NCBI GenBank assembly: GCA_003669055.1
Contig: RAYB01000013.1
Span: 1 to 64,000 of the forward strand
Reading direction: 5' to 3'
Length of the DNA: 64,000 nucleotides
Source of the DNA: a bacterium 1XD21-70
GTDB taxonomy: Bacteria; Bacillota; Clostridia; Lachnospirales; Lachnospiraceae
Below the pieces are notes generated by a model that ran no database searches, was not told the DNA's origin, and saw only the letters and a program-made list of their open reading frames with translations. The number at the start of each line of letters is the position of its first letter. The first letter of the stretch is position 1. Of this stretch, positions 1-64,000 are shown one piece after another. Made by a program: the position numbers and the translations under genes.

Positions 1-108
1 CAGTGAGGAGTTGTTTTATTTTGTGACAAAGAGAATCCCGTATTTATGCGGGTTCTGGCGTTTCGCAAACGCCTATATCTAAAAGAGAACCCGAAAGGAG
101 TGAATGAG

Positions 109-264
109 ATGTGTAAAATTATGGAAGATATGAGAAGTGAATCTTTAAAAGAGGTTGCTCTTCGTATGCTGGCAGCTGGAAAATATGCCCTGGAAGAAAT
201 TGCGAGTATTTCTGGACTTTCTCTTGATGAAGTGAAAAAACTGGAAACGGAGCGAGCAATATAG
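109..264 (+). CDS. small hypothetical protein (51 aa), C-terminal module of the Rpn type
   Basis: The ATG at 109 follows AAAGGAG at 94-100 with 8 bases between, which favours it over the upstream in-frame codons at 46 and 100. The product is 51 residues, begins MCKIMEDM and continues with a helix plus a helix-turn-helix-like end (LEEIASISGLSLDEVKKLE). Such ends are known at the C-terminus of Rpn-family PD-(D/E)XK nuclease proteins, where they follow the nuclease domain. Here no nuclease domain precedes it, so it is either a stand-alone small protein or a leftover of a larger gene. It lies in AT-rich DNA unlike most of the window. Function unknown. Confidence 0.55.
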   Translation: MCKIMEDMRSESLKEVALRMLAAGKYALEEIASISGLSLDEVKKLETERAI

Positions 265-274
265 ATAAACCATA

Positions 275-304
275 GGCCGGGAGTTCAACAACAAATTCCC
301 GGCC
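275..304 (+). terminator. intrinsic terminator-like hairpin after the 51-aa gene
   Basis: GGCCGGGA at 275-282 pairs perfectly with TCCCGGCC at 297-304 around a 14-base loop. Only a weak T run follows (TTAATT), so termination efficiency is uncertain. It begins 10 bases after the stop of the 51-aa gene. Confidence 0.6.
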
Positions 305-310
305 TTAATT

Positions 311-703
311 CTGTGGGCAGGGTGAAGAATTAATCCTAAATTTTCTTTAACAAAAATGCCAGCTTCATACAAATCATTTTTCGATAACTGATCTAATATG
401 TTAATGACAGACAGTTTAGTATCTTTAAATCTATTGCCGAAAATAACACTGCCTTCATAAAATCCATCTTCTCGTTGCGTTTCCAAGACTAAATTCTATA
501 GATGCATTATTGGGGCGGCCAAAATATTCCGTCATTGGCATTTGGTAAAATACAGATGAGGCACATGATATTAATGTACTTTTTCCTGAACCATTTTCTC
601 CTGTTATTGCATATATTCCTGATTCAAGCGGAAAAGAAAATGTCAGATCTTTAACGCATTTAATATTTTTTGATTCTCATGCTCAAATCCATAAACGAAT
701 CTC
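311..703 (-). pseudogene. decayed AAA/SMC-type ATPase fragment
   Basis: Read on the minus strand, three short frames join into one recognisable protein start. They are FVYGFEHENQKILN (about 703-656), then KDLTFSFPLESGIYAITGEN with Walker A GENGSGKST up to about 490, then REDGFYEGSVIFGNRFKDTK down to about 311. Frame changes fall near 655 and 485. A Walker A so close to the N-terminus is typical of AAA ATPases of the overcoming-lysogenisation/RecF-like kind. The Walker B half is missing, so the gene is truncated as well as frameshifted. The stretch is AT-rich. I infer a remnant of a defence or mobile-element ATPase. The exact ends are not defined. Confidence 0.6.
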
Positions 704-926
704 CTTAAATAAGATTTATTGAGTTAATCTATGTAACACAATTATTTTAGCATATATAAAATCTTTTTAGCCATATTTTGTTATCTTCTGATTTACAAAA
801 TGTAAATTTTCTATAAATTTGATTAAAAACCCTTTACAAAACGTCACCGGCTTTTCGTTATAATCATTATAATAACCGCAAAGAAACATAATAAGGAGAA
901 AATCTAATGATATAGTGAGAAATCGA

Positions 927-955
927 TTGCACAGGCTGCCGGAATATGGTAAAAT
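927..955 (+). promoter_or_regulatory. sigma-A promoter of the restriction-modification operon
   Basis: TTGCAC at 927-932 and TAAAAT at 950-955 are separated by 17 bases. Transcription would start near 962, about 24 bases before the methylase start. Further upstream, 857-876 holds an imperfect inverted repeat (GTTAT...ATAAC) overlapping two TATAAT motifs, a possible site for the HTH of the methylase. Confidence 0.6.
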
Positions 956-985
956 ACAAGCAGCTGATTTCTGGGAGGAATATGT

Positions 986-2221
986 ATGGCAATTTGTTAT
1001 GACCGATTATGGAAGCTTCTGATCGACAAAAAAATGAACCGCACAGAATTGAAAGAAGCATCCGGAATAAGTTTTAATGTGCTGGCAAGGCTGGGAAAGA
1101 ATGAGCCCGTTTCTTTTGAATCGATTGAAAAGATATGTGCCGCTTTAAACTGCAATATAGAAGACATTATGGAAATACAGAAAGGCAGCTTTGCACAACA
1201 TAGCCCAAAAGCATATTCCACAATTGAGTTGTTTGCGGGGGCTGGCGGACTTGCCCTGGGGATTGAAAAAGCCGGCTTTCACACGTTAGGGCTCATTGAG
1301 TTTGATAAGGATGCCGCCGACAGTTTAAAGATTAACCGCCCAAACTGGCGGGTTATCAATGATGATATTGCAAATATTTCCTGCCTTGACCTGGAAGAAT
1401 ATTTCCATATAAAAAAAGGGGATTTGGATTTGTTATCCGGCGGCGCGCCTTGCCAGGCATTTTCTTATGCCGGGAAACGCTTAGGGTTAGAGGACGCGAG
1501 GGGAACCCTGTTTTACCACTATGCCACTTTCCTGCAAAAACTGCAGCCCAAAATGTTTCTGTTTGAGAATGTGCGCGGTTTGCTGACGCATGACAAAGGA
1601 AGGACTTACCAAACCATCACCCATATCTTTGAACAAGCCGGATATACCATCCAAAAAGAAATATTAAACGCATGGGATTTCGGAGTGCCGCAGAAAAGAG
1701 AACGCTTAATCACTATCGGCATCAGAAAAGACCTGATCGGCAAAGTTACCTATCAGTTCCCCAAAAAGCATAGCTATAAGCCCGTTTTGCGGGATGTATT
1801 GACCGATTGCCCGGACGGGCCGGGAGTTCCTTACGGAGAAAATAAACGTAAAATATTTGAACTGGTGCCGCCGGGAGGCTACTGGAGGGATATCGACCCA
1901 AAGATCGCAAAGGAATATATGAAAAGCTGCTGGGATATGGGGGGAGGCAGAACCGGCATACTGAGGAGGATGAGCATGGACGAGCCCTCCCTGACGGTTC
2001 TTACATCCCCGTCCCAAAAGCAGACGGAAAGATGCCACCCCTTAGAGGCAAGGCCTTTTAATGTACGTGAAAATGCAAGGTGCCAGACCTTCCCGGATGA
2101 ATGGCAGTTCTGCGGGAACGTGCAGTCTCAATATAAGCAGGTAGGCAATGCTGTCCCTGTAAACCTGGCATATGAGATAGCCCTGGAATTATATCAATCA
2201 TTGGAGGGGTTAAAACAATGA
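986..2221 (+). CDS. HTH-fused DNA (cytosine-5-)-methyltransferase
   Basis: Residues 1-65 form an XRE-type helix-turn-helix (LKEASGISFNVLARLGKN). From residue 79 a C5-cytosine methylase follows with the family motifs in order: ELFAGAGG (motif I, SAM binding), GGAPCQAFS with catalytic Cys at about 156 (IV), ENVRGL (VI), QKRERL (VIII) and QVGNAVPVNLA (X). It transfers a methyl group from SAM to cytosine, protecting host DNA from the endonuclease encoded by the next gene, with which it overlaps by ATGA. The start at 986 has GGGAGG at 973-978. Some type II C5 methylases use an N-terminal HTH to repress their own operon, and I infer the same here. Target specificity is inferred from the partner (GGNCC). 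Base composition is lower in G+C than the neighbouring operons, suggesting transfer. Confidence 0.9.
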   Translation: MAICYDRLWKLLIDKKMNRTELKEASGISFNVLARLGKNEPVSFESIEKICAALNCNIEDIMEIQKGSFAQHSPKAYSTIELFAGAGGLALGIEKAGFHTLGLIEFDKDAADSLKINRPNWRVINDDIANISCLDLEEYFHIKKGDLDLLSGGAPCQAFSYAGKRLGLEDARGTLFYHYATFLQKLQPKMFLFENVRGLLTHDKGRTYQTITHIFEQAGYTIQKEILNAWDFGVPQKRERLITIGIRKDLIGKVTYQFPKKHSYKPVLRDVLTDCPDGPGVPYGENKRKIFELVPPGGYWRDIDPKIAKEYMKSCWDMGGGRTGILRRMSMDEPSLTVLTSPSQKQTERCHPLEARPFNVRENARCQTFPDEWQFCGNVQSQYKQVGNAVPVNLAYEIALELYQSLEGLKQ

Positions 2222-3093
2222 AGTGGGATCTGAATTTTATATCCGAGGAGGATTTTAAAAACCATGTCCGTGCAACGATCATGAAATACGGCGAAAAGCT
2301 GGAGTCCTACGATTTGAAAAGGTTCAACAGCAACCTGATTGACCCGGTCAAGCTGCTTTTTGACAAATTCGTGTACCAGACAAGCTGGGAGGAGATTGTA
2401 AGCAATGAAATTTTCCGCCAGAGGGACAAGTCCAACAACAACGATATCGGTTATTTCCACCAGAATATATTTTCTTTTTTTAACGGATGTGAGGTACCAC
2501 AGGCCGGATGGGATGTGATATATAGAAACCCGGACGGAATACACATGCCGGACGGGGATATTGTCCACACCTTGTATGTGGAGATGAAAAACAAGCATAA
2601 TACCATGAACTCGGCTTCTGCCGCAAAAACATACATAAAAATGCAGGGGCAGATCCTGGAAGATGATGACTGTGCCTGCCTTTTGGTGGAAGCGATTGCC
2701 AAGAAATCACAAAATATAAAATGGACGACGAAAGTTGACAAGAAAAATGTCCAGCACAGGTTCATACGCCGTGTCAGCATGGATCAGTTTTATGCAATCC
2801 TCACCGGAGAGGAAAATGCTTTTTATAAGATGTGCATGGCACTCCCTGGCATCATCCATTCGGTTGTCAATGAAAAAGGCAGTGTCCCCGTTCCCCATGA
2901 CACCGTGACACAAGAATTGAAAAATGCCGCTGCGCTGTACATGGACCAGACAGAAGATTTGGCGACCGCAATGGCCGTCTATATGCTTGGGTTCCATACC
3001 TATATGGGGTTTGCGGATAAACTCAAACCGCAATTTGGCAGCAGCAATGACATGTTAAAACAGATTTATGAGTATGCCAAAAGATCCCAATGA
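2218..3093 (+). CDS. type II restriction endonuclease, Eco47II/Sau96I family
   Basis: The 291-residue product resembles the Eco47II family, whose members cut GGNCC. A PD-(D/E)XK-like core is visible as GWD (Asp99) followed by LYVEMKNKHNTM (Glu122, Lys124). The start codon overlaps the methylase stop (ATGA), so translation is coupled and the nuclease is made after the methylase. It would act in the cytoplasm on unmodified incoming DNA. The family assignment is from remembered sequence features and the exact recognition site is inference. The downstream gap of 169 bases to cooS holds a possible terminator. Confidence 0.75.
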   Translation: MKWDLNFISEEDFKNHVRATIMKYGEKLESYDLKRFNSNLIDPVKLLFDKFVYQTSWEEIVSNEIFRQRDKSNNNDIGYFHQNIFSFFNGCEVPQAGWDVIYRNPDGIHMPDGDIVHTLYVEMKNKHNTMNSASAAKTYIKMQGQILEDDDCACLLVEAIAKKSQNIKWTTKVDKKNVQHRFIRRVSMDQFYAILTGEENAFYKMCMALPGIIHSVVNEKGSVPVPHDTVTQELKNAAALYMDQTEDLATAMAVYMLGFHTYMGFADKLKPQFGSSNDMLKQIYEYAKRSQ

Positions 3094-3200
3094 CCAGCGC
3101 TAAGGGAAGAACCGGCCATGCCAGGCAGCATATGCAGTTTTACGCAACCGTTCAAAACCCATCCGAACCGTTGCCGTTTTAAGGATATCCCCGGATCCCC

Positions 3201-3228
3201 GCCCCATAAGCGGCGCAAGGGGCTTTTC
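3201..3228 (+). terminator. possible terminator after the restriction-modification operon
   Basis: GCCCC at 3201-3205 can pair with GGGGC at 3219-3223, followed by TTTTCGG. The stem is only 5 bp, so this is a weak candidate. The cooS ribosome binding site AAGGAGG follows at about 3249-3255. Confidence 0.35.
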
Positions 3229-3262
3229 GGCATATCCCATTATAAAGAAGGAGGTATTCAGT

Positions 3263-5146
3263 ATGAATCAATGCTATGGGTGCAGCACCTGCAAAAGTGC
3301 AGACAAGCCGTTGGAGGGGTATATCGCATCACTCCCCATGGAAACATCCCACCACCGCGTAGAAAGCCAGAGCACAAAATGTGCCTTCGGGCTTCAAGGC
3401 GTCTGCTGCCGTCTTTGCGCAAACGGCCCCTGCCGCATCACCCCGGAATCCCCCCGCGGAATCTGCGGTGCCAATGCGGACACCATCGTTACCCGGAACC
3501 TGCTGCGGGCAGTGGCCTCCGGCTCCGGATGTTACATCCATGTTGTCGAGAACACGGCACTTAATGTAAAAAATGTGGCTAAAACCAAGGGTGAAATCAA
3601 AGGGATTAACACCTTAAACCGCCTGGCCGCCCTCTTTGGCATTGAAAAAGAGGACATCCATGAGCGCGCCGAAGCCGTAGCCGATGCCGTCCTGCAGGAT
3701 TTGTACCTGCCGGAATATGAAAAAATGGCACTGACCGAAAAGCTGTCCTATGCCCCCCGCTACGAAAAGTGGAAAGAACTGGGGATCCTGCCGGGCGGCG
3801 CCAAATCCGAAGTGTTCCATGGCGTGGTAAAATGCTCCACCAACCTAAACTCCGATCCGGTCAATATGCTTCTCGACTGCCTGAAGCTGGGCATCTCCAC
3901 CGGCATCCACGGCCTGGTGCTGACCAACCTGCTCAACGACATCGTGCTGGGAGAACCCCAGATCCGTTTTGCCCCTGTCGGCCTGCGGGTCATTGACCCC
4001 GATTATATCAATATCATGATCACCGGCCACCAGCACTCCATGTTCACCTTCCTCCAAGACCGCCTAACGAACGAGGATATCAAAGAAAAAGCCAGGAAAG
4101 CCGGGGCAAAAGGCTTTAAACTGGTAGGCTGTACCTGTGTCGGCCAGGATCTGCAGCTGCGCGGCGCCCATTACACCGAGATTTTTGACGGGCATGCCGG
4201 CAACAATTACACCAGCGAAGCGATCCTCGCCACGGGCGGCATCGATGCGGTAATATCAGAATTCAACTGCACCCTCCCCGGCATCGAACCAATCTGCGAC
4301 CAGCTGCAGGTCAAACAGATCTGCATCGACAATGTGGCCAAAAAGGCCAACGCCGAATTAAAGGAATTTGACTTTGCAAACCGCCCGGCAGTGACCGATG
4401 AAATCATCGATGAAATCGTTGCTGCCTATAAGGCCCGCCGTCCCCAGATCACCATGAACCTGCTGCCTGAACATGGCAACAAAAACACCCTGACCGGCGT
4501 CAGCGAAGTTTCTTTGAAGCAATTCCTGGGCGGAAACTGGCAGCCCCTGATCGATTTGATTGTATCCGGCGATATCAAAGGCGTGGCCGGGGTCGTAGGC
4601 TGTTCCAACCTGACTGCCGGCGGCCACGACGTGCTGACCGTTGACCTGGTACGGGAACTGATCGCCAAGGATATCATTGTCCTGACTGCCGGGTGCTCCT
4701 CCGGCGGCATCGAAAACTGTGGCCTGATGACCCCGGAAGCAGCACAGTTTGCCGGGCCGAAGCTTCGTGCTGTCTGCGAAAAACTGGGCATTCCGCCCGT
4801 GCTGAATTTTGGCCCCTGCCTGGCGATCGGCCGCCTGGAAATCGTGGCTACCGAACTGGCAGAGGCGCTGCATGTAGATCTGCCCCAGCTCCCCTTAGTG
4901 CTCTCCGCCGCACAATGGCTGGAGGAACAGGCACTGGCAGACGGCTGCTACGGCCTCGCCCTGGGGTTGCCCCTGCACCTAGGCCTGCCGCCCTTTGTCA
5001 CCGGAAGCAAGGTTGCCGTCCAGGTCCTTACCAAAGACATGAAGGAACTAACCGGCGGACAGGTGATTATCAACGGCGACGCAAAGGAATCTGCCGATAT
5101 CCTAGAGGGCATTATACTGGAAAAACGTCAGGGACTGAAGATATAG
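3263..5146 (+). CDS. cooS: anaerobic carbon monoxide dehydrogenase catalytic subunit
   Basis: This 627-residue protein interconverts CO and CO2 at a Ni-Fe-S C-cluster in the cytoplasm. The D-cluster Cys (40, 48) and B-cluster Cys (49, 52, 57, 68; CCRLCANGPC) are present. The C-cluster ligands appear in the motifs ITGHQHSMF, GCTCVGQD, EFNCTLPG, VVGCSNLT, AGCSSGGIENC and FGPCLAIGR. It is the length of monofunctional CooS and has no acetyl-CoA synthase part. The N-terminus is unusual in starting with an extra CxxCxxC (Cys 4, 7, 10). AAGGAGG lies just upstream. The next two genes supply a ferredoxin and a flavoprotein, so electrons probably pass CooS to CooF to the flavoprotein. No nickel insertion gene (cooC) is nearby. 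Confidence 0.95.
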   Translation: MNQCYGCSTCKSADKPLEGYIASLPMETSHHRVESQSTKCAFGLQGVCCRLCANGPCRITPESPRGICGANADTIVTRNLLRAVASGSGCYIHVVENTALNVKNVAKTKGEIKGINTLNRLAALFGIEKEDIHERAEAVADAVLQDLYLPEYEKMALTEKLSYAPRYEKWKELGILPGGAKSEVFHGVVKCSTNLNSDPVNMLLDCLKLGISTGIHGLVLTNLLNDIVLGEPQIRFAPVGLRVIDPDYINIMITGHQHSMFTFLQDRLTNEDIKEKARKAGAKGFKLVGCTCVGQDLQLRGAHYTEIFDGHAGNNYTSEAILATGGIDAVISEFNCTLPGIEPICDQLQVKQICIDNVAKKANAELKEFDFANRPAVTDEIIDEIVAAYKARRPQITMNLLPEHGNKNTLTGVSEVSLKQFLGGNWQPLIDLIVSGDIKGVAGVVGCSNLTAGGHDVLTVDLVRELIAKDIIVLTAGCSSGGIENCGLMTPEAAQFAGPKLRAVCEKLGIPPVLNFGPCLAIGRLEIVATELAEALHVDLPQLPLVLSAAQWLEEQALADGCYGLALGLPLHLGLPPFVTGSKVAVQVLTKDMKELTGGQVIINGDAKESADILEGIILEKRQGLKI

Positions 5147-5162
5147 AAAGGGGGTGGCGAAT

Positions 5163-5609
5163 ATGAAACGCATCCTGGTAGAATACGAGAAATGTGATGG
5201 CTGTAAAAACTGCTCCGCCGCCTGTATGCAGGCGCACCGGGAGACTCCCGGCACCATCTATGACCTGGATCTGACCGACCCGGCCAACGAATCCCGGAAC
5301 TTTATCCTCAAAGACGCCGCAGGGCACTACAAGCCTCTTTTCTGCCGCCACTGCGACGAACCGGAATGTGTCAAGTCCTGCATGAGCGGTGCACTGCACA
5401 AGGATCCTGAAAGCGGGCATGTGCTCTATGACGAGACCCGGTGCGGCTCCTGCTTTATGTGTGTAATGAACTGCCCCTTTGGTGTTTTAAAACCAGATAC
5501 CGTGACCCAGAGCAAGGTCATCAAATGTGATTTCTGTGCCAACACAGGAGGAGAGCCTTCCTGTGTCAAGTCCTGCCCTAAAAAGGCTATCCATGTAGAG
5601 GAGGTGTAA
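5163..5609 (+). CDS. cooF: CooF-type four-cluster ferredoxin
   Basis: The 148-residue product has four Cys-rich motifs expected to bind [4Fe-4S] clusters: CDGCKNCSAAC, CRHCDEPECVKSC, CGSCFMCVMNC and CDFCANTGGEPSCVKSC. This is the HycB/CooF arrangement. It carries electrons between CooS and a redox partner. The ATG at 5163 is preferred over the GTG at 5154 because AAAGGGGG at 5147-5154 is 8 bases before it. It starts 16 bases after cooS and ends 4 bases before the flavoprotein gene, so the three form one operon. Confidence 0.9.
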   Translation: MKRILVEYEKCDGCKNCSAACMQAHRETPGTIYDLDLTDPANESRNFILKDAAGHYKPLFCRHCDEPECVKSCMSGALHKDPESGHVLYDETRCGSCFMCVMNCPFGVLKPDTVTQSKVIKCDFCANTGGEPSCVKSCPKKAIHVEEV

Positions 5610-5613
5610 AGGG

Positions 5614-6837
5614 ATGAAATATGTAATTATCGGTGCCGGTGTCGCAGGGATAGAAGCCGCCAAGGCCATCCGCAGCCAGGATAGCACTGGGGAAATCCTG
5701 ATGATTTCCCAAGATACCCATGTCCACTCCCGCTGCATGCTGCATAAATTTATCGCCGGGGAGCGGGATGAAAAAGGCTTGGACTTCACGGAAAAAGACT
5801 TTTTTGAAAAATACCGGATCCACTGGCAAAAAGGCGTCCAGGTCCAGAAAGTCTGCCCCGATGACAAACATCTTTTGCTGGATAACGGCGAAACCGTCCC
5901 CTATGGCCAGCTGCTCCTTGCCGGTGGAGCCAACAGCTTCATCCCTCCGGTCGGTGAACTGCAAAAGGCCTCCAATGTTTACGGGCTGCGCAACCTCTCC
6001 GATGCCCAGGCGATCGTGGACGAGGCTAAGGACGCCGAACATGTTCTGGTGATCGGCTCTGGGCTGGTCGGCCTGGACGCGGCCTACGGACTGCTCGAAC
6101 GGGGGAAAAAGCTTACGGTTGTGGAGATGGCTGACCGTATCCTGCCGGTGCAGCTCGACGCCCACGCCACCGGGGCTTACCAGGCCGCCTTTGAAAAAGC
6201 CGGTGTCCGCTTTGTCCTGGGAAGAAAAGCCTCCGAAGCCGTATGTGAAGCGGACGGCAAAATCCATAAAGTAGTTTTGGACAACGGTACCGAATTACCC
6301 TGCGACCTCATCATCGTCGCCGCCGGTGTCCGCCCTGCACTCGCCTGTTTAGACGGCAGCGGCATCGCCTGCGGGCGGGGCGTCACGGTAGATCCCTTTA
6401 TGAGGACTTCTGTTCCCGGCATTTTTGCTGCCGGTGACATCACCGGGCTCTCCGGAATCTGGCCCAATGCCGCCGACCAGGGACGCATTGCAGGCAAAAA
6501 CATGTGCGGCCAAAAAGCTGAATACACCGACACCTACGCTGTCAAAAATACCATCAATTTCTTTGGCCTGGTGACCCTCTGCGTGGGGAGGATCTTGGCC
6601 GAAGAAGGCGACGATGTCCGCGTCCGTGAAGACCGCAGGGTCTATCAGCGGGTTCTCCTAAAGGACGGAAAGGTTCAGGGCGTGCTGCTCCAGGGCAATA
6701 TCGCCGGTGCCGGTACCTGGCAATACCTAATCAAGAACCAAATCGATGTCAGCGGCATCAAAAAAGATATTTTTTCCCTCAATTATGCTGATTTTTACCA
6801 TGTGGGAGAACGCGGGAAGTATGAGTGGAATATTTAA
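5614..6837 (+). CDS. FAD/NAD(P)-dependent oxidoreductase of the CO dehydrogenase operon
   Basis: The 407-residue protein belongs to the pyridine-nucleotide disulphide oxidoreductase fold. It has an N-terminal FAD-binding GAGVAG motif (residues 7-12), a central NAD(P)-binding GSGLVG motif near residue 150 and a second FAD contact PGIFAAGDITG near residue 270. Such NAD(P)H-ferredoxin-like oxidoreductases often follow cooS-cooF, where they are thought to reduce NAD(P)+ with electrons from CO. It lacks the redox-active Cys pair of thioredoxin reductase. AGGAGG at 5599-5604 inside the end of cooF serves as ribosome binding site. A bidirectional terminator follows. Confidence 0.85.
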   Translation: MKYVIIGAGVAGIEAAKAIRSQDSTGEILMISQDTHVHSRCMLHKFIAGERDEKGLDFTEKDFFEKYRIHWQKGVQVQKVCPDDKHLLLDNGETVPYGQLLLAGGANSFIPPVGELQKASNVYGLRNLSDAQAIVDEAKDAEHVLVIGSGLVGLDAAYGLLERGKKLTVVEMADRILPVQLDAHATGAYQAAFEKAGVRFVLGRKASEAVCEADGKIHKVVLDNGTELPCDLIIVAAGVRPALACLDGSGIACGRGVTVDPFMRTSVPGIFAAGDITGLSGIWPNAADQGRIAGKNMCGQKAEYTDTYAVKNTINFFGLVTLCVGRILAEEGDDVRVREDRRVYQRVLLKDGKVQGVLLQGNIAGAGTWQYLIKNQIDVSGIKKDIFSLNYADFYHVGERGKYEWNI

Positions 6838-6883
6838 TAGGTTTTAAAAAGCAGGCTTGATGCTCCGGCCGCTTGGCAACAAA

Positions 6884-6925
6884 AAAATCACTTGCCTGAA
6901 AAAGGAAACACAGGCAAGTGATTTT
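6884..6925. terminator. bidirectional terminator between the CODH and arg operons
   Basis: A perfect 15-bp stem (6884-6898 with 6911-6925, core AATCACTTGCCTG) is flanked by an A run on the left and TTTTC on the right. It can therefore end transcription from both the plus-strand flavoprotein gene and minus-strand argD. Confidence 0.9.
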
Positions 6926-6938
6926 CTATTTATCCTTG

Positions 6939-8147
6939 TCATAGGTTCGGCATGCAGACAGCCTCGATAGACGCCTCCAGGCGCCTCACCATCTCATCGA
7001 CATCCTGCTTTTTGATGATTAACGGCGGCACAAAACGGATGATATTCTTTCCGGCGCTGATCAGTACCAGCTTCTCTTTCAGCAGTGCATGGCTGACCAG
7101 CGGCGCCACCGCGTCCGTAAACTCCAGCCCCTGGATCAGCCCTTTTCCCCGGTGTGCCTGCACACAGCCATGCCTGCCTGCCACCTCCTCCAAGCGATCC
7201 CACAGATATCCTCCCACCTCGCGCACATGCTCTACGATTTTTTTCTCTTCATATATGTCCAGCACCTTTGCAGCGGCTGCGCACACAAAAGGGTTCCCTC
7301 CGTAAGTCGTCCCATGGTCTCCCGGCACTATCGCCGAAGCTGCCTTCCCTTGTGCCAGGAACGCCCCTACCGGGACTCCGTTGCCAAGCGCCTTGGCCAC
7401 AGACATCGCATCCGGCTTCACGCCGTACCCCTGCCAGGCAAACATATGGCCGCTCCTTGCCATGCCGCACTGGATCTCATCCAGCAGCAAAAGCGCATGA
7501 TGCTCATCACACAATGCCCGCACCCCTGCCAGGAATTCCCCGGTGGCCGGATAGATGCCGCCCTCGCCCTGGATCGTCTCCATAATCACGGCACATGTTT
7601 TCTCGCTCCACACCGCCTTCACGCTGTCAAGGTCGTTGAATACGGCAAAACGCACCCCGGGGACCAACGGCGCAAACGGCTCCTGGTAATGGCTGTTCCC
7701 TGTCACGGAAAGCGCCCCCAGCGTCCTGCCATGGAAGGAATGCCTCATGGCAATTACTTCATAATCCGGCGCCATCCCCCGGTCAAACGCATAGCGCTTG
7801 GCTATCTTTAAAAGCCCTTCCACGGCCTCCGCACCACTGTTGGTGAAAAACACCTTTTCCATGCCGGATACCTTCAGAAGCTTTTCCCCCGCCTCAATAG
7901 AAGGGACATTGTAAAACAAATTTGACGTGTGGCAAAGCTTATCCACCTGCTCCTTCATCGCTGCCTTCAGTTCTTTGCAGCTATACCCCAGCCCCATGAC
8001 GGCAATCCCTGCCCCAAAATCGAGATACTCCTGCCCGTCCGTGTCATACAAACACACTCCCTCCCCACGGCCAAAAACCACCGGGAAGCGGTTATACACC
8101 TTATAAAAAGCCTCCTCCGCCCGGTCGATATATTGTTGTTTTTCCAT
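6939..8147 (-). CDS. argD: acetylornithine aminotransferase
   Basis: A 402-residue class III PLP aminotransferase. It transfers an amino group from glutamate to N-acetylglutamate semialdehyde, giving N-acetylornithine, the fourth step of arginine synthesis. Family features include GAEAVEGLLKIAKRYA, the LLDEIQCGMARSG segment with the PLP-contacting Asp, and SVAKALGNGVPVGA with the Schiff-base Lys. It is the last gene of argC-GNAT-argJ-argB-argD, beginning 88 bases after argB and ending at the bidirectional terminator. The sequence could also serve ornithine or succinyl-ornithine substrates, but the context makes ArgD the best call. Confidence 0.93.
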   Translation of the reverse strand: MEKQQYIDRAEEAFYKVYNRFPVVFGRGEGVCLYDTDGQEYLDFGAGIAVMGLGYSCKELKAAMKEQVDKLCHTSNLFYNVPSIEAGEKLLKVSGMEKVFFTNSGAEAVEGLLKIAKRYAFDRGMAPDYEVIAMRHSFHGRTLGALSVTGNSHYQEPFAPLVPGVRFAVFNDLDSVKAVWSEKTCAVIMETIQGEGGIYPATGEFLAGVRALCDEHHALLLLDEIQCGMARSGHMFAWQGYGVKPDAMSVAKALGNGVPVGAFLAQGKAASAIVPGDHGTTYGGNPFVCAAAAKVLDIYEEKKIVEHVREVGGYLWDRLEEVAGRHGCVQAHRGKGLIQGLEFTDAVAPLVSHALLKEKLVLISAGKNIIRFVPPLIIKKQDVDEMVRRLEASIEAVCMPNL

Positions 8148-8235
8148 TTTCCTATCCTCTCTTTCCTGCAGCCCCGGCTGCTTAAACCCCCATGCCTTTA
8201 CAGCCTGTCCCGGCTCCGCTCAGTATCCCTTTTGT

Positions 8236-9135
8236 TCACTGCCCGGGATGGTAGTACCGTTCATCCCCGTCCCGCAGAATCGCCGTCCCAATGCCCTTGT
8301 TGGTAAAAATCTCCAGCAGCAGGCAATGGGAAATCCGCCCGTCCAGGATATGGACCCGGTTCACCCCATTCTCGATCGCATCAATACAGTTCTGCAGCTT
8401 GGGCAGCATCCCGCCGCCCAGGCTCCCGCTATCCACAAACACCTGCGCTTCATCCACAGTAATCTCCGAAATCAGGGAACTTTTATCCCCAAAGTCACGG
8501 TAAACCCCTTCCACATCCGTCAAAAACGCCAGTTTTTCCGCCTTCACCGCCCGCGCAATCGCACAGGCAGCATCATCTGCATTGATATTATAACTCGAGA
8601 AGCCCTCATCAAAGCCGATCGGGCAGATAATCGGCAAAAAGTCCTTCTCCAAAAGATCATAAATGACCTTAGGGTTCACCTCCGTGATCTCACCTACAAA
8701 ACCGATATCCTCTCCGCCTGAATATTTCTTCCTGCACTTTAACATCATGCCGTCCTTGCCGCTGATCCCCACTGCCTTGACCCCCAGTTCATTGACCAGC
8801 TGCACCAGGCTTTTGTTCACCTTGTTGAGCACCATCTCGGCAATCTCCATCGTCGGCTCATCCGTCACCCGCAGCCCATTCACAAAATGCGGCTCCATGC
8901 CTACCTTATTCACCCACTTACTGATCTCCTTGCCGCCGCCATGGACGATGATCGGCTTAAAGCCCACCAGCTTCAAAAGCACCACATCCTGGATCACATG
9001 GTGCTTCAATTCCTCATCCACCATCGCACTGCCGCCATACTTCACCACGATAATCTTCCGGTTAAACCGCTGAATATAAGGAAGCGCCTCTATCAGCACC
9101 TCCGCCTTCTGCATAATACTCTGATCCATTTCCAT
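8236..9135 (-). CDS. argB: acetylglutamate kinase
   Basis: A 299-residue amino-acid kinase that phosphorylates N-acetylglutamate with ATP, usually the arginine-inhibited step. Typical segments are VVKYGGSAM (ATP phosphate contact), [12 protein letters not shown] (substrate loop), [18 protein letters not shown] and the lysine-containing [14 protein letters not shown] chose the ATG at 9135 because GATGAGGAGG lies 6 bases upstream. An in-frame ATG at 9153 would place that ribosome binding site inside the gene. It lies between argJ (66-base gap) and argD. Confidence 0.95.
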
Positions 9136-9201
9136 AATAATCCTCCTCATCATCCGTTCTGCCCGCCATCAGCCCCAGGCAGGGGATCGGCACCCCCGCC
9201 T

Positions 9202-10425
9202 CTACGACCGGTAATCCGCATTAATCTTCACATAATCAAAAGTCAGGTCACACCCCCAAGCCGTGGCTGTGGCATCCCCCATCTTCACATCTGCAACCGC
9301 CGTTACCTCCGGCTCTGACAGGATCCTCGTCGCTTCCTCCTCACTGTAAGGGAGCGCCACCCCGTTCTCGATGATCTGCAGCCTGCCTGCCGCGCTTTCA
9401 AAGAACAGATCCACCCGTTCCGGGTCAAACTGCGCCCCCGAATACCCCATGGCACAGAGGATCCTCCCCCAGTTGGCATCATGCCCGAAAACCGCCGCCT
9501 TCGTGAGGTTGGAGGTGATGACTGACTTTGCGAGAGTCACTGCCTGCCCCTTGCTCTCTGCTCCCACCACTTTCACCTCAAACAATGCCGTGCAGCCTTC
9601 GCCATCCCCTGCCATCTTCTTCGCCAATGTCTCATTCACCGCATTCAGCGCCTGGCAAAAGGTCTTATAATCCTCATCTTTTGTTGTAATCTCCGGGTTT
9701 CCTGCCATGCCATTGGCCAGCAGCAGCACCGTATCATTGGTCGAGGTATCCCCATCGACCGAAATCATATTGTAGGTATCCTTAATGTCCCCGCTCAGGG
9801 CTTCCTGCAAAAGTTCCTTTGAGATCGCCAGGTCTGTGGTCACAAACGACAGCATCGTGCACATATTCGGGTGGATCATCCCTGAACCCTTGCACATGCC
9901 GCCCACCGTAACTGTCTTCCCTCCGACTTCGATCTGCACGGCGGCCTCTTTCTTTTTCGTGTCCGTGGTCATGATTGCCTGTGCTGCTGCCGTGCCGCTC
10001 TCTGGCCCGCCGTCCAGCTGCAAAGCCATCCTCTCCACCCCTGCCTTGATCCGTTCTATGGGCAGCTGCATCCCGATCACCCCTGTAGAGGCTACCAGGA
10101 CTGCCTCCTCCGGCACTTTTAGCGCCGCTGACGCTGCCTGCGCCGTCTCCTTGCAGTATCCGTACCCCTCTGCCCCTGTACAGGCATTGGCAATCCCTGC
10201 ATTGACCACCACCGCCTGGGCAAACGGCGACTCCTTCACAACCATCTGATCCCACTTTACCGGCGCCGCCTTCACCACATTTGTCGTAAAAGCCCCTGCT
10301 GCCCGGCATGGCTTTTCGCTGAAAATCAGCGCCATGTCCTGCCGCCCTTGGTATTTGATCCCCGCAGCCGCTGAGGCTGCACAAAATCCCTTTGCCGCGG
10401 TCACACCGCCCTCAATCCTTTTCAT
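9202..10425 (-). CDS. argJ: bifunctional ornithine acetyltransferase / N-acetylglutamate synthase
   Basis: A 407-residue ArgJ. The protein cleaves itself before a conserved Thr, which then acts as nucleophile. Here the site is in KGSGMIHPNMCTMLSF, with Cys at the position just before Thr where Ala is more usual. ArgJ moves the acetyl group from N-acetylornithine back to glutamate, so arginine is made by the cyclic route, and bifunctional members also use acetyl-CoA. The C-terminal half has GHDANWGRILCAMGYSG. Neighbours are the GNAT gene (61 bases upstream) and argB. Confidence 0.94.
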   Translation of the reverse strand: MKRIEGGVTAAKGFCAASAAAGIKYQGRQDMALIFSEKPCRAAGAFTTNVVKAAPVKWDQMVVKESPFAQAVVVNAGIANACTGAEGYGYCKETAQAASAALKVPEEAVLVASTGVIGMQLPIERIKAGVERMALQLDGGPESGTAAAQAIMTTDTKKKEAAVQIEVGGKTVTVGGMCKGSGMIHPNMCTMLSFVTTDLAISKELLQEALSGDIKDTYNMISVDGDTSTNDTVLLLANGMAGNPEITTKDEDYKTFCQALNAVNETLAKKMAGDGEGCTALFEVKVVGAESKGQAVTLAKSVITSNLTKAAVFGHDANWGRILCAMGYSGAQFDPERVDLFFESAAGRLQIIENGVALPYSEEEATRILSEPEVTAVADVKMGDATATAWGCDLTFDYVKINADYRS

Positions 10426-10486
10426 GTCTCTCTCCTTTTATTCTTTATCCCCTCGCCCCGAAGAGGGTTTCCCGCCCCGTATGCAC

Positions 10487-10951
10487 TTATTTCACAAAGT
10501 CTGTCACATTCGCCTCGTTCAGCGTATAATCATAATAATTGATATCTTCCCGCTTCGTCCAGCCTACTCCCTGCCAGAACGCATTGCCTACCTCATTGCT
10601 CTTGAACGCGATCAGGCTTACTTTACTGATCCCTTCCTTCATCAATGCACGCATGCAGTACTGTGCCATCCGGTGCCCCACGCCATGCTTACGGTAATCC
10701 TTTGCCACACATACATGGTAAAAGCAGCCCCGCCGCCCATCATGCCCGCAGAGGATCGCCCCCACAATCCGCCCGTTCTGCTCCGCCACCACGCTGGTCG
10801 TGGGATTGCGTTTCAGGAAACGTTCCACGCCCTCCCGCGAATCGTCAATTGACCGGATTCCAAATCCCTGGATCCTTGTCCACAGTGCATATACTTTATC
10901 ATAATCATCCATTGCCATCTCACGGATGATAATGCTCATAGTCCCGCCCAT
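10487..10951 (-). CDS. GNAT-family N-acetyltransferase in the arg operon
   Basis: A single-domain GNAT of about 150 residues with the acetyl-CoA binding signature VAKDYRKHGVGHRMAQYCM and a beta-strand/helix order typical of the fold. It lies between argC and argJ with short gaps, so it is co-transcribed with arginine genes. An N-acetylglutamate synthase role is possible but cannot be shown from sequence. It is unlike the long ArgA with a kinase domain. Two starts are possible, at 10951 and 10939. Neither has a strong ribosome binding site. Confidence 0.8.
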   Translation of the reverse strand: MGGTMSIIIREMAMDDYDKVYALWTRIQGFGIRSIDDSREGVERFLKRNPTTSVVAEQNGRIVGAILCGHDGRRGCFYHVCVAKDYRKHGVGHRMAQYCMRALMKEGISKVSLIAFKSNEVGNAFWQGVGWTKREDINYYDYTLNEANVTDFVK

Positions 10952-10976
10952 TGTTCAGTCTGCCCCTTCTTCCCCG

Positions 10977-12020
10977 TCACGGGAACACTGCAATCTGTTT
11001 CAGGCCCGTATTCTCCAAAAGGCCGAACATCAGGTTCATGTTCTGGATCGCCTGCCCGGCTGCACCCTTTACCATATTGTCAATCGCCCCCATCATCACC
11101 AGGCGGTTGGTCCGTGTATCAACCTGAAATGCAATATCCACAAAATTGCTGCCTTCCACCCAGCGGGTCTGCGGCACCATCCCCGGGCTCATCACCCGCA
11201 CAAAATACTCCTCCCCATAATAACGGTCATAAACTTCTTTCACTTCCTCCGCCGTCACCGGCTTCGTTAAAGCTGCGTAAGCCGTCACTAAGATCCCCCG
11301 GTTCATCGGCACCAGATGCGGGGTAAAGCTGATTACCACCGGCTTTCCTGCCGCATAAGAAAGCTGCTCCTCAATCTCCGGCGTATGCCGGTGGCTGGCC
11401 ACCCCATACGGCTTCATGCTTTCATTGACCTCACAGTACAAACTCGGCACCTTGGCACTCCTGCCTGCCCCCGAGGTACCTGATTTGGCATCGATTATGA
11501 TGGTGCCCACATCAACCAGCCCCTCCTTGACCATCGGGTAAAGCGTCAGGAAGGAACAGGTCGGATAACAGCCCGGATTGGCAATCAGCCTCGCCCCTTT
11601 GATCTTCTCCCTGTTTACCTCCGGCAGCCCGTAAACCGCCTCCGCGATAAACTGCGGCGTAGGATGCCGGAGTTTATACCACTGCTGGTACACCTCCACG
11701 TCCTTGATCCTGAAATCTGCACTTAGGTCGATGATTTTCGCCTTTGATAAAATATCCTCCGTCACCTGCGACGCACAAAACCCCTGCGGCGTAGCCGTAA
11801 AAATCACATCTGCCAGTTCGGCCAGCTTTGCCATATCGTCATCCTTACAGGGCTCATCCTGCAAAATATGAGACATATTTCTATAAATGGAAGCAAAATC
11901 TTCCCCCACATAACTGCGGGAGCCATACCACACAATCTCCACATCTTCGCGCTGCAGCAAAAGCCGCACCAATTCTGCACCTGCATAACCCGTCGCTCCG
12001 ATAATTCCTGCCTTAATCAT
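10977..12020 (-). CDS. argC: N-acetyl-gamma-glutamyl-phosphate reductase
   Basis: A 347-residue NADPH-dependent reductase giving N-acetylglutamate semialdehyde. It opens with the dinucleotide-binding MIKAGIIGATGYAGAE and holds the catalytic Cys in NPGCYPTCSF. The open frame extends 60 codons further upstream, but the ATG at 12020 has an AGGAGAGGAAG site and begins at the family N-terminus, so the extension is 5' leader. First gene of the minus-strand arg operon, expressed from a promoter about 165 bases upstream. Confidence 0.95.
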   Translation of the reverse strand: MIKAGIIGATGYAGAELVRLLLQREDVEIVWYGSRSYVGEDFASIYRNMSHILQDEPCKDDDMAKLAELADVIFTATPQGFCASQVTEDILSKAKIIDLSADFRIKDVEVYQQWYKLRHPTPQFIAEAVYGLPEVNREKIKGARLIANPGCYPTCSFLTLYPMVKEGLVDVGTIIIDAKSGTSGAGRSAKVPSLYCEVNESMKPYGVASHRHTPEIEEQLSYAAGKPVVISFTPHLVPMNRGILVTAYAALTKPVTAEEVKEVYDRYYGEEYFVRVMSPGMVPQTRWVEGSNFVDIAFQVDTRTNRLVMMGAIDNMVKGAAGQAIQNMNLMFGLLENTGLKQIAVFP

Positions 12021-12185
12021 AATGTTCTTCCTCTCCTGGATCTTTTGTTTGTCCCCTGGACAGCTGATGCTATCCATTATAGTAATTTTCTTCTGATAAG
12101 AAAAGACCTTTTTCCAAAAATATTCCGTCCCCGCGCCCTCCCTTTCCCTCTGTCTCCCTATTTTTCCCTCTGTTCCGCCCAGGGC

Positions 12186-12220
12186 TTCATAATTATACAT
12201 TATATGCGCATATTATGCAA
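12186..12220 (-). promoter_or_regulatory. argC promoter with ArgR-box-like 14-mer
   Basis: On the minus strand, TTGCAT (12215-12220) is followed after 17 bases by TATAAT (12192-12197). The 14-mer TGTATAATTATGAA (12186-12199) covers the -10 region and differs at one base from the 14-mer on the argG promoter. It resembles the ARG box consensus TGAATAATTATTCA. A second TATAAT at 12076-12081 might give a shorter transcript. The argC leader would be about 165 bases. Confidence 0.6.
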
Positions 12221-12415
12221 TCACTTTTTCCGTTTTTTTCACTCCCCTTTGTTTTTTCTGCCCGCATATTTCCCCTGTCCGCTTTCTCACTCTGCTTTCA
12301 AATCCCTGTTTTCCAGATATATCTCACGCTTTTTCGCTATTTTCCACAATCTCCCCTCCATTTTCCCTCCAAATCCATCCTTTTGCACAATCTTCAAAAC
12401 ATTCTTGGTTTCCTC

Positions 12416-12450
12416 TTGCATTTTCTTCAAAATTATTGTATATTTATGAA
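12416..12450 (+). promoter_or_regulatory. argG promoter with ArgR-box-like 14-mer
   Basis: TTGCAT at 12416-12421, a 17-base spacer and TATATT at 12439-12444. TGTATATTTATGAA (12437-12450) overlaps the -10, exactly as at the argC promoter. Arginine repressor binding there would block RNA polymerase. The rest of the 12021-12562 gap is T-rich and shows no other gene. Confidence 0.6.
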
Positions 12451-12562
12451 CGTCATTTGATTTAACATCCAATTTGGAATCCGCAGCTGCCAACTATTCT
12501 ATGCTGCTGCCAAAATAATCCGGGGTACACACCAATATTAACAAAAGGAAAAGGAGACCATC

Positions 12563-13783
12563 ATGAAAGAAAAAGTTGTTCTGGCATATTCCGGCGGCCT
12601 TGACACTACCGCCATCATCCCGTGGCTCAAAGAGCATTTTGACTATGAAGTAATCTGCTGCTGCATCGACTGCGGCCAAGGAAACGAACTGGACGGCCTG
12701 GAAGAGCGCGCCAAATTATCCGGTGCCTCCAAACTATATATTGAAGACCTGGTAGACGATTTCTGCGACCATTACATCATTCCGTGTGTACAGGCAAATG
12801 CCGTATATGAAAATAAATATCTGCTGGGCACCTCCATGGCCCGTCCCGCTATTGCCAAGAGGCTGGTCGAAATCGCCCGCAAGGAAGGTGCCACTGCCAT
12901 CTGCCACGGTGCAACCGGCAAAGGCAACGACCAGATCCGTTTTGAACTTGGCATCAAAGCCCTTGCCCCGGACTTAAAGATTATTGCCCCCTGGCGCATG
13001 ACCGATGTGTGGACCATGCAGTCAAGGGAAGACGAGATCGAATACTGCCGCCAGCACGGCATTGACCTGCCATTCTCCGCCGACAGCAGCTATAGCCGCG
13101 ACCGCAACTTATGGCACATCAGCCATGAAGGCCTGGAACTGGAAGATCCGGCCAGCGAGCCGAATTATGGCCACCTGCTTGTCCTGGGCGTGACCCCGGA
13201 GAAGGCGCCGGATGAGGGCGAATATGTGACCATGGCTTTTGAAAAGGGTGTTCCTGTCAGCGTCAACGGAGAATCCATGAAAGTTTCCGACATCATCCGC
13301 AAGCTGAACGAACTGGGCGGCAAGCATGGGATCGGCATCGTCGATATCGTGGAGAACCGCGTGGTCGGCATGAAGTCCCGCGGTGTCTATGAGACCCCTG
13401 GCGGCACGATCCTCATGGAAGCCCACCAGCAGCTGGAAGAACTGGTACTAGACCGTGCCACCATGGAAGCCAAGAAAGACATGGGCAACAAGATGGCTCA
13501 GATTGTCTATGAGGGCAAATGGTTTACCCCCCTGCGGGAAGCCGTGCAGGCTTTTGTGGAATCTACCCAGCAGTATGTGACCGGCGAAGTCAAATTTAAA
13601 TTGTACAAGGGCAATATCATCAAGGCAGGAACTTCCTCCCCGTATTCCTTGTACAGCGAGTCCTTGGCTTCCTTTACGACAGGCGACCTTTATGACCACC
13701 ATGATGCGGATGGCTTTATTACTTTGTTTGGCCTGCCGCTGAAGGTGCGGGCTATGAAGATGGCCGAGGCCGGGCAGAAGTAA
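12563..13783 (+). CDS. argG: argininosuccinate synthase
   Basis: A 406-residue ATP-pyrophosphatase joining citrulline and aspartate. The N-terminal P-loop AYSGGLDTTAIIPWL is present, as are the downstream motifs ICHGATGKGNDQIRFE and DSSYSRDRNLWHIS. AAAAGGAGACC supplies the ribosome binding site. argG stands alone and diverges from argC. argF and argH are not in the window. A strong hairpin follows. Confidence 0.96.
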   Translation: MKEKVVLAYSGGLDTTAIIPWLKEHFDYEVICCCIDCGQGNELDGLEERAKLSGASKLYIEDLVDDFCDHYIIPCVQANAVYENKYLLGTSMARPAIAKRLVEIARKEGATAICHGATGKGNDQIRFELGIKALAPDLKIIAPWRMTDVWTMQSREDEIEYCRQHGIDLPFSADSSYSRDRNLWHISHEGLELEDPASEPNYGHLLVLGVTPEKAPDEGEYVTMAFEKGVPVSVNGESMKVSDIIRKLNELGGKHGIGIVDIVENRVVGMKSRGVYETPGGTILMEAHQQLEELVLDRATMEAKKDMGNKMAQIVYEGKWFTPLREAVQAFVESTQQYVTGEVKFKLYKGNIIKAGTSSPYSLYSESLASFTTGDLYDHHDADGFITLFGLPLKVRAMKMAEAGQK

Positions 13784-13833
13784 AGAAATTGGCATAAGGC
13801 CATAGAAAGTTCTGGGGTACACCAGAAAAAAGG

Positions 13834-13914
13834 GCGGGAGCGGCTCTTCTTGCGGCAACAGTGCGGGGTCTGCCTGGACTGTTGGCACGAGAAGAGCCGC
13901 TCCCGCTCCCTTTT
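13834..13914. terminator. long bidirectional terminator hairpin
   Basis: Arms 13834-13850 and 13889-13905 pair perfectly over 17 bp (GCGGGAGCGGCTCTTCT). An inner imperfect stem (CAACAG/CTGTTG) lies in the loop. TTTT follows on the plus strand and TTTTTT on the minus strand, so it can end argG and the EamA gene. Confidence 0.85.
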
Positions 13915-13954
13915 CCCCGGCTATGGTGTTTTCTGTGGCTGGGTGGAGATGGAG

Positions 13955-14884
13955 TTAGGTGCTTTTTTTGCGGTGAAGTTTTTCCACTGGGATTTGTGCT
14001 AGCAAAATCCCGATGAATACCAGGAGGCAGCCGGTTAGTTCTTTGAGGGACAGGCTTTGCCCTAGCAGAACCCAACCGGCCAGTACGGAAAATACGGATT
14101 CCAGGCTCATCAGCAGGGATGCGATGGTCGGCGTGACGTCTTTTTGGGCTACTACCTGCAGGGTGTATGCCACGCCGCAGGACATTACACCGGCATAGAG
14201 GATCGGCAGCCATGCCGCTGCCAGGGCTTCCCAGGCGGGCTTTTCAAATACCAGTGTCAGCAGGGCTGAGCATAGGCCTGCGGTAAAGAACTGTACGCAG
14301 GAAATCAGCACGCCGTCGGCCTTGGGAGAAAAGTAATCGATCACCAGGATATGCAGGGAGAACCCGATCGAGCACAGGAATACCAGGAAATCACCTTTTC
14401 CTATAGAAAAACCTTCCTTGATGCAGAGCAGGTACATCCCTGCCGCGGCGATGGCTACGCTCACCCACACGTTCAGGCCTACCTTTTTTCTCATAAAGAG
14501 CCCTAGGATCGGTACTAATATAATGTAGAGGGCAGTGATAAAACCGGCCTTCCCTACCGTGGTATAAGCAATGCCAAACTGCTGTAAGGAACTGGACAGG
14601 CAGAGAACGGTTCCGCAGCACAAGCCTCCCACGATCCCTGTCCGGCGGCGGCGTTTTTTTTCTTTTGGCGGCATTTTTTCCCCTTGCCCCTGGTTTCCCC
14701 GGCGCAGCAAAAAAATGCAGGGGATCAGTACCACGCCGCCTATCAGGAACCGGCTGGCGTTAAATGTAAATCCCCCTACATAGTTCATCCCTTCGCTCTG
14801 AGCCACAAATGCTATGCCCCAGATCAAGGCTGTCAGTACCAGCATCATGCTGCTGAGCAGTGAGCGTTTCTTCGTTTGTTCCAT
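13955..14884 (-). CDS. EamA-family (DMT superfamily) transporter
   Basis: A 309-residue membrane protein with about ten hydrophobic segments in two repeated halves, as in drug/metabolite exporters of the EamA family. The N-terminal ALIWGIAFVAQSEGMNYVG and the C-terminal SLLMSLESVFSVLAGWVLLGQ segments match the two EamA halves. A Lys/Arg-rich cytoplasmic loop follows the third span (GEKMPPKEKKRRRR). Substrate unknown. It is 78 bases downstream of apbE on the same strand. Confidence 0.88.
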   Translation of the reverse strand: MEQTKKRSLLSSMMLVLTALIWGIAFVAQSEGMNYVGGFTFNASRFLIGGVVLIPCIFLLRRGNQGQGEKMPPKEKKRRRRTGIVGGLCCGTVLCLSSSLQQFGIAYTTVGKAGFITALYIILVPILGLFMRKKVGLNVWVSVAIAAAGMYLLCIKEGFSIGKGDFLVFLCSIGFSLHILVIDYFSPKADGVLISCVQFFTAGLCSALLTLVFEKPAWEALAAAWLPILYAGVMSCGVAYTLQVVAQKDVTPTIASLLMSLESVFSVLAGWVLLGQSLSLKELTGCLLVFIGILLAQIPVEKLHRKKST

Positions 14885-14962
14885 ATCCCTATCTCCCTCC
14901 TGGCTGTCCGTCTTTTTTGCAGCTTCCCTTCTCGGGCGGCCGCATCTTTTGCCGGATCCTGC

Positions 14963-15994
14963 TTAATCCTTCACATACTTCTTAAACCCTGAACTAAATA
15001 TCTCCTGCCCGTCCGCACAGACCCAGAATGCTTCTGTGTCCTCTGACGACTCCACCAGCGCCAGGCCTTCCTCCAGCGGCATATTGAATACTGCCGTGGA
15101 AAGCGCGTCTGCCTCTGCCCCGTCCGGGCTTAAAATGCTCACGGACAAAAACTCATGCCGCGGCATCAGGGTCTCCTGGTCAATAATATGGTGGTAACGC
15201 ACCCCGTCCACCTCATAATACCTCTGGTAAGTCCCACTGGTCACCAGTGCCGAATCCTGCAGGTTTAACGCATGGAGGTACGCCATCCCCCCTGAATTGA
15301 CGGGATTCTGGATCCCTACCCGCCAAGGGCTGCCGTCCCCTTTCGTCCCAATGGCCTGCACATTCCCCCCTATGCTGACCAATGCCGACACCACCCCTGC
15401 CTCCCGCAGCTTCTCGCAGATCCTGTTGGCCGCATATCCCTTGGCCACCGCGCCCACATCCAGGCTCATCGACGAATCCTCCAGGTATACCGTGGACTTT
15501 GCATGGTCAATCCGGACTTTTTCCATGTCCATATGCCCCGCTGCCCGCTGCAGTTCCTGCATCCCCGGGACTTGTGCCCGTTTTGGATCGTTGATTCCGC
15601 GCTCCCTGTACTCATGCCAGATCGAAAGCACACTCCCCATGGCTACATTCACCCGCCCGCCGGTCTTTCCATATTCCTCCTTCGCAAATTCCAGCAGCCC
15701 TAAGATCTCCTTATCCACCTGCACGGGCGTAATCCCCGCATTGTCATTGATTGTCTTGATATTGTTTAAGCCGCTGTAATTCTGGTAAATATCAAACATC
15801 TGATGGTATGCCTCCAGCTCAGATGCAAAGATTTCCTCATATTCGCCAAACTGCCCCTCATCTTCTGCGTAGACCGTTAAGCTGGTAAAAGTGTCAAAAT
15901 AATCAAAATACTGGGTATCAAACTTCATCTGTTCCGACCGCGCACATCCGCACAAAAGCATAGCGGCAATCACCAAAACAGCCAATTTCCTCAT
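14963..15994 (-). CDS. apbE: FAD:protein FMN transferase (lipoprotein)
   Basis: A 343-residue ApbE. It attaches FMN covalently to Thr/Ser of target flavoproteins outside the membrane. The N-terminus is a lipoprotein signal with lipobox LLCGC (Cys17). Family motifs are LDVGAVAKGYAANRI, VSIGGNVQAIG, the substrate loop SGTYQRYYEVDG...HHIIDQ and the metal-binding DALSTAVFN. No target flavoprotein (Rnf/Nqr, FMN_bind) is in the window, so the substrate is elsewhere. It sits downstream of galT across a long hairpin. Confidence 0.93.
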   Translation of the reverse strand: MRKLAVLVIAAMLLCGCARSEQMKFDTQYFDYFDTFTSLTVYAEDEGQFGEYEEIFASELEAYHQMFDIYQNYSGLNNIKTINDNAGITPVQVDKEILGLLEFAKEEYGKTGGRVNVAMGSVLSIWHEYRERGINDPKRAQVPGMQELQRAAGHMDMEKVRIDHAKSTVYLEDSSMSLDVGAVAKGYAANRICEKLREAGVVSALVSIGGNVQAIGTKGDGSPWRVGIQNPVNSGGMAYLHALNLQDSALVTSGTYQRYYEVDGVRYHHIIDQETLMPRHEFLSVSILSPDGAEADALSTAVFNMPLEEGLALVESSEDTEAFWVCADGQEIFSSGFKKYVKD

Positions 15995-16131
15995 AGATCA
16001 ATCCTTTCACGCCTCACCACAAGCCCCAAAACACCCACTATCATACCATAAAAAGCCCCTTATGCAAAGCACTACTTCCTATATTCCTATTCAAGGGGGA
16101 CATAGGCCTTTACAGCAGCCCAGGCCAAAGC

Positions 16132-16185
16132 TAAGCCCACAAGAGGCACAGAGCCTGGCCAGACCCTGTGCCTCTTGTGGGCTTA
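16132..16185. repeat. 20-bp perfect inverted repeat between galT and apbE
   Basis: Arms 16132-16151 and 16166-16185 (TAAGCCCACAAGAGGCACAG and its complement) are perfectly complementary around a 14-base loop. ATAGGCCTT near 16102 and AAGGCCTAT near 16245 form a further outer pair. There is no T run on the minus side, so it is not a classical terminator. It may be a processing or RNA-stability hairpin, or a mobile foldback. The rest of the 15995-16257 gap holds no gene I can support. Confidence 0.75.
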
Positions 16186-16257
16186 CCCCTGCCCTGTCCT
16201 GCCTGCTAAGGGGCTTACCCCTGGCAGCTTCCCCCTCGGCGGACAAGGCCTATCCAA

Positions 16258-17766
16258 TCACGCCTCCGAAAAACCGGCGCTCTCCAAAAACCGAGCAAAT
16301 GCCTTCCGTCCCTTTGGCGTACATTTATAAACTCCTGCATCCTCCAGCACACGGGCGAACACTTTCCCGACCTCATCCTGAAGGATCTTCCCGATATTGT
16401 CCTTTGTAACCTTTTCATATGCCGGCAGGAACTCGTCCACCCAGTCACCGTGCTTTTCCAGGATCTCGTTGCTGCGGACATCCTTGCCTTCCACGATATA
16501 CTCGCCCAGCAGCGCCAGTTCGTCCTTCAGCCTTGACGGCAGCACGGCCAACCCCATCACCTCAATCAGGCCGATATTCTCCTTTTTAATATGGTGCAGT
16601 TCCTGGTGCGGATGGTACACTCCCAGCGGGAATTCTTCTGTAGTGATATTGTTTCTCAATACCAGGTCCAGTTCATACATATCCCCGTTCTTGCGTGCAA
16701 TCGGCGTAATAGTGTTATGGGGCTCCCCATCCGTCTCGGCAAACACAAATGCCTCTTCGTCCGTGTATCCTCTCCATGCACCCAGCACCTTATCGCCCAA
16801 GTCAATCAGGCGCTCCGGTTCCTTCCCGCGCAGGCGCAGCACCGACATCGGCCAGTACACAATCCCTGCCTCCACATCCTCATAACCAGGCATAACAAAG
16901 TGCTTCTCTATCCCTGCCTTCGCCATGGCAAAGGTATAATGGCCTCCCTGGAAATGGTCATGGCTCAAAATCGACCCGCCCACAATCGGAAGGTCGGCAT
17001 TTGACCCCAGGAAATAGTGGGGGAACTGTTTCACAAAATCAAACAGCTTCACAAACGCTGCTTTCTCGATCTTCATCGGGGTATGCTGCCCGTTAAACAC
17101 GATACAGTGCTCATTATAATATACATAAGGTGAGTACTGGAACCCCCACTGGCTGTCATTGATCGTGACCCGGATCACCCTGTGGTTGTTTCTGGCAGGA
17201 TGGTTCAGGCGCCCTGCATAGCCCTCATTCTCCATGCACAAAAGGCACTTGGGATAGCCGCCCTGCTTGGCAAGCTTCGCCGCTGCAATCGCCTTCGGAT
17301 CCTTCTCTGGCTTTGAGAGGTTGATGGTGATGTCCAAATCCCCGTAGGGGGTCTTCGCCACCCATTTCTGGTCTTTGCACACACGGTACCTGCGGATATA
17401 ATCCGAATCTTGGCTCAGCTTATAGAAATAATCGGTGGCTGCCCGCGCCCCTTCCTTTTCATAGATCGCATGGAACCGGGCCGATACCTCCGAAGGCCGC
17501 GGCATCAGGCAATCCATCAGCTTTGTGTCAAACAGGTCCCGGTACCCGATGCTGTCCTCGGTGATCTTCTTCTCGCAGGCATAGTCCAGAAGTTCTTTCA
17601 GTGTCTCTTCCAGGTCCACATCCGCATATTCTTGTTCCGGCTCCTCATACTCGTCCATATGTAACGCCTCCAGGATCCGGTTTGCCACATAGATCCGGTC
17701 TGCCTCTTCACACAGCCCGGTCTCCACCCCATACTGTACCAGCTTTTTAATCCCGTCGTATACCAT
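16258..17766 (-). CDS. galT: UDP-glucose--hexose-1-phosphate uridylyltransferase, class II
   Basis: A 502-residue GalT of the Gram-positive class II, which swaps UMP between UDP-glucose and galactose-1-phosphate in the Leloir pathway. The active-site region reads GGSILSHDHFQGGHYTFAM, and the metal-site segment is CLLCMENEGYAGRLNHPARNN. Length is typical for class II (about 490-510). GGGAGGGAG precedes the ATG at 17766. No galK or galE is nearby. The gap 17767-17867 has only a weak promoter-like TATACT. Confidence 0.95.
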   Translation of the reverse strand: MVYDGIKKLVQYGVETGLCEEADRIYVANRILEALHMDEYEEPEQEYADVDLEETLKELLDYACEKKITEDSIGYRDLFDTKLMDCLMPRPSEVSARFHAIYEKEGARAATDYFYKLSQDSDYIRRYRVCKDQKWVAKTPYGDLDITINLSKPEKDPKAIAAAKLAKQGGYPKCLLCMENEGYAGRLNHPARNNHRVIRVTINDSQWGFQYSPYVYYNEHCIVFNGQHTPMKIEKAAFVKLFDFVKQFPHYFLGSNADLPIVGGSILSHDHFQGGHYTFAMAKAGIEKHFVMPGYEDVEAGIVYWPMSVLRLRGKEPERLIDLGDKVLGAWRGYTDEEAFVFAETDGEPHNTITPIARKNGDMYELDLVLRNNITTEEFPLGVYHPHQELHHIKKENIGLIEVMGLAVLPSRLKDELALLGEYIVEGKDVRSNEILEKHGDWVDEFLPAYEKVTKDNIGKILQDEVGKVFARVLEDAGVYKCTPKGRKAFARFLESAGFSEA

Positions 17767-17867
17767 CCGTAACTCCCTCCCGCTCTGATGTTTTCGTTTC
17801 TATCAGTATAATACTTTTTCCACAAAATTACCATGGCATAATGTGAATACATTGCGGGATTTTTTAT

Positions 17868-18404
17868 TTATTTGACCGCATGGCCAATCCGTTCTACAAT
17901 CCATCCTCCTAACATCCCGATCACTGCCCCGGTCAGCACGCCTGCTGCCAGCAGCGCCGGAAAATAGGCAAGCACCCCTGTCGTTTGGAGCACATATGCC
18001 GCCACCGCCAGCTGCCCTATATTATGGAAAATCCCTCCCAGGATACTGACACCAACGCAGCTGAAAAAACCGCTTTTCTTTGCGCCTGCCATGGCTGCCA
18101 TGCTCAGGATCCCGCCGGCCAGGCTGTATAGCATGCTGAATGTATTGCCAAAGGTAAAGCCTGCCAGCACGATCCTCACCAGCGCCACCAAAGCCGTTCC
18201 CAGCATCCCCACCGTGTATAAGCCCACCACGCTTACTAAGTTCGCCAGGCCCAGCTTCGCCCCCGGTACCGGCATCGGCACCGGGATCATCGCCTCCACA
18301 TAGCTGAACACAAATGCCAGTGCAATCAGCATGCCATATAACGCGGTTTTTCTGCCCGCACTTTGTCCTCTGCCCTTCACAGGCCTTCCTTTTGGCTGCT
18401 CCAT
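17868..18404 (-). CDS. Gx transporter family membrane protein
   Basis: A 178-residue hydrophobic protein with five to six membrane spans and the family signature PVPGAKLGLANLVSVVGLY. This family has been annotated as heptaprenyl diphosphate synthase component I and more recently as Gx transporter. It looks like an ECF-type S component and its substrate is unknown. I prefer the ATG at 18404, two bases after the upstream stop. A GTG at 18428 would overlap that gene by 22 bases. It follows the DUF5722 gene directly. Confidence 0.78.
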   Translation of the reverse strand: MEQPKGRPVKGRGQSAGRKTALYGMLIALAFVFSYVEAMIPVPMPVPGAKLGLANLVSVVGLYTVGMLGTALVALVRIVLAGFTFGNTFSMLYSLAGGILSMAAMAGAKKSGFFSCVGVSILGGIFHNIGQLAVAAYVLQTTGVLAYFPALLAAGVLTGAVIGMLGGWIVERIGHAVK

Positions 18405-18406
18405 CT

Positions 18407-20134
18407 TTATTTTTCCTGGGACTTCCACTTAAAGTTCGGGATCACGTCGCTCCATCTCTCAATGCCGATAATCTGCTTGGCAAACTCCGTCGTCTCCAGG
18501 GTGGCTTTACGGTTATCGATATTCTTGTACACGGACCAGGATTTCTTCCTCATGGTCGGCACAATGTCATTCGGTTGGTTCATGTCGCACTTCCACAGCC
18601 CGAAGGTCTGGGAAGCCGCCGCCTCCGAGGGCGCATCCACCTGACGGCTCATGATAAAGGCATCAATATAGGGATTGCTGTCTGCCAGGTAATACGCATA
18701 GGCAATCGCCGCTGCCTGCAGGTCATTGTTCTCCCCCCGGGTTGCACTGGTAGAGGTAAATCCCTGCTCCGACAGGATGATATGCCTCACCTTCCCGTCC
18801 CTCCCCCGGAGCGCAGCATTTTGCATATAATCGGTCAGCACATTCAGGTTCTTTAAGTTTACCACCGGCGAACCCGCGTCATTTTTGATCAGCCCGGTCT
18901 GGTCATCGTCCCAGAATTCCGGTTCGGTCAGCGGGATCGAATAGGGATGGTACGCCAGACCCCAATCCATCGGGCCGCCGGCTCCCGTCATGTCTGCAAA
19001 TTTGTCGATGATATCCTTGGCATTGTACTTGGTGCTTCCGTTTGCCTCATGGTTCCAGTTATAATCGGTGGAGAAAAACAGCCGGTCATTCTGGTTGGTG
19101 CTGCGGATAGCCGTATAGAACACCCGGAATGCCCGCTCATATTCCTTGACATACTGGTCAACCCCCATCGGCCCCACATAGTTCCACTGCTGGTTATTGA
19201 TCTCATTGCCGATAATCCAGTTCGATACCTTGCCGTAAGGGGATGCCAGGCTGCTGTAGCGTTCTGCCAGGAAAGAAGCAATCGCCTTGATGGTCTCATA
19301 GCCCTCCTTGGTAGAGGCATTGAAGCCATAATAGAACACCTGGTTGGCTGGCTGCTTCGTCACCCCCGGGTAAACCAGCTGCGGCGTGCTGTCATTCCAC
19401 CCGTTCAGGATCACCGCCGTCACCGTCATGCTTTTCTCCGACATCCTGCGGATCGTATAATCCAGGTTCTCCAGCACCTCACGGCTGAAGCTGTAGGTCT
19501 TCCCGTCATAGGTATAATCAATCCCCTGCCCCAGGATATGGTGGAACGGTATATTGACAATCACATGGTTCACGCCCAGTTCAAAGGCATCCGCCACCAT
19601 GCTGTCCGTATTCTGGATCAGCAGCCCCTTCTTATTTTGTGCTGTCCGGTAAGGGTCTGTATGTTTTGCCAGCACCTCCGGGTTCGTCACATAGGCCGTA
19701 TTGCTGACCTGGGTATACTTTTCGCCGTCATACACAGCCACCACAAAACGCGAATAGAGCCGGTTCTGTTCCGTCCCCAGGTTCAGGGATATATCAAACG
19801 ACAGGGCGTCCCCTTTTGTGATCCATCCGCAGTAATCGGTTCTGCCGTCCAGGGTATCCTGGTATGGCTGCAGTTCAAACAGGTACAGATAATTATCATA
19901 ATATGCCGGATCCGACCATGTCCCTTCCATCTGCCCGCGGATGGCAATCCGGCTGCCTCCTTCAATCGCACAGCTTAAAATATGCGCAAACTCTGTCGGA
20001 GCCGGCTTGGCAGGCTGTGTCTCCTGCACTGCAGTTCCCTCCGGGTTTGCCAATGAATTTATCTCATTCATCCCTGTCAAAAACGCCGCCAGCGCCAGAA
20101 TTGCCATCATTCGTCCGGTTGGATATTTTCTCAT
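18407..20134 (-). CDS. secreted DUF5722 / glycoside-hydrolase-like protein
   Basis: A 575-residue protein starting MRKYPTGRMMAILALAAF, a signal peptide or membrane anchor. About 140 residues of beta-rich sequence follow, then a TIM-barrel-like part. SNWIIGNEINNQQWN (Asn-Glu, acid/base-like) and HIILSEQGFTST (Glu, nucleophile-like) match the spacing of retaining glycosidases of clan A. I recall it as DUF5722. Substrate unknown. The ATG at 20134 follows AAAGGAGG by 11 bases. The frame stays open 69 codons upstream, but that part overlaps the promoter at 20231-20258. Confidence 0.75.
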   Translation of the reverse strand: MRKYPTGRMMAILALAAFLTGMNEINSLANPEGTAVQETQPAKPAPTEFAHILSCAIEGGSRIAIRGQMEGTWSDPAYYDNYLYLFELQPYQDTLDGRTDYCGWITKGDALSFDISLNLGTEQNRLYSRFVVAVYDGEKYTQVSNTAYVTNPEVLAKHTDPYRTAQNKKGLLIQNTDSMVADAFELGVNHVIVNIPFHHILGQGIDYTYDGKTYSFSREVLENLDYTIRRMSEKSMTVTAVILNGWNDSTPQLVYPGVTKQPANQVFYYGFNASTKEGYETIKAIASFLAERYSSLASPYGKVSNWIIGNEINNQQWNYVGPMGVDQYVKEYERAFRVFYTAIRSTNQNDRLFFSTDYNWNHEANGSTKYNAKDIIDKFADMTGAGGPMDWGLAYHPYSIPLTEPEFWDDDQTGLIKNDAGSPVVNLKNLNVLTDYMQNAALRGRDGKVRHIILSEQGFTSTSATRGENNDLQAAAIAYAYYLADSNPYIDAFIMSRQVDAPSEAAASQTFGLWKCDMNQPNDIVPTMRKKSWSVYKNIDNRKATLETTEFAKQIIGIERWSDVIPNFKWKSQEK

Positions 20135-20230
20135 GGATCTTTCTGCCTCCTTTTTCTGTCCCGGTGCATCTGCAAACGTCCGTATGCCTGGTTGCAGGAA
20201 TGCCCCTCTAATCTCCAAAACCTCCTTGTA

Positions 20231-20258
20231 ATTATATCCAAATATTTTCCAAATACAA
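20231..20258 (-). promoter_or_regulatory. promoter of the DUF5722-Gx operon
   Basis: Minus-strand TTGTAT (20253-20258), 16-base spacer, TATAAT (20231-20236). It leaves a leader of about 90 bases before the start at 20134. Confidence 0.6.
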
Positions 20259-20363
20259 GTCTTTACACCCTTACGTTCTCTTACATTTTCCTTAATCGCA
20301 GCCAGGCAGGGCGGCATCCCCTTTGCCAGGGCAGGCACCAAAAACCTGCTTCCCCTGCCAAAA

Positions 20364-20406
20364 ACGGGGTCAGGCAGGGAGCCCGTCTGCCCCTGCCTGA
20401 TCCCGT
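20364..20406 (-). terminator. metK terminator
   Basis: A 16-bp stem (20364-20379 with 20391-20406, one G-T pair; core GTCAGGCAGGG) lies just after the metK stop. On the minus strand it is followed by TTTTTGG, a proper intrinsic terminator. Confidence 0.88.
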
Positions 20407-20412
20407 TTATCT

Positions 20413-21603
20413 TTAACCCAAATATTTTTTCAATGCCTCAACCTTATCCAGCCGCTCCCAGGGCAGATCCAGGTCGGTTCTCCCGAAATGCCCATAGGCG
20501 GCCGTCTGCTTGTAAATCGGCCTTCTCAGATCCAGCATCTTGATGATCCCCGCCGGGCGCAGGTCAAAATTCTCGCGGATGACCTCCACCAGCTTCTCGT
20601 TGCTCAGTTTCCCCGTCCCAAAGGTATCCACCATGACCGAAGTCGGGTACGCTACCCCGATGGCATAGGAAAGCTGGATCTCACATTTGTCCGCCAGCCC
20701 GGCAGCCACCAAGTTCTTTGCCGCATAACGGGCCGCATAGGCGGCAGAACGGTCTACCTTGGTGCAGTCCTTTCCGGAAAATGCACCGCCGCCATGGCGG
20801 GCATAGCCGCCGTATGTATCTACAATGATCTTCCTGCCGGTCAGACCGCTGTCGCCATGCGGGCCGCCGATTACGAACCGCCCGGTCGGATTGACATAAA
20901 ACTTCGTGTTCTCATCAACCAGTTCCGGCGGAATCACCTCGTCAAAGATGTATTTCTTCACATCTTTATGGATCTGCTCCTGCTCTACATTTGCGTCATG
21001 CTGGGTGGAAAGCACCACCGCCTCCAGCCGCAGAGGCTTGCCGTTCTCATCGTACTCCACCGTCACCTGGCTCTTGCCGTCTGGGCGCAGATAGGAAAGC
21101 GTGCCGTTCTTCCTCACCTCGGTCAGGCGGCGTGCCAGTTTGTGCGCTAAGGCAATCGGGTACGGCATATACTCTTCGGTCTCGTTGCTGGCAAAACCGA
21201 ACATCATCCCCTGGTCCCCGGCGCCGATAGCCGCCAGTTCACTGTCGCTCATACGGTTTTCCTTTGCCTCCAGCGCTTTGTCCACGCCCATGGCGATATC
21301 GCCGGACTGCTCATCCAGCGCCACAATCACGCCGCAGGTATTGCAGTCAAAGCCGTAGGAAGCATTGTCATACCCAATCTCCCTTACTGTATCGCGCACG
21401 ATCTTCTGGATGTCCACATAACCCCTGGTAGTAATCTCGCCCATCACAAGCACCAGGCCGGTAGTCGTACAAGTCTCACAGGCCACGCGGCTCATGGGAT
21501 CCTGCGCCATCAGCGCATCCAGCACCGCATCCGAAATTGCATCGCACATCTTATCCGGATGGCCTTCTGTCACAGACTCTGATGTAAATAATAATTTTTC
21601 CAC
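20413..21603 (-). CDS. metK: S-adenosylmethionine synthetase
   Basis: A 396-residue enzyme making SAM from methionine and ATP. Landmarks are [19 protein letters not shown] at the start, [12 protein letters not shown], the [21 protein letters not shown] segment and [19 protein letters not shown]. The GTG at 21603 is the start: AAAGGAGGA lies 5 bases upstream, and the protein there begins at the family N-terminus. The longer frame to 21720 runs through the riboswitch terminator and is leader. Controlled by the upstream SAM-I riboswitch. SAM also feeds the methylase and radical SAM enzymes of this window. Confidence 0.97.
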
Positions 21604-21665
21604 TGAATTTTCCTCCTTTGAAGTGATATGCTCCTCACGGATTCCCGTCAGCCCGGAAACCCGGA

Positions 21666-21701
21666 CAAAAGAAAAGCCCGAAGCAATCATACTGCGGACT
21701 T
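21666..21701 (-). terminator. riboswitch-controlled terminator of metK
   Basis: Minus-strand AAGTCCG (21695-21701) pairs with CGGGCTT (21674-21680) around a loop, followed by TTTCTTTTG. It sits between the SAM-I aptamer and the metK ribosome binding site, the expected place for the expression platform. Confidence 0.8.
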
Positions 21702-21725
21702 GATATTCTTCGCACATCAAATCCT

Positions 21726-21829
21726 CTTATTGCTCGATTTCTCGCTCAGGTTGGCACCTTCCCAACGCGTGTCCGTTCGGGGTTGCCGTGACTTCACAGA
21801 TCCTTTGTATCTCCATCACTCTGAATAAG
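21726..21829 (-). promoter_or_regulatory. SAM-I riboswitch (S-box) aptamer
   Basis: Read on the minus strand, the P1 strands CTTATT (21824-21829) and AATAAG (21726-21731) enclose the S-box consensus elements in order: CAGAG-GATGGAG, GGATCTGTGAAGTCACGGCAACC, GGAAGGTGC-CAA and GAGCGA. When SAM is bound, the following terminator forms and metK is shut off. The aptamer is followed after about 25 bases by the terminator hairpin. Confidence 0.93.
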
Positions 21830-21870
21830 GGATTACGCACTTTTCAATTGTTGTTGTTTGTTACAGGTTT

Positions 21871-21899
21871 ATAGTAGCAGATTCCGGCCTGGGTGTCAA
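21871..21899 (-). promoter_or_regulatory. metK promoter
   Basis: Minus-strand TTGACA (21894-21899), 17-base spacer, TACTAT (21871-21876). Transcription starts about 35 bases before the S-box. The remainder of the gap to 22034 shows nothing else I can support. Confidence 0.75.
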
Positions 21900-22034
21900 G
21901 ATAAGAATCCCGGATTCCCTGCAAATGTGTAGGATTACAAACCATGTGTTACAACTGAATATTTAAAAAGCAGGGATACTGCCTTTGTGTTATCGTTTGG
22001 CCGCCACAGCAAAACCGGGGATAGGTCACGGATC

Positions 22035-23603
22035 CTAAAAAGCCTTATCCGGCAGCCTCATCATCTCCTCATCTTCCCCGGAGTCCCCTGCCGCCGCAAT
22101 CTCTGGCAGGGCAATCCCCAGCCACTTACAGATCATCTCCACCCCCTTCGCCTTTGTCGCCTCCGCAGACACCAGCTGCAGGCAGCGCCCCTCCAAAATC
22201 CAGCGGACCTTCTTTTGGCACCCTGGTTCCAGGGCATTTTTCATCCGTTCTGCCTCTTGGGGCGTCCACGGCCTCCTCTCCGGGCGGATAAATGTCAGCT
22301 TATAAAGCATTTCCCCATGCCGGTAGGACAAAATCCGGAAGCCAAGTTCCCTCTGCAGTGCTTCCAAACAGGCAAGGCCGCCGCATTCCAGCCTGTAATA
22401 ATACTCGTTTTCCCTTCCCCCACACTCCACATGAACATGTGCTCCCCCGGCAAAAACCCCGCCGCAAAAAAGCTGCGCAGCCGTGCGGCAGCATCTCCTG
22501 GCCTCCTTTTCCGGCAGCGTCGTCGCCCAGAAAAGAAGTGCCCCCTCCTTCACAAGCGCCTCCAGTGCCTGCCGCATCTCTCCCCCCGGCAAAAGCCCGC
22601 TTCCTCCCGGCAGCATCCGCGCCTGCCCGCCCCCTATATCCTCCGGCACCAGCGTCCCCACAATATCCAAAAACACAGCCTTCGGCCGCCTTGGAATACG
22701 GAAAACCGGATACGGGCCAAACATCACCGCATTCATCCTATCTGCCCTGCCCCCATATGCCAGATAGCAAAAGCATTGCTTCCTCCCGCATATCAGTGGT
22801 GTTCCCCTGTCCGCGCTTTGTTCCTCCCAGGATCCCCCCTGCCCTCCCACCGCCTTGCCTTGCACTGCGGCTTGGGGATGATACCAGTTTTCTGCCGTCA
22901 CCCGGCTGATGTTACAGAGCCTCATCCTTCCGTCACTCTCGACAAAAACCCTCCCACGGCATTGCCTTTCATCTGCCGACGGCAGCGCCAATTCCCTCCA
23001 AAAATACGGATCCAGTTCCAGGAATGCCTCCCTTTCCTCTTTGGTATACTCCCTTTTCAGGCCGTCCATCCGGTTTACCCACAGATAAATATCCTCCGGC
23101 AGCAATCCCTTAAGCCTTTGTATCAGGCCGATATTCCCCGGAACCCCCACTGCCCCCACGCAGAGCACGATCCCAGCCTCCCTCACCTGGCGGCATTTCC
23201 CTGCAAAACGCTCCGGCGAAACCATCTCGGGGTGAAACGTTGCCCACAAACGCAGCTTCTCCACCCTCCCCCCGGCTTTCCCAAACCGTTCCAATGACTC
23301 CCCCAGCGGAAAACTTAAGTTTGTCTGTGCCCCAACCGCATCCATCTGCCCCAACCGGCTTAACGCCGCCAGCCCCTCCCAATACCAGGGATGGATCAGC
23401 GCCTCCCCATACGGCACCACCATCAGCGCCCGGAAATCTCCCGGAGCCTTCCCCGCTGCAATGCTCTCCGTGAAACGAAACCACGCCTCCTGATCCCGTT
23501 CCAACTCCCTCTTGGAACTTTGGTGCTTGGAAAACGGGCAATAGCCGCAGTGGTAATTACAGCTTTTCAGGCTCCCCCGGTACAAAACCGCCCCTTGGTT
23601 CAT
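22035..23603 (-). CDS. STM4011-family radical SAM protein fused to a HAD-like domain
   Basis: A 522-residue protein. The N-terminal part has the radical SAM CxxxCxxC (Cys 15, 19, 22; CNYHCGYC) in a barrel of about 220 residues. Further Cys follow (CRGRVFVESDGRMRLC and CGRKQCFC), which look like ligands of an auxiliary Fe-S cluster. From about residue 310 a HAD phosphatase-like domain begins with AVFLDIVGTL (nucleophile Asp, but Val where the second Asp usually sits) and ends with AAGDSGEDEEMM, the acidic motif of Cof-type HADs. I recognise the N-terminal half as the family named after Salmonella STM4011. Reaction unknown. It overlaps the STM4012-like gene by 47 bases and is last in the operon. 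Confidence 0.8.
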   Translation of the reverse strand: MNQGAVLYRGSLKSCNYHCGYCPFSKHQSSKRELERDQEAWFRFTESIAAGKAPGDFRALMVVPYGEALIHPWYWEGLAALSRLGQMDAVGAQTNLSFPLGESLERFGKAGGRVEKLRLWATFHPEMVSPERFAGKCRQVREAGIVLCVGAVGVPGNIGLIQRLKGLLPEDIYLWVNRMDGLKREYTKEEREAFLELDPYFWRELALPSADERQCRGRVFVESDGRMRLCNISRVTAENWYHPQAAVQGKAVGGQGGSWEEQSADRGTPLICGRKQCFCYLAYGGRADRMNAVMFGPYPVFRIPRRPKAVFLDIVGTLVPEDIGGGQARMLPGGSGLLPGGEMRQALEALVKEGALLFWATTLPEKEARRCCRTAAQLFCGGVFAGGAHVHVECGGRENEYYYRLECGGLACLEALQRELGFRILSYRHGEMLYKLTFIRPERRPWTPQEAERMKNALEPGCQKKVRWILEGRCLQLVSAEATKAKGVEMICKWLGIALPEIAAAGDSGEDEEMMRLPDKAF

Positions 23604-25017
23604 ACACAGCCTCCCATTCCTTCATCTTCCTTTGGATCTTTGCAGAAGCCAGCATCGGCCCCAGATAGTCAGAAAGCCCCATTCCCTCCTCCGTCAAAGC
23701 CAAAAACTCCTGGCTTCCTTCCGGTTTTTGTCCATCCCCCGGCCGCATCCCGCCTGCTGTTTGGCTATCCTCTTCCGTCCGCAGCCATCCCTCCCCTATC
23801 CACTTCTCCAATACCGGAAAATCACTGCACACCGGGGCGCCGAACAGCTCCTCATACCTTCCCAGGGCAATTCCCGGCCGGATCAGCAAATGGCGGATCA
23901 CATACCGCCGCTTCTGCTCCTCCTCCGACAGCAATATCCCATGCTGTACAGCCGAAAAATCCTCTGTCGCCTCAAACCGCCGCAGCTGTTTTAGGCATCC
24001 CTCCTGCGTCACGGCATAGGGGGTGCAAAAATGCAGCCTCCCCACATAGCTTCTTCCGCCGCACCCTAACGCCAGCGAAGTCCCGAAGCCGCACTCGGCA
24101 AACCTCCTTCTGATTCCTGTCCCCTTCTTCCCTGTGTCCCGCTGCCCTTCCTCCCGGCACCCTGGCGCCCGATGCCCGTTTTCCTTTCTCTGCTCCCGCA
24201 CAAACCGCCGCATCGAATCCTGCCGGAAGCCCTCTGACCGCAGATACCCCGACATCTCCTGGTACTGCCGGTATGCATAATCCGGATCCGGCACCACCCC
24301 TTCCCGAACCAAAGCGGCGCCATGCTTCACATAAAGGGGATACAAAAAGATCTCATCCACCCCAAAACCAATGGCCTCCCGCAGCGATTCCTGCAAGGAA
24401 TCCACGGTCTGCCCCGGGATGCCGTAAATAAAATCCACATTGACACAGCCAAAGCCCACGGACATCAGCAATTCCAGCGCTTCCCTCGCCCGCGACGCCC
24501 GGTGCCCCCGCCTCAAAGCCCTCAGTTCCTCATCAATAAAACTCTGGATCCCCATACTGACCCGAAAAACCCCTGCCCCCTTCAAAAATTCCAGTTTCCT
24601 CCGCTCTGTCTGGTTCGGTGCCGTCTCAATCCCAATCTCCGCACCATCCTCCAGCACAAAACAATCCCTCACCACCCCAAACATCCGTTCCAGCTGCCCC
24701 ATGGGCAGCAAAAGCGGCGTGCCGCCCCCGATAGTGAATTCCGAAAATTCTGTCCTATAAGGCTTTAGGATTTCCTGGTACTGCCGTCCCTGACGCTCTA
24801 CTGCATCCAGATACCGCCCCATGGCATCCGGATCCTGGCCGGTGACCGAAAACAGATTGCAGTACCCACATTTTCCCTGGCAAAAAGGCACATGGATATA
24901 TAGACCATGCCCTTTTCCCTCCAGCTGCCCTGCATAATCGCGCAAAGAAATCCCCTCCAGCGGACGGTAGGCCGTCTTGTGGGGATAGCTATACATATAC
25001 TGCACATAAGGATCCAT
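23557..25017 (-). CDS. STM4012-family radical SAM protein (HemN-like)
   Basis: A 486-residue protein of the HemN/HemW class. IHVPFCQGKCGYCNLF holds the CxxxCxxC of the [4Fe-4S] cluster, followed by TIGGGTPLLL and the SMGIQSF and DFIYGIPGQT segments of the SAM-binding barrel. It also has a C-terminal winged-helix-like part (YVIRHLLIRPGI). Two hydrophilic insertions (around residues 275-305 and 425-445) look like low-complexity linkers. HemN-like proteins include porphyrin decarboxylases, heme chaperones and C-methyltransferases. Context, not sequence, argues against heme synthesis, because no heme genes are near. It lies 13 bases after the hydrolase gene. Confidence 0.85.
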   Translation of the reverse strand: MDPYVQYMYSYPHKTAYRPLEGISLRDYAGQLEGKGHGLYIHVPFCQGKCGYCNLFSVTGQDPDAMGRYLDAVERQGRQYQEILKPYRTEFSEFTIGGGTPLLLPMGQLERMFGVVRDCFVLEDGAEIGIETAPNQTERRKLEFLKGAGVFRVSMGIQSFIDEELRALRRGHRASRAREALELLMSVGFGCVNVDFIYGIPGQTVDSLQESLREAIGFGVDEIFLYPLYVKHGAALVREGVVPDPDYAYRQYQEMSGYLRSEGFRQDSMRRFVREQRKENGHRAPGCREEGQRDTGKKGTGIRRRFAECGFGTSLALGCGGRSYVGRLHFCTPYAVTQEGCLKQLRRFEATEDFSAVQHGILLSEEEQKRRYVIRHLLIRPGIALGRYEELFGAPVCSDFPVLEKWIGEGWLRTEEDSQTAGGMRPGDGQKPEGSQEFLALTEEGMGLSDYLGPMLASAKIQRKMKEWEAVYEPRGGFVPGEPEKL

Positions 25018-25030
25018 ACCAAAAACCTCG

Positions 25031-25909
25031 CTAAATGAAAAAATGCTTATAGGGAACCGTATTCACTGCCGGATGGTCGATCCCATGGAACTGGCAGCCG
25101 TCCTCCCCATAACAAGTCCCATGGTCTGAGCAGCAGACCACAAAACCGCCGCCCCGCACCTGCTTCCATCCGTCAAGCAGCCGCCCCAGCTGCCCGTCCA
25201 CATACCGCAGCGCCGCCCGGTGGCTTTCCAGGCTGTCATTCTCTGCCCCGTCCAGATAGAAGTAATTCGGATAATGGATGGCATCCACATTCAGATAAAG
25301 AAAAATCCGCCTCCCCGGCTCTGCACCGGCAATCCGTTTCAGAATAAAATCCACTTGGTTTGCTGTGCTCTCCTTCACCGGACAGGCAAAAGACGGATTC
25401 CAGTAACTCTTCTGAAAATATCCCGGGAACACCTTGCCCAGGTCTGTGCGCTTATCAAAAAAGGACACGCCTCCCACGCACCAAGTATCATACCCTTCCT
25501 TTTCCAGCCCCTCCATAATGGTGCTGCCCGAAAATGCAAACGCACCCTCCGGCGGCTTCCTCCCCATGCCGATCTGCCGGGGAAAAAACAGCATCTCCCG
25601 GTCCGCCAGGCTCTTCGCCCCGGACGGGCAGGGCAAAAACCCTGCAAACATCGCATGGTGGGAAGGATAAGTAAAATTCCCCGGCGCCTGCCGCCTCTCC
25701 CAGGATCCATACCGGTTCAGCACCGGCGTATTTCCCGCTTTCTCCTCCTGTATGGCCGCATCATACCGCAGCGTATCCAAGCAAAGAAACAAGATATCCT
25801 GCTCCCCCACCACTTGGCCCATATCCACCGAAGAAGTTCTATGCCCCTTGGCGGAAAAAAACAGCCGGAACGGAACTTCCCCTGCTATCCCCTGCCCATT
25901 TTGCCCCAT
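25031..25909 (-). CDS. STM4013/SEN3800-family hydrolase (alkaline phosphatase superfamily)
   Basis: A 292-residue metal-dependent hydrolase-like protein. LFLCLDTLRYDA gives the first metal Asp and the Thr nucleophile. PGNFTYPSHHAMFAGFLP, NVDAIHYPNYFY, CSDHGTCYGEDG and HGIDHPAVNTVPY supply the other expected metal ligands of the sulfatase/phosphatase fold. No signal peptide is seen, so it should act in the cytoplasm. The ATG at 25909 follows AGGAGGGAGAGAG and is preferred over 25927. Substrate unknown. Between it and the upstream small gene is a hairpin, so it may need read-through or its own promoter. Confidence 0.82.
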   Translation of the reverse strand: MGQNGQGIAGEVPFRLFFSAKGHRTSSVDMGQVVGEQDILFLCLDTLRYDAAIQEEKAGNTPVLNRYGSWERRQAPGNFTYPSHHAMFAGFLPCPSGAKSLADREMLFFPRQIGMGRKPPEGAFAFSGSTIMEGLEKEGYDTWCVGGVSFFDKRTDLGKVFPGYFQKSYWNPSFACPVKESTANQVDFILKRIAGAEPGRRIFLYLNVDAIHYPNYFYLDGAENDSLESHRAALRYVDGQLGRLLDGWKQVRGGGFVVCCSDHGTCYGEDGCQFHGIDHPAVNTVPYKHFFI

Positions 25910-26040
25910 CTCTCTCCCTCCTGGCATTCCCTGCCTGCCTTTTTAAATCAGCCGCTCCTCTAGCCGGCTTTTCTTCCGGCCAGCTGCCCTTTTGGCTGGC
26001 TTTTCTTCCGGCTGCCATCTTCCCGGCCCCTTAAATGAAA

Positions 26041-26063
26041 GGCCAGGATATCTCCTCCTGGCC
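26041..26063 (-). terminator. hairpin after the 32-aa membrane peptide gene
   Basis: Minus-strand GGCCAGGA and TCCTGGCC form an 8-bp stem with a 7-base loop, followed by TTTCATTT. It could end or attenuate transcription before the hydrolase gene. Between it and 25909 the sequence CCGGAAGAAAAGCC occurs twice in direct repeat. Confidence 0.6.
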
Positions 26064-26071
26064 TTGGCCGG

Positions 26072-26170
26072 CTATTTCTTTTTCTTCTTTTTGATAGCCG
26101 AAATGATCACGATTGCTGCCACCACGAAAAACGCAATATCCAACACTATTTTTATGGTTTCATAATCCAT
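26072..26170 (-). CDS. 32-aa single-span membrane peptide inside the STM4011-4015 cluster
   Basis: The minus-strand ATG at 26168-26170 follows GGGAGGGG by 8 bases and opens a 32-codon frame ending TAG at 26072. The peptide begins MDYETIKIVLDIAFF, continues with a hydrophobic stretch to about residue 26 and ends in six Lys. This is one membrane span with a strongly positive, inside-facing tail. A good promoter (TTGAAA, 17 bases, TAAAAT) precedes it and a hairpin follows it. I do not recognise a family. It could be a membrane tether or regulator for the neighbouring enzymes or an unrelated small protein. It lacks a typical leader/core peptide layout. Confidence 0.7.
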   Translation of the reverse strand: MDYETIKIVLDIAFFVVAAIVIISAIKKKKKK

Positions 26171-26225
26171 GGCTGATTCCCCTCCCTTTTTATTTTTAGC
26201 AACAGGCTACCGTTGCTTTTCGTCC

Positions 26226-26254
26226 ATTTTATATCAGAATTCACTGATTTTCAA
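26226..26254 (-). promoter_or_regulatory. promoter of the 32-aa peptide gene
   Basis: Minus-strand TTGAAA (26249-26254), 17-base spacer, TAAAAT (26226-26231). A small hairpin (AGCAAC/GTTGCT, 26199-26216) lies in the leader. It may also drive the hydrolase and radical SAM genes by read-through. Confidence 0.65.
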
Positions 26255-26298
26255 GTAAAAATCCGGTCTCATCACCCTAATATTCCGGCACGGTATTT

Positions 26299-27351
26299 TC
26301 ATAAGATATCCCTTCCGGGCAAAGGGGCACACGCCGCTGCCATCATCTCTGCCTGCCTCCGGTAAATCACATTCTCCCCATAGATATCCTGGTAAATCAG
26401 ATCCCCTTGGGCGTTCATCTCAATAATCCTTGGTTTGAGGCTGCCCCTTTCCAGCAGAATATCAATCCCTGCGCTCCTAAGCCCCGGAAAGCATCCCACC
26501 GCACGGCGGCACAGGCTTTTCATTTCCTCCGCCACCGCCTGTGATAGGCCCAGTTCTTTTAATTCCAGCGGATGGTTATTCAAATGCAGGTTCGTGATCG
26601 GCCCCTTGGACAGCCTGGCCAGGCAAAAATCCATCTGCCCGTCCTGCACCACTGCCCTCAGGTCATAAGAATACCCCTGGTATTCTGCCTTGGCATACCA
26701 CCGTTCCACAATGCATCCCAGCTTTAAAAGCCTTTCCACCAGGGAAAGCACCTGGCTGGAATCTGTGACCCGGCGCAGCTGTTTTGTGTTGACCAGCCCT
26801 CCCGGTGCTTTCCTGTCACCCTCTCCCGGTGCCTCCCATGCACACGTATACAGTACCATCTGCCCCGATCTCGGCTGCCACCGAAACGCTGCCACGCCTG
26901 CTGCCCCTGAGCCCCAGGCCGGCTTGAGGAACACCTGGGTAACACGCCGCGCCTGCATGGCCTCCAGCAGCTGCCTTACATCCCCAGCCTCCCCCAGTTC
27001 CTCTGTCACTGCAACGCCCCCGGCCACCAGCCTTGCCTTACAGGCCGGTTTGTCCATCAGCATCCCAATTGCCCCCGGCTCATTGAGAAATTCCACCCCC
27101 TGCGCCGCTTTCATCCGCTCCAGTTCTGCCAACTGCTCCCGGTATCCTCCAACCAGTTCCCAAAGCTGCCCCAGCGCGCAGCTGTCCCACACCGGCGGGT
27201 CAATCTTTAAGAAAACCTCTCCCTGGGGAAAATCCTCCCTCCACCTGCGCCAATCCAAAAACAGGACATGCAGCCCGGCTTCCCGTGCTGCACGCCCCAG
27301 GTAATGAGTCCGTTTGGTACCCGGATTCCCCAAAAGTACTGCCTGCTTCAT
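26299..27351 (-). CDS. STM4014-family ATP-grasp protein
   Basis: A 350-residue protein with an ATP-grasp layout. An N-terminal Rossmann-like part (AVLLGNPGTKRTHYLGRAA) is followed by NEPGAIGMLMDKPACKARL and the ATP-binding VFLKPAWGSGAAGVAAFRW. RPRIIEMNAQGDL-like residues near the end give the Mg-binding Glu and Asn. ATP-grasp enzymes activate a carboxylate as acyl phosphate and join it to an amine or thiol. Substrate unknown. Its ATG overlaps the stop of the LRR gene (ATGA), so the two are translationally coupled. Confidence 0.8.
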   Translation of the reverse strand: MKQAVLLGNPGTKRTHYLGRAAREAGLHVLFLDWRRWREDFPQGEVFLKIDPPVWDSCALGQLWELVGGYREQLAELERMKAAQGVEFLNEPGAIGMLMDKPACKARLVAGGVAVTEELGEAGDVRQLLEAMQARRVTQVFLKPAWGSGAAGVAAFRWQPRSGQMVLYTCAWEAPGEGDRKAPGGLVNTKQLRRVTDSSQVLSLVERLLKLGCIVERWYAKAEYQGYSYDLRAVVQDGQMDFCLARLSKGPITNLHLNNHPLELKELGLSQAVAEEMKSLCRRAVGCFPGLRSAGIDILLERGSLKPRIIEMNAQGDLIYQDIYGENVIYRRQAEMMAAACAPLPGRDIL

Positions 27352-28202
27352 TCCGTCAGCATGGCGTACATATAAACCTCGCCGCGGTAATTGTCCGGCT
27401 TGTTTTTCTCAGAGGCATCCACCTCAACCGAAAGTGCCTCCAGTTTTTTCACCATCTCATCCGACATGAAATGGTAATGGACATCCAGCTTCTCAATGTT
27501 GCCGTATTGGGGAAGCTTATTCAGCAGCAGTTCCCCTCCCTTATCCGACAACGTCCCACAGGACAAATCAAGCGTCTGGATCTGCCCCATGAACTTGCTC
27601 TCCAGCACAACCGCTGTCAGTTCATCCTGGATCTCACTGTCCGCAATCCCCAGGTACTCCAGCTGCGGAAGCTGTACCTTCTCCAAAAAGCCCCGGATCG
27701 TATCCGCATTCCCGTCAAAGCCATAATTATCGCTCCCCATATAAAGCAGCAGCTTTTTCAGTTTTGGAAGCCTGGCTTTCTCAATCTCCTCAATCACCCC
27801 GGTCGGCAGCCCCCCGCAGATAATCGTCAGCGCCTCCAAATTCTCATGGCAGACCTCCCCCAGTGCAAGATCCGTACTTCCCTTAATGGTCAGTTCCCTC
27901 AGATTCGGCAATGCCGCCCACAGCTTGCCATAGTTCCCCTGGATAATCCAGGAAACCTCACACTCCTCAAAATCCATGTCGCCGATGAACAGCTTCTCAA
28001 TATGTGCAAACTGGCCGGCACTCTCAACAATCCCGTCTATGATCGGCTGGCAGCCCTCCTCATATGCACTTCCCCAGTTCCCGACCACCAGTTCTGTCAG
28101 GCTGGGAAAATCCGGATCCGCCAGGATATCCCCCACCATCGTGGACGGCCCTTTCCCAGCCTCATACTCGTCATAATCATAAGAATATGTTTTCATTACC
28201 AT
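27348..28202 (-). CDS. STM4015-family leucine-rich-repeat protein
   Basis: A 284-residue protein with successive leucine-rich repeats (FPSLTELVVGNW, LPNLRELTIKGSTD, NLEALTIICGG, LPKLKKLLLYMGS, LPQLEYLGIADS, IQTLDLSCGTL), a fold used for protein or ligand binding. No catalytic motif is seen. The ATG at 28202 is preferred because AGAGGGG lies 9 bases upstream. A TTG at 28232 is less likely. It begins 39 bases after the phosphoribosyltransferase gene and overlaps the ATP-grasp gene. It probably acts as a scaffold for the enzymes of this operon, by inference only. Confidence 0.8.
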   Translation of the reverse strand: MVMKTYSYDYDEYEAGKGPSTMVGDILADPDFPSLTELVVGNWGSAYEEGCQPIIDGIVESAGQFAHIEKLFIGDMDFEECEVSWIIQGNYGKLWAALPNLRELTIKGSTDLALGEVCHENLEALTIICGGLPTGVIEEIEKARLPKLKKLLLYMGSDNYGFDGNADTIRGFLEKVQLPQLEYLGIADSEIQDELTAVVLESKFMGQIQTLDLSCGTLSDKGGELLLNKLPQYGNIEKLDVHYHFMSDEMVKKLEALSVEVDASEKNKPDNYRGEVYMYAMLTE

Positions 28203-28241
28203 GCTTTTAATCCCCTCTTCCTGTTCCCTCAAAATATACGC

Positions 28242-28880
28242 TTATATCTTTGAATACCCATATGCGTTCACCAGGGCATCCAATTTCTGGCCTTGCCTGC
28301 ACAGCGGGCACTCCCGGTAGTCATAGTCCAGATAATCCGGCAGGTCCTTCTTCCCGAATACCGCATGCACCGGCACACCGCCGACTTCATGCACGGCACT
28401 GAAAACCGCAGAAACCCCCTGGATCTTGCCGCCGTAATACTGGACACTTTCAATTGCCTTCATCACAGAAAACCCTGTGGTCACTGTGGCCATCAGGATA
28501 ATCACATGCTTATCCTTAATCATCGGTGCTGTGTTGTCCCGGAAAATGATCTGGCTGTTGTTATTAAACTCCGGCCGGACTATGTAGATTGTCTTATGCA
28601 TATTTTTGGAAAGCACTCCGCTCCTGGTCAGTTCTTCCGATAAAAACGCCCCTATCACCTCTGTGCCTTCCATGCAAACAATCGTGTCAACCACCAAGCC
28701 ATACAAGTAAGTACCCATCATCCCCTTCGCCACATCCTGTGCCTCGCTGGCCCTGGTCTTTAAGGTCGTCATATCCAGATAATAATTGATATGAGAATGA
28801 TTGGTCGCAAAATGCCCCGGTGTCACCTTTAAAGCTGCGTTCGTCCCTGCTGTATGGATCTTCGTATACCTGGTCTCCAT
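28242..28880 (-). CDS. phosphoribosyltransferase (orotate-PRTase-like)
   Basis: A 212-residue protein of the type I phosphoribosyltransferase fold, often annotated as orotate phosphoribosyltransferase in clostridia. KDKHVIILMATVTTGFSVMKAIE is the PRPP-binding region, with Met-Ala in place of the usual acidic pair, so PRPP chemistry is uncertain. The C-terminus carries a CPLC motif (YRECPLCRQG), not usual in PyrE, which might bind zinc. AAAGGGGG lies 6 bases before the ATG at 28880. The longer frame to 28952 covers the promoter. First gene before the STM4015-4014 pair and probably co-transcribed. Confidence 0.72.
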   Translation of the reverse strand: METRYTKIHTAGTNAALKVTPGHFATNHSHINYYLDMTTLKTRASEAQDVAKGMMGTYLYGLVVDTIVCMEGTEVIGAFLSEELTRSGVLSKNMHKTIYIVRPEFNNNSQIIFRDNTAPMIKDKHVIILMATVTTGFSVMKAIESVQYYGGKIQGVSAVFSAVHEVGGVPVHAVFGKKDLPDYLDYDYRECPLCRQGQKLDALVNAYGYSKI

Positions 28881-28923
28881 AATAATCCCCCTTTCAGCTG
28901 CTTTACCTCTCAATATATTTTTA

Positions 28924-28952
28924 ATTATACCGAAAACAGGCCAGATATACAA
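28924..28952 (-). promoter_or_regulatory. promoter of the phosphoribosyltransferase-STM4015-STM4014 genes
   Basis: Minus-strand TTGTAT (28947-28952), 17-base spacer, TATAAT (28924-28929), about 40 bases before the start at 28880. The gap 28953-29120 shows no gene with a credible ribosome binding site. Confidence 0.7.
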
Positions 28953-29120
28953 GCAAATTTGAAGGCATCAATGAAATATGTTTCTCATACAGGTTCTACG
29001 GTATATCATCATAATACCGGCCTTCTCTATGGTTGCCTGTGTTTTTTTGCAGTACCTCCCCTCCCTCTCCAGACCGCTTTCAGACTAATAACCCTTGTCA
29101 GGCATTTCGGGGCATCCTGC

Positions 29121-29162
29121 AAGGCCCGGCAAAACACGTTCCCACGTATCCTGCCAGGCCTT
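29121..29162 (-). terminator. hairpin after the Rpn C-terminal fragment
   Basis: AAGGCC-GGCA (29121-29131) pairs with TGCC-GGCCTT (29152-29162), with an inner ACGT/ACGT pair. It starts 9 bases after the stop of the fragment. No T run follows on the minus strand, so it is a weak terminator or an RNA-end hairpin. Confidence 0.45.
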
Positions 29163-29170
29163 ATCCTGCC

Positions 29171-29509
29171 CTACAGCTTTGCCTTATAAAACGTCCTTTT
29201 TTCAGCTGGAATATCCATTGCCGCCATTGCCTGTTCGGCACTCCACTTCATATTAGCCATCAGATTTTTAATCGCCTCCAGAAGTGTCTCCTGCCCCTCT
29301 TTCCGTCCTTCTTCCCGTCCTTCTTTCCGTCCTTCTTCCCGTCCTTCTTTCCGTCCCTCTTCCCGTCCCTCTTCCCGTCCTTCTGCTCTCCCTTCTTCCA
29401 ACCCCTTTTCTCTCCCTTCAGTCCTCCCTTCCTCCAACCCTTCCTTTCTCGCTCTGTCTTTCTCCTCGGCAATTTCTTCTTTCATCAGGTTCCTTAGCGC
29501 ATCACACAT
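29171..29509 (-). pseudogene. C-terminal part of an Rpn/PD-(D/E)XK nuclease gene, cut off by IS110
   Basis: The 112-residue frame reads MCDALRNLMKEEIAEEKDR, then a charged array of GREEGRKEG repeats, then the tail IKNLMANMKWSAEQAMAAM...KRTFYKAKL. This is the usual C-terminal end of lachnospiral Rpn-family nuclease/transposase-like proteins. Codons just upstream (RRGSE) continue in frame to the IS end at about 29524. The missing N-terminal part is the fragment at 31126-31806 beyond the IS. A good AGGAGGGG sits 7 bases before its ATG, so the fragment might still be translated. Rpn proteins are DNA endonucleases that promote recombination. Confidence 0.75.
29296..29395. repeat. 12-bp tandem repeats coding for GREEGRKEG
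   Basis: About eight copies of a 12-base unit (CCTTCTTTCCGT and variants) run through the Rpn C-terminal frame and encode the four-residue EEGR/KEGR repeat. The in-frame length keeps the reading frame. Copy number is likely to vary between strains. Confidence 0.8.
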
Positions 29510-29524
29510 CTCCGATCCCCTCCT

Positions 29525-29803
29525 ACTACAATATATTATGGTTAATATCCCTTACAGCCAGTAAGGAATTACCCATCTTGTTGCTTAAGCTGTTAGAATG
29601 TAGAGAGCAATCGGTATATCGGATTCCTCCTTGGACTTCGCGTCCGTAAATAAGTCTGATAACCAGCTCCTCATTCGCAGCATTCGTTTTATGCAGGTTG
29701 AACCACCTTTAAGGTGCGTCCGCGTCACACCACAGTAGATTGAATAGGCAATGAGTAAAACTGGTGCCTACCATTGCATACCAAAGATAGGAGTGACACA
29801 ATT
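29525..29803 (+). ncRNA. candidate IS110 bridge RNA region
   Basis: IS110 elements related to IS621 are known to encode a structured bridge RNA in the non-coding end before the recombinase gene. This stretch is non-coding and holds several small hairpins, for example GGACTTCGCGTCC near 29634 and CACCTTTAAGGTG near 29710. It also has the pair GGCAATG near 29751 and CATTGC near 29772. Which loops match target and donor cannot be settled by eye. RNA ends are not defined. Confidence 0.5.
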
Positions 29804-31021
29804 ATGAATATGAACGCAGTCGGTATTGATATTTCCAAACGAAAAAGCATGGTGTCCATCCTCCGCCCTGGCGGGGAAGTCGTGGCTAAACCTTTTGAAA
29901 TCTCTCATCTGTCCGGTGATGTCCAGTCACTGATTGATCGGATTCACGCTCTTGATGGAGAATCCCGTATCGTTATGGAATGTACCGGTCGATACCATGA
30001 ACCCATTGCCCGTGAGCTTGTGGCAGCCGGGCTCTTTGTAAGCGCCATTAATCCCCAGCTGATACACGACTACCAGGATGGAGACAGCTCCCTCCGTAAA
30101 GTGAAGTCGGACAAAGCTGATTCCCTCAAAATTGCACGATACACTCTTGACAGATGGGAAAAACTAAAACAATATGGTCTTATGGATGAAATACGCAATC
30201 AATTAAAGACCATGAACCGACAGTTTGATTTCTACATGAAGCATAAGACTGCCATGAAAAACAACCTGATCGCTCTCCTTGACCAGTCATATCCAGGAGC
30301 GAACACCTACTTTGACAGCCCCGCCCGTGAAGATGGCAGCCAGAAATGGGTCGACTTCACTGCTACATACTGGCATGTGGACTGTGTCCGTAAGATGTCC
30401 CTGAATGCCTTTGTTGAGCATTATCAGAAATGGTGCCGCCGCAAGAAGTACAACTTCAGCAGAGCAAAAGCTGAAGAAATCCATGGAACAGCCAAGGAAC
30501 TGGTTCCTGTACTTCCAAAAGATGGCTTTACCAAACAAATCCTCAAGCGGGCAACTGAACAATTATATGCTGTTTCCAAGACCGTTGAACAGCTCCGCAC
30601 CCTCATGAACGAAACAGCCGCCACACTGCCAGAATATTCCGTCGTCATGGCCATGAAAGGCGTTGGACCGTCTCTCGGTCCTCAATTGATGGCTGAAATT
30701 GGAGATGTTGCACGTTTTACCCATAGGAATGCGATTACAGCATTTGCCGGTGTCGATCCTGGCGTCAATGAATCAGGCGATTACTCCCAGAAAAGCGTCC
30801 ATGCATCGAAACATGGTTCTCCCGTGCTTCGTAAGACCTTGTTCCAGATCATGGATGTCCTGATTAAGACAAAGCCTCAGGACGACCCCGTGTACTTATT
30901 CATGGATAAGAAACGAGCGCAAGGGAAACCTTACTATGTCTACATGACTGCCGGGGCCAATAAGTTTCTCCGCATTTACTACGGTAGAGTTAAAGAATAT
31001 TTGGCTTCACTTCCGCAATAA
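29804..31021 (+). CDS. IS110-family transposase (DEDD recombinase)
   Basis: The 405-residue product has the N-terminal RuvC-like DEDD domain (GIDISKRKS, MECTGRYHEP, SDKADSLKIARY) and the C-terminal transposase_20 part (MKGVGPSLGPQLMAEIGD, ITAFAGVDPGVNESG, ASKHGSPVLRKTL) with the Ser recombinase-like residue region. It catalyses RNA-guided insertion at short core sites. The ATG at 29804 with AGGAG 10 bases upstream fits better than the ATG at 29774. Complete and apparently intact. Base composition is more AT-rich than its surroundings. Confidence 0.95.
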   Translation: MNMNAVGIDISKRKSMVSILRPGGEVVAKPFEISHLSGDVQSLIDRIHALDGESRIVMECTGRYHEPIARELVAAGLFVSAINPQLIHDYQDGDSSLRKVKSDKADSLKIARYTLDRWEKLKQYGLMDEIRNQLKTMNRQFDFYMKHKTAMKNNLIALLDQSYPGANTYFDSPAREDGSQKWVDFTATYWHVDCVRKMSLNAFVEHYQKWCRRKKYNFSRAKAEEIHGTAKELVPVLPKDGFTKQILKRATEQLYAVSKTVEQLRTLMNETAATLPEYSVVMAMKGVGPSLGPQLMAEIGDVARFTHRNAITAFAGVDPGVNESGDYSQKSVHASKHGSPVLRKTLFQIMDVLIKTKPQDDPVYLFMDKKRAQGKPYYVYMTAGANKFLRIYYGRVKEYLASLPQ

Positions 31022-31125
31022 CAGAGTTACATAATCATACCATTCACAAAACCAGCGTTCTACGGTGGTCTGGTTGTTGTACGCATCTTTCCTACATAAA
31101 ACTTTTTCAAAAAATATTCAATTTT

Positions 31126-31806
31126 CTATTGACTTTTTATTTGCAGGCTTATTTTATCATATAATACCTGGTTTGCTGCAATGCTTACCTGCAAGACTGC
31201 CTCCACATTATTCCTGTCACCTGGCTCTGTCAGTTTTACTGCCTCTTTTACAAACTTCCTGGCATCCGCTTCCCTCACATGGGTGGATAACAGACGCAGG
31301 CTTTTGTGCTTCCCGCCTTTCAAGAGGCTGCTTACAACTACTTGTGTATCAAAAAGCTTCTGCCCTTCAATATAATAAATGCCATCGTATTTCTTTTTCA
31401 CACGAAACCCGGCCTGCTGCAATGCCTCAAACAATTTCCTCGGGTAGCTTTCACGGAAAATAGATACCGTCACTTCCTTTGCCGGTATCTGATCCACCCT
31501 ATCTGCCAGCCCCTTATATAAGCATGCATAACCAACCGCCTTATAATAGTCATCAATGGAAAGCCCGTCTCCGGGGCCTTTATACTCAATGACATTATAT
31601 TTTTTAAAAATATGCCCGATCTCATTCTGAACCGGAGTCTTAAAATGCTTTCGGATCACCAGCAGATCCATCCTCAGCGGCTCTTTCCCTAAAACATGCT
31701 CCCGCTCAAACCCAAGCCGCCCTTTGTCTGCCATCAGTTCGATCTCCATGGCTCCGTAAAACCCGGGATGCCAGGCAATCTCCATGTGTCCAAGGTTATT
31801 CCCCAA
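31126..31806 (-). pseudogene. N-terminal part of an Rpn/PD-(D/E)XK nuclease gene, cut off by IS110
   Basis: The frame runs from a TTG at 31806 (AGGAGGGG 5 bases upstream), or an ATG at 31785, to a stop at 31126 inside the IS end. The last seven codons (SLQIKSQ) are IS sequence. The nuclease core is visible as MDLLVIRK (Asp) and NVIEYKGPGD (Glu-X-Lys), the PD-(D/E)XK pattern, then DDYYKAVGYACLYKG. The natural C-terminal half lies at 29171-29524. The nuclease domain itself is nearly complete, so a truncated active protein cannot be excluded. Confidence 0.78.
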
Positions 31807-31896
31807 ATCTTCCCCTCCTGCTTTTTTTATTTGGTTTGTGAATTTAAAAGCAGGATTTCATATAGAAAGATAAGAACTCTCACAGACACAGCACCG

Positions 31897-31937
31897 CTGC
31901 AGAACCGGCCTTGGCTCGTTTACGAGCCTGGCCGCAG
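31897..31937. terminator. hairpin between the polysaccharide cluster and the Rpn gene
   Basis: CTGC...GGCC..GGCTCG (31897-31918) folds onto CGAGCC.GGCCGCAG (31923-31937) with a TTTA loop. It lies 65 bases after the last polysaccharide gene on the minus strand. No T run follows, so its role as terminator is uncertain. The rest of 31807-32002 holds no gene. Confidence 0.5.
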
Positions 31938-32002
31938 AAATCATTGCTTTGAAAATATTATATCATGAAGAGACCGATGCCACAAGCGGTTTTTACCATG
32001 TA

Positions 32003-32962
32003 TTAGCATTTGCTATCATCCCCGTCCTTATGCCCCTTTCCCACATTCCATGTCTCCCCCACGATATAGATCGGCCGGTCCTTCAGTTCGCTAAAAAGGA
32101 TCGCCATGTACTCCCCGATAATCCCCACAATCAGAAAAAGCACGGCAAACATAAAGCAGTTCAGTATCACAATTGTCGCATATCCGCTAGGCGCCCCCTG
32201 TCGGGTGCACAAGGTATAGAGCATCACGGCCAGCCCCATCAGCCCGGCCAGCCCACCGGCATAAATCCCCAGCTTTAACGGCAGGTTGGAGAAACAAAGG
32301 ATCGTATTGATAGAAAAAGCGAATAATTTGCGGATACTGTACTTGCTCACCCCTGCTGCCCGCTCCTGTGCCTCGTAGCAGATAGCAGCCCGGCAAAAAC
32401 CGATGTTCTGCACATACCCCCGCAGAAAACGGACTTTTTCCCGGTAGCTTTGCCGCAATACCTCTGCCGCCTGCCGGGAAATTGCAAAGAAGTCAGATGC
32501 ATTCGGCTCAAACTTCACATCGGACAAAGTATTGATCAGCCAGTAAAAACCAGATGATGTGATATTTTTCACCACTCCGGCAGAGGCATTTTGGGTGCGC
32601 ACCATCGTAACCACCCCACACCCCTCCTCCAGCTTCTCCACGATTTCCGGCAGGCATGCCGGGGGATGCTGCAGGTCGGCATCCATACACACAATGCCGT
32701 CCCCCCGGGCATAGTCAATCCCGGCAATCATCGCCGCCTCATGGCCAAAATTCCGGGAAAAGCCAATCACCTTCACATGGCTGTCACTTTTTGCCAGTTC
32801 CCCTAAGATCCCCATGCTGCCGTCTTGGCTTCCGTCATTGACAAATAAGATCTCGTAATCCCACAAAAGGCCTTCCAACACCGGCTTTGCCGTCTGGTAA
32901 AACAAGGGCAAAGCCTGTTCTTCATTATATACGGACACCACTACTGATAATAATTTATCCAT
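32003..32962 (-). CDS. family 2 glycosyltransferase with C-terminal membrane anchor (GtrB-like)
   Basis: A 319-residue protein. The N-terminal GT-A domain has SVVVSVYNEEQALP, ILFVNDGSQDGS and the DXD-like CMDADLQHPP. Two membrane spans near residues 230-300 follow. This is the layout of polyisoprenyl-phosphate sugar synthases (GtrB/dolichol-phosphate mannose synthase), which load a sugar from a nucleotide donor onto undecaprenyl phosphate. That would supply the membrane glycosyltransferases of this cluster with donor. Last gene of the cluster, 24 bases after licD. Confidence 0.88.
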   Translation of the reverse strand: MDKLLSVVVSVYNEEQALPLFYQTAKPVLEGLLWDYEILFVNDGSQDGSMGILGELAKSDSHVKVIGFSRNFGHEAAMIAGIDYARGDGIVCMDADLQHPPACLPEIVEKLEEGCGVVTMVRTQNASAGVVKNITSSGFYWLINTLSDVKFEPNASDFFAISRQAAEVLRQSYREKVRFLRGYVQNIGFCRAAICYEAQERAAGVSKYSIRKLFAFSINTILCFSNLPLKLGIYAGGLAGLMGLAVMLYTLCTRQGAPSGYATIVILNCFMFAVLFLIVGIIGEYMAILFSELKDRPIYIVGETWNVGKGHKDGDDSKC

Positions 32963-32986
32963 ATTTCCTTCTGCTGCCCTTCCTCA

Positions 32987-33871
32987 TCATAGATTCTCAT
33001 CCTGGATGCCCAAACTGCTGTCCCCATAAATCTCTATCTGCGCCGTCGAATGCCCCGGAACCCGCTGCTCCTTCGGAGGCAGCTTCATATAGTCTCCATA
33101 AATCCACGTCAAAACCTCATGCCAGTTCCTCGGCACCATCAGCTTTGTGTCGCAAAAAACCATGTCCTCCACCTGTTCGCACCAATCCTTCTGCAGCGTC
33201 ACATACAGGTAATCCGGCTGATAATTGCTATAATACCGCAGGCTGCTTTGGCACCTTCTATCCTTTAACGCTACCATCCGCTGCAGCCAGAACAATACCC
33301 GCATCGGCACCAGGCGCCCCACTGCCGACAGCCCGCCCACCGCCAGCTTATGGAATGCACTGTACTTTTTAAAATCCAGCCGATAGCGGTGTCCCATCGC
33401 CATGCCATAAACCATCTTGTGGAGCAGCAACGTCAGGGCGGCATTAGCCTTGCCCTGCGGCAGCACATCTATGGTAAAAAGATCCACCCACAAATGGTTC
33501 ATCTTTCCCTCATAATACTGCGTCTCCAGCGAATCCTCATGGATCCGGCTGTTCTTATAATAGATCCGTGCAGTAAAATCAAAGAAAGCCCTTCCCTTTT
33601 GGAAATCCCAAGGCATCAAAAGCCCCATGGTGTCCGGCAGTTCCCGCCGTACCACCTTTAAAAATGCCTCGTAATTCTTTCTGGTAAATGCGACATCCGC
33701 ATCGTCGTCCCAGGGAATAAACCCCTGATGGCGGATCGCCCCCAGCAAAGTCCCCGCATCCAGCATATATTGGATCTTGTATTTCCGGCAAATCCGGTCA
33801 ATCTCCTTTAAAATCTTCAAATTGGCTCCATGTGCTTTTGTCAGGTCAAACCTGTCGTCCCTTTTTTCCAT
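32987..33871 (-). CDS. LicD-family phosphotransferase
   Basis: A 294-residue LicD protein with the signature MLDAGTLLGAIRHQGFIPWDDDADVAF, a nucleotidyltransferase-type metal site (DDDAD). LicD enzymes transfer phosphocholine or similar phospho-groups from CDP or UDP donors to surface glycans. Donor and acceptor here are unknown. It sits between RfbH and the GtrB-like gene in the polysaccharide operon, pointing to a phosphorylated decoration of that glycan. Confidence 0.85.
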   Translation of the reverse strand: MEKRDDRFDLTKAHGANLKILKEIDRICRKYKIQYMLDAGTLLGAIRHQGFIPWDDDADVAFTRKNYEAFLKVVRRELPDTMGLLMPWDFQKGRAFFDFTARIYYKNSRIHEDSLETQYYEGKMNHLWVDLFTIDVLPQGKANAALTLLLHKMVYGMAMGHRYRLDFKKYSAFHKLAVGGLSAVGRLVPMRVLFWLQRMVALKDRRCQSSLRYYSNYQPDYLYVTLQKDWCEQVEDMVFCDTKLMVPRNWHEVLTWIYGDYMKLPPKEQRVPGHSTAQIEIYGDSSLGIQDENL

Positions 33872-33951
33872 GCTTCCCTATTCCTTTGCTGCTGTCTGTT
33901 GTGCTTTCCTTGCCGCCGTACCGGCTGCAAAAGGAAAACCGGGTTCCTTAC

Positions 33952-35295
33952 TCAGCAGTTTTCCTGCACTGCCTCACGGATCGCCTGAGCCATCGCATCG
34001 ACCATGGCATCCGTCATTCCGGGATATACCCCCACCCAGAAAGTATCCCTCATAATCCGGTCTGCCACCTGCAGATCCCCGACTACCCGGTAACCGCCGC
34101 CCTGTGCCCGCATCTGGTCAAAACAAGGATGGCGGGTCAGGTTCCCGGCAAACAGCATCCTCGTCTGGATGCCCTTTTCTTCGATATATTGTACCACACG
34201 GTTCCTGTCCACCCCTTCCCGGCAAGTGATGAGAAAACCAAACCAGCTGGGGCAAGAACCCGGGCAAGGCTCCGGCAAAATCAGGGAGCCGGAAAGATCC
34301 GACAATGCCGCCCGCAGGCGGTCAAAATTATGGCGCCGCCGTTTAACAAAACCCGGGAATTTCTCCAGCTGGGCACAGCCGATTGCCGCCTGCAGATCGG
34401 TTGCCTTCAGATTGTAGCCAAAATGAGAGTAGACATATTTGTGGTCATACCCCGCGGGCAATTCCCCATACTGCCGGTCAAAACGATGGTTGCAGGTATT
34501 GTCCTTGCCGGACGGACACGAACAGTCCCGTCCCCAGTCCCGGAAGGAACGGATAATCTTATGAAGCAGCGGATTGTCCGTGTACACCGCACCTCCCTCC
34601 CCCATCGTCATATGGTGGGGCGGGTAAAAGCTGGAGGTCCCGATATCCCCCACCGTCCCGGTGAAACGCTCTGTCCCGTCATACAAATAACGGCTGCCCA
34701 GCGCATCGCAGTTATCCTCAATCAGCCACAGCCCATGGAGCCCGCAAAATTCCTTCACTGCCTTTAAGTCGAAGGGATTCCCTAAAGTATGTGCAATCAT
34801 CACTGCCTTTGTCTTTTCCGAATATGCCGCTTCCAGCTGGGTTACATCAATATTATATTGCGGAATCGTCACGTCCACAAACACCGGAACCGCTCCATAT
34901 TGGATCATTGGTGCCACCGTGGTAGGGAATCCCGCTGCCACCGTGATCACCTCATCCCCCCGCCGCACCTGGCGGTCTCCTAGGAGCGGGGAAGTTAACG
35001 CCATAAAAGCATTTAGGTTGGCGGAAGAGCCGGAGTTCACCAGGGAGCAATAGCGCACGCCCAGATATTCCGACAGCTTTCGCTCAAACTCCTCCGTATA
35101 ACGCCCGGAGGTCAGCCAAAATTCCAATGCACTGTCCACCAAGTTGACCATCTCATGGGCATCATATACCCGTGAGGCATAAGGGATCCGGTCTCCTGGC
35201 TCGTAAGGTTTTTTCTTTTGAAGATGATATTTTTCACAATAGTCCGCCACCAGATCCAAAATCTCCTGCCTGGCCTGCTGCTGTGTCTTTTCCAT
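33952..35295 (-). CDS. rfbH: CDP-4-dehydro-6-deoxyglucose 3-dehydrase (E1)
   Basis: A 447-residue member of the DegT/DnrJ/StrS aminotransferase fold. In FYPPHHMTMGEGGAV a His replaces the usual PLP-linking Lys. That change marks the PMP-dependent, [2Fe-2S]-containing dehydrase E1, which removes the C3 hydroxyl to make CDP-4-keto-3,6-dideoxyglucose. Cys residues for the Fe-S cluster are plausible in CSCPSGKDNTC. Upstream neighbours rfbG and rfbF supply its substrate. The E3 reductase partner is not in the window. Also known as ddhC/ascC. Confidence 0.9.
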   Translation of the reverse strand: MEKTQQQARQEILDLVADYCEKYHLQKKKPYEPGDRIPYASRVYDAHEMVNLVDSALEFWLTSGRYTEEFERKLSEYLGVRYCSLVNSGSSANLNAFMALTSPLLGDRQVRRGDEVITVAAGFPTTVAPMIQYGAVPVFVDVTIPQYNIDVTQLEAAYSEKTKAVMIAHTLGNPFDLKAVKEFCGLHGLWLIEDNCDALGSRYLYDGTERFTGTVGDIGTSSFYPPHHMTMGEGGAVYTDNPLLHKIIRSFRDWGRDCSCPSGKDNTCNHRFDRQYGELPAGYDHKYVYSHFGYNLKATDLQAAIGCAQLEKFPGFVKRRRHNFDRLRAALSDLSGSLILPEPCPGSCPSWFGFLITCREGVDRNRVVQYIEEKGIQTRMLFAGNLTRHPCFDQMRAQGGGYRVVGDLQVADRIMRDTFWVGVYPGMTDAMVDAMAQAIREAVQENC

Positions 35296-35317
35296 ATATT
35301 AGGTTTTCTCCTTTATT

Positions 35318-36373
35318 TTAAAATTCCCGGATCTGGCGGTCTGTCACTGCCAGCATATCCTCCCCGGCCAGATATGCCTGCGACCACTCCACTGTCAGCC
35401 TCAGGGCTTCCCGGATATGCCACCTGGGCTGCCAGCCAAAAGTCCGCTTCAGTTTTGAACAGTCCAGCTTTAAAAAATTGGCCTCATGGGGGCCTCCGTC
35501 GTGGCGGCTGACCCAGCGTGCCCCTCCTCCCCACAATTCGCAGAACATGGATGCCAGTTCGCCGGTTGCCACGCAATCCCCATCATCCGGCCCCACATTG
35601 TAATATCCCTGGAAAGCCGGGTCTTCATATTGCCTCTGCATAATCTCCAGGTAAGCAAACAACGGCTCCAGCACATGCTGGAACGGGCGGGTGGAATAGG
35701 GGTTGCGCACCACAATCTCCTTCCCTGCCGCCTGGGCACGCACACAGTCCGGGATGATGCGGTCATTTGCAAAATCCCCGCCGCCGATCACATTTCCGGC
35801 ACGGGCTGTTGACACCGCGCAGCACCCGCCGCCAAAAAAAGCCTTTTTGTAGCTGTGTGTCACCAATTCCGAACAGGATTTGCTGTTGGAATATGGATCA
35901 TACCCATCCAACGGGTCATTCTCCCGGTAGCCGTACTCCCATTCCTGGTTCTCGTACACCTTATCTGTGGTGACATTCAGCACGGATTTTGTGTCCGGGG
36001 ACAGACGCACACATTCCAGCAGGTTCACCGTCCCCATCACATTCGTCTCATAGGTATATACCGGCTCACGGTAAGAATCCCTCACGATCGGCTGCGCGGC
36101 CAGGTGAATCACCAGTTCCGGCCGTACCCGTTCAAAAACCTCTTTCAGAGACTGCAGATCCCGGATATCCCCGGCCACCGAATCCATCAATCCCTCCAGC
36201 CCTGCCAGCCGAAACAGTGACGGATCCGTCGGCGGTTCCAGGGAATACCCTGCTACCTGCGCACCCGCCAGAGTCAGGATCCGGCACAGCCAGCTTCCCT
36301 TAAAACCGGTATGCCCCGTCACCAGCACCCTTTTCCCCTGATAAAATTGTCTGCATGCTTCTAGATTATACAT
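35318..36373 (-). CDS. rfbG: CDP-glucose 4,6-dehydratase
   Basis: A 351-residue extended SDR. RVLVTGHTGFKGSWL binds NAD, TDKVYENQEWEYGYRENDPL contains the catalytic Thr/Asp region and DGYDPYSNSKSCSELV the Tyr-X-X-X-Lys-equivalent (YSNSK). It converts CDP-glucose to CDP-4-keto-6-deoxyglucose. The ATG at 36373 is 6 bases after AGGAG. The upstream in-frame TTG at 36391 is less likely. It lies between rfbF and rfbH, in pathway order. Confidence 0.92.
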   Translation of the reverse strand: MYNLEACRQFYQGKRVLVTGHTGFKGSWLCRILTLAGAQVAGYSLEPPTDPSLFRLAGLEGLMDSVAGDIRDLQSLKEVFERVRPELVIHLAAQPIVRDSYREPVYTYETNVMGTVNLLECVRLSPDTKSVLNVTTDKVYENQEWEYGYRENDPLDGYDPYSNSKSCSELVTHSYKKAFFGGGCCAVSTARAGNVIGGGDFANDRIIPDCVRAQAAGKEIVVRNPYSTRPFQHVLEPLFAYLEIMQRQYEDPAFQGYYNVGPDDGDCVATGELASMFCELWGGGARWVSRHDGGPHEANFLKLDCSKLKRTFGWQPRWHIREALRLTVEWSQAYLAGEDMLAVTDRQIREF

Positions 36374-36400
36374 ATTCATCTCCTGTCCCAATATAACTGC

Positions 36401-37174
36401 CTATGACCAGATCTTCCAGGGCGCCTTTCCCGACTGCCACATCTTCTCCAACAGCTGCATCTCCCTCTGGGTATCCATGCATTGCCAGAACCCGCCATGG
36501 AAAAAGGACATCAGCTGCCCCTCAGCCACCAAACGTTCCATCGGCTCCCGTTCAAACACGGTCGCATCATCCTCCAAATACCCGAAAATCTCCGGGTTCA
36601 TCATCATAAAGCCGCCGTTGATGACCGCACCGTCCGCGGAGGACTTCTCCCGGAATGAACGGATCACATGGTCTGCCCCGATATCCAGAACCCCCTTTTG
36701 CTGGCCGATATTCACTGTGGTCAGCGTGGCGGTTCTCCCATGCCCCTGATGGAACCTCACCAGGGCATTCAAATCAACCGTACACACCGCATCCCCATAG
36801 GTCAGCAGAAACGGCTCCTCCCCAATATATGGCTGGATCCTCTTCACCCGGCCGCCTGTCATCGTATGGAGCCCGGTATCCACCAAGGTCACCCGCCATG
36901 GCTCTGAATAATTGTTGTGCACCTCCATCTTATTATTCGCCAAATCAAAGGTCACATCCGACATATGCAGGAAATAATCCGCAAAAAACTCCTTCACCAC
37001 ATACTGCTTATACCCCAGGCAAATGATAAAATCATGGAACCCAAACTCTGCATAGTATTTCATGATATGCCACAGAATCGGGCGTCCGCCGATCTCAATC
37101 ATCGGCTTAGGCTTCAAATGGCTCTCTTCACTGATCCTTGTCCCCAGGCCACCGGCCAGAATCACTACCTTCAT
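36401..37174 (-). CDS. rfbF: glucose-1-phosphate cytidylyltransferase
   Basis: A 257-residue nucleotidyltransferase starting MKVVILAGGLGTRISEESHL, the RmlA-like signature, followed by KPKPMIEIGGRPILWHIMKYY, which is typical for RfbF. It makes CDP-glucose from CTP and glucose-1-phosphate. I chose the second of two adjacent ATGs (37174) with GGAGG 7 bases upstream. The frame continues upstream into the preceding membrane protein gene. First enzyme of the CDP-dideoxyhexose branch. Confidence 0.92.
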   Translation of the reverse strand: MKVVILAGGLGTRISEESHLKPKPMIEIGGRPILWHIMKYYAEFGFHDFIICLGYKQYVVKEFFADYFLHMSDVTFDLANNKMEVHNNYSEPWRVTLVDTGLHTMTGGRVKRIQPYIGEEPFLLTYGDAVCTVDLNALVRFHQGHGRTATLTTVNIGQQKGVLDIGADHVIRSFREKSSADGAVINGGFMMMNPEIFGYLEDDATVFEREPMERLVAEGQLMSFFHGGFWQCMDTQREMQLLEKMWQSGKAPWKIWS

Positions 37175-37224
37175 CATATATCCTCCGTCTCTCCTAAAAG
37201 GCAACTTCCCGGCCGCCAAAGCCA

Positions 37225-38685
37225 TTACCTTCCAAATACATTCCAACCGTTCTCTTCCAGGATCCTTAAAGCGCGGCGCACGTCCGCCCCGCTTTCCTCC
37301 CGGCCTTTCCGGTAATCAAAAGTCTCCCTCAGCGTATCGTCATCCAAGCTTTTATATTGGAGCGCCATGGCCGCGATATTCTCCCCATACGCCTCCCGGT
37401 AAGGCGCTGTGCGGATTTCCACATAATCCGTGTAGCCATGCCCGGCCAGCAAAAGGAGGCATAGGGCAAGCGCCAGGATCCGGCTGATCCTTCCTGCCGG
37501 GCAACTCCTGCCGGATCCTTCCCGCCGGGCATCGCCCCCCGTCTGGCTTCCCCCATCTCCCCCCAGCCTCCAAACCAGGGCAAACGTCAGCACAATCCCC
37601 AATAGCCCCGCCTGGTACTGCAGTGCGTACCGGGAACTCATCCCATACTCCTCCCGGGCAAAAATATAGCGGGAAACCAGGATAATCGCATGGTTTCCCA
37701 TCCCGGCAAACAAAAGCATCAGCGGCAGCAGCGTCCGCTCATACAACCGCCAGCGCACGTTCATCATCAGTGCCAGCAGATACCCCCCTGCCAGCACCGC
37801 CCCCAATAGATACAAGGCGCCGTCTCCCACCACTTGGTCCGAAACCCACTTGTTAAGCGTCTCTCCGCCGACCACCATGGAAGCCAATGATTTCAGCAGG
37901 AAATTCACAAAAAACAACGGCTGCTGCCCAAACATTTCCATCAGGCCGATCTTGATTGCCCCGTCATGGTCTTCATAGGCATACGAATTGCTCCACATAT
38001 ACAAAACCAACGGAACCACCACGCTGGCAATCCCTGCCAGGCAGAGTTTCCGATCCATGGGAGGTTTCTCTTCCCCCTTTTGCACCTGGCACCATATGCC
38101 TGCAAACCCATAGGCCAGCACCATCACCACCGAATATACCGCACAGTAAGGCCCTGCCACCGCCAGGCTCACCACCGGCGGCAGCAGCAAAAGGCGGAGC
38201 CTGTCCCCCCGCTTCTCCTGCCCGTATAGCACCCGGTCAAACACCAGGTAATGGTAATAAAAACAGGCAAATGCCAAAAAATGTGCCCAGCCGGTGCCGT
38301 TGGTAAGCATTTCCCATTTATCCAGCCCGAACAGGAGGAACATCAAAAACACATACCAGGCTGTCCCAACCCGTTTCCACTCACAATACCGCCCAAGCAC
38401 CAGCCCTGAAAGCCCCAGGCTCAGCACCCCCAGCGCCATCTCGGCGGTCGTGCTATAATGAAACAGCATGACATTCAGTGCACGTACCGGATAATACACC
38501 GGAATCCTGGTCAGCACATCCGGGCGGAAAAAGTTCTCCGGGTTCCACACATCCGGCAGGTATTTATTGACAATCCGGATATAGTCCGAATAGACAATAT
38601 CGCATGTCGCCTCCTTGATATACCAAAGGCACAGCAATGTCCCTAAAAACGGCAGCCCATAATAGATGATCTTTTTTTGTTTCAT
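37225..38685 (-). CDS. multi-span membrane protein, probable GT-C-type glycosyltransferase
   Basis: A 486-residue protein with about ten membrane spans. It starts MKQKKIIYYGLPFLGTLLCLWY, and an extracytoplasmic loop after the first span contains VYSDYIRIVNKYLPDVW. The overall layout resembles GtrV/GT-C-like membrane proteins that take sugars from undecaprenyl-phosphate donors. No conserved catalytic motif is certain. The C-terminal tail is charged. The ATG at 38685 has AAAGGG upstream. It is downstream of another large membrane protein, with which it almost overlaps. Confidence 0.6.
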   Translation of the reverse strand: MKQKKIIYYGLPFLGTLLCLWYIKEATCDIVYSDYIRIVNKYLPDVWNPENFFRPDVLTRIPVYYPVRALNVMLFHYSTTAEMALGVLSLGLSGLVLGRYCEWKRVGTAWYVFLMFLLFGLDKWEMLTNGTGWAHFLAFACFYYHYLVFDRVLYGQEKRGDRLRLLLLPPVVSLAVAGPYCAVYSVVMVLAYGFAGIWCQVQKGEEKPPMDRKLCLAGIASVVVPLVLYMWSNSYAYEDHDGAIKIGLMEMFGQQPLFFVNFLLKSLASMVVGGETLNKWVSDQVVGDGALYLLGAVLAGGYLLALMMNVRWRLYERTLLPLMLLFAGMGNHAIILVSRYIFAREEYGMSSRYALQYQAGLLGIVLTFALVWRLGGDGGSQTGGDARREGSGRSCPAGRISRILALALCLLLLAGHGYTDYVEIRTAPYREAYGENIAAMALQYKSLDDDTLRETFDYRKGREESGADVRRALRILEENGWNVFGR

Positions 38686-38717
38686 GCCTGTCCCTTTCCA
38701 TCCTATATGCAAAATTG

Positions 38718-40610
38718 TCAATCTGCCTTCATCGCCAGCACCACTGCCAGCCGCTGGCTGCCCCTCTGCTCCCTGGCATCCGGCACGTAAAAATTCGTCT
38801 TGAAATCCAGGGTGACTGTCTCATATGGCTGAACCTCAATCACCGTATGGGACTGTGCCTCCTTTAATTCCAGGTACGCCTGCGGCTCCTCATTGACATA
38901 GACCATAATCCACTGATCCCTGGTAATTTCCCCCGGATAATAAAAATCCAGTTCAATCACGCCCTGCGACCCGGCCATGACCTGGATCCTGGCACTCTCG
39001 TCGATCCAGCCGTCCTCGTAATACCCGTAAATCCCCCGGCATTTCAGCATCTTCACCGCACAGGTAATATTCCGGAAGCCATTGTAGGCCAAATCTTCCT
39101 GCAAGACCACCATGTCATCCGTGACCAGTCCGATCTCCCGCACGTCATCCAAGTACAAAATCCGTGTGTTTTCTGCCTTCCGCTTCTTATCGAAAACCTT
39201 TAGGAATGTCTCCCGGGTAAAATCCTCCATGCCAAAAGCATCGCCCCCATAGGCATCCTTTACAATATAGACCGTCTTGCCAAATATCCCTTCCCCGTAT
39301 GTCCCATAGGTTTCCTCCGCCAGCGAATTATACCGCTGCTGGTCTGCCATAAAATAAAGGTTGGGATAAAGCCCCCTGTAATAGAGTTCCACCGGGAGCA
39401 TCATCACCACATACAAGGTCAGCATAACCAGGAAGGCCACCGCACGCATCCAGGTGCCCTGTTCTATCGTTTTCTCCGTCAGAACCCCGTACATCCAGGA
39501 AAGATACAGAAGCGCCCCCGCATACGACACATAGACCCATCGCATCTCCACCCGGATTGTCACGCTCGAGCAGGCGATGCAGCCTGCTATGAACCCTATA
39601 AACAGCAGGCTGGTGCACAGATAGGCGCCGCAATGCCGCCAGTTTTGCACCAGTTTTACCAGAAATGCCGCCAGCACCGCAAGCAGCATCAAATCCGCCG
39701 CCACGACCAGGATCATCACCCAGGCCGGTGCCTGGCGGAAATTCTGCCCGTTTAAATGTTCCGGCCCGGCATTGACCCCGAACAGATAAGCCACCTGGCT
39801 GAGCGCATAGCGCACTGCGTCCCCAAAGGCAAAGGTATCTGCCACCTGGGTACGCCCTGTCCCTGCCGGCATCACGCTGCCGATCGCCAGAAGCCGGATC
39901 ACCTGTACAGCCGCAAAGGTTCCCGCCGGAACCGCCCACAGCCGCCCGCGCCGCACCCTCCGGCATATAAGCACCAAAAAGAACAGCGGCAGCAGCACCA
40001 TGTACCGCTCATGGACAAAGCAGACGCCAAAATACAATCCGCATGCCACATAAAACCCCCGGCAGTCCTTCCCGCCATGATCGTTAAGGAAATCACAAAG
40101 GAGGCATAAAATGCCCAGCGCCATCCAAAGGGCCATCGTTTCCATCAGCCCGTAAAGCTGCCCGATCTGATAATACGACAGCCGGGAAGCCAGGAATGCA
40201 AATCCGCACAGCGCCCCCACATAAGAGGAACGGCTGTATTTCCCCGCCATCCGGTACAGGGTAAAGGCAATCCCGATATTCAGCAGAATATTAAACGGAA
40301 CAAACCATTCCACATGTGTCCCGGCTATCCCCAGTTCCAGCCAGGCCGCCAGATAGTACAAAAAACGGAACCGGGTGCTCCCAACCGGGAAAACAAACTT
40401 CAGGAAAGACTGCTCCCCATAGCAGGACCACAGGTACAGATCATCCATATACAACCCCTTTAGTTCCATGCCCCTGTTAATCCAGAAGGCAAAGCACGCC
40501 AGCAAAAGTGCCACTAACAGGTCGTTTCTCCAGCGCCCGGCCATCTGCCACCGCTCCCTATGTTTGTTCCCCAAAAAATCATGGTTCCCAGCCATCTGCT
40601 CTTCTTTCAT
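38718..40610 (-). CDS. large membrane protein with C-terminal extracytoplasmic domain, probable GT-C glycosyltransferase
   Basis: A 630-residue protein with about eleven spans in the first 430 residues and a soluble, beta-rich C-terminal domain of about 190 residues. The first extracytoplasmic loop carries LYMDDLYLWS, an acidic pair at the place where GT-C enzymes hold their catalytic Asp/Glu. I infer transfer of a polyprenyl-linked sugar to the glycan outside the membrane. AAGGAGAAGAGG is directly before the ATG. It follows the GT gene at 40641 by 30 bases. Confidence 0.6.
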   Translation of the reverse strand: MKEEQMAGNHDFLGNKHRERWQMAGRWRNDLLVALLLACFAFWINRGMELKGLYMDDLYLWSCYGEQSFLKFVFPVGSTRFRFLYYLAAWLELGIAGTHVEWFVPFNILLNIGIAFTLYRMAGKYSRSSYVGALCGFAFLASRLSYYQIGQLYGLMETMALWMALGILCLLCDFLNDHGGKDCRGFYVACGLYFGVCFVHERYMVLLPLFFLVLICRRVRRGRLWAVPAGTFAAVQVIRLLAIGSVMPAGTGRTQVADTFAFGDAVRYALSQVAYLFGVNAGPEHLNGQNFRQAPAWVMILVVAADLMLLAVLAAFLVKLVQNWRHCGAYLCTSLLFIGFIAGCIACSSVTIRVEMRWVYVSYAGALLYLSWMYGVLTEKTIEQGTWMRAVAFLVMLTLYVVMMLPVELYYRGLYPNLYFMADQQRYNSLAEETYGTYGEGIFGKTVYIVKDAYGGDAFGMEDFTRETFLKVFDKKRKAENTRILYLDDVREIGLVTDDMVVLQEDLAYNGFRNITCAVKMLKCRGIYGYYEDGWIDESARIQVMAGSQGVIELDFYYPGEITRDQWIMVYVNEEPQAYLELKEAQSHTVIEVQPYETVTLDFKTNFYVPDAREQRGSQRLAVVLAMKAD

Positions 40611-40640
40611 CCTCTTCTCCTTATAGGGCCCGGCACTCCC

Positions 40641-41423
40641 TCAACGGTATGCCCCATAAGCCCTCTGGTAAAACGCCAGCAGGCATTTTGCCGCCGCCCC
40701 CGGCCAGATCTTCCGGTACATGCCTAATTCTTCCTCCGCACGGTGATGGTTTTCGATAAATTCTTTAGTGGTGGCTCCTTCGTGGATGCGGTAGGCAATC
40801 AACGGCCTCTCCACACAGAAAAACCGGCCCGGCCGCCCGGCCAGCGCCCACATCGTATCCCAATCCAGGGCAAACTTGTAGGGGGAATCAAACAGCGGCA
40901 TCCCCAGCCGCCCCTTATCATATGTGCCCGACGGGCAGATCAGCGGGTTCCCCCAGGCCAATGCTGCCTTTTTTACCCATGTATGCTGTGCCAGGCCGTG
41001 GAAACGCAAGGGTATCCGCAGCAATTTTTTTATCAGGAGGAACATCCCCCTCTTTTGCACCCGGCCGTTTTTTATGATCACGCAATCCGTGGTAAAAACA
41101 GAGATGTCCCCATACCTCTCCCACGCCCGCTGCACATTCCATGCATAATCCTTGTGGTAACAATCGTCCTGATGGGCTATCGTGACTAAGCGGGATTCTG
41201 CACTCCCATAAGCGAAATTCCAGTCAGCCTGGATGTCGCTCTCCCCCTCCCGCACAAAATAGGGCAGGCCATGCTTCTTTGCCATCCCTTCCAGGTAAGG
41301 GCTGGGGGTGGAGGTGCATAAAATCACCTTTGCCGGCACCGTCTGCCTCTTAAGCGAACGGATGCAGGCTTCCAGATAAGGGGAATCCTTATAAGCACAA
41401 ATTGCAAATGTATGGGTCAACAT
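40641..41423 (-). CDS. family 2 (GT-A) glycosyltransferase
   Basis: A 260-residue protein beginning MLTHTFAICAYKDSPYLEAC. It has the GT-A strand/helix pattern and an HQDDCYHKDY segment that supplies the DXD-like metal site. LICPSGTYDK and FALDWDTMWALAGRPGRF are further blocks of the family. Donor and acceptor are unknown, and it probably adds one residue of the surface glycan in the cytoplasm. The ATG at 41423 has AAGGAGCGGGAAG upstream. The frame opens 27 codons earlier without a site. Confidence 0.82.
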   Translation of the reverse strand: MLTHTFAICAYKDSPYLEACIRSLKRQTVPAKVILCTSTPSPYLEGMAKKHGLPYFVREGESDIQADWNFAYGSAESRLVTIAHQDDCYHKDYAWNVQRAWERYGDISVFTTDCVIIKNGRVQKRGMFLLIKKLLRIPLRFHGLAQHTWVKKAALAWGNPLICPSGTYDKGRLGMPLFDSPYKFALDWDTMWALAGRPGRFFCVERPLIAYRIHEGATTKEFIENHHRAEEELGMYRKIWPGAAAKCLLAFYQRAYGAYR

Positions 41424-41467
41424 CTTCCCGCTCCTTATTATCGTTGGCCTTAGGCCATGGCAAGGCA

Positions 41468-42124
41468 TTATCCGCCGAAAAAACGTTCTTCCAGCATCAG
41501 GCACAGAGCATGGTAAACCGGCAGGTGAAGTTCCTGGATCTTGTACGTCTCATCCTCCGGCACGATAACCGCCACATCTGCACGTTTTGCCAGCTTCCCG
41601 CCGTCCCTGCCGGACAGCCCGACCACCTTCATTGATTTTGCCTTTGCTACTGTCACCGCATAATCCACATTCCGGGCATTCCCGGAGGTGGATATCCCCA
41701 GGAAAACGTCTCCCGGCCTGCCATATCCGCAGACCTGCTGGGCATAAACCATATCCGCATTGACGTCATTGGCAAAGGCCGTCGATAACCCCGGATGCCC
41801 GTTGAGGGCAACCGCCGGCAGGCTGCCCTGCAGCTTTGCCGCTAACAGCGCCCCGTCCTCTCCGCCCTCAGCCCTCAGCCTATCCTGCAATTCTTCCGGC
41901 AGTTTTCTCTGCCTGGCAAACCCTTTCATCAGTTCCCCGACAATATGCTCGGCATCCGCACAGCTGCCCCCGTTTCCGGCAACCAGCAGCTTATGCCCCT
42001 GGCTATAGCAGTCCTCAAGAACCTGGTAAGCTTCCCGGATTGCCCCGCGGGCTGCTTCCAGAACCGGATAGCGCTCCGTCAGGCCGTCTAAGATCTGCTG
42101 CTGCCTCTCGCTCCATGCTGCCAT
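41468..42124 (-). CDS. gmhA: sedoheptulose 7-phosphate isomerase (SIS domain)
   Basis: A 218-residue SIS-domain protein. LLVAGNGGSCADAEHIVGELMKGF and GISTSGNARNVDYAV are the sugar-phosphate binding loops, and ETYKIQELHLPVYHALC carries the catalytic Glu/His of GmhA. It converts sedoheptulose 7-phosphate to D-glycero-D-manno-heptose 7-phosphate, the first step of the heptose branch. It is somewhat longer than usual because of an insert after residue 65. The ATG at 42124 has GGGAGGG upstream and avoids overlap with gmhB. Confidence 0.92.
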   Translation of the reverse strand: MAAWSERQQQILDGLTERYPVLEAARGAIREAYQVLEDCYSQGHKLLVAGNGGSCADAEHIVGELMKGFARQRKLPEELQDRLRAEGGEDGALLAAKLQGSLPAVALNGHPGLSTAFANDVNADMVYAQQVCGYGRPGDVFLGISTSGNARNVDYAVTVAKAKSMKVVGLSGRDGGKLAKRADVAVIVPEDETYKIQELHLPVYHALCLMLEERFFGG

Positions 42125-42143
42125 CTCTTCACCCTCCCCCGCC

Positions 42144-42779
42144 TCACCGGCGTCCATCTTCACTTTCAAGTATCGCACGGGCGGCGTCAATAAGTGTCTC
42201 GGCGTAAACATCATAAGGCAGTTTTCCTTCCTCTCCTATCACTCTTCCCGGCCGGGAGGCATCCCCGGGGATACCTCCCAGCCTTCTTAGCTGTTTTTCA
42301 TGGACTTTCTGCCCATAGCCGGTTCCTACCAGCACGGTACGCACCCCGTAGTTCCTTCCCGCCTCCACGTCAATCAGTTTATCCCCAACCATCCAGGAAT
42401 GTGCCTTGTCCACCTCGATGTACCGTTCCGCCATCTCAAACATCCCGGTCCCAGGCTTCCTGCAGCGGCAGCATACCTTATATCTGCCCAACCCATGTTC
42501 CGGGTGGTGGGGACAGTAAAAGAAATAATCAACTTCCGCCCCCTGCGGGCGCAGCAGTTCATTCATATAGCCATGCAGCTGTATTACATCCGGTTCCTGG
42601 TAGTAGCCCCGCGCCACGCCTGCCTGGTTCGTCACCACCACAATGCGGTAGCCTCCCAGGCGCAGCCTGCAAATCGCCTCCGGCACCCCGTCCAGGATCC
42701 TTAAGTCCTCCTTCCGGTGCAGGTAATGAACCTCTTCGTTCAGTGTCCCGTCCCGGTCTAAAAACACCACTCGCTCCAT
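42144..42779 (-). CDS. gmhB: D-glycero-alpha-D-manno-heptose 1,7-bisphosphate 7-phosphatase
   Basis: A 211-residue HAD-IIIA phosphatase. It has VVFLDRDGTLNEEVHYL (nucleophile Asp and acid/base Asp), VVVTNQAGVARGYY, the zinc-binding CPHHPEHG...CCRCRKP and MVGDKLIDVEAG. It removes the 7-phosphate after HddA action. A C-terminal tail of about 30 residues beyond the usual end is present. Located between hddA and gmhA. Confidence 0.92.
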   Translation of the reverse strand: MERVVFLDRDGTLNEEVHYLHRKEDLRILDGVPEAICRLRLGGYRIVVVTNQAGVARGYYQEPDVIQLHGYMNELLRPQGAEVDYFFYCPHHPEHGLGRYKVCCRCRKPGTGMFEMAERYIEVDKAHSWMVGDKLIDVEAGRNYGVRTVLVGTGYGQKVHEKQLRRLGGIPGDASRPGRVIGEEGKLPYDVYAETLIDAARAILESEDGRR

Positions 42780-42804
42780 CTGCCATCCGCTCCTGCCTGG
42801 ATTT

Positions 42805-43875
42805 TTAAAACTGAAACGTGTACTCCCCGTTTGTGTTGACCACCTTCACCCGGTCATAATCCCAGCGCCTCTCGTCCGCTGTCCAGGCCTGCGCCCCCCG
42901 CAGTTCAAAATTCCAGTCTGCCAGCTGGCCGCCCACCTGTTCCATCCGCTCGGCCACCTTATGCCGGACATTGTAAGGGCAGTACATCAAAAGGTATCCG
43001 CCTCCCCCGGCGCCCAGCAGCTTGCCTCCGAGCGCCCCGGCCTTTAAGGCCTCCTCATAGAGTTCATCGATCTGCGGATTGGTGATTTTTTTGCTCATCC
43101 GCTTTTTGCTCTGCCAGCCATAGTCCAAAAGCTTCCCAAAGCTGTGCAGGTTCCCTTTAAGCAGTTCGTCCTTCATCGCATATGCCAGGGCTTTCACCTC
43201 GCACATGGCATCAAAGGAGTCCTTCTTTTCATAATTCTTTACCTGATCTTTAATAATATTCGCCGACACATGGATATTGCCCGTATAGCACAAAAGCAGG
43301 TTATACTGCAGTTCATGGATAATATCTTTTTTGATCCGCAGCGGATTCACCACCACATTGTTGCGCCCGTGGAATTCAATAAAATTGAATCCGCCGAATG
43401 TCGAGGCGTACTGGTCCTGGTAGCCGCCGTCAATCTTTAAGTCCAGCCGTTCCACGCCATAGGCCAGGTCAGCCAGTGCATAGCCGTCCAGTTCGATCCC
43501 CCTCCAGCGCGCCATGGCAATCAGCAAGGCCACCATCACGGTGGAGGACGTCCCCAGGCCGGATCCCGGCGGTGCGTCGCACTGCAGGTACACCTCGCAG
43601 CCCTGGTTGATCTCCATGGCCTTTAACGCCGCCGTCACCAGGTCCAGCCTGCCGTCATAGACAAAATTCTCCCGGGTATTGTATTTTACGGTCATGTCAA
43701 AGTCCAGGGAATGGACGACAATCTGGTCATCCTCCCGCGGCACGACCGAACAATAGGCATATTTATTGATGGTACTCCCGATGATAGCCCCTCCTTGTTC
43801 CACACAGAACGGCTCCACATCGGTTCCGCCGCCGCCAAAACTGATCCGCAGCGGTGCCCGTCCCCGAATCACCAT
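42805..43875 (-). CDS. hddA: D-glycero-alpha-D-manno-heptose 7-phosphate kinase
   Basis: A 356-residue GHMP kinase starting MVIRGRAPLRISFGGGGTDV, with the ATP-binding APPGSGLGTSSTVMVALL and the C-terminal GAGGGGYLLMYC. It phosphorylates C1 of the heptose 7-phosphate in the alpha configuration, which commits the pathway to GDP-heptose and not to the ADP-heptose of LPS. It overlaps hddC by 7 bases. Confidence 0.93.
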   Translation of the reverse strand: MVIRGRAPLRISFGGGGTDVEPFCVEQGGAIIGSTINKYAYCSVVPREDDQIVVHSLDFDMTVKYNTRENFVYDGRLDLVTAALKAMEINQGCEVYLQCDAPPGSGLGTSSTVMVALLIAMARWRGIELDGYALADLAYGVERLDLKIDGGYQDQYASTFGGFNFIEFHGRNNVVVNPLRIKKDIIHELQYNLLLCYTGNIHVSANIIKDQVKNYEKKDSFDAMCEVKALAYAMKDELLKGNLHSFGKLLDYGWQSKKRMSKKITNPQIDELYEEALKAGALGGKLLGAGGGGYLLMYCPYNVRHKVAERMEQVGGQLADWNFELRGAQAWTADERRWDYDRVKVVNTNGEYTFQF

Positions 43876-44594
43876 ACCACAACACCCCTTTTCACATCCT
43901 CAATAAACCTAAAGTAATCCTCCGGCACCCCGATATCGATAAAATAGCCGTCATTGACAAAGCCTCCCAAGCGCCTGCCCTCAGACAGCCACTTGGGGAT
44001 CATATCGTTTTCCAGGGACACCTTGCCCTCCGGGATCTCTGCCAGCAGTTCCTTTTTCATCCGGTATACGCCGCCGTTGACCGTACCCCGCCTGGCCTGC
44101 ACAGCCTTTTCATTAAAGCCCGTCAAAAGCCCGCCGTCCAGCACCGCCTGCCCGTAGCGGGACACATCCGGCACCTCGCGCAGCACCAATGCCATCTCCA
44201 GGCCCATCTCCTCCTGCAGCCGTACCAGCCTGCCGTAATCGATCTGATAAAAGGTATCTGCATTCAGCACAAAGAACACATCCTCCGTCACCAGCTTCCC
44301 GGCATTTTTGATTGCCCCGGCCGTCCCTAGAAGTTCCTCCTCATAAGCATAGCGGATAGCCGGGTGCCGCCCGCCCGGCACAAGAAACCGGCTGCCGTCC
44401 CCGAAATACTCTTCCACCATCGAACCCTTATATCCCACGGCAAAAATAATATCGGTAATCCCATGCCGGGACAGTTCATGTACCACATACTCCATAAAAG
44501 GCTTGCCTTCAATCAACGCCATTGGTTTGGGGCGGTCACTGACCACGCTTTTCAGCCGCGTACCCAGCCCTCCTGCCAACAAAACTGCCTGCAT
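43869..44594 (-). CDS. hddC: D-glycero-alpha-D-manno-heptose 1-phosphate guanylyltransferase
   Basis: A 241-residue nucleotidyltransferase with MQAVLLAGGLGTRLKSVVSD, KPMALIEGKPFMEYVV and VLNADTFYQ (metal site). It makes GDP-D-glycero-alpha-D-manno-heptose. Together with gmhA, hddA and gmhB the window has the whole path from sedoheptulose 7-phosphate. GGAGGAAAC precedes the ATG. The 158-base gap upstream has a TATAAT at about 44637 but no convincing -35, so a promoter there is possible. Confidence 0.9.
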   Translation of the reverse strand: MQAVLLAGGLGTRLKSVVSDRPKPMALIEGKPFMEYVVHELSRHGITDIIFAVGYKGSMVEEYFGDGSRFLVPGGRHPAIRYAYEEELLGTAGAIKNAGKLVTEDVFFVLNADTFYQIDYGRLVRLQEEMGLEMALVLREVPDVSRYGQAVLDGGLLTGFNEKAVQARRGTVNGGVYRMKKELLAEIPEGKVSLENDMIPKWLSEGRRLGGFVNDGYFIDIGVPEDYFRFIEDVKRGVVVW

Positions 44595-44752
44595 ATTTTT
44601 GTTTCCTCCGGGTTCTTTTCGCTTCTCTGCCGAAATTATAGCATTTTCTTACCAAAAATTCTACCATCTTTTTCTTTGCCGGTACGGATGCCCGGCAGGG
44701 CACCACCCCTAGGGCACACCCCGGCGGCGCCAAAAGGGAGCCTGTCCCCGCC

Positions 44753-47700
44753 TCACACAAAATCTTCCTCGATCACGCTCCACGCGGCATCAACGCTGAA
44801 GTACTCACGGATATACTCCTGCGTCTTTTCGCAGAGTTCCCGGCAGGCAGCCGGATCCCTATAAAGTTCTGCCACCGCTTCCGCAAAACTCTCCGGGTCA
44901 TCCCTTACTAGCAGCACGTCTTCCACGTTGGGGATCCCCTCCGCCCCGATGGCAGTGGTCACGACCGGCGCCCCGTTGTAGACGGCCTCCACCACCTTCC
45001 CTTTCACGCCTGCCCCGTAGCGCAGCGGCACCACCACGATCCGGCACTCGCCGTACAGCCGGCTAAGTTCCGTTTCCGACACAAAGCCCTTGATCCGAAT
45101 GCCGCTGCCCGGCTGCCCTAATGCCTGGATCTCCTCCGTCACCTTTGAGCCCACCACGATGAATTCCGGCGGCTCCAGCCCCAGCGCCTCCATCTTCCTG
45201 CGGATCCCCGGATAAATCTCACGGGCAAACCACAGCACGGCATCGGCATTCGGCGGATGGGCAAACCCTCCCACAAACAGAAGCCCTTCCCTCTTGGCAA
45301 AGTCCTTCTGCAGATCCTCCTTAAAGCTTTCAAACACGTACGCCGTGATATCCTTCACCGCGATAGTCGGGTCCATCGCCCGGATGGCATCCCGCTCCAC
45401 ATAAGACGGATAGTAAGAGATTGCCGCCTTTCCCATTAAGGACAGTTCGACTGATTTCCAATATTCCGCTTCCTCCCGTTTCTGCAGGTCCCCCGTCAGC
45501 TGGTACTCCCGGCCCTCCCGCAAAAAATGCAGGTCGTGCCCATAATAGATCACCTTAATGTCCGTATTGTCCAGGATATAATCAATATATTTCGATGCGA
45601 TGTGGGGCCGGTTCAAATACGCCACCGCGATATCATCCCCATGGTCCCGCAGCCAGTCCCAGATCTTCACCTGGTATTCCGCCCCATAAAGGATCTCGAT
45701 CCCCATCTGCTGCAGCACCGTGGAGTACGGCTCTTCATGGAGGAAATTGTCCCCCAAAAACTTCACCACATAACCCTTCTTTAAAAACATTTTCAGGTAC
45801 TGGAATGTGGTTTTAGAACCCGCATCCCGGTCATAAGTAGGCACATAATGGTCCACCACCAGGATGATCTTTTTTCCCATGCTCCGCTCCCTTGCGCGGA
45901 ACGGATCCGGGTTCCCATCGTTTTCACATTGCAGGGCAAATTCTGCCGCCCACTTTTCTTTTAGCTTTTTGCTGTTCTCTAACTGGTAGCGTTTAAGCCC
46001 TGTCCCCTGGACATCCGTTCCGTTGGAAATGCCCTCGAAGTGGATTACCTTGGAAAGAGGCTGGTACACCACCCGGTAGCCCGCCTTCCTCACCGCAAAA
46101 GCCAGGTCGGAATCCTCACAGTAAGCCGGCGCAAAACGGGTGTCAAAGCCGCTCAACTGTTTCCACAGCCGCGCCGGGAGCAGAATCGCCGCACCCGAGA
46201 TATAGTCCACTTCCTTCACATAATTGTACTCCGGCTTGTCCGGGTCATCCAGCCGCCCATAGTTCCAGCCCGACCCGTCACTCCAGATAATGCCCCCCGC
46301 CTCCTGCAGCCGCCCGTCCGGGTACACCAGCTTGGAACCCACCATGCCGATTGATGCATCCGATTCGATCAGGCCCACCAGCGAACTGAGCCAGCCTGCC
46401 GTCACCTGGGTATCATTGTTAAGGAACATAATATATTCGCCGCGTGCCTTGGCCGCCGCCTGGTTGCAGTTTTTCAAAAACCCCTGGTTCTCCTCGTTCC
46501 GGCAGATGACCAGCCCCTCGGCAAAATCCCCCAGGCGCGCCGTCGCATCCGTGGACACGTCATCTGCAATCAGCACCTCGTAGCTGACATCCCTGGTATG
46601 CTCCAGGATTGACACCAGGCAGGCATACGTATAATGCACCTGGTTGTATACCGGTATCACAATGGATACCTTGGGCTGTTTTTGCTGCTCGAAATGCAGC
46701 CGCCCATGCTGCCGGTAGAGATCCCCAATGTGGAAATCCCCGTCCCGCAGGTTCCTGCCCTCCTCCGTAGAGTACAGCTTTGCCGAGCGAAGCGGGTGCA
46801 GCAGATATTCCTTTTTATATTTTAACTGCTTCCTCTCCAGGGATCCCGGCGGATACTTCTTATTTACCTGCTCGCCCAGTTTCCGCCTGGCCTTAAACAC
46901 CAGAGCTTCGTGGCGGTTTAAGTAGGCAAGCGTCTTTCCCATCTCACCGATCTCACGGCGCAGATCCCGGATCATGGCCTCTAAGTTGGCCACATGGTTG
47001 TTGGTCAGGCGCTGCACCTCCGTCATCTTGCGGATGGCCACATCTTTCTCCCGCGCGTGGATCTTCATCTGCTCAATCCGCTCCCTCGCCCGCGCTAAGT
47101 CGCTCTCCACCCGCCGGATCTGCTCCCGCCCCAGGGAACTGACCATATAGTTGCCCAGATAACGCTGCTGGTTCTTTCCATGGACGTAATCCTGGAAGCT
47201 GGCCTCCATCTTGCGGTACACCTGCACCAGTTCAGGGCGGATGCCAAAAGCCGCCAGAACCTCATCCGTGCCCACCTTCCCCATCAGGCTCCCATACTGC
47301 TCGCAAAAATAATAGAGGATCCGGTATTTCACAAAATGCTCCGGCACTGGGAAGGCAAACACCCACTCATAGTCCAGGCAGTAATTCCCCTCCTTTGTCA
47401 GCAGGATGTTCTCAAAAAGGGCATCGATATTGGAAAACTCCCAGGAAGAATCCCCCTCCAGCAATGCCAGTTCCGGTTCTGTCAGTTCCGTTATTGCCTG
47501 CTCCGGGCCTGCCAATTCCGAATCGCCCTGCCTCCCTCCAAACACTTCCAAAAATTCTTTGGTCCTTGCAAAGTTTTTTTTGCATCCTGGGGCAATGTCA
47601 CAGATCTGGCCCATGGCATCCCGCAGCAGTTCCAACGGCAATTTCCCGCCGGACAGTTCCTCCCCCAGCTTCTCCGCCCAAGTCTGCCCTGTCAGGTAAG

Positions 47701-48829
47701 GAAAAAATGCCGCATTTTTGTCCTCCTGATAGGATGGCTCAGCCACCTTGAGCAAACGGTGCTGCCGGGACAGGCCGCGGTACTTCTCCTCAAAAGACCA
47801 GATATGCCCCATTCCCTCCAGGCTCAAAGCCGCCTTTTCCACATACCAGGCGCTGCCGTCCCCCAAAGGTTCCCCCTCCCGGTTCCAGGGCTGCTCTGCC
47901 CCGTCCTTCCGGCAGATACAGGTTTTTATCTGAAATTCTTCCATCCTTGTCTTGTTGTATTTGATATAGATCCGCTTGCTCTGTTGTCTGAGCCGCTCCC
48001 CGTCCGCGCTCCAAAATACCAGGTAGGAGTTCGCATACAAACCAAAAAGCCCGTCCGCACAGACTATGTCAAACCCTTCCCCCATATCTGCCACATGATA
48101 CCGGGGATAATCATATGCCGGAATCACCCGCGTCAGATCCCCCTTCTTCGGCAGATACTCGTCCGAATAAATGCTGATGGGCGTCCGGTAGTCCGGCATG
48201 GGATAATAAAAACGCAAAAACCCCGGGTGCCCGGCTGCTGCCTCCTCACGCCCTCCTTCGTCCTGCCCGTCCTCTGCCCGGCCGGCATCCCCACATAGCA
48301 TTGCCTGCAGCTGCCTTTTGGTCAGCGCATTTTCTTCCCGTTCCGTCCCTGCCCAATACTTCATCCCCAGGGCATTGGGGACTGCCACGATCAGGATCCC
48401 GTCTGGCTTTAAAAGCCGCTTCGCCGCATCGACCTCCCGTTTAGACAGTGCCTTTCCCTGCCCTGCCATCACCACATAATCATAAGGTGCCTCTGCCCCA
48501 GACGCATATTCTGCCAGCGTCCCCTGCACATAGCGGATATGGCCTGCCCCCGGGTAGCGCAGCTGCACAGTCTCAAGCGCCTCCTTCTCGGCATCCAGCA
48601 CCGTCACCTGCGCCACCGCTGACCGGTACAGCCCGGTCATGGCGCCATAATCCGCCCCCACCTGTAAAAGCCTGGCATCCGGCTCAAAATCAAACCACTC
48701 CAGCAGCAGTTCCCTCTGGTCAGAAAGGGCATACAGGACATCCAGCCGGCTATTATCCAACAAAGCCCGCCCGATGTCCCCGCCATATGCCTTCAAGGCC
48801 ATCTGAATCTCATTGTCAATTCTTGTCAT
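44753..48829 (-). CDS. 1358-aa multidomain glycosyltransferase (methyltransferase-like, GT2 and GT4 domains)
   Basis: Domains in order: residues about 40-155, a class I methyltransferase-like fold (LLQVGADYGAMTGLY, DYVVMAG). Residues 160-560 form a long region without recognised motifs. Residues about 565-640 are a coiled coil with heptads. Residues about 715-960 are a GT2 domain (VSIVIPVYNQVHYT, FLNNDTQVTAGWL, YCEDSDLAFAVR). Residues about 985-1345 are a GT4-like GT-B domain (VVDHYVPTYDRDAGSKT, KGFVSETELSRLY, PLRYGAGVKGKVVEAVYNG). It should work in the cytoplasm as a multi-step polymerising or capping enzyme of the surface glycan. Similar fusions occur in rhamnan and O-antigen clusters. It follows the ABC ATPase gene and starts a chain of polysaccharide genes. 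Confidence 0.85.
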   Translation of the reverse strand: MTRIDNEIQMALKAYGGDIGRALLDNSRLDVLYALSDQRELLLEWFDFEPDARLLQVGADYGAMTGLYRSAVAQVTVLDAEKEALETVQLRYPGAGHIRYVQGTLAEYASGAEAPYDYVVMAGQGKALSKREVDAAKRLLKPDGILIVAVPNALGMKYWAGTEREENALTKRQLQAMLCGDAGRAEDGQDEGGREEAAAGHPGFLRFYYPMPDYRTPISIYSDEYLPKKGDLTRVIPAYDYPRYHVADMGEGFDIVCADGLFGLYANSYLVFWSADGERLRQQSKRIYIKYNKTRMEEFQIKTCICRKDGAEQPWNREGEPLGDGSAWYVEKAALSLEGMGHIWSFEEKYRGLSRQHRLLKVAEPSYQEDKNAAFFPYLTGQTWAEKLGEELSGGKLPLELLRDAMGQICDIAPGCKKNFARTKEFLEVFGGRQGDSELAGPEQAITELTEPELALLEGDSSWEFSNIDALFENILLTKEGNYCLDYEWVFAFPVPEHFVKYRILYYFCEQYGSLMGKVGTDEVLAAFGIRPELVQVYRKMEASFQDYVHGKNQQRYLGNYMVSSLGREQIRRVESDLARARERIEQMKIHAREKDVAIRKMTEVQRLTNNHVANLEAMIRDLRREIGEMGKTLAYLNRHEALVFKARRKLGEQVNKKYPPGSLERKQLKYKKEYLLHPLRSAKLYSTEEGRNLRDGDFHIGDLYRQHGRLHFEQQKQPKVSIVIPVYNQVHYTYACLVSILEHTRDVSYEVLIADDVSTDATARLGDFAEGLVICRNEENQGFLKNCNQAAAKARGEYIMFLNNDTQVTAGWLSSLVGLIESDASIGMVGSKLVYPDGRLQEAGGIIWSDGSGWNYGRLDDPDKPEYNYVKEVDYISGAAILLPARLWKQLSGFDTRFAPAYCEDSDLAFAVRKAGYRVVYQPLSKVIHFEGISNGTDVQGTGLKRYQLENSKKLKEKWAAEFALQCENDGNPDPFRARERSMGKKIILVVDHYVPTYDRDAGSKTTFQYLKMFLKKGYVVKFLGDNFLHEEPYSTVLQQMGIEILYGAEYQVKIWDWLRDHGDDIAVAYLNRPHIASKYIDYILDNTDIKVIYYGHDLHFLREGREYQLTGDLQKREEAEYWKSVELSLMGKAAISYYPSYVERDAIRAMDPTIAVKDITAYVFESFKEDLQKDFAKREGLLFVGGFAHPPNADAVLWFAREIYPGIRRKMEALGLEPPEFIVVGSKVTEEIQALGQPGSGIRIKGFVSETELSRLYGECRIVVVPLRYGAGVKGKVVEAVYNGAPVVTTAIGAEGIPNVEDVLLVRDDPESFAEAVAELYRDPAACRELCEKTQEYIREYFSVDAAWSVIEEDFV

Positions 48830-48942
48830 TTTTTGTCCCTCATCTCATAGGCAATCCTGCCGCAGCCCAAAATCCCTTTCTTCTGCTTCCTGCCAGGGCA
48901 CCCTTTTCTTCTGCCCGCCAGCCTGGCACATTGCCGCATCTG

Positions 48943-50364
48943 TCATACCGTTTCCCCTGCCGGACGGTACTCCGCCTCCACCTCCGACTCCATATCATAG
49001 ACCCCCACCGTATTTTTGTTGGAAATCACCGTAATGTTCGCCACATCGTAGAGCCGGTGGTACACCGTATGCTCCCCCTGTTCAAACCCGGTGCAGCTCA
49101 TCGACAGTAAATACTCACCGCCCTGCAAGGTCATCTTCTGCCGGAAATTCACCTCATACTCATCCCCTGCCTTCACCGGGCGGATATCTGCCCCCTCAAA
49201 CATGGTATTCGTCCCTGACAGTTCCGCCCCCTTTTTGTCCTTGATCGTATAGGTAAAAATCGGCGCCTGGATATCTGCCTGGAACCGGATCCTCTCCCGG
49301 ATGGTGAAATATTCCCCCTTCAGCAGCAGGTTCGTCAGGTTGCCCCTCTCATCGAACATCCCCAAGTCATAGATCTCCGCCCGGCCGTCCCCATATTCCG
49401 TACGGCTGGGGTTGATGGTCAAGTGTTCCTTCATCAGGCTCCTGCCTTCCCTGCCCTCTGCCTTTTGGCTGCCTGCCATAGCATTGCCGCCGGCCTGCCC
49501 TGCACCGCCTGCATCCGCATTTGCCACGGCATTCTCCTGTCCCGGATCCGCAAGGCCGCTTATCCCCCCAGAGAAATCCGTCATCTCCTGTAATTCCTCT
49601 TTTAGGCTGTCCATCTGGTTCGCCAATATCTTCTTATATAAATCTACCATCTTTCCGGGCGCGCCCTCGGCAATAAAATTCCCTTTATTCAGCAGCACCA
49701 CCCGGTCACAGTACTTAATCACACTGCCCATGTCGTGGGTAACCATCAGGATGGTTGTCCCGTTTTGCCGGATCTCTTCCATCCTCCGGTAGCACTTCGA
49801 CTGGAAAAACACATCCCCCACAGAAAGCGCCTCATCCACAATCAGGATCTCCGGCTCCACATTGATTGCCAGCGCAAAAGCCAGCCGCACAAACATGCCG
49901 CTGGAATAAGTCTTGACCGGCTGGTACACAAAATCCCCGATATCTGCAAACTCCAGGATATCCTGCAGTTTCGCCTCCATCTCTTTGCGGGAAAAGCCCA
50001 TCATCGTCCCGTTCATATAGATATTCTCAATCCCGGTATAATCCATATTAAATCCGGCTCCCAGTTCCAGGAGGGCTGAGATCACGCCCTCCACCTGGAC
50101 TTCTCCCGCAGTGGGTGTCAGCACGCCGGTAATGATCTTTAAGATGGTGGATTTACCGGAACCGTTTGTCCCGATAATCCCCACCGTCTCCCCCTTCTTC
50201 ACCTTGAAAGAAATCCCATTCAGCGCAAAAAAATCTTTATGGTAATTCTTGTGTGACAAACTCAGGGACTCCTTCAAACGGTCAATCGGCTTGTCATATA
50301 GCCGGTAAACCTTACTCACATCCTGTACCCGGATGGCATATTCCACATTTTTCTCGAATGGCAT
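48943..50364 (-). CDS. polysaccharide/teichoic acid ABC exporter ATPase with carbohydrate-binding domain (Wzt-like)
   Basis: A 473-residue protein. Walker A GTNGSGKST, signature YSSGMFVRLAFALA, Walker B ILIVDEALSVGD and switch His in VTHDM are all present. The C-terminal 130 residues form a beta-sandwich like Wzt_C, which in LPS exporters recognises the chain end. A low-complexity linker (residues about 285-325) separates the two. The ATG at 50364 has GAGGAAG upstream. The membrane partner (Wzm/TagG) is not found anywhere in the window, which is unusual because the two normally lie side by side. Confidence 0.9.
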   Translation of the reverse strand: MPFEKNVEYAIRVQDVSKVYRLYDKPIDRLKESLSLSHKNYHKDFFALNGISFKVKKGETVGIIGTNGSGKSTILKIITGVLTPTAGEVQVEGVISALLELGAGFNMDYTGIENIYMNGTMMGFSRKEMEAKLQDILEFADIGDFVYQPVKTYSSGMFVRLAFALAINVEPEILIVDEALSVGDVFFQSKCYRRMEEIRQNGTTILMVTHDMGSVIKYCDRVVLLNKGNFIAEGAPGKMVDLYKKILANQMDSLKEELQEMTDFSGGISGLADPGQENAVANADAGGAGQAGGNAMAGSQKAEGREGRSLMKEHLTINPSRTEYGDGRAEIYDLGMFDERGNLTNLLLKGEYFTIRERIRFQADIQAPIFTYTIKDKKGAELSGTNTMFEGADIRPVKAGDEYEVNFRQKMTLQGGEYLLSMSCTGFEQGEHTVYHRLYDVANITVISNKNTVGVYDMESEVEAEYRPAGETV

Positions 50365-50446
50365 ATGATCTTCCTCTCTCCACAAAGAACCTCTGTCTGC
50401 TTACCCTCCGTCCCCTCCGGTCCGCCAGCCATCGGTTTTCTTTAAA

Positions 50447-50475
50447 AGAATATCACAAACCTCCCTTGCTTTCAA
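50447..50475 (-). promoter_or_regulatory. promoter of the ABC ATPase/polysaccharide operon
   Basis: Minus-strand TTGAAA (50470-50475), 17-base spacer, TATTCT (50447-50452), about 75 bases before the start at 50364. Confidence 0.55.
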
Positions 50476-50530
50476 CCCATATTCCATATATCTACGCCCC
50501 TGCCGCCTCTGCAAAAGCGTTATACCGCCG

Positions 50531-51745
50531 TCACTCATCCCCTGCCTTAAAATTATACACCGGCCGGATCACCTTCACAATCTCTGCCGTCTCCCCAATA
50601 TTCCTCACAATGTCTTCCATCCCCTTGTACGCCATCGGGCACTCATCCAGGGTCGCTGCATTGACCGAGGTCGTGTAGATCCCCTTCATCTGCTTCTTAA
50701 ATTCCGATACGATCCAGGTCTTCTTCGCCTGTGTCCGGGACATCAGCCGCCCGGCGCCGTGGGGCGCAGAAAAATTCCACTCTTCATTCCCTTTTCCCAC
50801 GCAGATCAGCGATCCGTCCCTCATGTTGACCGGAATCAGCAGCTTCTCCCCTGCCTTGGCCGAAACTGCCCCTTTCCGCAGGATCATCGACTCCGTATCA
50901 ATATAATTATGGATGGTTGTAAACTCTTCCTCCACCTTCAGCTTCATGCCCCGCACAAGTTCATCCATCATGGCCTTCCGGTTCAGCATCGCAAACCTCT
51001 GGACGATATGCATATCATGGATGTAATCCTCCATCAGGGCACCGCTTAAATAGGCCAGTGCCTTCGGAATTTCCGTCCTCACCTGCTTTTTTAGCTTTTT
51101 GAGCGCTTTCTCAATCTCCTTTTCCCTGCCCTCAGCCCGGTAAGCAGCGATCAGGGCCTTCTCATCCTCCCTTGTATTGCCATTCAGTTTCCGGTAGGCC
51201 TGGTCCTGGTAAAATCCAGCCACCTCCAGCCCCAGATGGCGGGAACCGGAATGGATCACCAGGTAAAGTTCCCCCTCCTCGTCCTTATCCACCTCAATAA
51301 AATGGTTCCCGCCCCCAAGGGTCCCCAGGGAACGGACTGCCCGCTCTAAGTTCAGCCGCGCCTCCTTCCGGCACCGCAGTTCATTCAGGTCAATCTCGTC
51401 GTTCAGACGGTGCGCCGTATCACGCACCCCATACCCCGAGGGGATTTTTTCATAAATCAGCTTATCCAGCTTTTCCAGTTCCAGATGGCGGTTGCGCAGC
51501 CGGGCCGTCTCCATGCCGCAGCCAATATCCACCCCGACCAGGTTTGGCACCACCGCATCCCGGATCGTCATGGTTGTGCCAATGGTGCACCCGGCTCCTG
51601 CATGGACGTCCGGCATGACCCGGATCCTCAGCCCTTTCACATATTCCTGGTTGCAGAGGCTTTCGATCTGTGCCAGCGCTACCTCCTCCACCACATCCGT
51701 ATATACCCTTGCCGTGTTATATTCTCCCTTTACTTCCTGAAACAT
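50531..51745 (-). CDS. rtcB: RtcB-family RNA ligase
   Basis: A 404-residue RtcB of the short bacterial type. It joins RNA 3'-phosphate or 2',3'-cyclic phosphate to 5'-OH using GTP and Mn. Metal and GMP-binding residues appear in VGVDIGCGMET (Cys), GTLGGGNHFIEV (His), HSGSRHLGL (His) and SAPHGAGRLMSR (the His that is guanylylated). AAGGAGAAC precedes the ATG at 51745. The frame stays open 46 codons upstream, but that covers the end of the 61-aa gene. Co-transcribed with the small Cys-rich protein gene 47 bases upstream. Confidence 0.93.
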   Translation of the reverse strand: MFQEVKGEYNTARVYTDVVEEVALAQIESLCNQEYVKGLRIRVMPDVHAGAGCTIGTTMTIRDAVVPNLVGVDIGCGMETARLRNRHLELEKLDKLIYEKIPSGYGVRDTAHRLNDEIDLNELRCRKEARLNLERAVRSLGTLGGGNHFIEVDKDEEGELYLVIHSGSRHLGLEVAGFYQDQAYRKLNGNTREDEKALIAAYRAEGREKEIEKALKKLKKQVRTEIPKALAYLSGALMEDYIHDMHIVQRFAMLNRKAMMDELVRGMKLKVEEEFTTIHNYIDTESMILRKGAVSAKAGEKLLIPVNMRDGSLICVGKGNEEWNFSAPHGAGRLMSRTQAKKTWIVSEFKKQMKGIYTTSVNAATLDECPMAYKGMEDIVRNIGETAEIVKVIRPVYNFKAGDE

Positions 51746-51792
51746 TTTTGTTCTCCTTCTTAAATTTCCTTTATGCTCTCTTGTCCCCGCTC

Positions 51793-51978
51793 CTACCCCT
51801 GTTCTCTTTTTTGTATCTTTTCCAGCTTCTCCCGCTTCCTGTTCCGGTGCCGCAGCCTGGCCCGCGGAACATATTTGCCGCATCTCTGGCAGTAATGCAT
51901 ATGGGACGCCTCCCGCCCCTTTTTACATTGCCCTGCCGCCACATAATACATGCAAACCGTCTCCCGGTCATGTGCCAT
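51793..51978 (-). CDS. 61-aa Cys-rich (zinc-ribbon-like) protein upstream of rtcB
   Basis: Starts MAHDRETVCMYYVAAGQC and has four Cys (9, 18, 30, 33), the last two as CQRC, then an Arg/Lys-rich helix (RARLRHRNRKREKLEKIQK). The layout suggests a small zinc-binding, nucleic-acid-binding protein. GGGAGG lies 9 bases before the ATG at 51978. I recall similar small genes next to rtcB in related bacteria, but know no function. A basic tail beside an RNA ligase suggests RNA binding, by inference. Confidence 0.72.
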   Translation of the reverse strand: MAHDRETVCMYYVAAGQCKKGREASHMHYCQRCGKYVPRARLRHRNRKREKLEKIQKREQG

Positions 51979-52063
51979 AATAAACTTCCTCCCGAATCTC
52001 TTTCTGTTCTCTTTGCTTTTCCCAGTCCGTGCCCTCAGCGGACAAGGAGCCAACGGAAATAAA

Positions 52064-52268
52064 AAAAGCCCCTCCTCCCGGCCTTGCCCCGGAAGAATCG
52101 GCTTTCCCTTTGATCCTATGTCTGTATCCCTGACGTATGTGATAAAATATTCACAATCATCCGTCAGCATCTGCTCTCCACGACCCGTGAGTTATCCGCC
52201 ACGCCCACTGGCCTCACATCCCTTTTGCAGGCAAGAGAACTCCTGCCTCCTGCAGTTTCCTCCACCCT
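52064..52268 (-). promoter_or_regulatory. structured leader with terminator before the 61-aa/rtcB genes
   Basis: On the minus strand, about 205 bases before the 61-aa gene contain successive hairpins: GCAGG...CCTGC near 52240, GTGAG...CTCAC near 52205, and CTGACG-TGTGA / TCACA-CGTCAG near 52150. A strong terminator follows (AGCC...CTTCCGGGG pairs with CCGGGAGGAGGGGCT, 52067-52108, then TTTTTTT). A terminator only about 85 bases before a start codon suggests attenuation. I could not match it to a known riboswitch class. Confidence 0.5.
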
Positions 52269-52277
52269 AGTGTACTG

Positions 52278-52445
52278 ACCACATTATATCTGGAGAAACT
52301 CCGCAGGACAGCGTGCCCCGCTTTACCGGGCATATTTGTTCATCTGCAAGGCGGATTTTCGACGGCGCAGCGGTGGCTACGGCTAGAAAATCCAACGCAG
52401 CAGGTGAGCAAATAGACAAGGAGGTTTGACTGAATATAATGCGGT
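52278..52445. repeat. 168-bp foldback (MITE-like) element
   Basis: The ends ACCACATTATAT (52278-52289) and ATATAATGCGGT (52434-52445) are inverted copies with one mismatch. The pairing continues inward with gaps (GGAGAAACTCC against GGAGGTTTGAC), and an inner pair GGATTTTC (52353-52360) / GAAAATCC (52386-52393) folds the middle. The open frame across it on the minus strand (52267-52488) has no ribosome binding site and is probably not a gene. Nothing else is seen between 52446 and 52677. Confidence 0.65.
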
Positions 52446-52677
52446 CATGGCACCAGGCTATCCTCCAGAAAAGATATGCCCGAAACACCCTGTGATGCAG
52501 CCAACAAACATGGCTCGCTATGAAATTTTCCTTTTATAATATGCAGCTGCTGTCTTATGAATGTACTGTGTTTCATGGCAATCCTCCTTTCTGTATTTTC
52601 CTGTTTCCCCAAATGTTACATGGTTTACTATACCACATACACCCTTTCTGGTAAAGCCTGGCATTATTACGATATTC

Positions 52678-53529
52678 TTACAAAATCTCGTTTATGTGCC
52701 CCAAAGCGCCCGCAACCGGTATCTGGATCTCCGTCACAAACTGGCTGGTATCTTCGGTAAAGCCATAATCAATCATCGTGATCTCCCTGGAAAAGCCGCT
52801 TACCGTCAATCCGTGCTCTGCCATATAACCGTCCAGCTTCCTGTAATACAGCGGCGCCTCCTGGTGGCTGCCGCAAAACCGGACGGACACACAAGTTTCC
52901 TCCGGCATCTCGTCCGTATCCCCCTCATAGGAATCCTCCGGATCCAAAATCAGGAATACCATATCATAGCTGCCGTACTTCTTTTCCTCCAAATGTTCCC
53001 TGGCTATGCCGACCCCCACCTTCCCCAAAAAGACTATTGCATCCTTCTGGTACCTCACCAGCTGGTGAATGGACGTTTCTAAATCCAGGTAAGAACTTAT
53101 GGATAGGTTATTGCGTATCCAGGCAATACGGCGCGGTTCCGTCCGGATCATTTCAATGCTGTCAAAGCGGGAGGAAAGGGCGTCCCCTAACTGCAGCAGG
53201 CGGTTATTGATCTTCCTCTCAATGATCTGCAATTCCTTCTGCTGGCGGATAACCTCTTCCTTCTGCTGGCGCAGCATTTCCTGGATTTTATTCACATCCC
53301 GGTTTTTCAGGAAACAGGCAATCTGCGGCAGCGGCATGCCCAGCACCCGCAGATAGCGGATAGTATTCAGGCACTCAAACTGGCGGATACTGTAATAACG
53401 GTATCCCGTCCCCGGGTCAACATATTCCGGCTCAAGCAAGCCGATCTTTTCATAATGGCGGAGGGAGCCCACACTTAGGTGGAACATCTTCGCCACATCA
53501 CCGATCTGAAACAATTCCCGCTTTTCCAT
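52678..53529 (-). CDS. MerR-family transcriptional regulator with effector-binding domain
   Basis: A 283-residue protein with an N-terminal MerR winged helix (FQIGDVAKMFHLSVGSLRHYEKIGLL, then GYRYYS), a long coiled-coil dimer helix (residues 85-115) and a C-terminal GyrI-like ligand-binding domain of about 150 residues, as in BmrR/BltR multidrug regulators. GGAGG lies 8 bases before the ATG at 53529. It follows the MATE gene by 16 bases, so regulator and pump share a transcript, and the promoter upstream has the MerR-type spacer. Confidence 0.9.
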   Translation of the reverse strand: MEKRELFQIGDVAKMFHLSVGSLRHYEKIGLLEPEYVDPGTGYRYYSIRQFECLNTIRYLRVLGMPLPQIACFLKNRDVNKIQEMLRQQKEEVIRQQKELQIIERKINNRLLQLGDALSSRFDSIEMIRTEPRRIAWIRNNLSISSYLDLETSIHQLVRYQKDAIVFLGKVGVGIAREHLEEKKYGSYDMVFLILDPEDSYEGDTDEMPEETCVSVRFCGSHQEAPLYYRKLDGYMAEHGLTVSGFSREITMIDYGFTEDTSQFVTEIQIPVAGALGHINEIL

Positions 53530-53545
53530 CCTGGTTCCTCCGCCC

Positions 53546-54922
53546 CTAGGCAGCAGCTTTAGGGACATCCTTACTTAGGGTGCCATGCCGCATCCCGGCT
53601 TTCCCCCTGCCCATCCACAGAAACACCCCCACGCAAATGGCCGCCGAAACCCCTGAACCGGCCGAGGATGCCAGCCCCATGGGGAAAAGCGTGTCTGCAA
53701 AATACTTTGACGCCAGATAGGAAAGCGGAATCCGGGCGCAAATAATAGAAACGGAATTGTGGAAAAAGGAGATCCCCGACAAGCCGTAAGCACAGAAATA
53801 TCCGCTGAAGCAGAAATGTATCCCCGCAAGAATCGTATCCCATACATATCCCCGCATATACTGTCCGCCCAGCAAGGCCACTTCCCCGCTGTCCGAGAAC
53901 AAACCGATAAATGCCTCTGCATCCAGCTGCATCACTACGGCAGCAATAATTCCCCAGGCTATGGTTATCAGGCAGCCGCAGCCCAAGGTAAGGCGGGCTC
54001 TGTCATGCTTCCCGGCACCGATATTCTGTGCGCACAGCGCGGACACAGTCTGAAGCATGGAGGAAGGCACAAGGAACAGGATCCCTATGATCTTTTCCAC
54101 GATCCCCACTGCCGCCGCATCATTCAGCCCCCGTTTATTTACAATGATGGTAATGACAATAAACGCAATCTGGATGAATCCGTCCTGCAAGGCAACCGGA
54201 ACCCCGATCTTCAACAGGCCTCTCATTGTTTCCCGCTGCGGCCTGAAATCCCCTGCCCCCAGCGCTATCCCTGTTTTCCTTTTCAGGATGACTGCCAGGG
54301 ACACCGCTACGCTGATCGTCTGCGCCAGGGTAGTCCCCAATGCCGCCCCCGCCGGTCCCAGCCCCATCCCTCCGATGAAAAGGTAATCCAGGGCAATGTT
54401 CGCCCCGCAGGCGACAGCGATAAAGTACATAGGGCTCTTGGAATCCCCCATGCCGCGGAATATGGAACTGATGATATTATAGGCAGTGATAAACGGGATC
54501 CCTACAAAGCAAATCGTAAGGTACGAAACTGTCCCCTCCACCGCTTCCGCCGGTGTGGACATGACGCTTACAATCGGCTTTACGGCCAAAAGCAGCCCCG
54601 CCGTCAGGGCTACGGCCAGAGCCATGAACAAAGTAATTGTATTACCTACCGCACGGGTCACCTGATCCCTCCTGCCCGCACCGGTAGCCTGCCCGATCAT
54701 CACCGTCGAGCCCATGGCCAGCCCCACAAGCATTACCGTCAGCATATGCATCACCTGGCTGCCGACCGATACGGCAGTCGTACTTCCCACCCCGTTAAAC
54801 TGCCCGATGATAAATAAATCTGCCATGCCGTACAGGGTCTGTAAAAAATAGGACAGCAGAAACGGCAGCGAAAAAGAAAGGACTGTTTTGGGCACACTGC
54901 CTGTAGTTAAGTTTTTTTCCAT
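53546..54922 (-). CDS. MATE-family multidrug efflux transporter
   Basis: A 458-residue membrane protein with twelve spans and the MATE features SLPFLLSYFLQTLYGMADLF, GSTVMIGQATGAGRRDQV and the repeated second half (GALCAQNIGAGKHDRARL). It would expel cationic drugs or metabolites against Na+ or H+. The downstream MerR gene suggests induction by the substrate. Confidence 0.93.
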   Translation of the reverse strand: MEKNLTTGSVPKTVLSFSLPFLLSYFLQTLYGMADLFIIGQFNGVGSTTAVSVGSQVMHMLTVMLVGLAMGSTVMIGQATGAGRRDQVTRAVGNTITLFMALAVALTAGLLLAVKPIVSVMSTPAEAVEGTVSYLTICFVGIPFITAYNIISSIFRGMGDSKSPMYFIAVACGANIALDYLFIGGMGLGPAGAALGTTLAQTISVAVSLAVILKRKTGIALGAGDFRPQRETMRGLLKIGVPVALQDGFIQIAFIVITIIVNKRGLNDAAAVGIVEKIIGILFLVPSSMLQTVSALCAQNIGAGKHDRARLTLGCGCLITIAWGIIAAVVMQLDAEAFIGLFSDSGEVALLGGQYMRGYVWDTILAGIHFCFSGYFCAYGLSGISFFHNSVSIICARIPLSYLASKYFADTLFPMGLASSAGSGVSAAICVGVFLWMGRGKAGMRHGTLSKDVPKAAA

Positions 54923-54984
54923 AAGTATCCACCTCTTGTCTGGTTCTGATTATTTTTGTCTATAATCGGTTTACTCCCGTTCGC

Positions 54985-55015
54985 ATTATAAAGTCTACAA
55001 TAATTATAGAGTCAA
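54985..55015 (-). promoter_or_regulatory. MerR-type promoter (19-bp spacer) and operator
   Basis: Minus-strand TTGACT (55010-55015) and TATAAT (54985-54990) are 19 bases apart, the long spacer typical of promoters activated by MerR proteins. The spacer contains the palindrome TCTACAATAATTATAGA (54994-55010), symmetrical except for one pair and the centre. Confidence 0.8.
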
Positions 55016-55067
55016 GGGCAAGCAAAAAATCCCCTCCCCTGCCTATCACCGCAGGCACACAATAAAA

Positions 55068-55100
55068 GCCACACAATAATTTCCAGGATTATTGTGTGGC
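55068..55100 (-). terminator. terminator of the hybrid sensor kinase gene
   Basis: A perfect 13-bp stem (GCCACACAATAAT at 55068-55080 with 55088-55100), 7-base loop, followed on the minus strand by TTTTATT. It begins 15 bases after the stop. Confidence 0.9.
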
Positions 55101-55115
55101 AAAATGTTTTAATTC

Positions 55116-58100
55116 TTAATGCAGGAACTGGTGCAGTACCTCCATCAGCAGTTCAATATTCAGCGGCTTGGCAATATGGGCATTCATGCCGCTTTTGAGG
55201 GCAGCCTCCTTATCCTCCTCCATCGCATTTGCCGTCATGGCAATAATAGGCAAGGTTTTCACATCCCTCCGGTGCATCGCCCGGATCGCTTTTGTGGCCT
55301 CATATCCATTCATAACAGGCATCTGCACATCCATCAGCACCGCGTCATAATATCCTTCCGCAGATTTTTCTGCCATGGAGACCGCATCGGTCCCGTCAGG
55401 TGCCGATTCGACCACAAAGCCAGCCTCTTCCAGGATAATTCCCGCGATTTCCCGGTTCAGTTCATTATCCTCCACCAAAAGGAGCCTCTTCCCGCTGAAA
55501 TCTGCCTGAGTCCAGGCGGCTCCCTTATCCGGAAGCTTTTGGCCGCCAATATTATTCGCGGCCAGCAGTGCCGCCTTTAAGTCAGACATAAAAAGCGGTT
55601 TGGCACAGAATGCAGTAATGCCCGCCTCTTTCGCCTCTTCCTCAATGTCCGACCAATCGTAAGCTGTGAGGATAATAATAGGCGCATCCGGCCCCACAAC
55701 ACTGCGTATCTTTCTTGCTGTTTCAATTCCGCTGGTTTCCGGCATCTGCCAGTCAATAATATAGGTATGGTAAGGATCCCCCTCCTCGGAAGCACATTTT
55801 GCGTGGTACACCGCCTCCCTGCCGGAAGCCGTCCATTCGGAACGCATCCCGATACTTTTCAACATCTTGCTTACGCTGTCGCAGACATTGAAATCATCAT
55901 CCACCACCAGTGACCGCAGCCCCTCCAGTTCCTTAATCTGTTCCGCGCTTTTTTCTACATCCTGCAGCTGCAGCGGGATCTCTACTGTAAAAGTGCTCCC
56001 CTTTCCGGCTTCGCTCTCTACTAAAATTTCCCCTCCCATCATATCCACAATATTCTTTGTAATAGCCATCCCTAGGCCGGCACCCTGTATGCCGCTTCTG
56101 GTGGCCGTTGATTCGCGCTCAAACGGCTCGAAAATATGTTTGACAAACTCTGGCGACATCCCGATCCCATTGTCCTTGATGATAAAAGAATATTTGCCCC
56201 ACCCATGCTTAAAGGTAGTATGCTGCATAATACGGAAGCTTACCGTTCCGCCTGCCGGAGTGTATTTGACGGCATTCCCCATCAGGTTGATAAAAATCTG
56301 GTTCAGCTTCAGCGGGTCTGCAATGACATCCTCATTAGCCACATCAAAGGTGTCAATAAACATCTCCAGCTGTTTGGACTTCACCTGCGGCTGGATGATA
56401 TTTACCAGGTTGTGTATCAGTTCCGGGATGTTGCACTCCTGATTATGTATCTGCAGTTTCCCGCTCTCAATACGGCTCATATCCAGGATATCATTGATCA
56501 GGCCTAACAGATGGTTGCTGGAAGAAAGGATCTTCTGCAGGCAGTCCCTCACCTGGTCTGTGCGGTCGATATGGCTGGCGGCAATCGTGGCAAAGCCAAT
56601 AATGGCATTCATGGGCGTGCGGATATCGTGGCTCATGTTGGACAAAAAGGTGGTCTTTGCCTGGTTGGCATGCTGTGCCTGCATCAAGGCGTCCTGCAAA
56701 GCCTGTGTCTGTTCCCGCTGTTTGCTGACCTGTTCCGTGATATCCCGGGATACCACCATTACGATAAGGTCACCGGTATCCTCGTCACAAGTCATAATAA
56801 AGGACTGGCGGACACACATGGGCTCCCTGCCGCTTACCCCTCCCCAATAGTCCACGTCCACTTCCATGTTGCCCTGGCTGTACTGCTCTTTCAGATAATC
56901 TACATTTACCGTCAGGGCAAAATCCTCCTGTGATTCCGGCAGCACAAACTGCCTCCACCTTTCAAAGCATTCCGAAGCCTTGCATGGTGCGGACAGGCCT
57001 ACCTGTTTTAGCAGCGAGATTTCTCTCTCACCATCCGTGCGCAGGACGTCCTGCTCAATTTGATCCTTTGTCAGGTTGCACTCGAACGCGCTGAAGGAAT
57101 TGGACATAATGGCAATCCGGTACTGCCGCTCCTTCCGGTTCAGCACTGCCCGCTCCCGCTGCTCACGCAATTCCTTCTGCTTCAGTTCCGTAACATTCTG
57201 GCGGACATACAAAACCCGGACAGGCTGCCTCCCCCTCCGCTCCAGGCACACCGCAATCAGATGTTCCCAATCCTCCTTCCCATGGCGGGAAACATGGCAT
57301 TCGTGGGCAACGAAATCTTCCGTGCTAAGGCTTTCCCTGAGAGTGTCAATCCGGGAAAAATGGTGGAAAGCCTCTTTTCCGTCCTCCTCAATAATGTCTC
57401 CGGCATGGGTTTTTATCATTTCGCTATAGACACCCTCCATCGGGATGCTTGTATTCAGCGGCCCGATCCCTGCCATATAAGAATAGTAGTTGTCATCCAA
57501 ATTCACAATGAGGTAACGGGACGAAAAAATGATATTCATGCCGCGGAGCACATCATTGATCATCTTGTTCTCTTCTTCTAGTTTCTTTTGCATCCTCTTT
57601 GCACGGACCACCAGAAAAACAACATAAACCACGAACAGGGCAATCAGGCAGATTTCCAATACCACGCCCGCCATATTTGCCCGGCTGACCATGGCCTGCG
57701 TGACCGCTTTGGGGAATGCCTGCACCAGGACATAATCATGCCCCGGCAAACGCATAATGCAAAGATTGTCCGTCTTGGAGTCCTCGCTGCACAAGAGAGC
57801 CGCCTCGCCGCCCTCTGCGAACACCATCCGTGCCGTATCAGCCGCCTCCGTGTCAATAACGCCTGCCCCCTCCAGGGAGCCAACCAAATCTCCCCCATAG
57901 GCCGCGTTGACCGAACTGGCAATCACCTTACCATCCTGTGTACAGAGGAACAAGTCAGCCGCTTCACCGAAATAACTGGTGGTAAGCATATTCTTCAGGT
58001 AATCCTCAGCAAAGTACAGCCCTAAAAACATTCCCGAAATCTCTTTTCCGGAATATATCGGGGCATAAAAAACCATCATCGGCTTTCCTGTAATCCGTGA

Positions 58101-58517
58101 CTGCGCCACAGTCTCAAGGCCGCTCTCCCCCTGTATCCCACGGATAAAATAATTCCTGTCGGAACTGTCGCTTGTCTCCCCGTTGGAGGCAAGGTTTAGC
58201 CCGTCTGCATTGGTAAAACGGATTGCGTCAAACGTCGTATTTTCTTCCAGTTCTTTCAGCACCTGGGCATTGATTTCTGATCCGTTTCCGCCTGTGCTGA
58301 CAAGGTATGCACTATTTTGGATACGCTGCAGCGCATTATTAAATTCGCTCCCAATACGCCCTGCCGTCTGCCGGGCACAGTCTTCCGCATAGACCCTGTT
58401 CTGCTCCTGGATCCGCGCCTTGTTTTGTGTTGTATAAATAAAAAACAATACAAGTACGGCAGCCAGGAAAAGAAATGCATAAAGAATCGGCTGCCACGTT
58501 TTTTTCTGCTGTCTCAT
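55116..58517 (-). CDS. hybrid sensor histidine kinase with two receiver domains
   Basis: A 1133-residue membrane kinase. There is a first span at residues 10-30, an extracytoplasmic Cache-like sensor at about 31-285, a second span at about 287-310, then two PAS-like regions to about 610. HisKA follows with the phospho-acceptor His630 (NMSHDIRTPMNA), then HATPase_c (NLMGNAVKYTPAGG, DNGIGMSPEF, GAGLGMAI), REC1 at about 870-990 (VVDDDFN, IIDWQMPE, LTAYDW, AKP) and REC2 at about 1010-1130 (LVEDNELN, LMDVQMPVMNG, AMTANAM, AKP). No separate output regulator is adjacent, so its target is unknown. Signal unknown. Confidence 0.92.
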   Translation of the reverse strand: MRQQKKTWQPILYAFLFLAAVLVLFFIYTTQNKARIQEQNRVYAEDCARQTAGRIGSEFNNALQRIQNSAYLVSTGGNGSEINAQVLKELEENTTFDAIRFTNADGLNLASNGETSDSSDRNYFIRGIQGESGLETVAQSRITGKPMMVFYAPIYSGKEISGMFLGLYFAEDYLKNMLTTSYFGEAADLFLCTQDGKVIASSVNAAYGGDLVGSLEGAGVIDTEAADTARMVFAEGGEAALLCSEDSKTDNLCIMRLPGHDYVLVQAFPKAVTQAMVSRANMAGVVLEICLIALFVVYVVFLVVRAKRMQKKLEEENKMINDVLRGMNIIFSSRYLIVNLDDNYYSYMAGIGPLNTSIPMEGVYSEMIKTHAGDIIEEDGKEAFHHFSRIDTLRESLSTEDFVAHECHVSRHGKEDWEHLIAVCLERRGRQPVRVLYVRQNVTELKQKELREQRERAVLNRKERQYRIAIMSNSFSAFECNLTKDQIEQDVLRTDGEREISLLKQVGLSAPCKASECFERWRQFVLPESQEDFALTVNVDYLKEQYSQGNMEVDVDYWGGVSGREPMCVRQSFIMTCDEDTGDLIVMVVSRDITEQVSKQREQTQALQDALMQAQHANQAKTTFLSNMSHDIRTPMNAIIGFATIAASHIDRTDQVRDCLQKILSSSNHLLGLINDILDMSRIESGKLQIHNQECNIPELIHNLVNIIQPQVKSKQLEMFIDTFDVANEDVIADPLKLNQIFINLMGNAVKYTPAGGTVSFRIMQHTTFKHGWGKYSFIIKDNGIGMSPEFVKHIFEPFERESTATRSGIQGAGLGMAITKNIVDMMGGEILVESEAGKGSTFTVEIPLQLQDVEKSAEQIKELEGLRSLVVDDDFNVCDSVSKMLKSIGMRSEWTASGREAVYHAKCASEEGDPYHTYIIDWQMPETSGIETARKIRSVVGPDAPIIILTAYDWSDIEEEAKEAGITAFCAKPLFMSDLKAALLAANNIGGQKLPDKGAAWTQADFSGKRLLLVEDNELNREIAGIILEEAGFVVESAPDGTDAVSMAEKSAEGYYDAVLMDVQMPVMNGYEATKAIRAMHRRDVKTLPIIAMTANAMEEDKEAALKSGMNAHIAKPLNIELLMEVLHQFLH

Positions 58518-58616
58518 CTGATTTGGCTAATCTATCCTGTCCGGCTGTCTGCCGGAAGAATGCAAATGCGCCGCCACCTCCCCTTTGAAGTATGTAAATC
58601 GCTTATGTCAAAATCA

Positions 58617-59465
58617 TTATTCCATCCTGCCCTTTGGAATATAGCGCATATCACTCACATTGTAAACGGTAATAAATGCTGCAGGGTCTTCCCGGATCAC
58701 ATACTGCATTAATTTCTGGTACTCGTTCTTGTCAACGATCGTAATGATCTCGTTTCTGGCCATGCCGTCGTATGCCCCGACTGCCTGGTAAATGGTTGCC
58801 CCGCTTTTCAGAGTATGCAATATCCAGCTGCGGATCTGCTCTTCCTTATCCTTGGAAATAATGCAAACCCTCCTCTTGATGTTCTGCCCAAAAATAAAAT
58901 GATCCAGAACCATACCATTCAGGTAAGTCCCTAGTATACTTAAAACCACGGTCTTCTTATCATATACCAAGGCTGAACTCAGCGCCACCAGCATCCCACT
59001 CATGCTCATCGCCTTGCCAAGATCCATATGTAAATACCGGTTCAGTATCTTTGCCACAATATCCAGGCCCCCGGAAGAAGCATTCCGGTTAAACAGGATG
59101 CTCAGCCCAATGCTTACCGTGAAAATATAACAGGCAACATCAAGCACTGCATCCCCGGAAACGGACTGGTTGTCGGGCAAAAGGATTTCAAATAATCCGA
59201 TAAATACCGGCAACAGGACAGAGGTGTACACCGTTTTAAATCCAAATTCATGCCCGCAGAGCAGAAAACCAGCTATCAGCAAAACGATATTCAAAGCCAT
59301 TGTAATCGCGGATACGGATAACGGCACAAAATTTGACAGCACAATCGCCAGGCCGGAAACAGAACTGACCGCCGCATGGCTTGGTATCAAAAAAAAGAAA
59401 ACTGCTGCTGCAATAATCAGGGTGGCTATGGTCATCACAAATAATTCTTTGGCTGTTTTCATCAT
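58617..59465 (-). CDS. YitT-family membrane protein (DUF161 + DUF2179)
   Basis: A 282-residue protein with five to six spans (LIIAAAVFFFLIPSHAAVSSVSGLAI, FNRNASSGGLDIVAK) and a soluble C-terminal DUF2179 domain (RRVCIISKDKEEQIRSWIL, NEIITIVDKNEYQKL). This is the YitT arrangement, common in Bacillota and of unknown function, possibly a transporter. A good promoter precedes it. It is on the same strand as, and 99 bases upstream of, the sensor kinase. Confidence 0.88.
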   Translation of the reverse strand: MMKTAKELFVMTIATLIIAAAVFFFLIPSHAAVSSVSGLAIVLSNFVPLSVSAITMALNIVLLIAGFLLCGHEFGFKTVYTSVLLPVFIGLFEILLPDNQSVSGDAVLDVACYIFTVSIGLSILFNRNASSGGLDIVAKILNRYLHMDLGKAMSMSGMLVALSSALVYDKKTVVLSILGTYLNGMVLDHFIFGQNIKRRVCIISKDKEEQIRSWILHTLKSGATIYQAVGAYDGMARNEIITIVDKNEYQKLMQYVIREDPAAFITVYNVSDMRYIPKGRME

Positions 59466-59553
59466 ATTCGGTAATATCTCCTGTTTATTCCTTCTCTTCC
59501 ATCCCCATCCGCCCCTCTGAAAATACCCGCCAAAAACTTCCTTCCTAGTGGTT

Positions 59554-59582
59554 ATTCTACTTCATCCCGTTAGTAAAGTCAA
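59554..59582 (-). promoter_or_regulatory. promoter of the yitT-like gene
   Basis: Minus-strand TTGACT (59577-59582), 17-base spacer, TAGAAT (59554-59559), about 85 bases before the start. Confidence 0.7.
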
Positions 59583-59650
59583 TGCTAATGCCGCACAACT
59601 GTCCGCTGCCATAACTGTTTTACCAGCCCCATATCATCCGGACATCCCGC

Positions 59651-59708
59651 TACGCCCCGGAGGAAGAGGGATGGCAGACAAATGCCATCCCTCTTCCTCC
59701 GGGGCGTA
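59651..59708. repeat. 26-bp perfect inverted repeat after copA
   Basis: Arms 59651-59676 and 59683-59708 (TACGCCCCGGAGGAAGAGGG and onward) are perfectly complementary with a 6-base loop. It lies 17 bases after the copA stop. No T run follows on the minus strand, so it is either an unusual terminator or a transcript-end hairpin. Confidence 0.85.
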
Positions 59709-59724
59709 CCCAGCGGTGCTATTT

Positions 59725-59934
59725 TTATTGGATCGAAACCACCTTATAATCCTGGTCTTCCACCGTCTTTTTCAGCACGTCGTCTGCCACCGGCGCACTC
59801 AGCGTCACCACGGCCGTCCCGGCCTCATGGCTCACTGCCGCCCCGCTGACCCCCTCCAGCGCCTCCAGGCATTTCTTCACCCGGGCCTCACAGTGCCCAC
59901 ACATCATACCTTCAATCTTCATCGTCTTCTCCAT
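59725..59934 (-). CDS. copZ: possible separately translated CopZ-like copper chaperone (within copA)
   Basis: The last 69 codons of the copA frame start at an ATG (59932-59934) preceded by AAGGAGG (59943-59949) with 8 bases between, a strong internal ribosome binding site. The product would be a complete heavy-metal-associated domain with [10 protein letters not shown] (Cu(I)-binding CxxC). A free CopZ could deliver copper to the pump while the full-length protein carries the same domain as its tail. The initiation is inferred from sequence only. Confidence 0.5.
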
Positions 59935-62304
59935 CGCCAATTCCTCCTTCTTATTCCTTTTGATTTTTTTGTCTCCTTTTGTATTATGCATATCAAACCA
60001 GTTCAGCCGCAGCGCGTTTGTCACCACGCAGAAGCTGGACAGGCTCATAGCCGCCGCACCAAACATGGGGTTTAATTTCCACCCAAAGAAAGGATACCAC
60101 AAACCTGCCGCCAAGGGAATCCCCACCACATTATAAAAGAATGCCCAAAACAGGTTTTCATGGATATTTTTCAGGGTCGCCCGGCTCAGGCGAATCGCCG
60201 CCGGCACGTCACTGAGGCGGCTCTTCATAAGAACCACATCCGCCGCGTCAATGGCGATATCCGTCCCCGCTCCGATGGCAATTCCGATATCCGCCCGGGT
60301 AAGAGCCGGTGCATCGTTGATTCCGTCCCCCACCATGGCTACCTTTCCCTTGCGCTTCAGGGAACGGATTACATTCTCCTTTCCGTCCGGCAGCACCCCG
60401 GCTATCACCTCGTCCACCCCGGCCTGAGCGCCGATTGCCCTGGCCGTCCGCTCGTTGTCTCCCGTCAGCATCACCACATGGATTCCCATATTCTGCAGTT
60501 CCCGCACTGCCTGGGGGCTGTCCTCCTTGATCACATCCGCCACCGCAATAATACCGCGCAGAACCCCTGACCGGCTGAAAAACAATGGGGTTTTCCCTTC
60601 CTCCGCCAGCTGCTCTGCCTTCTTTTTCATAGCCTCAGAAACCTCCGCCTGGCTGCTGATAAATCCCAGGTTGCCGCCGCTTACCGGCTCACCGCCAAGC
60701 AAAGCCGACAGCCCGTTCCCCGGCAGCGCCCGAAATTCCGTCACCTCTTCAGCTTCCAGCCCTCTCTCCTCGGCTGCCTTAAGAACCGCCCGGGCCAGCG
60801 GGTGCTCGCTCTTTTTCTCCAGGGCATAGGCCATGGCCAGAAGTTCTTCCTCCGGCTGCCCCCATCCATCCCCGCCCGCTTGCAGATGCCCTGCCGGAAT
60901 CAGGTCTGTCACCCTCGGCTCCCCGCTGGTAATGGTTCCTGTTTTATCCAGAGCCACCACCTCCGTCTTGCCTGCCTCTTCCAGAGAAACCGCTGTCTTA
61001 AACATAATGCCGTTTTTGGCACCCATTCCGTTCCCTACCATGATGGCCACCGGCGTAGCCAGGCCTAAAGCACAGGGGCAGCTGATCACCAGCACGGAGA
61101 TCCCCCGGGCAAGGGCAAAGCCCACACTCTCCCCTGCCAGCAGCCATCCTGCAATTGTCACCACGGCAATCGCAATCACTGCCGGTACAAATACCCCGGA
61201 TACACGGTCCGCCACCTTGGCAATCGGCGCTTTGGTAGCCGCCGCATCGCTGACCATCTGGATGATCTGGGAAAGGGTCGTATCCTCTCCTACCCGGGTT
61301 GCCCGGCAGCGGATAAAGCCCGACTGATTCACCGTGGCCGCTGACACATGATCCCCTTCCTCTTTATCCACCGGAATGCTCTCGCCGGTCAGTGCCGATT
61401 CATTGACCGCACTGCTCCCTTCCAGCACCACACCGTCCACCGGGATATTTTCCCCCGGCCGAACCACAAAAATATCATCCTTCATTACCTGGTCAATGGA
61501 TACCTCTGCCTCCACGCCGTCCCGCACAACCGTCGCCGTCTTCGGCGCCAGCTTCATCAGGCTCTTAAGCGCGTCCGTTGTCCGTCCCTTAGACCGGGCC
61601 TCCAGCATCTTCCCCACAGTAATCAAAGTCAGGATCATGGCAGCAGATTCAAAATAAAATTCATGCATATATTCCATGACCCCTGCCATATCCCCCTTCA
61701 CTTGGGCGTCCGTCATGGCAAAAAGCGCATAAATACTGTAAACCAGGGATGCCCCTGACCCCAGCGCCACCAGCGTATCCATATTAGGCGCCCGGTGCCA
61801 CAGGCTCTTAAAACCGCTGATAAAGAATTTCTGGTTGATGACCATCACGATCGCGGTAAGAATCAGCTGCAGCAGCCCCATCGCCACATGGTTCCCCTCA
61901 AAAAACGCCGGAACCGGCCAATTCCACATCATATGCCCCATGGAAAAATACATCAGCACAGCCAAAAACCCCAGCGACGAATACAACCGCTGCTTCAGTA
62001 CCGGCGTATCCCGGTCTTTCAGCATATCCTCTGCTGCCGACATCCCTCCGGCTCCGGGCGATTCGGCTGCCCGGCCTGCCCCTGCTTCCCCCGGGCTGCT
62101 GCCCCTTCCCCGTTTGGATGCCCCATATCCGGCCTGCTCCACCGCCGCAATCACCGCCTCCGGCGAAGCCGTCCCTTCCACCCCCATCGAATTCGTCAGC
62201 AGGCTTACCGAACAGGAGGACACTCCCTCCACCTTGGAAACCGCCTTCTCCACCCGGGTGCTGCACGCTGCACAGCTCATTCCTGTCACTGTATATTGCT
62301 CCAT
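59725..62304 (-). CDS. copA: copper-exporting P1B-type ATPase with N- and C-terminal metal-binding domains
   Basis: An 859-residue pump. Residues 1-65 are an HMA domain ([11 protein letters not shown]). A low-complexity linker and the membrane region follow, with the metal-site [11 protein letters not shown], phosphorylation [14 protein letters not shown] (HP motif), [10 protein letters not shown] hinge and the late span NALRLNWF typical of Cu(I) pumps. A Lys-rich linker ([13 protein letters not shown]) then joins a second HMA domain, [10 protein letters not shown], at residues 790-859. A C-terminal chaperone domain is uncommon. It exports Cu(I) from the cytoplasm and is co-transcribed with csoR, 73 bases upstream. 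Confidence 0.93.
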
Positions 62305-62377
62305 ATTCTGCCGATCCCCTTTCCTTCCAATATTCTGTTACATAATCTCCATTTTGCTTTGAGCGTTTAGATTTTAT

Positions 62378-62806
62378 TCACTTCATCAGCTTCTGCAGCG
62401 TCATGACCAGTTCATCTATCGTCTCTTCCTTCCCTTCCTGCACATCCCTCATCACGCAGGTGCGGATATGGTTTGCCAGCAAGACCCTATTGAAGCTATT
62501 CAGGGCAGCATTCACGGCCGCCACCTGGATCAGTATATCCGGACAGTACGCATCCTTCTCCACCATCCCTTTAATCCCCCGCACCTGCCCCTCGATCCGG
62601 TTCAGTCGGTTAAGGAGATCCCGGTATTCCTTGCCAGAACGTTCCTTCGTCTTATGGCAGCACATTCCCCCGGCTGGCTGGCCTGCGGGTTCCTCTGTTG
62701 GTTGCTCGGCTGGCTGGCCTGTGCGTTCCTCTGTTAGCTGCCTGGCTGGCTGGCTTGCGGATTGCCCCGCCGCCATCTCTGCTTTTGTCTCCCTCTTCCT
62801 CTCCAT
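62378..62806 (-). CDS. csoR: CsoR-type copper-sensing repressor with extended N-terminus
   Basis: A 142-residue protein. From residue 48 it is a DUF156/CsoR four-helix protein (RLNRIEGQVRGIKGMV) with the Cu(I) ligands Cys (AYCPDIL), His and Cys (NHIRTC). When copper binds, it leaves its operator. The first 47 residues are a Gln/Pro/Glu/Ala-rich tail containing a 12-residue repeat that normal CsoR proteins lack. The ATG at 62806 is supported by GGAGAG 7 bases upstream. The ATG at 62665 has no room for a site. Autoregulated through the palindrome at 62866-62886. Confidence 0.9.
   Translation of the reverse strand: MERKRETKAEMAAGQSASQPARQLTEERTGQPAEQPTEEPAGQPAGGMCCHKTKERSGKEYRDLLNRLNRIEGQVRGIKGMVEKDAYCPDILIQVAAVNAALNSFNRVLLANHIRTCVMRDVQEGKEETIDELVMTLQKLMK
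62672..62760. repeat. 36-bp tandem repeat in the csoR N-terminus
   Basis: Two full 36-base units (62672-62707, 62708-62743, each starting GGCTGGCTGGCCTG) and a partial third (62744-62760) lie in frame. They encode 12-residue repeats such as EEPAGQPAGG and EERTGQPAEQ. The units differ at only a few bases, so expansion looks recent. Confidence 0.8.
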
Positions 62807-62862
62807 CCTTGTGCTCTCCTGCCTATCCTTCTATGCTATGCCACCTGGTTCTTACTTCCATC

Positions 62863-62891
62863 ATTATATACCCCCATGGGGTATATTGCAA
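62863..62891 (-). promoter_or_regulatory. csoR-copA promoter with CsoR operator
   Basis: Minus-strand TTGCAA (62886-62891), 17-base spacer, TATAAT (62863-62868). The palindrome ATATACCCC-CAT-GGGGTATAT (62866-62886) fills the spacer. It fits the known CsoR operator pattern of TATACCC and GGGTATA arms. Binding would block RNA polymerase until copper is present. Confidence 0.9.
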
Positions 62892-62989
62892 GTCTTTTTT
62901 ATTTCTTATGCCCATATTTTTTATATCCATAAGCCTCCTGGCCTTTCCGCCCACCGGCAATGCCATTCCGCTTCATCCCGGAAACGTCC

Positions 62990-63025
62990 CGCTTTGAAAA
63001 GCGGGATGATAGTTAACCATCCCGC
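62990..63025. terminator. two overlapping hairpins before the carboxypeptidase gene
   Basis: CCCGCTTT/AAAGCGGG (62991-63007) and GCGGGATG/CATCCCGC (63002-63025 region) share the GCGGG strand, so only one can form at a time. The second is followed by TTTTC on the minus strand. It may insulate csoR from the plus-strand gene. No gene is seen from 62892 to 63125. Confidence 0.45.
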
Positions 63026-63125
63026 TAAAAACCGAAACATTTTTTACATACCTCTTCCCCTTTCTCTAATTTCATGATAAAATGTAACCGTAACAACCCA
63101 AAGATGAGATTAGGAGGATAAACCT

Positions 63126-64000
63126 TTGAAGCAAAAGATAAGACGTCTGGTTTGCTGCTGCCTGGCTGCAATCCATATATTCACCATCACTGTCTTTGCT
63201 GAACCGCCTGTCTGGCCTTCCGATACCGGAATCCAGGCGGAATCTGGTGCTGTCATTGATGCTGACTCTGGTGCATTGCTCTTTGGCCAAAACTGCGTCA
63301 ATACTGCTTATCCTCCGGCAAGCATCACCAAACTCCTGACTGCCCTGATTGTACTGGAACATTGCGAGTTGGACGAGGTTGTAACCTTTTCCGAGACTGC
63401 CATGAACCATGTAGAAGCCGACAGCGGCAACAAATACAACCTTTTAGCAGGTGAACGGCTGACAGTAGAAGACTGCCTGCACCTGCTTCTTCTTGTTTCC
63501 ACCAACCAGGCTGCCAATGCGCTGGCAGAGCATGTAGCCGGCAGTATCCCGGCATTTGTCGATATGATGAATGCCAAGGTGGCCGAACTCGGCTGTTCAT
63601 CGAAAACCCATTTTGACAATCCATCTGGCCTAAATGGGGATACGCAGCATGTAACTGCCTACGATATGGCTCTGATCGCACAGGCTGCATTTGATAATGA
63701 ATCTCTTTTAAAGGTCAGTTCTGCCCTTTCTTACAAAATCAACTCCACGATCAGCTATCCGGACGGATTTACCATCCGCCAGGAGCACCGCCTGGTCAGC
63801 ACCACGGATCCCAATAACCAGCTGTATTACCCTCCGGCCATTGCCGGTAAAACCGGTTATTTGATGAAAGCCGGCAATACCCTCGTGACCTACGCCGAAA
63901 AGGATGGGCGGCGCCTGATCTCGGTTGTCTTAAAAGGCTCGCCAAACCCTGTCTATTTCCTTGACGGAAAGACATTGCTGGAATTCGGCTTTGACCGTTT
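63126..64000 (+). CDS. D-alanyl-D-alanine carboxypeptidase (partial, runs off the window)
   Basis: A TTG start at 63126 follows AGGAGG (63112-63117) by 8 bases. The frame is open to the window end (291 codons). A signal peptide (MKQKIRRLVCCCLAAIHIF...FAEPP) is followed by the three penicillin-binding motifs: SITK (in PPASITKLLT), STN (VSTNQAANALAEH) and KTG (AGKTGYLMKAG). This is the DacA/DacF (PBP5) class, which trims the terminal D-Ala of peptidoglycan outside the membrane. The C-terminal domain and anchor lie beyond position 64000. Confidence 0.92.
   Translation, partial: MKQKIRRLVCCCLAAIHIFTITVFAEPPVWPSDTGIQAESGAVIDADSGALLFGQNCVNTAYPPASITKLLTALIVLEHCELDEVVTFSETAMNHVEADSGNKYNLLAGERLTVEDCLHLLLLVSTNQAANALAEHVAGSIPAFVDMMNAKVAELGCSSKTHFDNPSGLNGDTQHVTAYDMALIAQAAFDNESLLKVSSALSYKINSTISYPDGFTIRQEHRLVSTTDPNNQLYYPPAIAGKTGYLMKAGNTLVTYAEKDGRRLISVVLKGSPNPVYFLDGKTLLEFGFDR

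Follow-up and report, generated by a model that had tools for sequence, protein, structure and literature searches.

Amino-group carrier systems, in which the ligases LysX and ArgX act on carrier proteins such as LysW, load an amine on the gamma-carboxylate of the carrier's terminal Glu and run through the LysZ/Y/J/K steps. A second group of systems, the graspetides, depends on PsnB-type ATP-grasp enzymes, whose targets are the acidic side chains in a peptide. LysW is described as having an acidic tail, EDWGE, with a C-terminal Glu (PMC10433800; PMC9303977). In the account of the pearlins (TglA and others) given in PMC9303977, a carrier peptide has its C-terminal end worked on chemically, radical SAM enzymes are involved in some cases, and PEARL aminoacyl-tRNA ligases and a protease are employed.

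The STM4011-STM4015 gene set resembles the amino-group carrier systems in the ATP-grasp fold of its putatively LysX/ArgX-like ligase, STM4014 (ArgX-LysW 3VPB is its best Foldseek match), and in the C-terminal Glu of its LRR protein, STM4015, which is preceded on average by an acidic stretch. STM4015, the proposed carrier, is nevertheless no homologue of LysW: ArgW has 54 residues and is a small zinc protein, whereas STM4015 is an LRR protein of ~285 residues whose best PDB match is 2RA8, and the tail motif of LysW differs from that of STM4015. The remaining enzymes differ as well: where those systems have LysZ/Y/J/K, the set has a pair of radical SAM enzymes together with an AlkP-type hydrolase. 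The pearlins are like the role that we propose for STM4015 in that a carrier would be worked on at its C-terminal end, but the PEARL ligase and the protease both lie outside the five families. The PsnB-type fold of the graspetide enzymes is close to STM4014; however, no Thr/Ser/Lys partner is conserved between -8 and -2 of the STM4015 tail, and here the enzyme would have a folded LRR protein as its substrate. The main text of a graspetide survey (PMC8939145) mentions neither LRR, leucine nor STM40. The five NCBIfam families and the 2RA8 structure represent the same families as those found here and are known there by name only, three of the models being typed hypothetical equivalogs. A search of a literature library found no paper stating what the STM4011-STM4015 families do, and a search for radical SAM, ATP-grasp and LRR together likewise found none on them, judging by titles and the openings of abstracts.

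Organization and distribution of the locus

The window, a 64,000-nucleotide stretch from the Lachnospiraceae bacterium 1XD21-70, carries STM4015, STM4014, STM4013, STM4012 and STM4011 next to one another at positions 22035-28232; these and the other features described here are on the minus strand. The five families had been recognised in an earlier note on this DNA, and all are confirmed, every one scoring above its curated NCBIfam cut-off. The STM4015-family LRR protein (27348..28202; NF038076, 329.0 bits, cut-off 275) is followed by the ATP-grasp ligase STM4014 (26299..27351; NF038074, 330.6 bits, cut-off 175), the alkaline-phosphatase/NPP superfamily hydrolase STM4013 (25031..25927; NF038075, 384.2 bits, cut-off 250) and the HemN-like radical SAM enzyme STM4012 (23557..25017; NF006067, 471.3 bits, cut-off 380). 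The last gene encodes the radical SAM domain of STM4011, with SPASM/twitch-like auxiliary cysteines (22692..23603; NF038073, 276.2 bits, cut-off 200), fused to a HAD-type domain (22035..22691; Pfam Hydrolase_3, 28.8 bits, cut-off 20.9). The tight packing noted earlier holds for most neighbours, which overlap or almost touch (STM4014 begins within the end of STM4015, the start and stop sharing the 4 nt ATGA), but STM4014 and STM4013 are separated by 371 bases. For STM4015, the ATG at 28202 is a likelier start than the TTG at 28232, from which the reading frame is open. STM4013 has two ATGs, at 25927 and 25909, and a Shine-Dalgarno-like stretch precedes the latter.

Chance is excluded by the bit scores and by the presence of all five genes in 69 of 80 loci retrieved through STM4013 alone; 581 relatives were confirmed, and these are the best 80 when ordered by how similar they are to the window's protein. 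The genomes in which STM4014 scores above its cut-off are the very ones in which STM4015 does, 6 of 249 in the phylum and 9 of 397 in the family, and one genome whose genes are split over three contigs still keeps all five. Co-occurrence is therefore tight rather than rare, which supports the view that the genes form one unit, for which the earlier note could name no product.

Most of the 80 loci come from Clostridia or Paenibacillus by title, in a list that leans that way through its selection by similarity to the window; the idea that a complete set in a Gram-positive genome is remarkable is not supported. Members were also seen in Bacteroides, Salmonella, Deinococcus, Methylobacterium and actinomycetes. 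In a tree of STM4013 built from a chosen subset of loci (45 rows, 16 sequences left out), Salmonella and Bacteroidota are nested inside a clade otherwise composed of Clostridia, and Methylobacterium groups with Deinococcus. This patchy, partly transferred distribution supports the earlier suggestion of a mobile pathway. When the Salmonella operon was compared by megablast with 5,426 E. coli genomes, none had a place covering 80% of it; 94 gave a partial match, and the eight listed fell in a HAD gene.

For two further features that had been counted with the pathway, membership is not supported. The phosphoribosyltransferase-like gene directly upstream (28242..28880, the ATG at 28880 being the end position given previously) is a weak, orotate-PRTase-like match below family cut-offs. 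Among 95 sources searched it was found, besides the window, only in one close relative, and we rejected it as lineage-specific. The 32-residue membrane-peptide-like ORF in the gap between STM4014 and STM4013 (26072..26170) ends in KKKKKK and has no convincing match beyond the window's genome in the relatives' loci searched; not being conserved, it was rejected as a RiPP precursor. Six annotated plasmid regions were viewed (Deinococcus, Methylobacterium, Streptomyces), and in each of them a DUF6745 gene and one for a protein of ~100 residues adjoin the operon, but they are missing from the Salmonella, Bacteroides and Paenibacillus feature tables and were not retained as core genes.

The tail of the STM4015 proteins

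The new point of this analysis is the tail of the STM4015 LRR protein. The last residue is exactly Glu in 110 of 110 distinct members having a complete 3' end, including 33/33 representatives below 60% identity and 9/9 below 40%, and four additional new members likewise terminate in Glu. The count omits reading frames truncated at the 3' side by a contig end and phmmer matches below 60 bits, takes in some proteins with a cut N-terminus, and includes 16 later members picked from HMM matches. All 110 tails match [LVIYMF][TSGA]E, with an aromatic residue at -6 or -8. In the window the last eight residues, YMYAMLTE, are encoded at 27351..27374, and the GAA codon of the Glu occupies 27351-27353. 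The same script found no invariant last residue in STM4011, STM4012, STM4013 or STM4014. A 660-residue LRR protein from one locus, which scores under the STM4015 cut-off and was left out of the count, ends in Glu too.

The invariance does not arise from overlap with the next gene, because both GAA and GAG are used for the terminal codon and 58 of 95 gene ends read other than ATGA, GTGA or TTGA. Most operons retrieved have a single STM4015, and some have two or three copies, each keeping the tail. Streptomyces and Embleya have copies located away from it, and a Calothrix plasmid carries one; these keep the tail too. Between the last LRR motif and the C-terminus lie anywhere from 30 to 51 residues, whereas the end itself does not vary. 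The stretch of 14 positions preceding the tail holds a mean of 5.9 D/E and 0.6 K/R, an average that does not extend to all 110 tails, the poorest being without any D/E.

The AF2 model of STM4015 has a mean pLDDT of 94.8, and its best Foldseek match, 2RA8 (Bacteroides fragilis Q64V53), is itself a member of the family whose matching part ends ...YPMITE. In 2RA8 this Glu is not the last residue, since the chain has 362 residues and the STM4015 match ends at 354. The tail in the model is not disordered: it forms short strands, and the mean pLDDT is 90 over residues 281-290 and 81 over residues 291-294. Being predicted as ordered, it may lie against the LRR body, with a possible structural role for the Glu.

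The enzymes encoded with STM4015

The STM4014 model, predicted alone without STM4013, has a mean pLDDT of 91.7. Of 350,542 chains, the one ranked first by Foldseek was ArgX bound to LysW (3VPB, E 2.5e-15), followed by PsnB complexes and then LysX/ArgX 5K2M, with Ddl and RimK trailing at E values of 6e-12 to 2e-11. A profile search gave 1UC8/1UC9 ('lysine biosynthesis enzyme') and 3VPD (LysX) as the best PDB chains, and the match to rimK_fam reached 16.8 bits (cut-off 143.4). Because identity to the listed ArgX/LysX chains is only 14-18%, and Ddl and RimK are close behind, the similarity leaves the acceptor unfixed. A natural STM4014-STM4013 fusion occurs in one locus; comparison of STM4014 with STM4013 profiles revealed no relation between the two.

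In STM4011 eight Cys are invariant, in 11/11 and in 27/27 sequences. Five of them lie beyond the CX3CX2C motif, with the spacing CX14C and CX4CXC, so that the protein combines a radical SAM domain with auxiliary-cluster cysteines, as is expected of RiPP-type SPASM maturases. In the PDB a single match reaches E <= 0.01, namely to the RiPP maturase SkfB (E 0.0028), and one homologue matches Pfam SPASM at 18.3 bits, under the cut-off of 21.5. The CX3CX2C motif of STM4012 is invariant in 12/12 sequences, and its PDB relatives are HemN (1OLT, E 2.5e-27) and the methyltransferase NocN (9P2U).

Sulfatases carry the formylglycine motif (C/S)-X-(P/A)-X-R. STM4013 matches Pfam Sulfatase (37.2 bits, cut-off 25) but lacks this motif, having instead an invariant Thr in FT[YW]..H (92/92), and we rejected sulfatase activity. 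The Thr nucleophile and the metal-ligand candidates are identical in 92/92 sequences. In the STM4011 reading frame the Hydrolase_3 match covers residues 449-516, and the C-terminal part matches HAD-IIB at 26.4 bits, under the cut-off of 41.8. This HAD domain, earlier taken for an addition in this genome, is fused to STM4011 in 55 of 86 loci; it is a separate next gene in Salmonella and was not found in 30. Motif I of the window's domain, DIVGT, is without the second Asp, as in 16 of 37 readable fused proteins, this one included (54 long proteins were scanned, 17 with the motif unread), which makes phosphatase activity doubtful in those 16.

A proposed modification on a protein tail and alternatives to it

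An invariant terminal Glu suggests the STM4015 tail as the place where something is built or attached by the enzymes. The earlier note had treated the LRR protein as a binding scaffold; the Glu, together with a LysX/ArgX-like ligase, leads us to revise this and to regard STM4015 as probably itself the substrate or carrier. We consider it probable that STM4011-STM4015 is a protein-tethered modification pathway with the STM4015 tail as its work site. The folded LRR domain would be the recognition handle and the tail the site of chemistry, and we infer that the Glu is where ligation occurs. STM4014, probably an enzyme of the ArgX/LysX/PsnB/RimK type, would phosphorylate a carboxylate of the terminal Glu and then join the activated Glu to an amine, as LysX/ArgX do on LysW. 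In the step order that we propose, the SPASM-like STM4011 and the HemN/NocN-like STM4012 would next modify the attached group or the preceding aromatic residue, and STM4013, plus the HAD domain where present, may remove or transfer a phosphate-type group; the substrates named at each step are putative. This reading is weakened by the predicted order of the tail, by the failure to recognise a release enzyme in the neighbour clusters read, by a MATE transporter close to some operons and by the incomplete motif I of many fused HAD domains. The adduct might be released, as from a carrier, or kept.

If it is kept, nothing is released and the modified LRR protein is the product, the same radical-made group or cofactor being set on LRR proteins with differing surfaces. 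This form of the tethered pathway, somewhat unlikely in our estimate, is favoured by the several divergent STM4015 copies in and away from the operon with tails alike, to which a recycling carrier would be no better suited, and by the larger neighbour clusters, mostly unannotated, among which no release peptidase or amidase was recognised by eye. On the other hand, most retrieved operons have a single STM4015, phosphatase-type enzymes fit a small-molecule route more easily, and a MATE transporter in the retrieved flanks of 14/95 loci (<=240 nt away in seven) may point to the export of a product in some lineages. A small-molecule substrate that is never tethered, with the LRR protein serving only for docking and the tail being a short linear motif or a structural cap, is a less probable arrangement. 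A C-terminal carboxylate motif can act as a docking ligand, the tail is predicted to be partly ordered, and an APS-kinase-family gene that abuts or overlaps STM4011 in seven Paenibacillus loci would go well with a small substrate that is phosphorylated or sulfated. However, we judge an exceptionless Glu over diverged bodies to be a stricter feature than docking motifs mostly show, and the likeness of the ligase is to enzymes working on protein tails.

The PsnB complexes among the best structural matches of STM4014, and a Thr at -2 in 89 of 110 tails, raise the possibility that STM4014 ties the Glu to another side chain of the tail (Thr, Ser or Lys), as PsnB does on its core peptide in graspetides. 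We think this improbable: -2 is Gly or Ala in 12/110 tails and in 9/110 the stretch from -8 to -2 is free of T, S and K, so that no partner near the Glu is conserved and a cross-link close to it was rejected, while a longer loop is possible given that all but 3 tails (107/110) have T, S or K within the last 22 residues. STM4012, as a HemN homologue, might also be taken to indicate a branch of heme or porphyrin metabolism. Against this, it exceeds the cut-off of its own family but falls under the equivalog cut-offs of HemN (132.1 bits, 324.95) and HemW (150.1 bits, 205.4) and under those of HutW and HemZ, and the HemN-like fold serves methyltransferases too, such as NocN. We rejected a heme pathway on these grounds and give it scarcely any credence; the set is thus unlikely to fall into this known cofactor route.

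For the tethered pathway, the invariant Glu narrows the question about STM4011-STM4015 to whether the LRR protein gains mass at its last residue. It is also a warning against C-terminal tags on STM4015 proteins, and since none of the E. coli genomes searched has a megablast match covering 80% of the Salmonella operon, STM4015 made in E. coli alone is probably unmodified. More tentatively, the set may represent a new class of tethered biosynthesis, in which a folded LRR protein is a giant leader or carrier whose terminal Glu bears a group ligated by the ATP-grasp enzyme and modified by radical SAM enzymes. A single enzyme set would then, in some lineages, serve both operon-borne and stand-alone LRR proteins, and such an LRR family would share a common tail cofactor or tag. 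If this is true, a folded repeat protein joins the short list of non-thioester carrier proteins.

The operon and the linkage of its genes

The five-gene STM4011-STM4015 operon that the earlier note had claimed is borne out, with all five NCBIfam families scoring above their curated cut-offs on the minus strand of the window (22035-28232). They are the LRR protein STM4015, the ATP-grasp protein STM4014, STM4013 of the alkaline-phosphatase superfamily, the HemN-like radical SAM protein STM4012, and the radical SAM protein STM4011 with a fused HAD-type domain. Directly downstream, a SAM riboswitch (21724-21831, minus strand; Rfam RF00162, 62 bits) precedes metK. Just upstream lie an EGREEG/EGRKEG repeat protein (29171-29509, minus strand) and a 415-aa ORF (29774-31021, plus strand), presumably an IS110-type transposase from its resemblance to that group. 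The genome comprises 137 contigs and 4.3 Mb. In print, STM4013.S is listed among sigma54 sites (PMC3844500), and STM4015 is one of the Salmonella genes tabulated from a selection scan (PMC2784778); neither entry states a function. A literature search, covering few subscription papers and no preprints, found nothing on the STM4011-STM4015 system.

The genes are patchily distributed and closely linked. STM4014 scored above cut-off in 6 of 249 genomes of the phylum sample and in 9 of 397 of the family sample, and STM4015 was found in the identical six and the identical nine; for STM4013, 3 of the 150 family genomes scanned passed the cut-off. A scan of genome contigs with STM4013 confirmed at least 581 relatives, of which the best 80 loci were retained. 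All five families are present in 69 of these best 80, and the order is exactly 4015-4014-4013-4012-4011 in 66. Eight of the 11 incomplete loci are short or at a contig end; the remaining three (L093, L098, and L119) have full flanks yet lack adjacent partner genes. One genome, G381, keeps all five genes though they are spread over three contigs (4013-4012-4011; 4014; 4015). Neighboring genes are further tied together by natural fusions, STM4014-STM4013 in L084, where the sequence was read, and, as single long ORFs suggest, STM4013-STM4012 in L116 and L118. The STM4013-STM4012 gap is about 1.1-1.2 kb in L082/L054 and L076 and about 6 kb in L095. A Bacteroides finegoldii plasmid (L062) carries a decayed operon with a STM4013 fragment, no detected STM4012, and an intact STM4015 tail. 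An IMG/VR contig filed as viral (L147) has all five genes, nearest to the Bacteroides copies, and could represent either host DNA or a mobile element.

Among the best 80 of at least 581 loci, the STM4013 closest to that of the window is on a Lachnospiraceae contig (85% identity). In a STM4013 tree of 45 rows, built by a quick method and with several of the cross-phylum branches long and not all starred, a clade of Clostridia also contains Salmonella and Bacteroidota, while Deinococcus and Methylobacterium group together. These placements make transfer of the genes between phyla likely.

The STM4015 tail and the STM4014 ligase

In a first alignment of 14 STM4015 proteins one residue at the extreme C-terminus was invariant, and in a larger set Glu was the last residue of all 95 distinct proteins. 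The commonest last residue of the other families accounts for 11/82 (STM4011), 26/84 (STM4012), 52/89 (STM4013), and 13/88 (STM4014). Adding members from actinomycetes and Calothrix and more from Deinococcus brought the count of terminal Glu to 110 of 110 distinct members; it was also found in every cluster at <80% (91/91), <60% (33/33), <50% (18/18), and <40% identity (9/9), and in four more new members. All 110 end in [LVIYMF][TSGA]E, with an aromatic residue at -6 or -8 from the C-terminus. Codon use and stop type exclude the terminal Glu as a by-product of gene overlap. Where an operon has two to three STM4015 copies (L064, L116, L120, L121, L131, L157, L159, and L161), all end in Glu, as do the copies away from an operon (L162, L163, L164, and L165); no further operon gene was found within the 10 kb around the Calothrix plasmid copy.

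The top PDB chain in a STM4014 profile search was 1UC8 ("lysine biosynthesis enzyme", E 1.6e-5). The best fold match of the AF2 model (pLDDT 91.7) was ArgX bound to LysW (3VPB; E 2.5e-15, TM 0.61/0.74), followed in order by PsnB with its precursor, LysX/ArgX with LysW-gamma-AAA, Ddl, and RimK. LysW and ArgW have the tail EDWGE, and it is to their C-terminal Glu that LysX/ArgX attach an amine; arginine synthesis requires Glu54 of ArgW (PMC10433800, PMC9303977). STM4015 shares the terminal Glu with these carriers but differs in its tail, [LVIYMF][TSGA]E instead of EDWGE. EDWGE is said to be recognized by the GSWGR motif of ArgX (PMC10433800). The GS of the STM4014 KPxxGS loop is aligned by HMMER with a GS of 1UC8, from which we infer that this loop would occupy the same place as the GSWGR motif.

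The remaining enzymes and variable neighbors

STM4013 profile matches include NPP-type phosphodiesterases, sulfatases, and phosphoethanolamine transferases. Nine active-site candidate residues, D16, T51, N178, H183, D209, D233, H234, H246, and H250 (counting from MGQVVGEQ), are the same in all 92 proteins compared, so that STM4013 appears to have kept a working active site in which Thr is the nucleophile. The best solved relatives of STM4012 are HemN and NocN. In STM4011, C15/C19/C22 and C215, C230, C272, C277, and C279 are invariant (11/11 and 27/27), and SkfB alone among PDB chains matches at E <= 0.01. Among 86 loci with STM4011, HAD is fused in 55, was not found in 30, and is a separate next gene in Salmonella. 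HAD phosphatases are expected to have a second Asp in motif I, which is absent from 16 of 37 fused proteins with a readable motif, the window domain (22035-22691; motif DIVGT) among them, as if the domain of some lineages were losing phosphatase activity.

Clustering of the neighbors of 95 loci gave no cluster beyond the five families in more than 18. The 32-aa membrane-peptide-like ORF between STM4014 and STM4013 had no match outside the window genome among the compared loci, and the phosphoribosyltransferase-like gene directly upstream of the operon recurs only in L067 among 95 sources searched. DUF6745 and a small partner of about 100 aa adjoin the operon in all six annotated Deinococcus/Methylobacterium/Streptomyces regions viewed (L064-L066, L159-L161); by eye, the DUF6745 protein has LRR-like repeats in Deinococcus and Methylobacterium, and the partner ends in Asp in 6/6 and carries the motifs GE(V/L)TGH and H(E/D)EH. 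In seven Paenibacillus loci (L135-L138, L140, L143, and L146), a gene of the APS-kinase family touches the STM4011 end or overlaps it (191.3 bits to Pfam APS_kinase in L138), which may hint at the pathway substrate. A MATE-type cluster, of which the one member that was scanned matches Pfam MatE, occurs in 14 of 95 loci; the gene is <=240 nt from the operon in seven (L072, L068, L125, L108, L062, L128, and L129), on the operon strand in six of them. In three loci, L123 among them, STM4011 is followed at no more than 200 nt by a co-oriented 398-aa gene, which by eye looks like a further ATP-grasp-type enzyme.

Proposed site of the pathway chemistry

The unit combines a ligase resembling enzymes that charge protein tails, an LRR protein whose terminal Glu is invariant, and a radical SAM enzyme of SPASM-like character. 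Together they point to the STM4015 tail as the probable site of chemistry, where STM4014 would ligate a group to the terminal Glu and the other enzymes would act. Against this reading, the STM4015 tail is predicted to be partly ordered in the AF2 model, and no release enzyme was recognized by eye among the neighbor clusters; moreover, resemblance among ATP-grasp enzymes does not by itself fix the acceptor of STM4014. For these reasons we treat chemistry on the STM4015 tail as a well-supported hypothesis and not as a demonstrated function. The adduct would then either leave, making STM4015 a carrier, or stay, making it a modified LRR protein.
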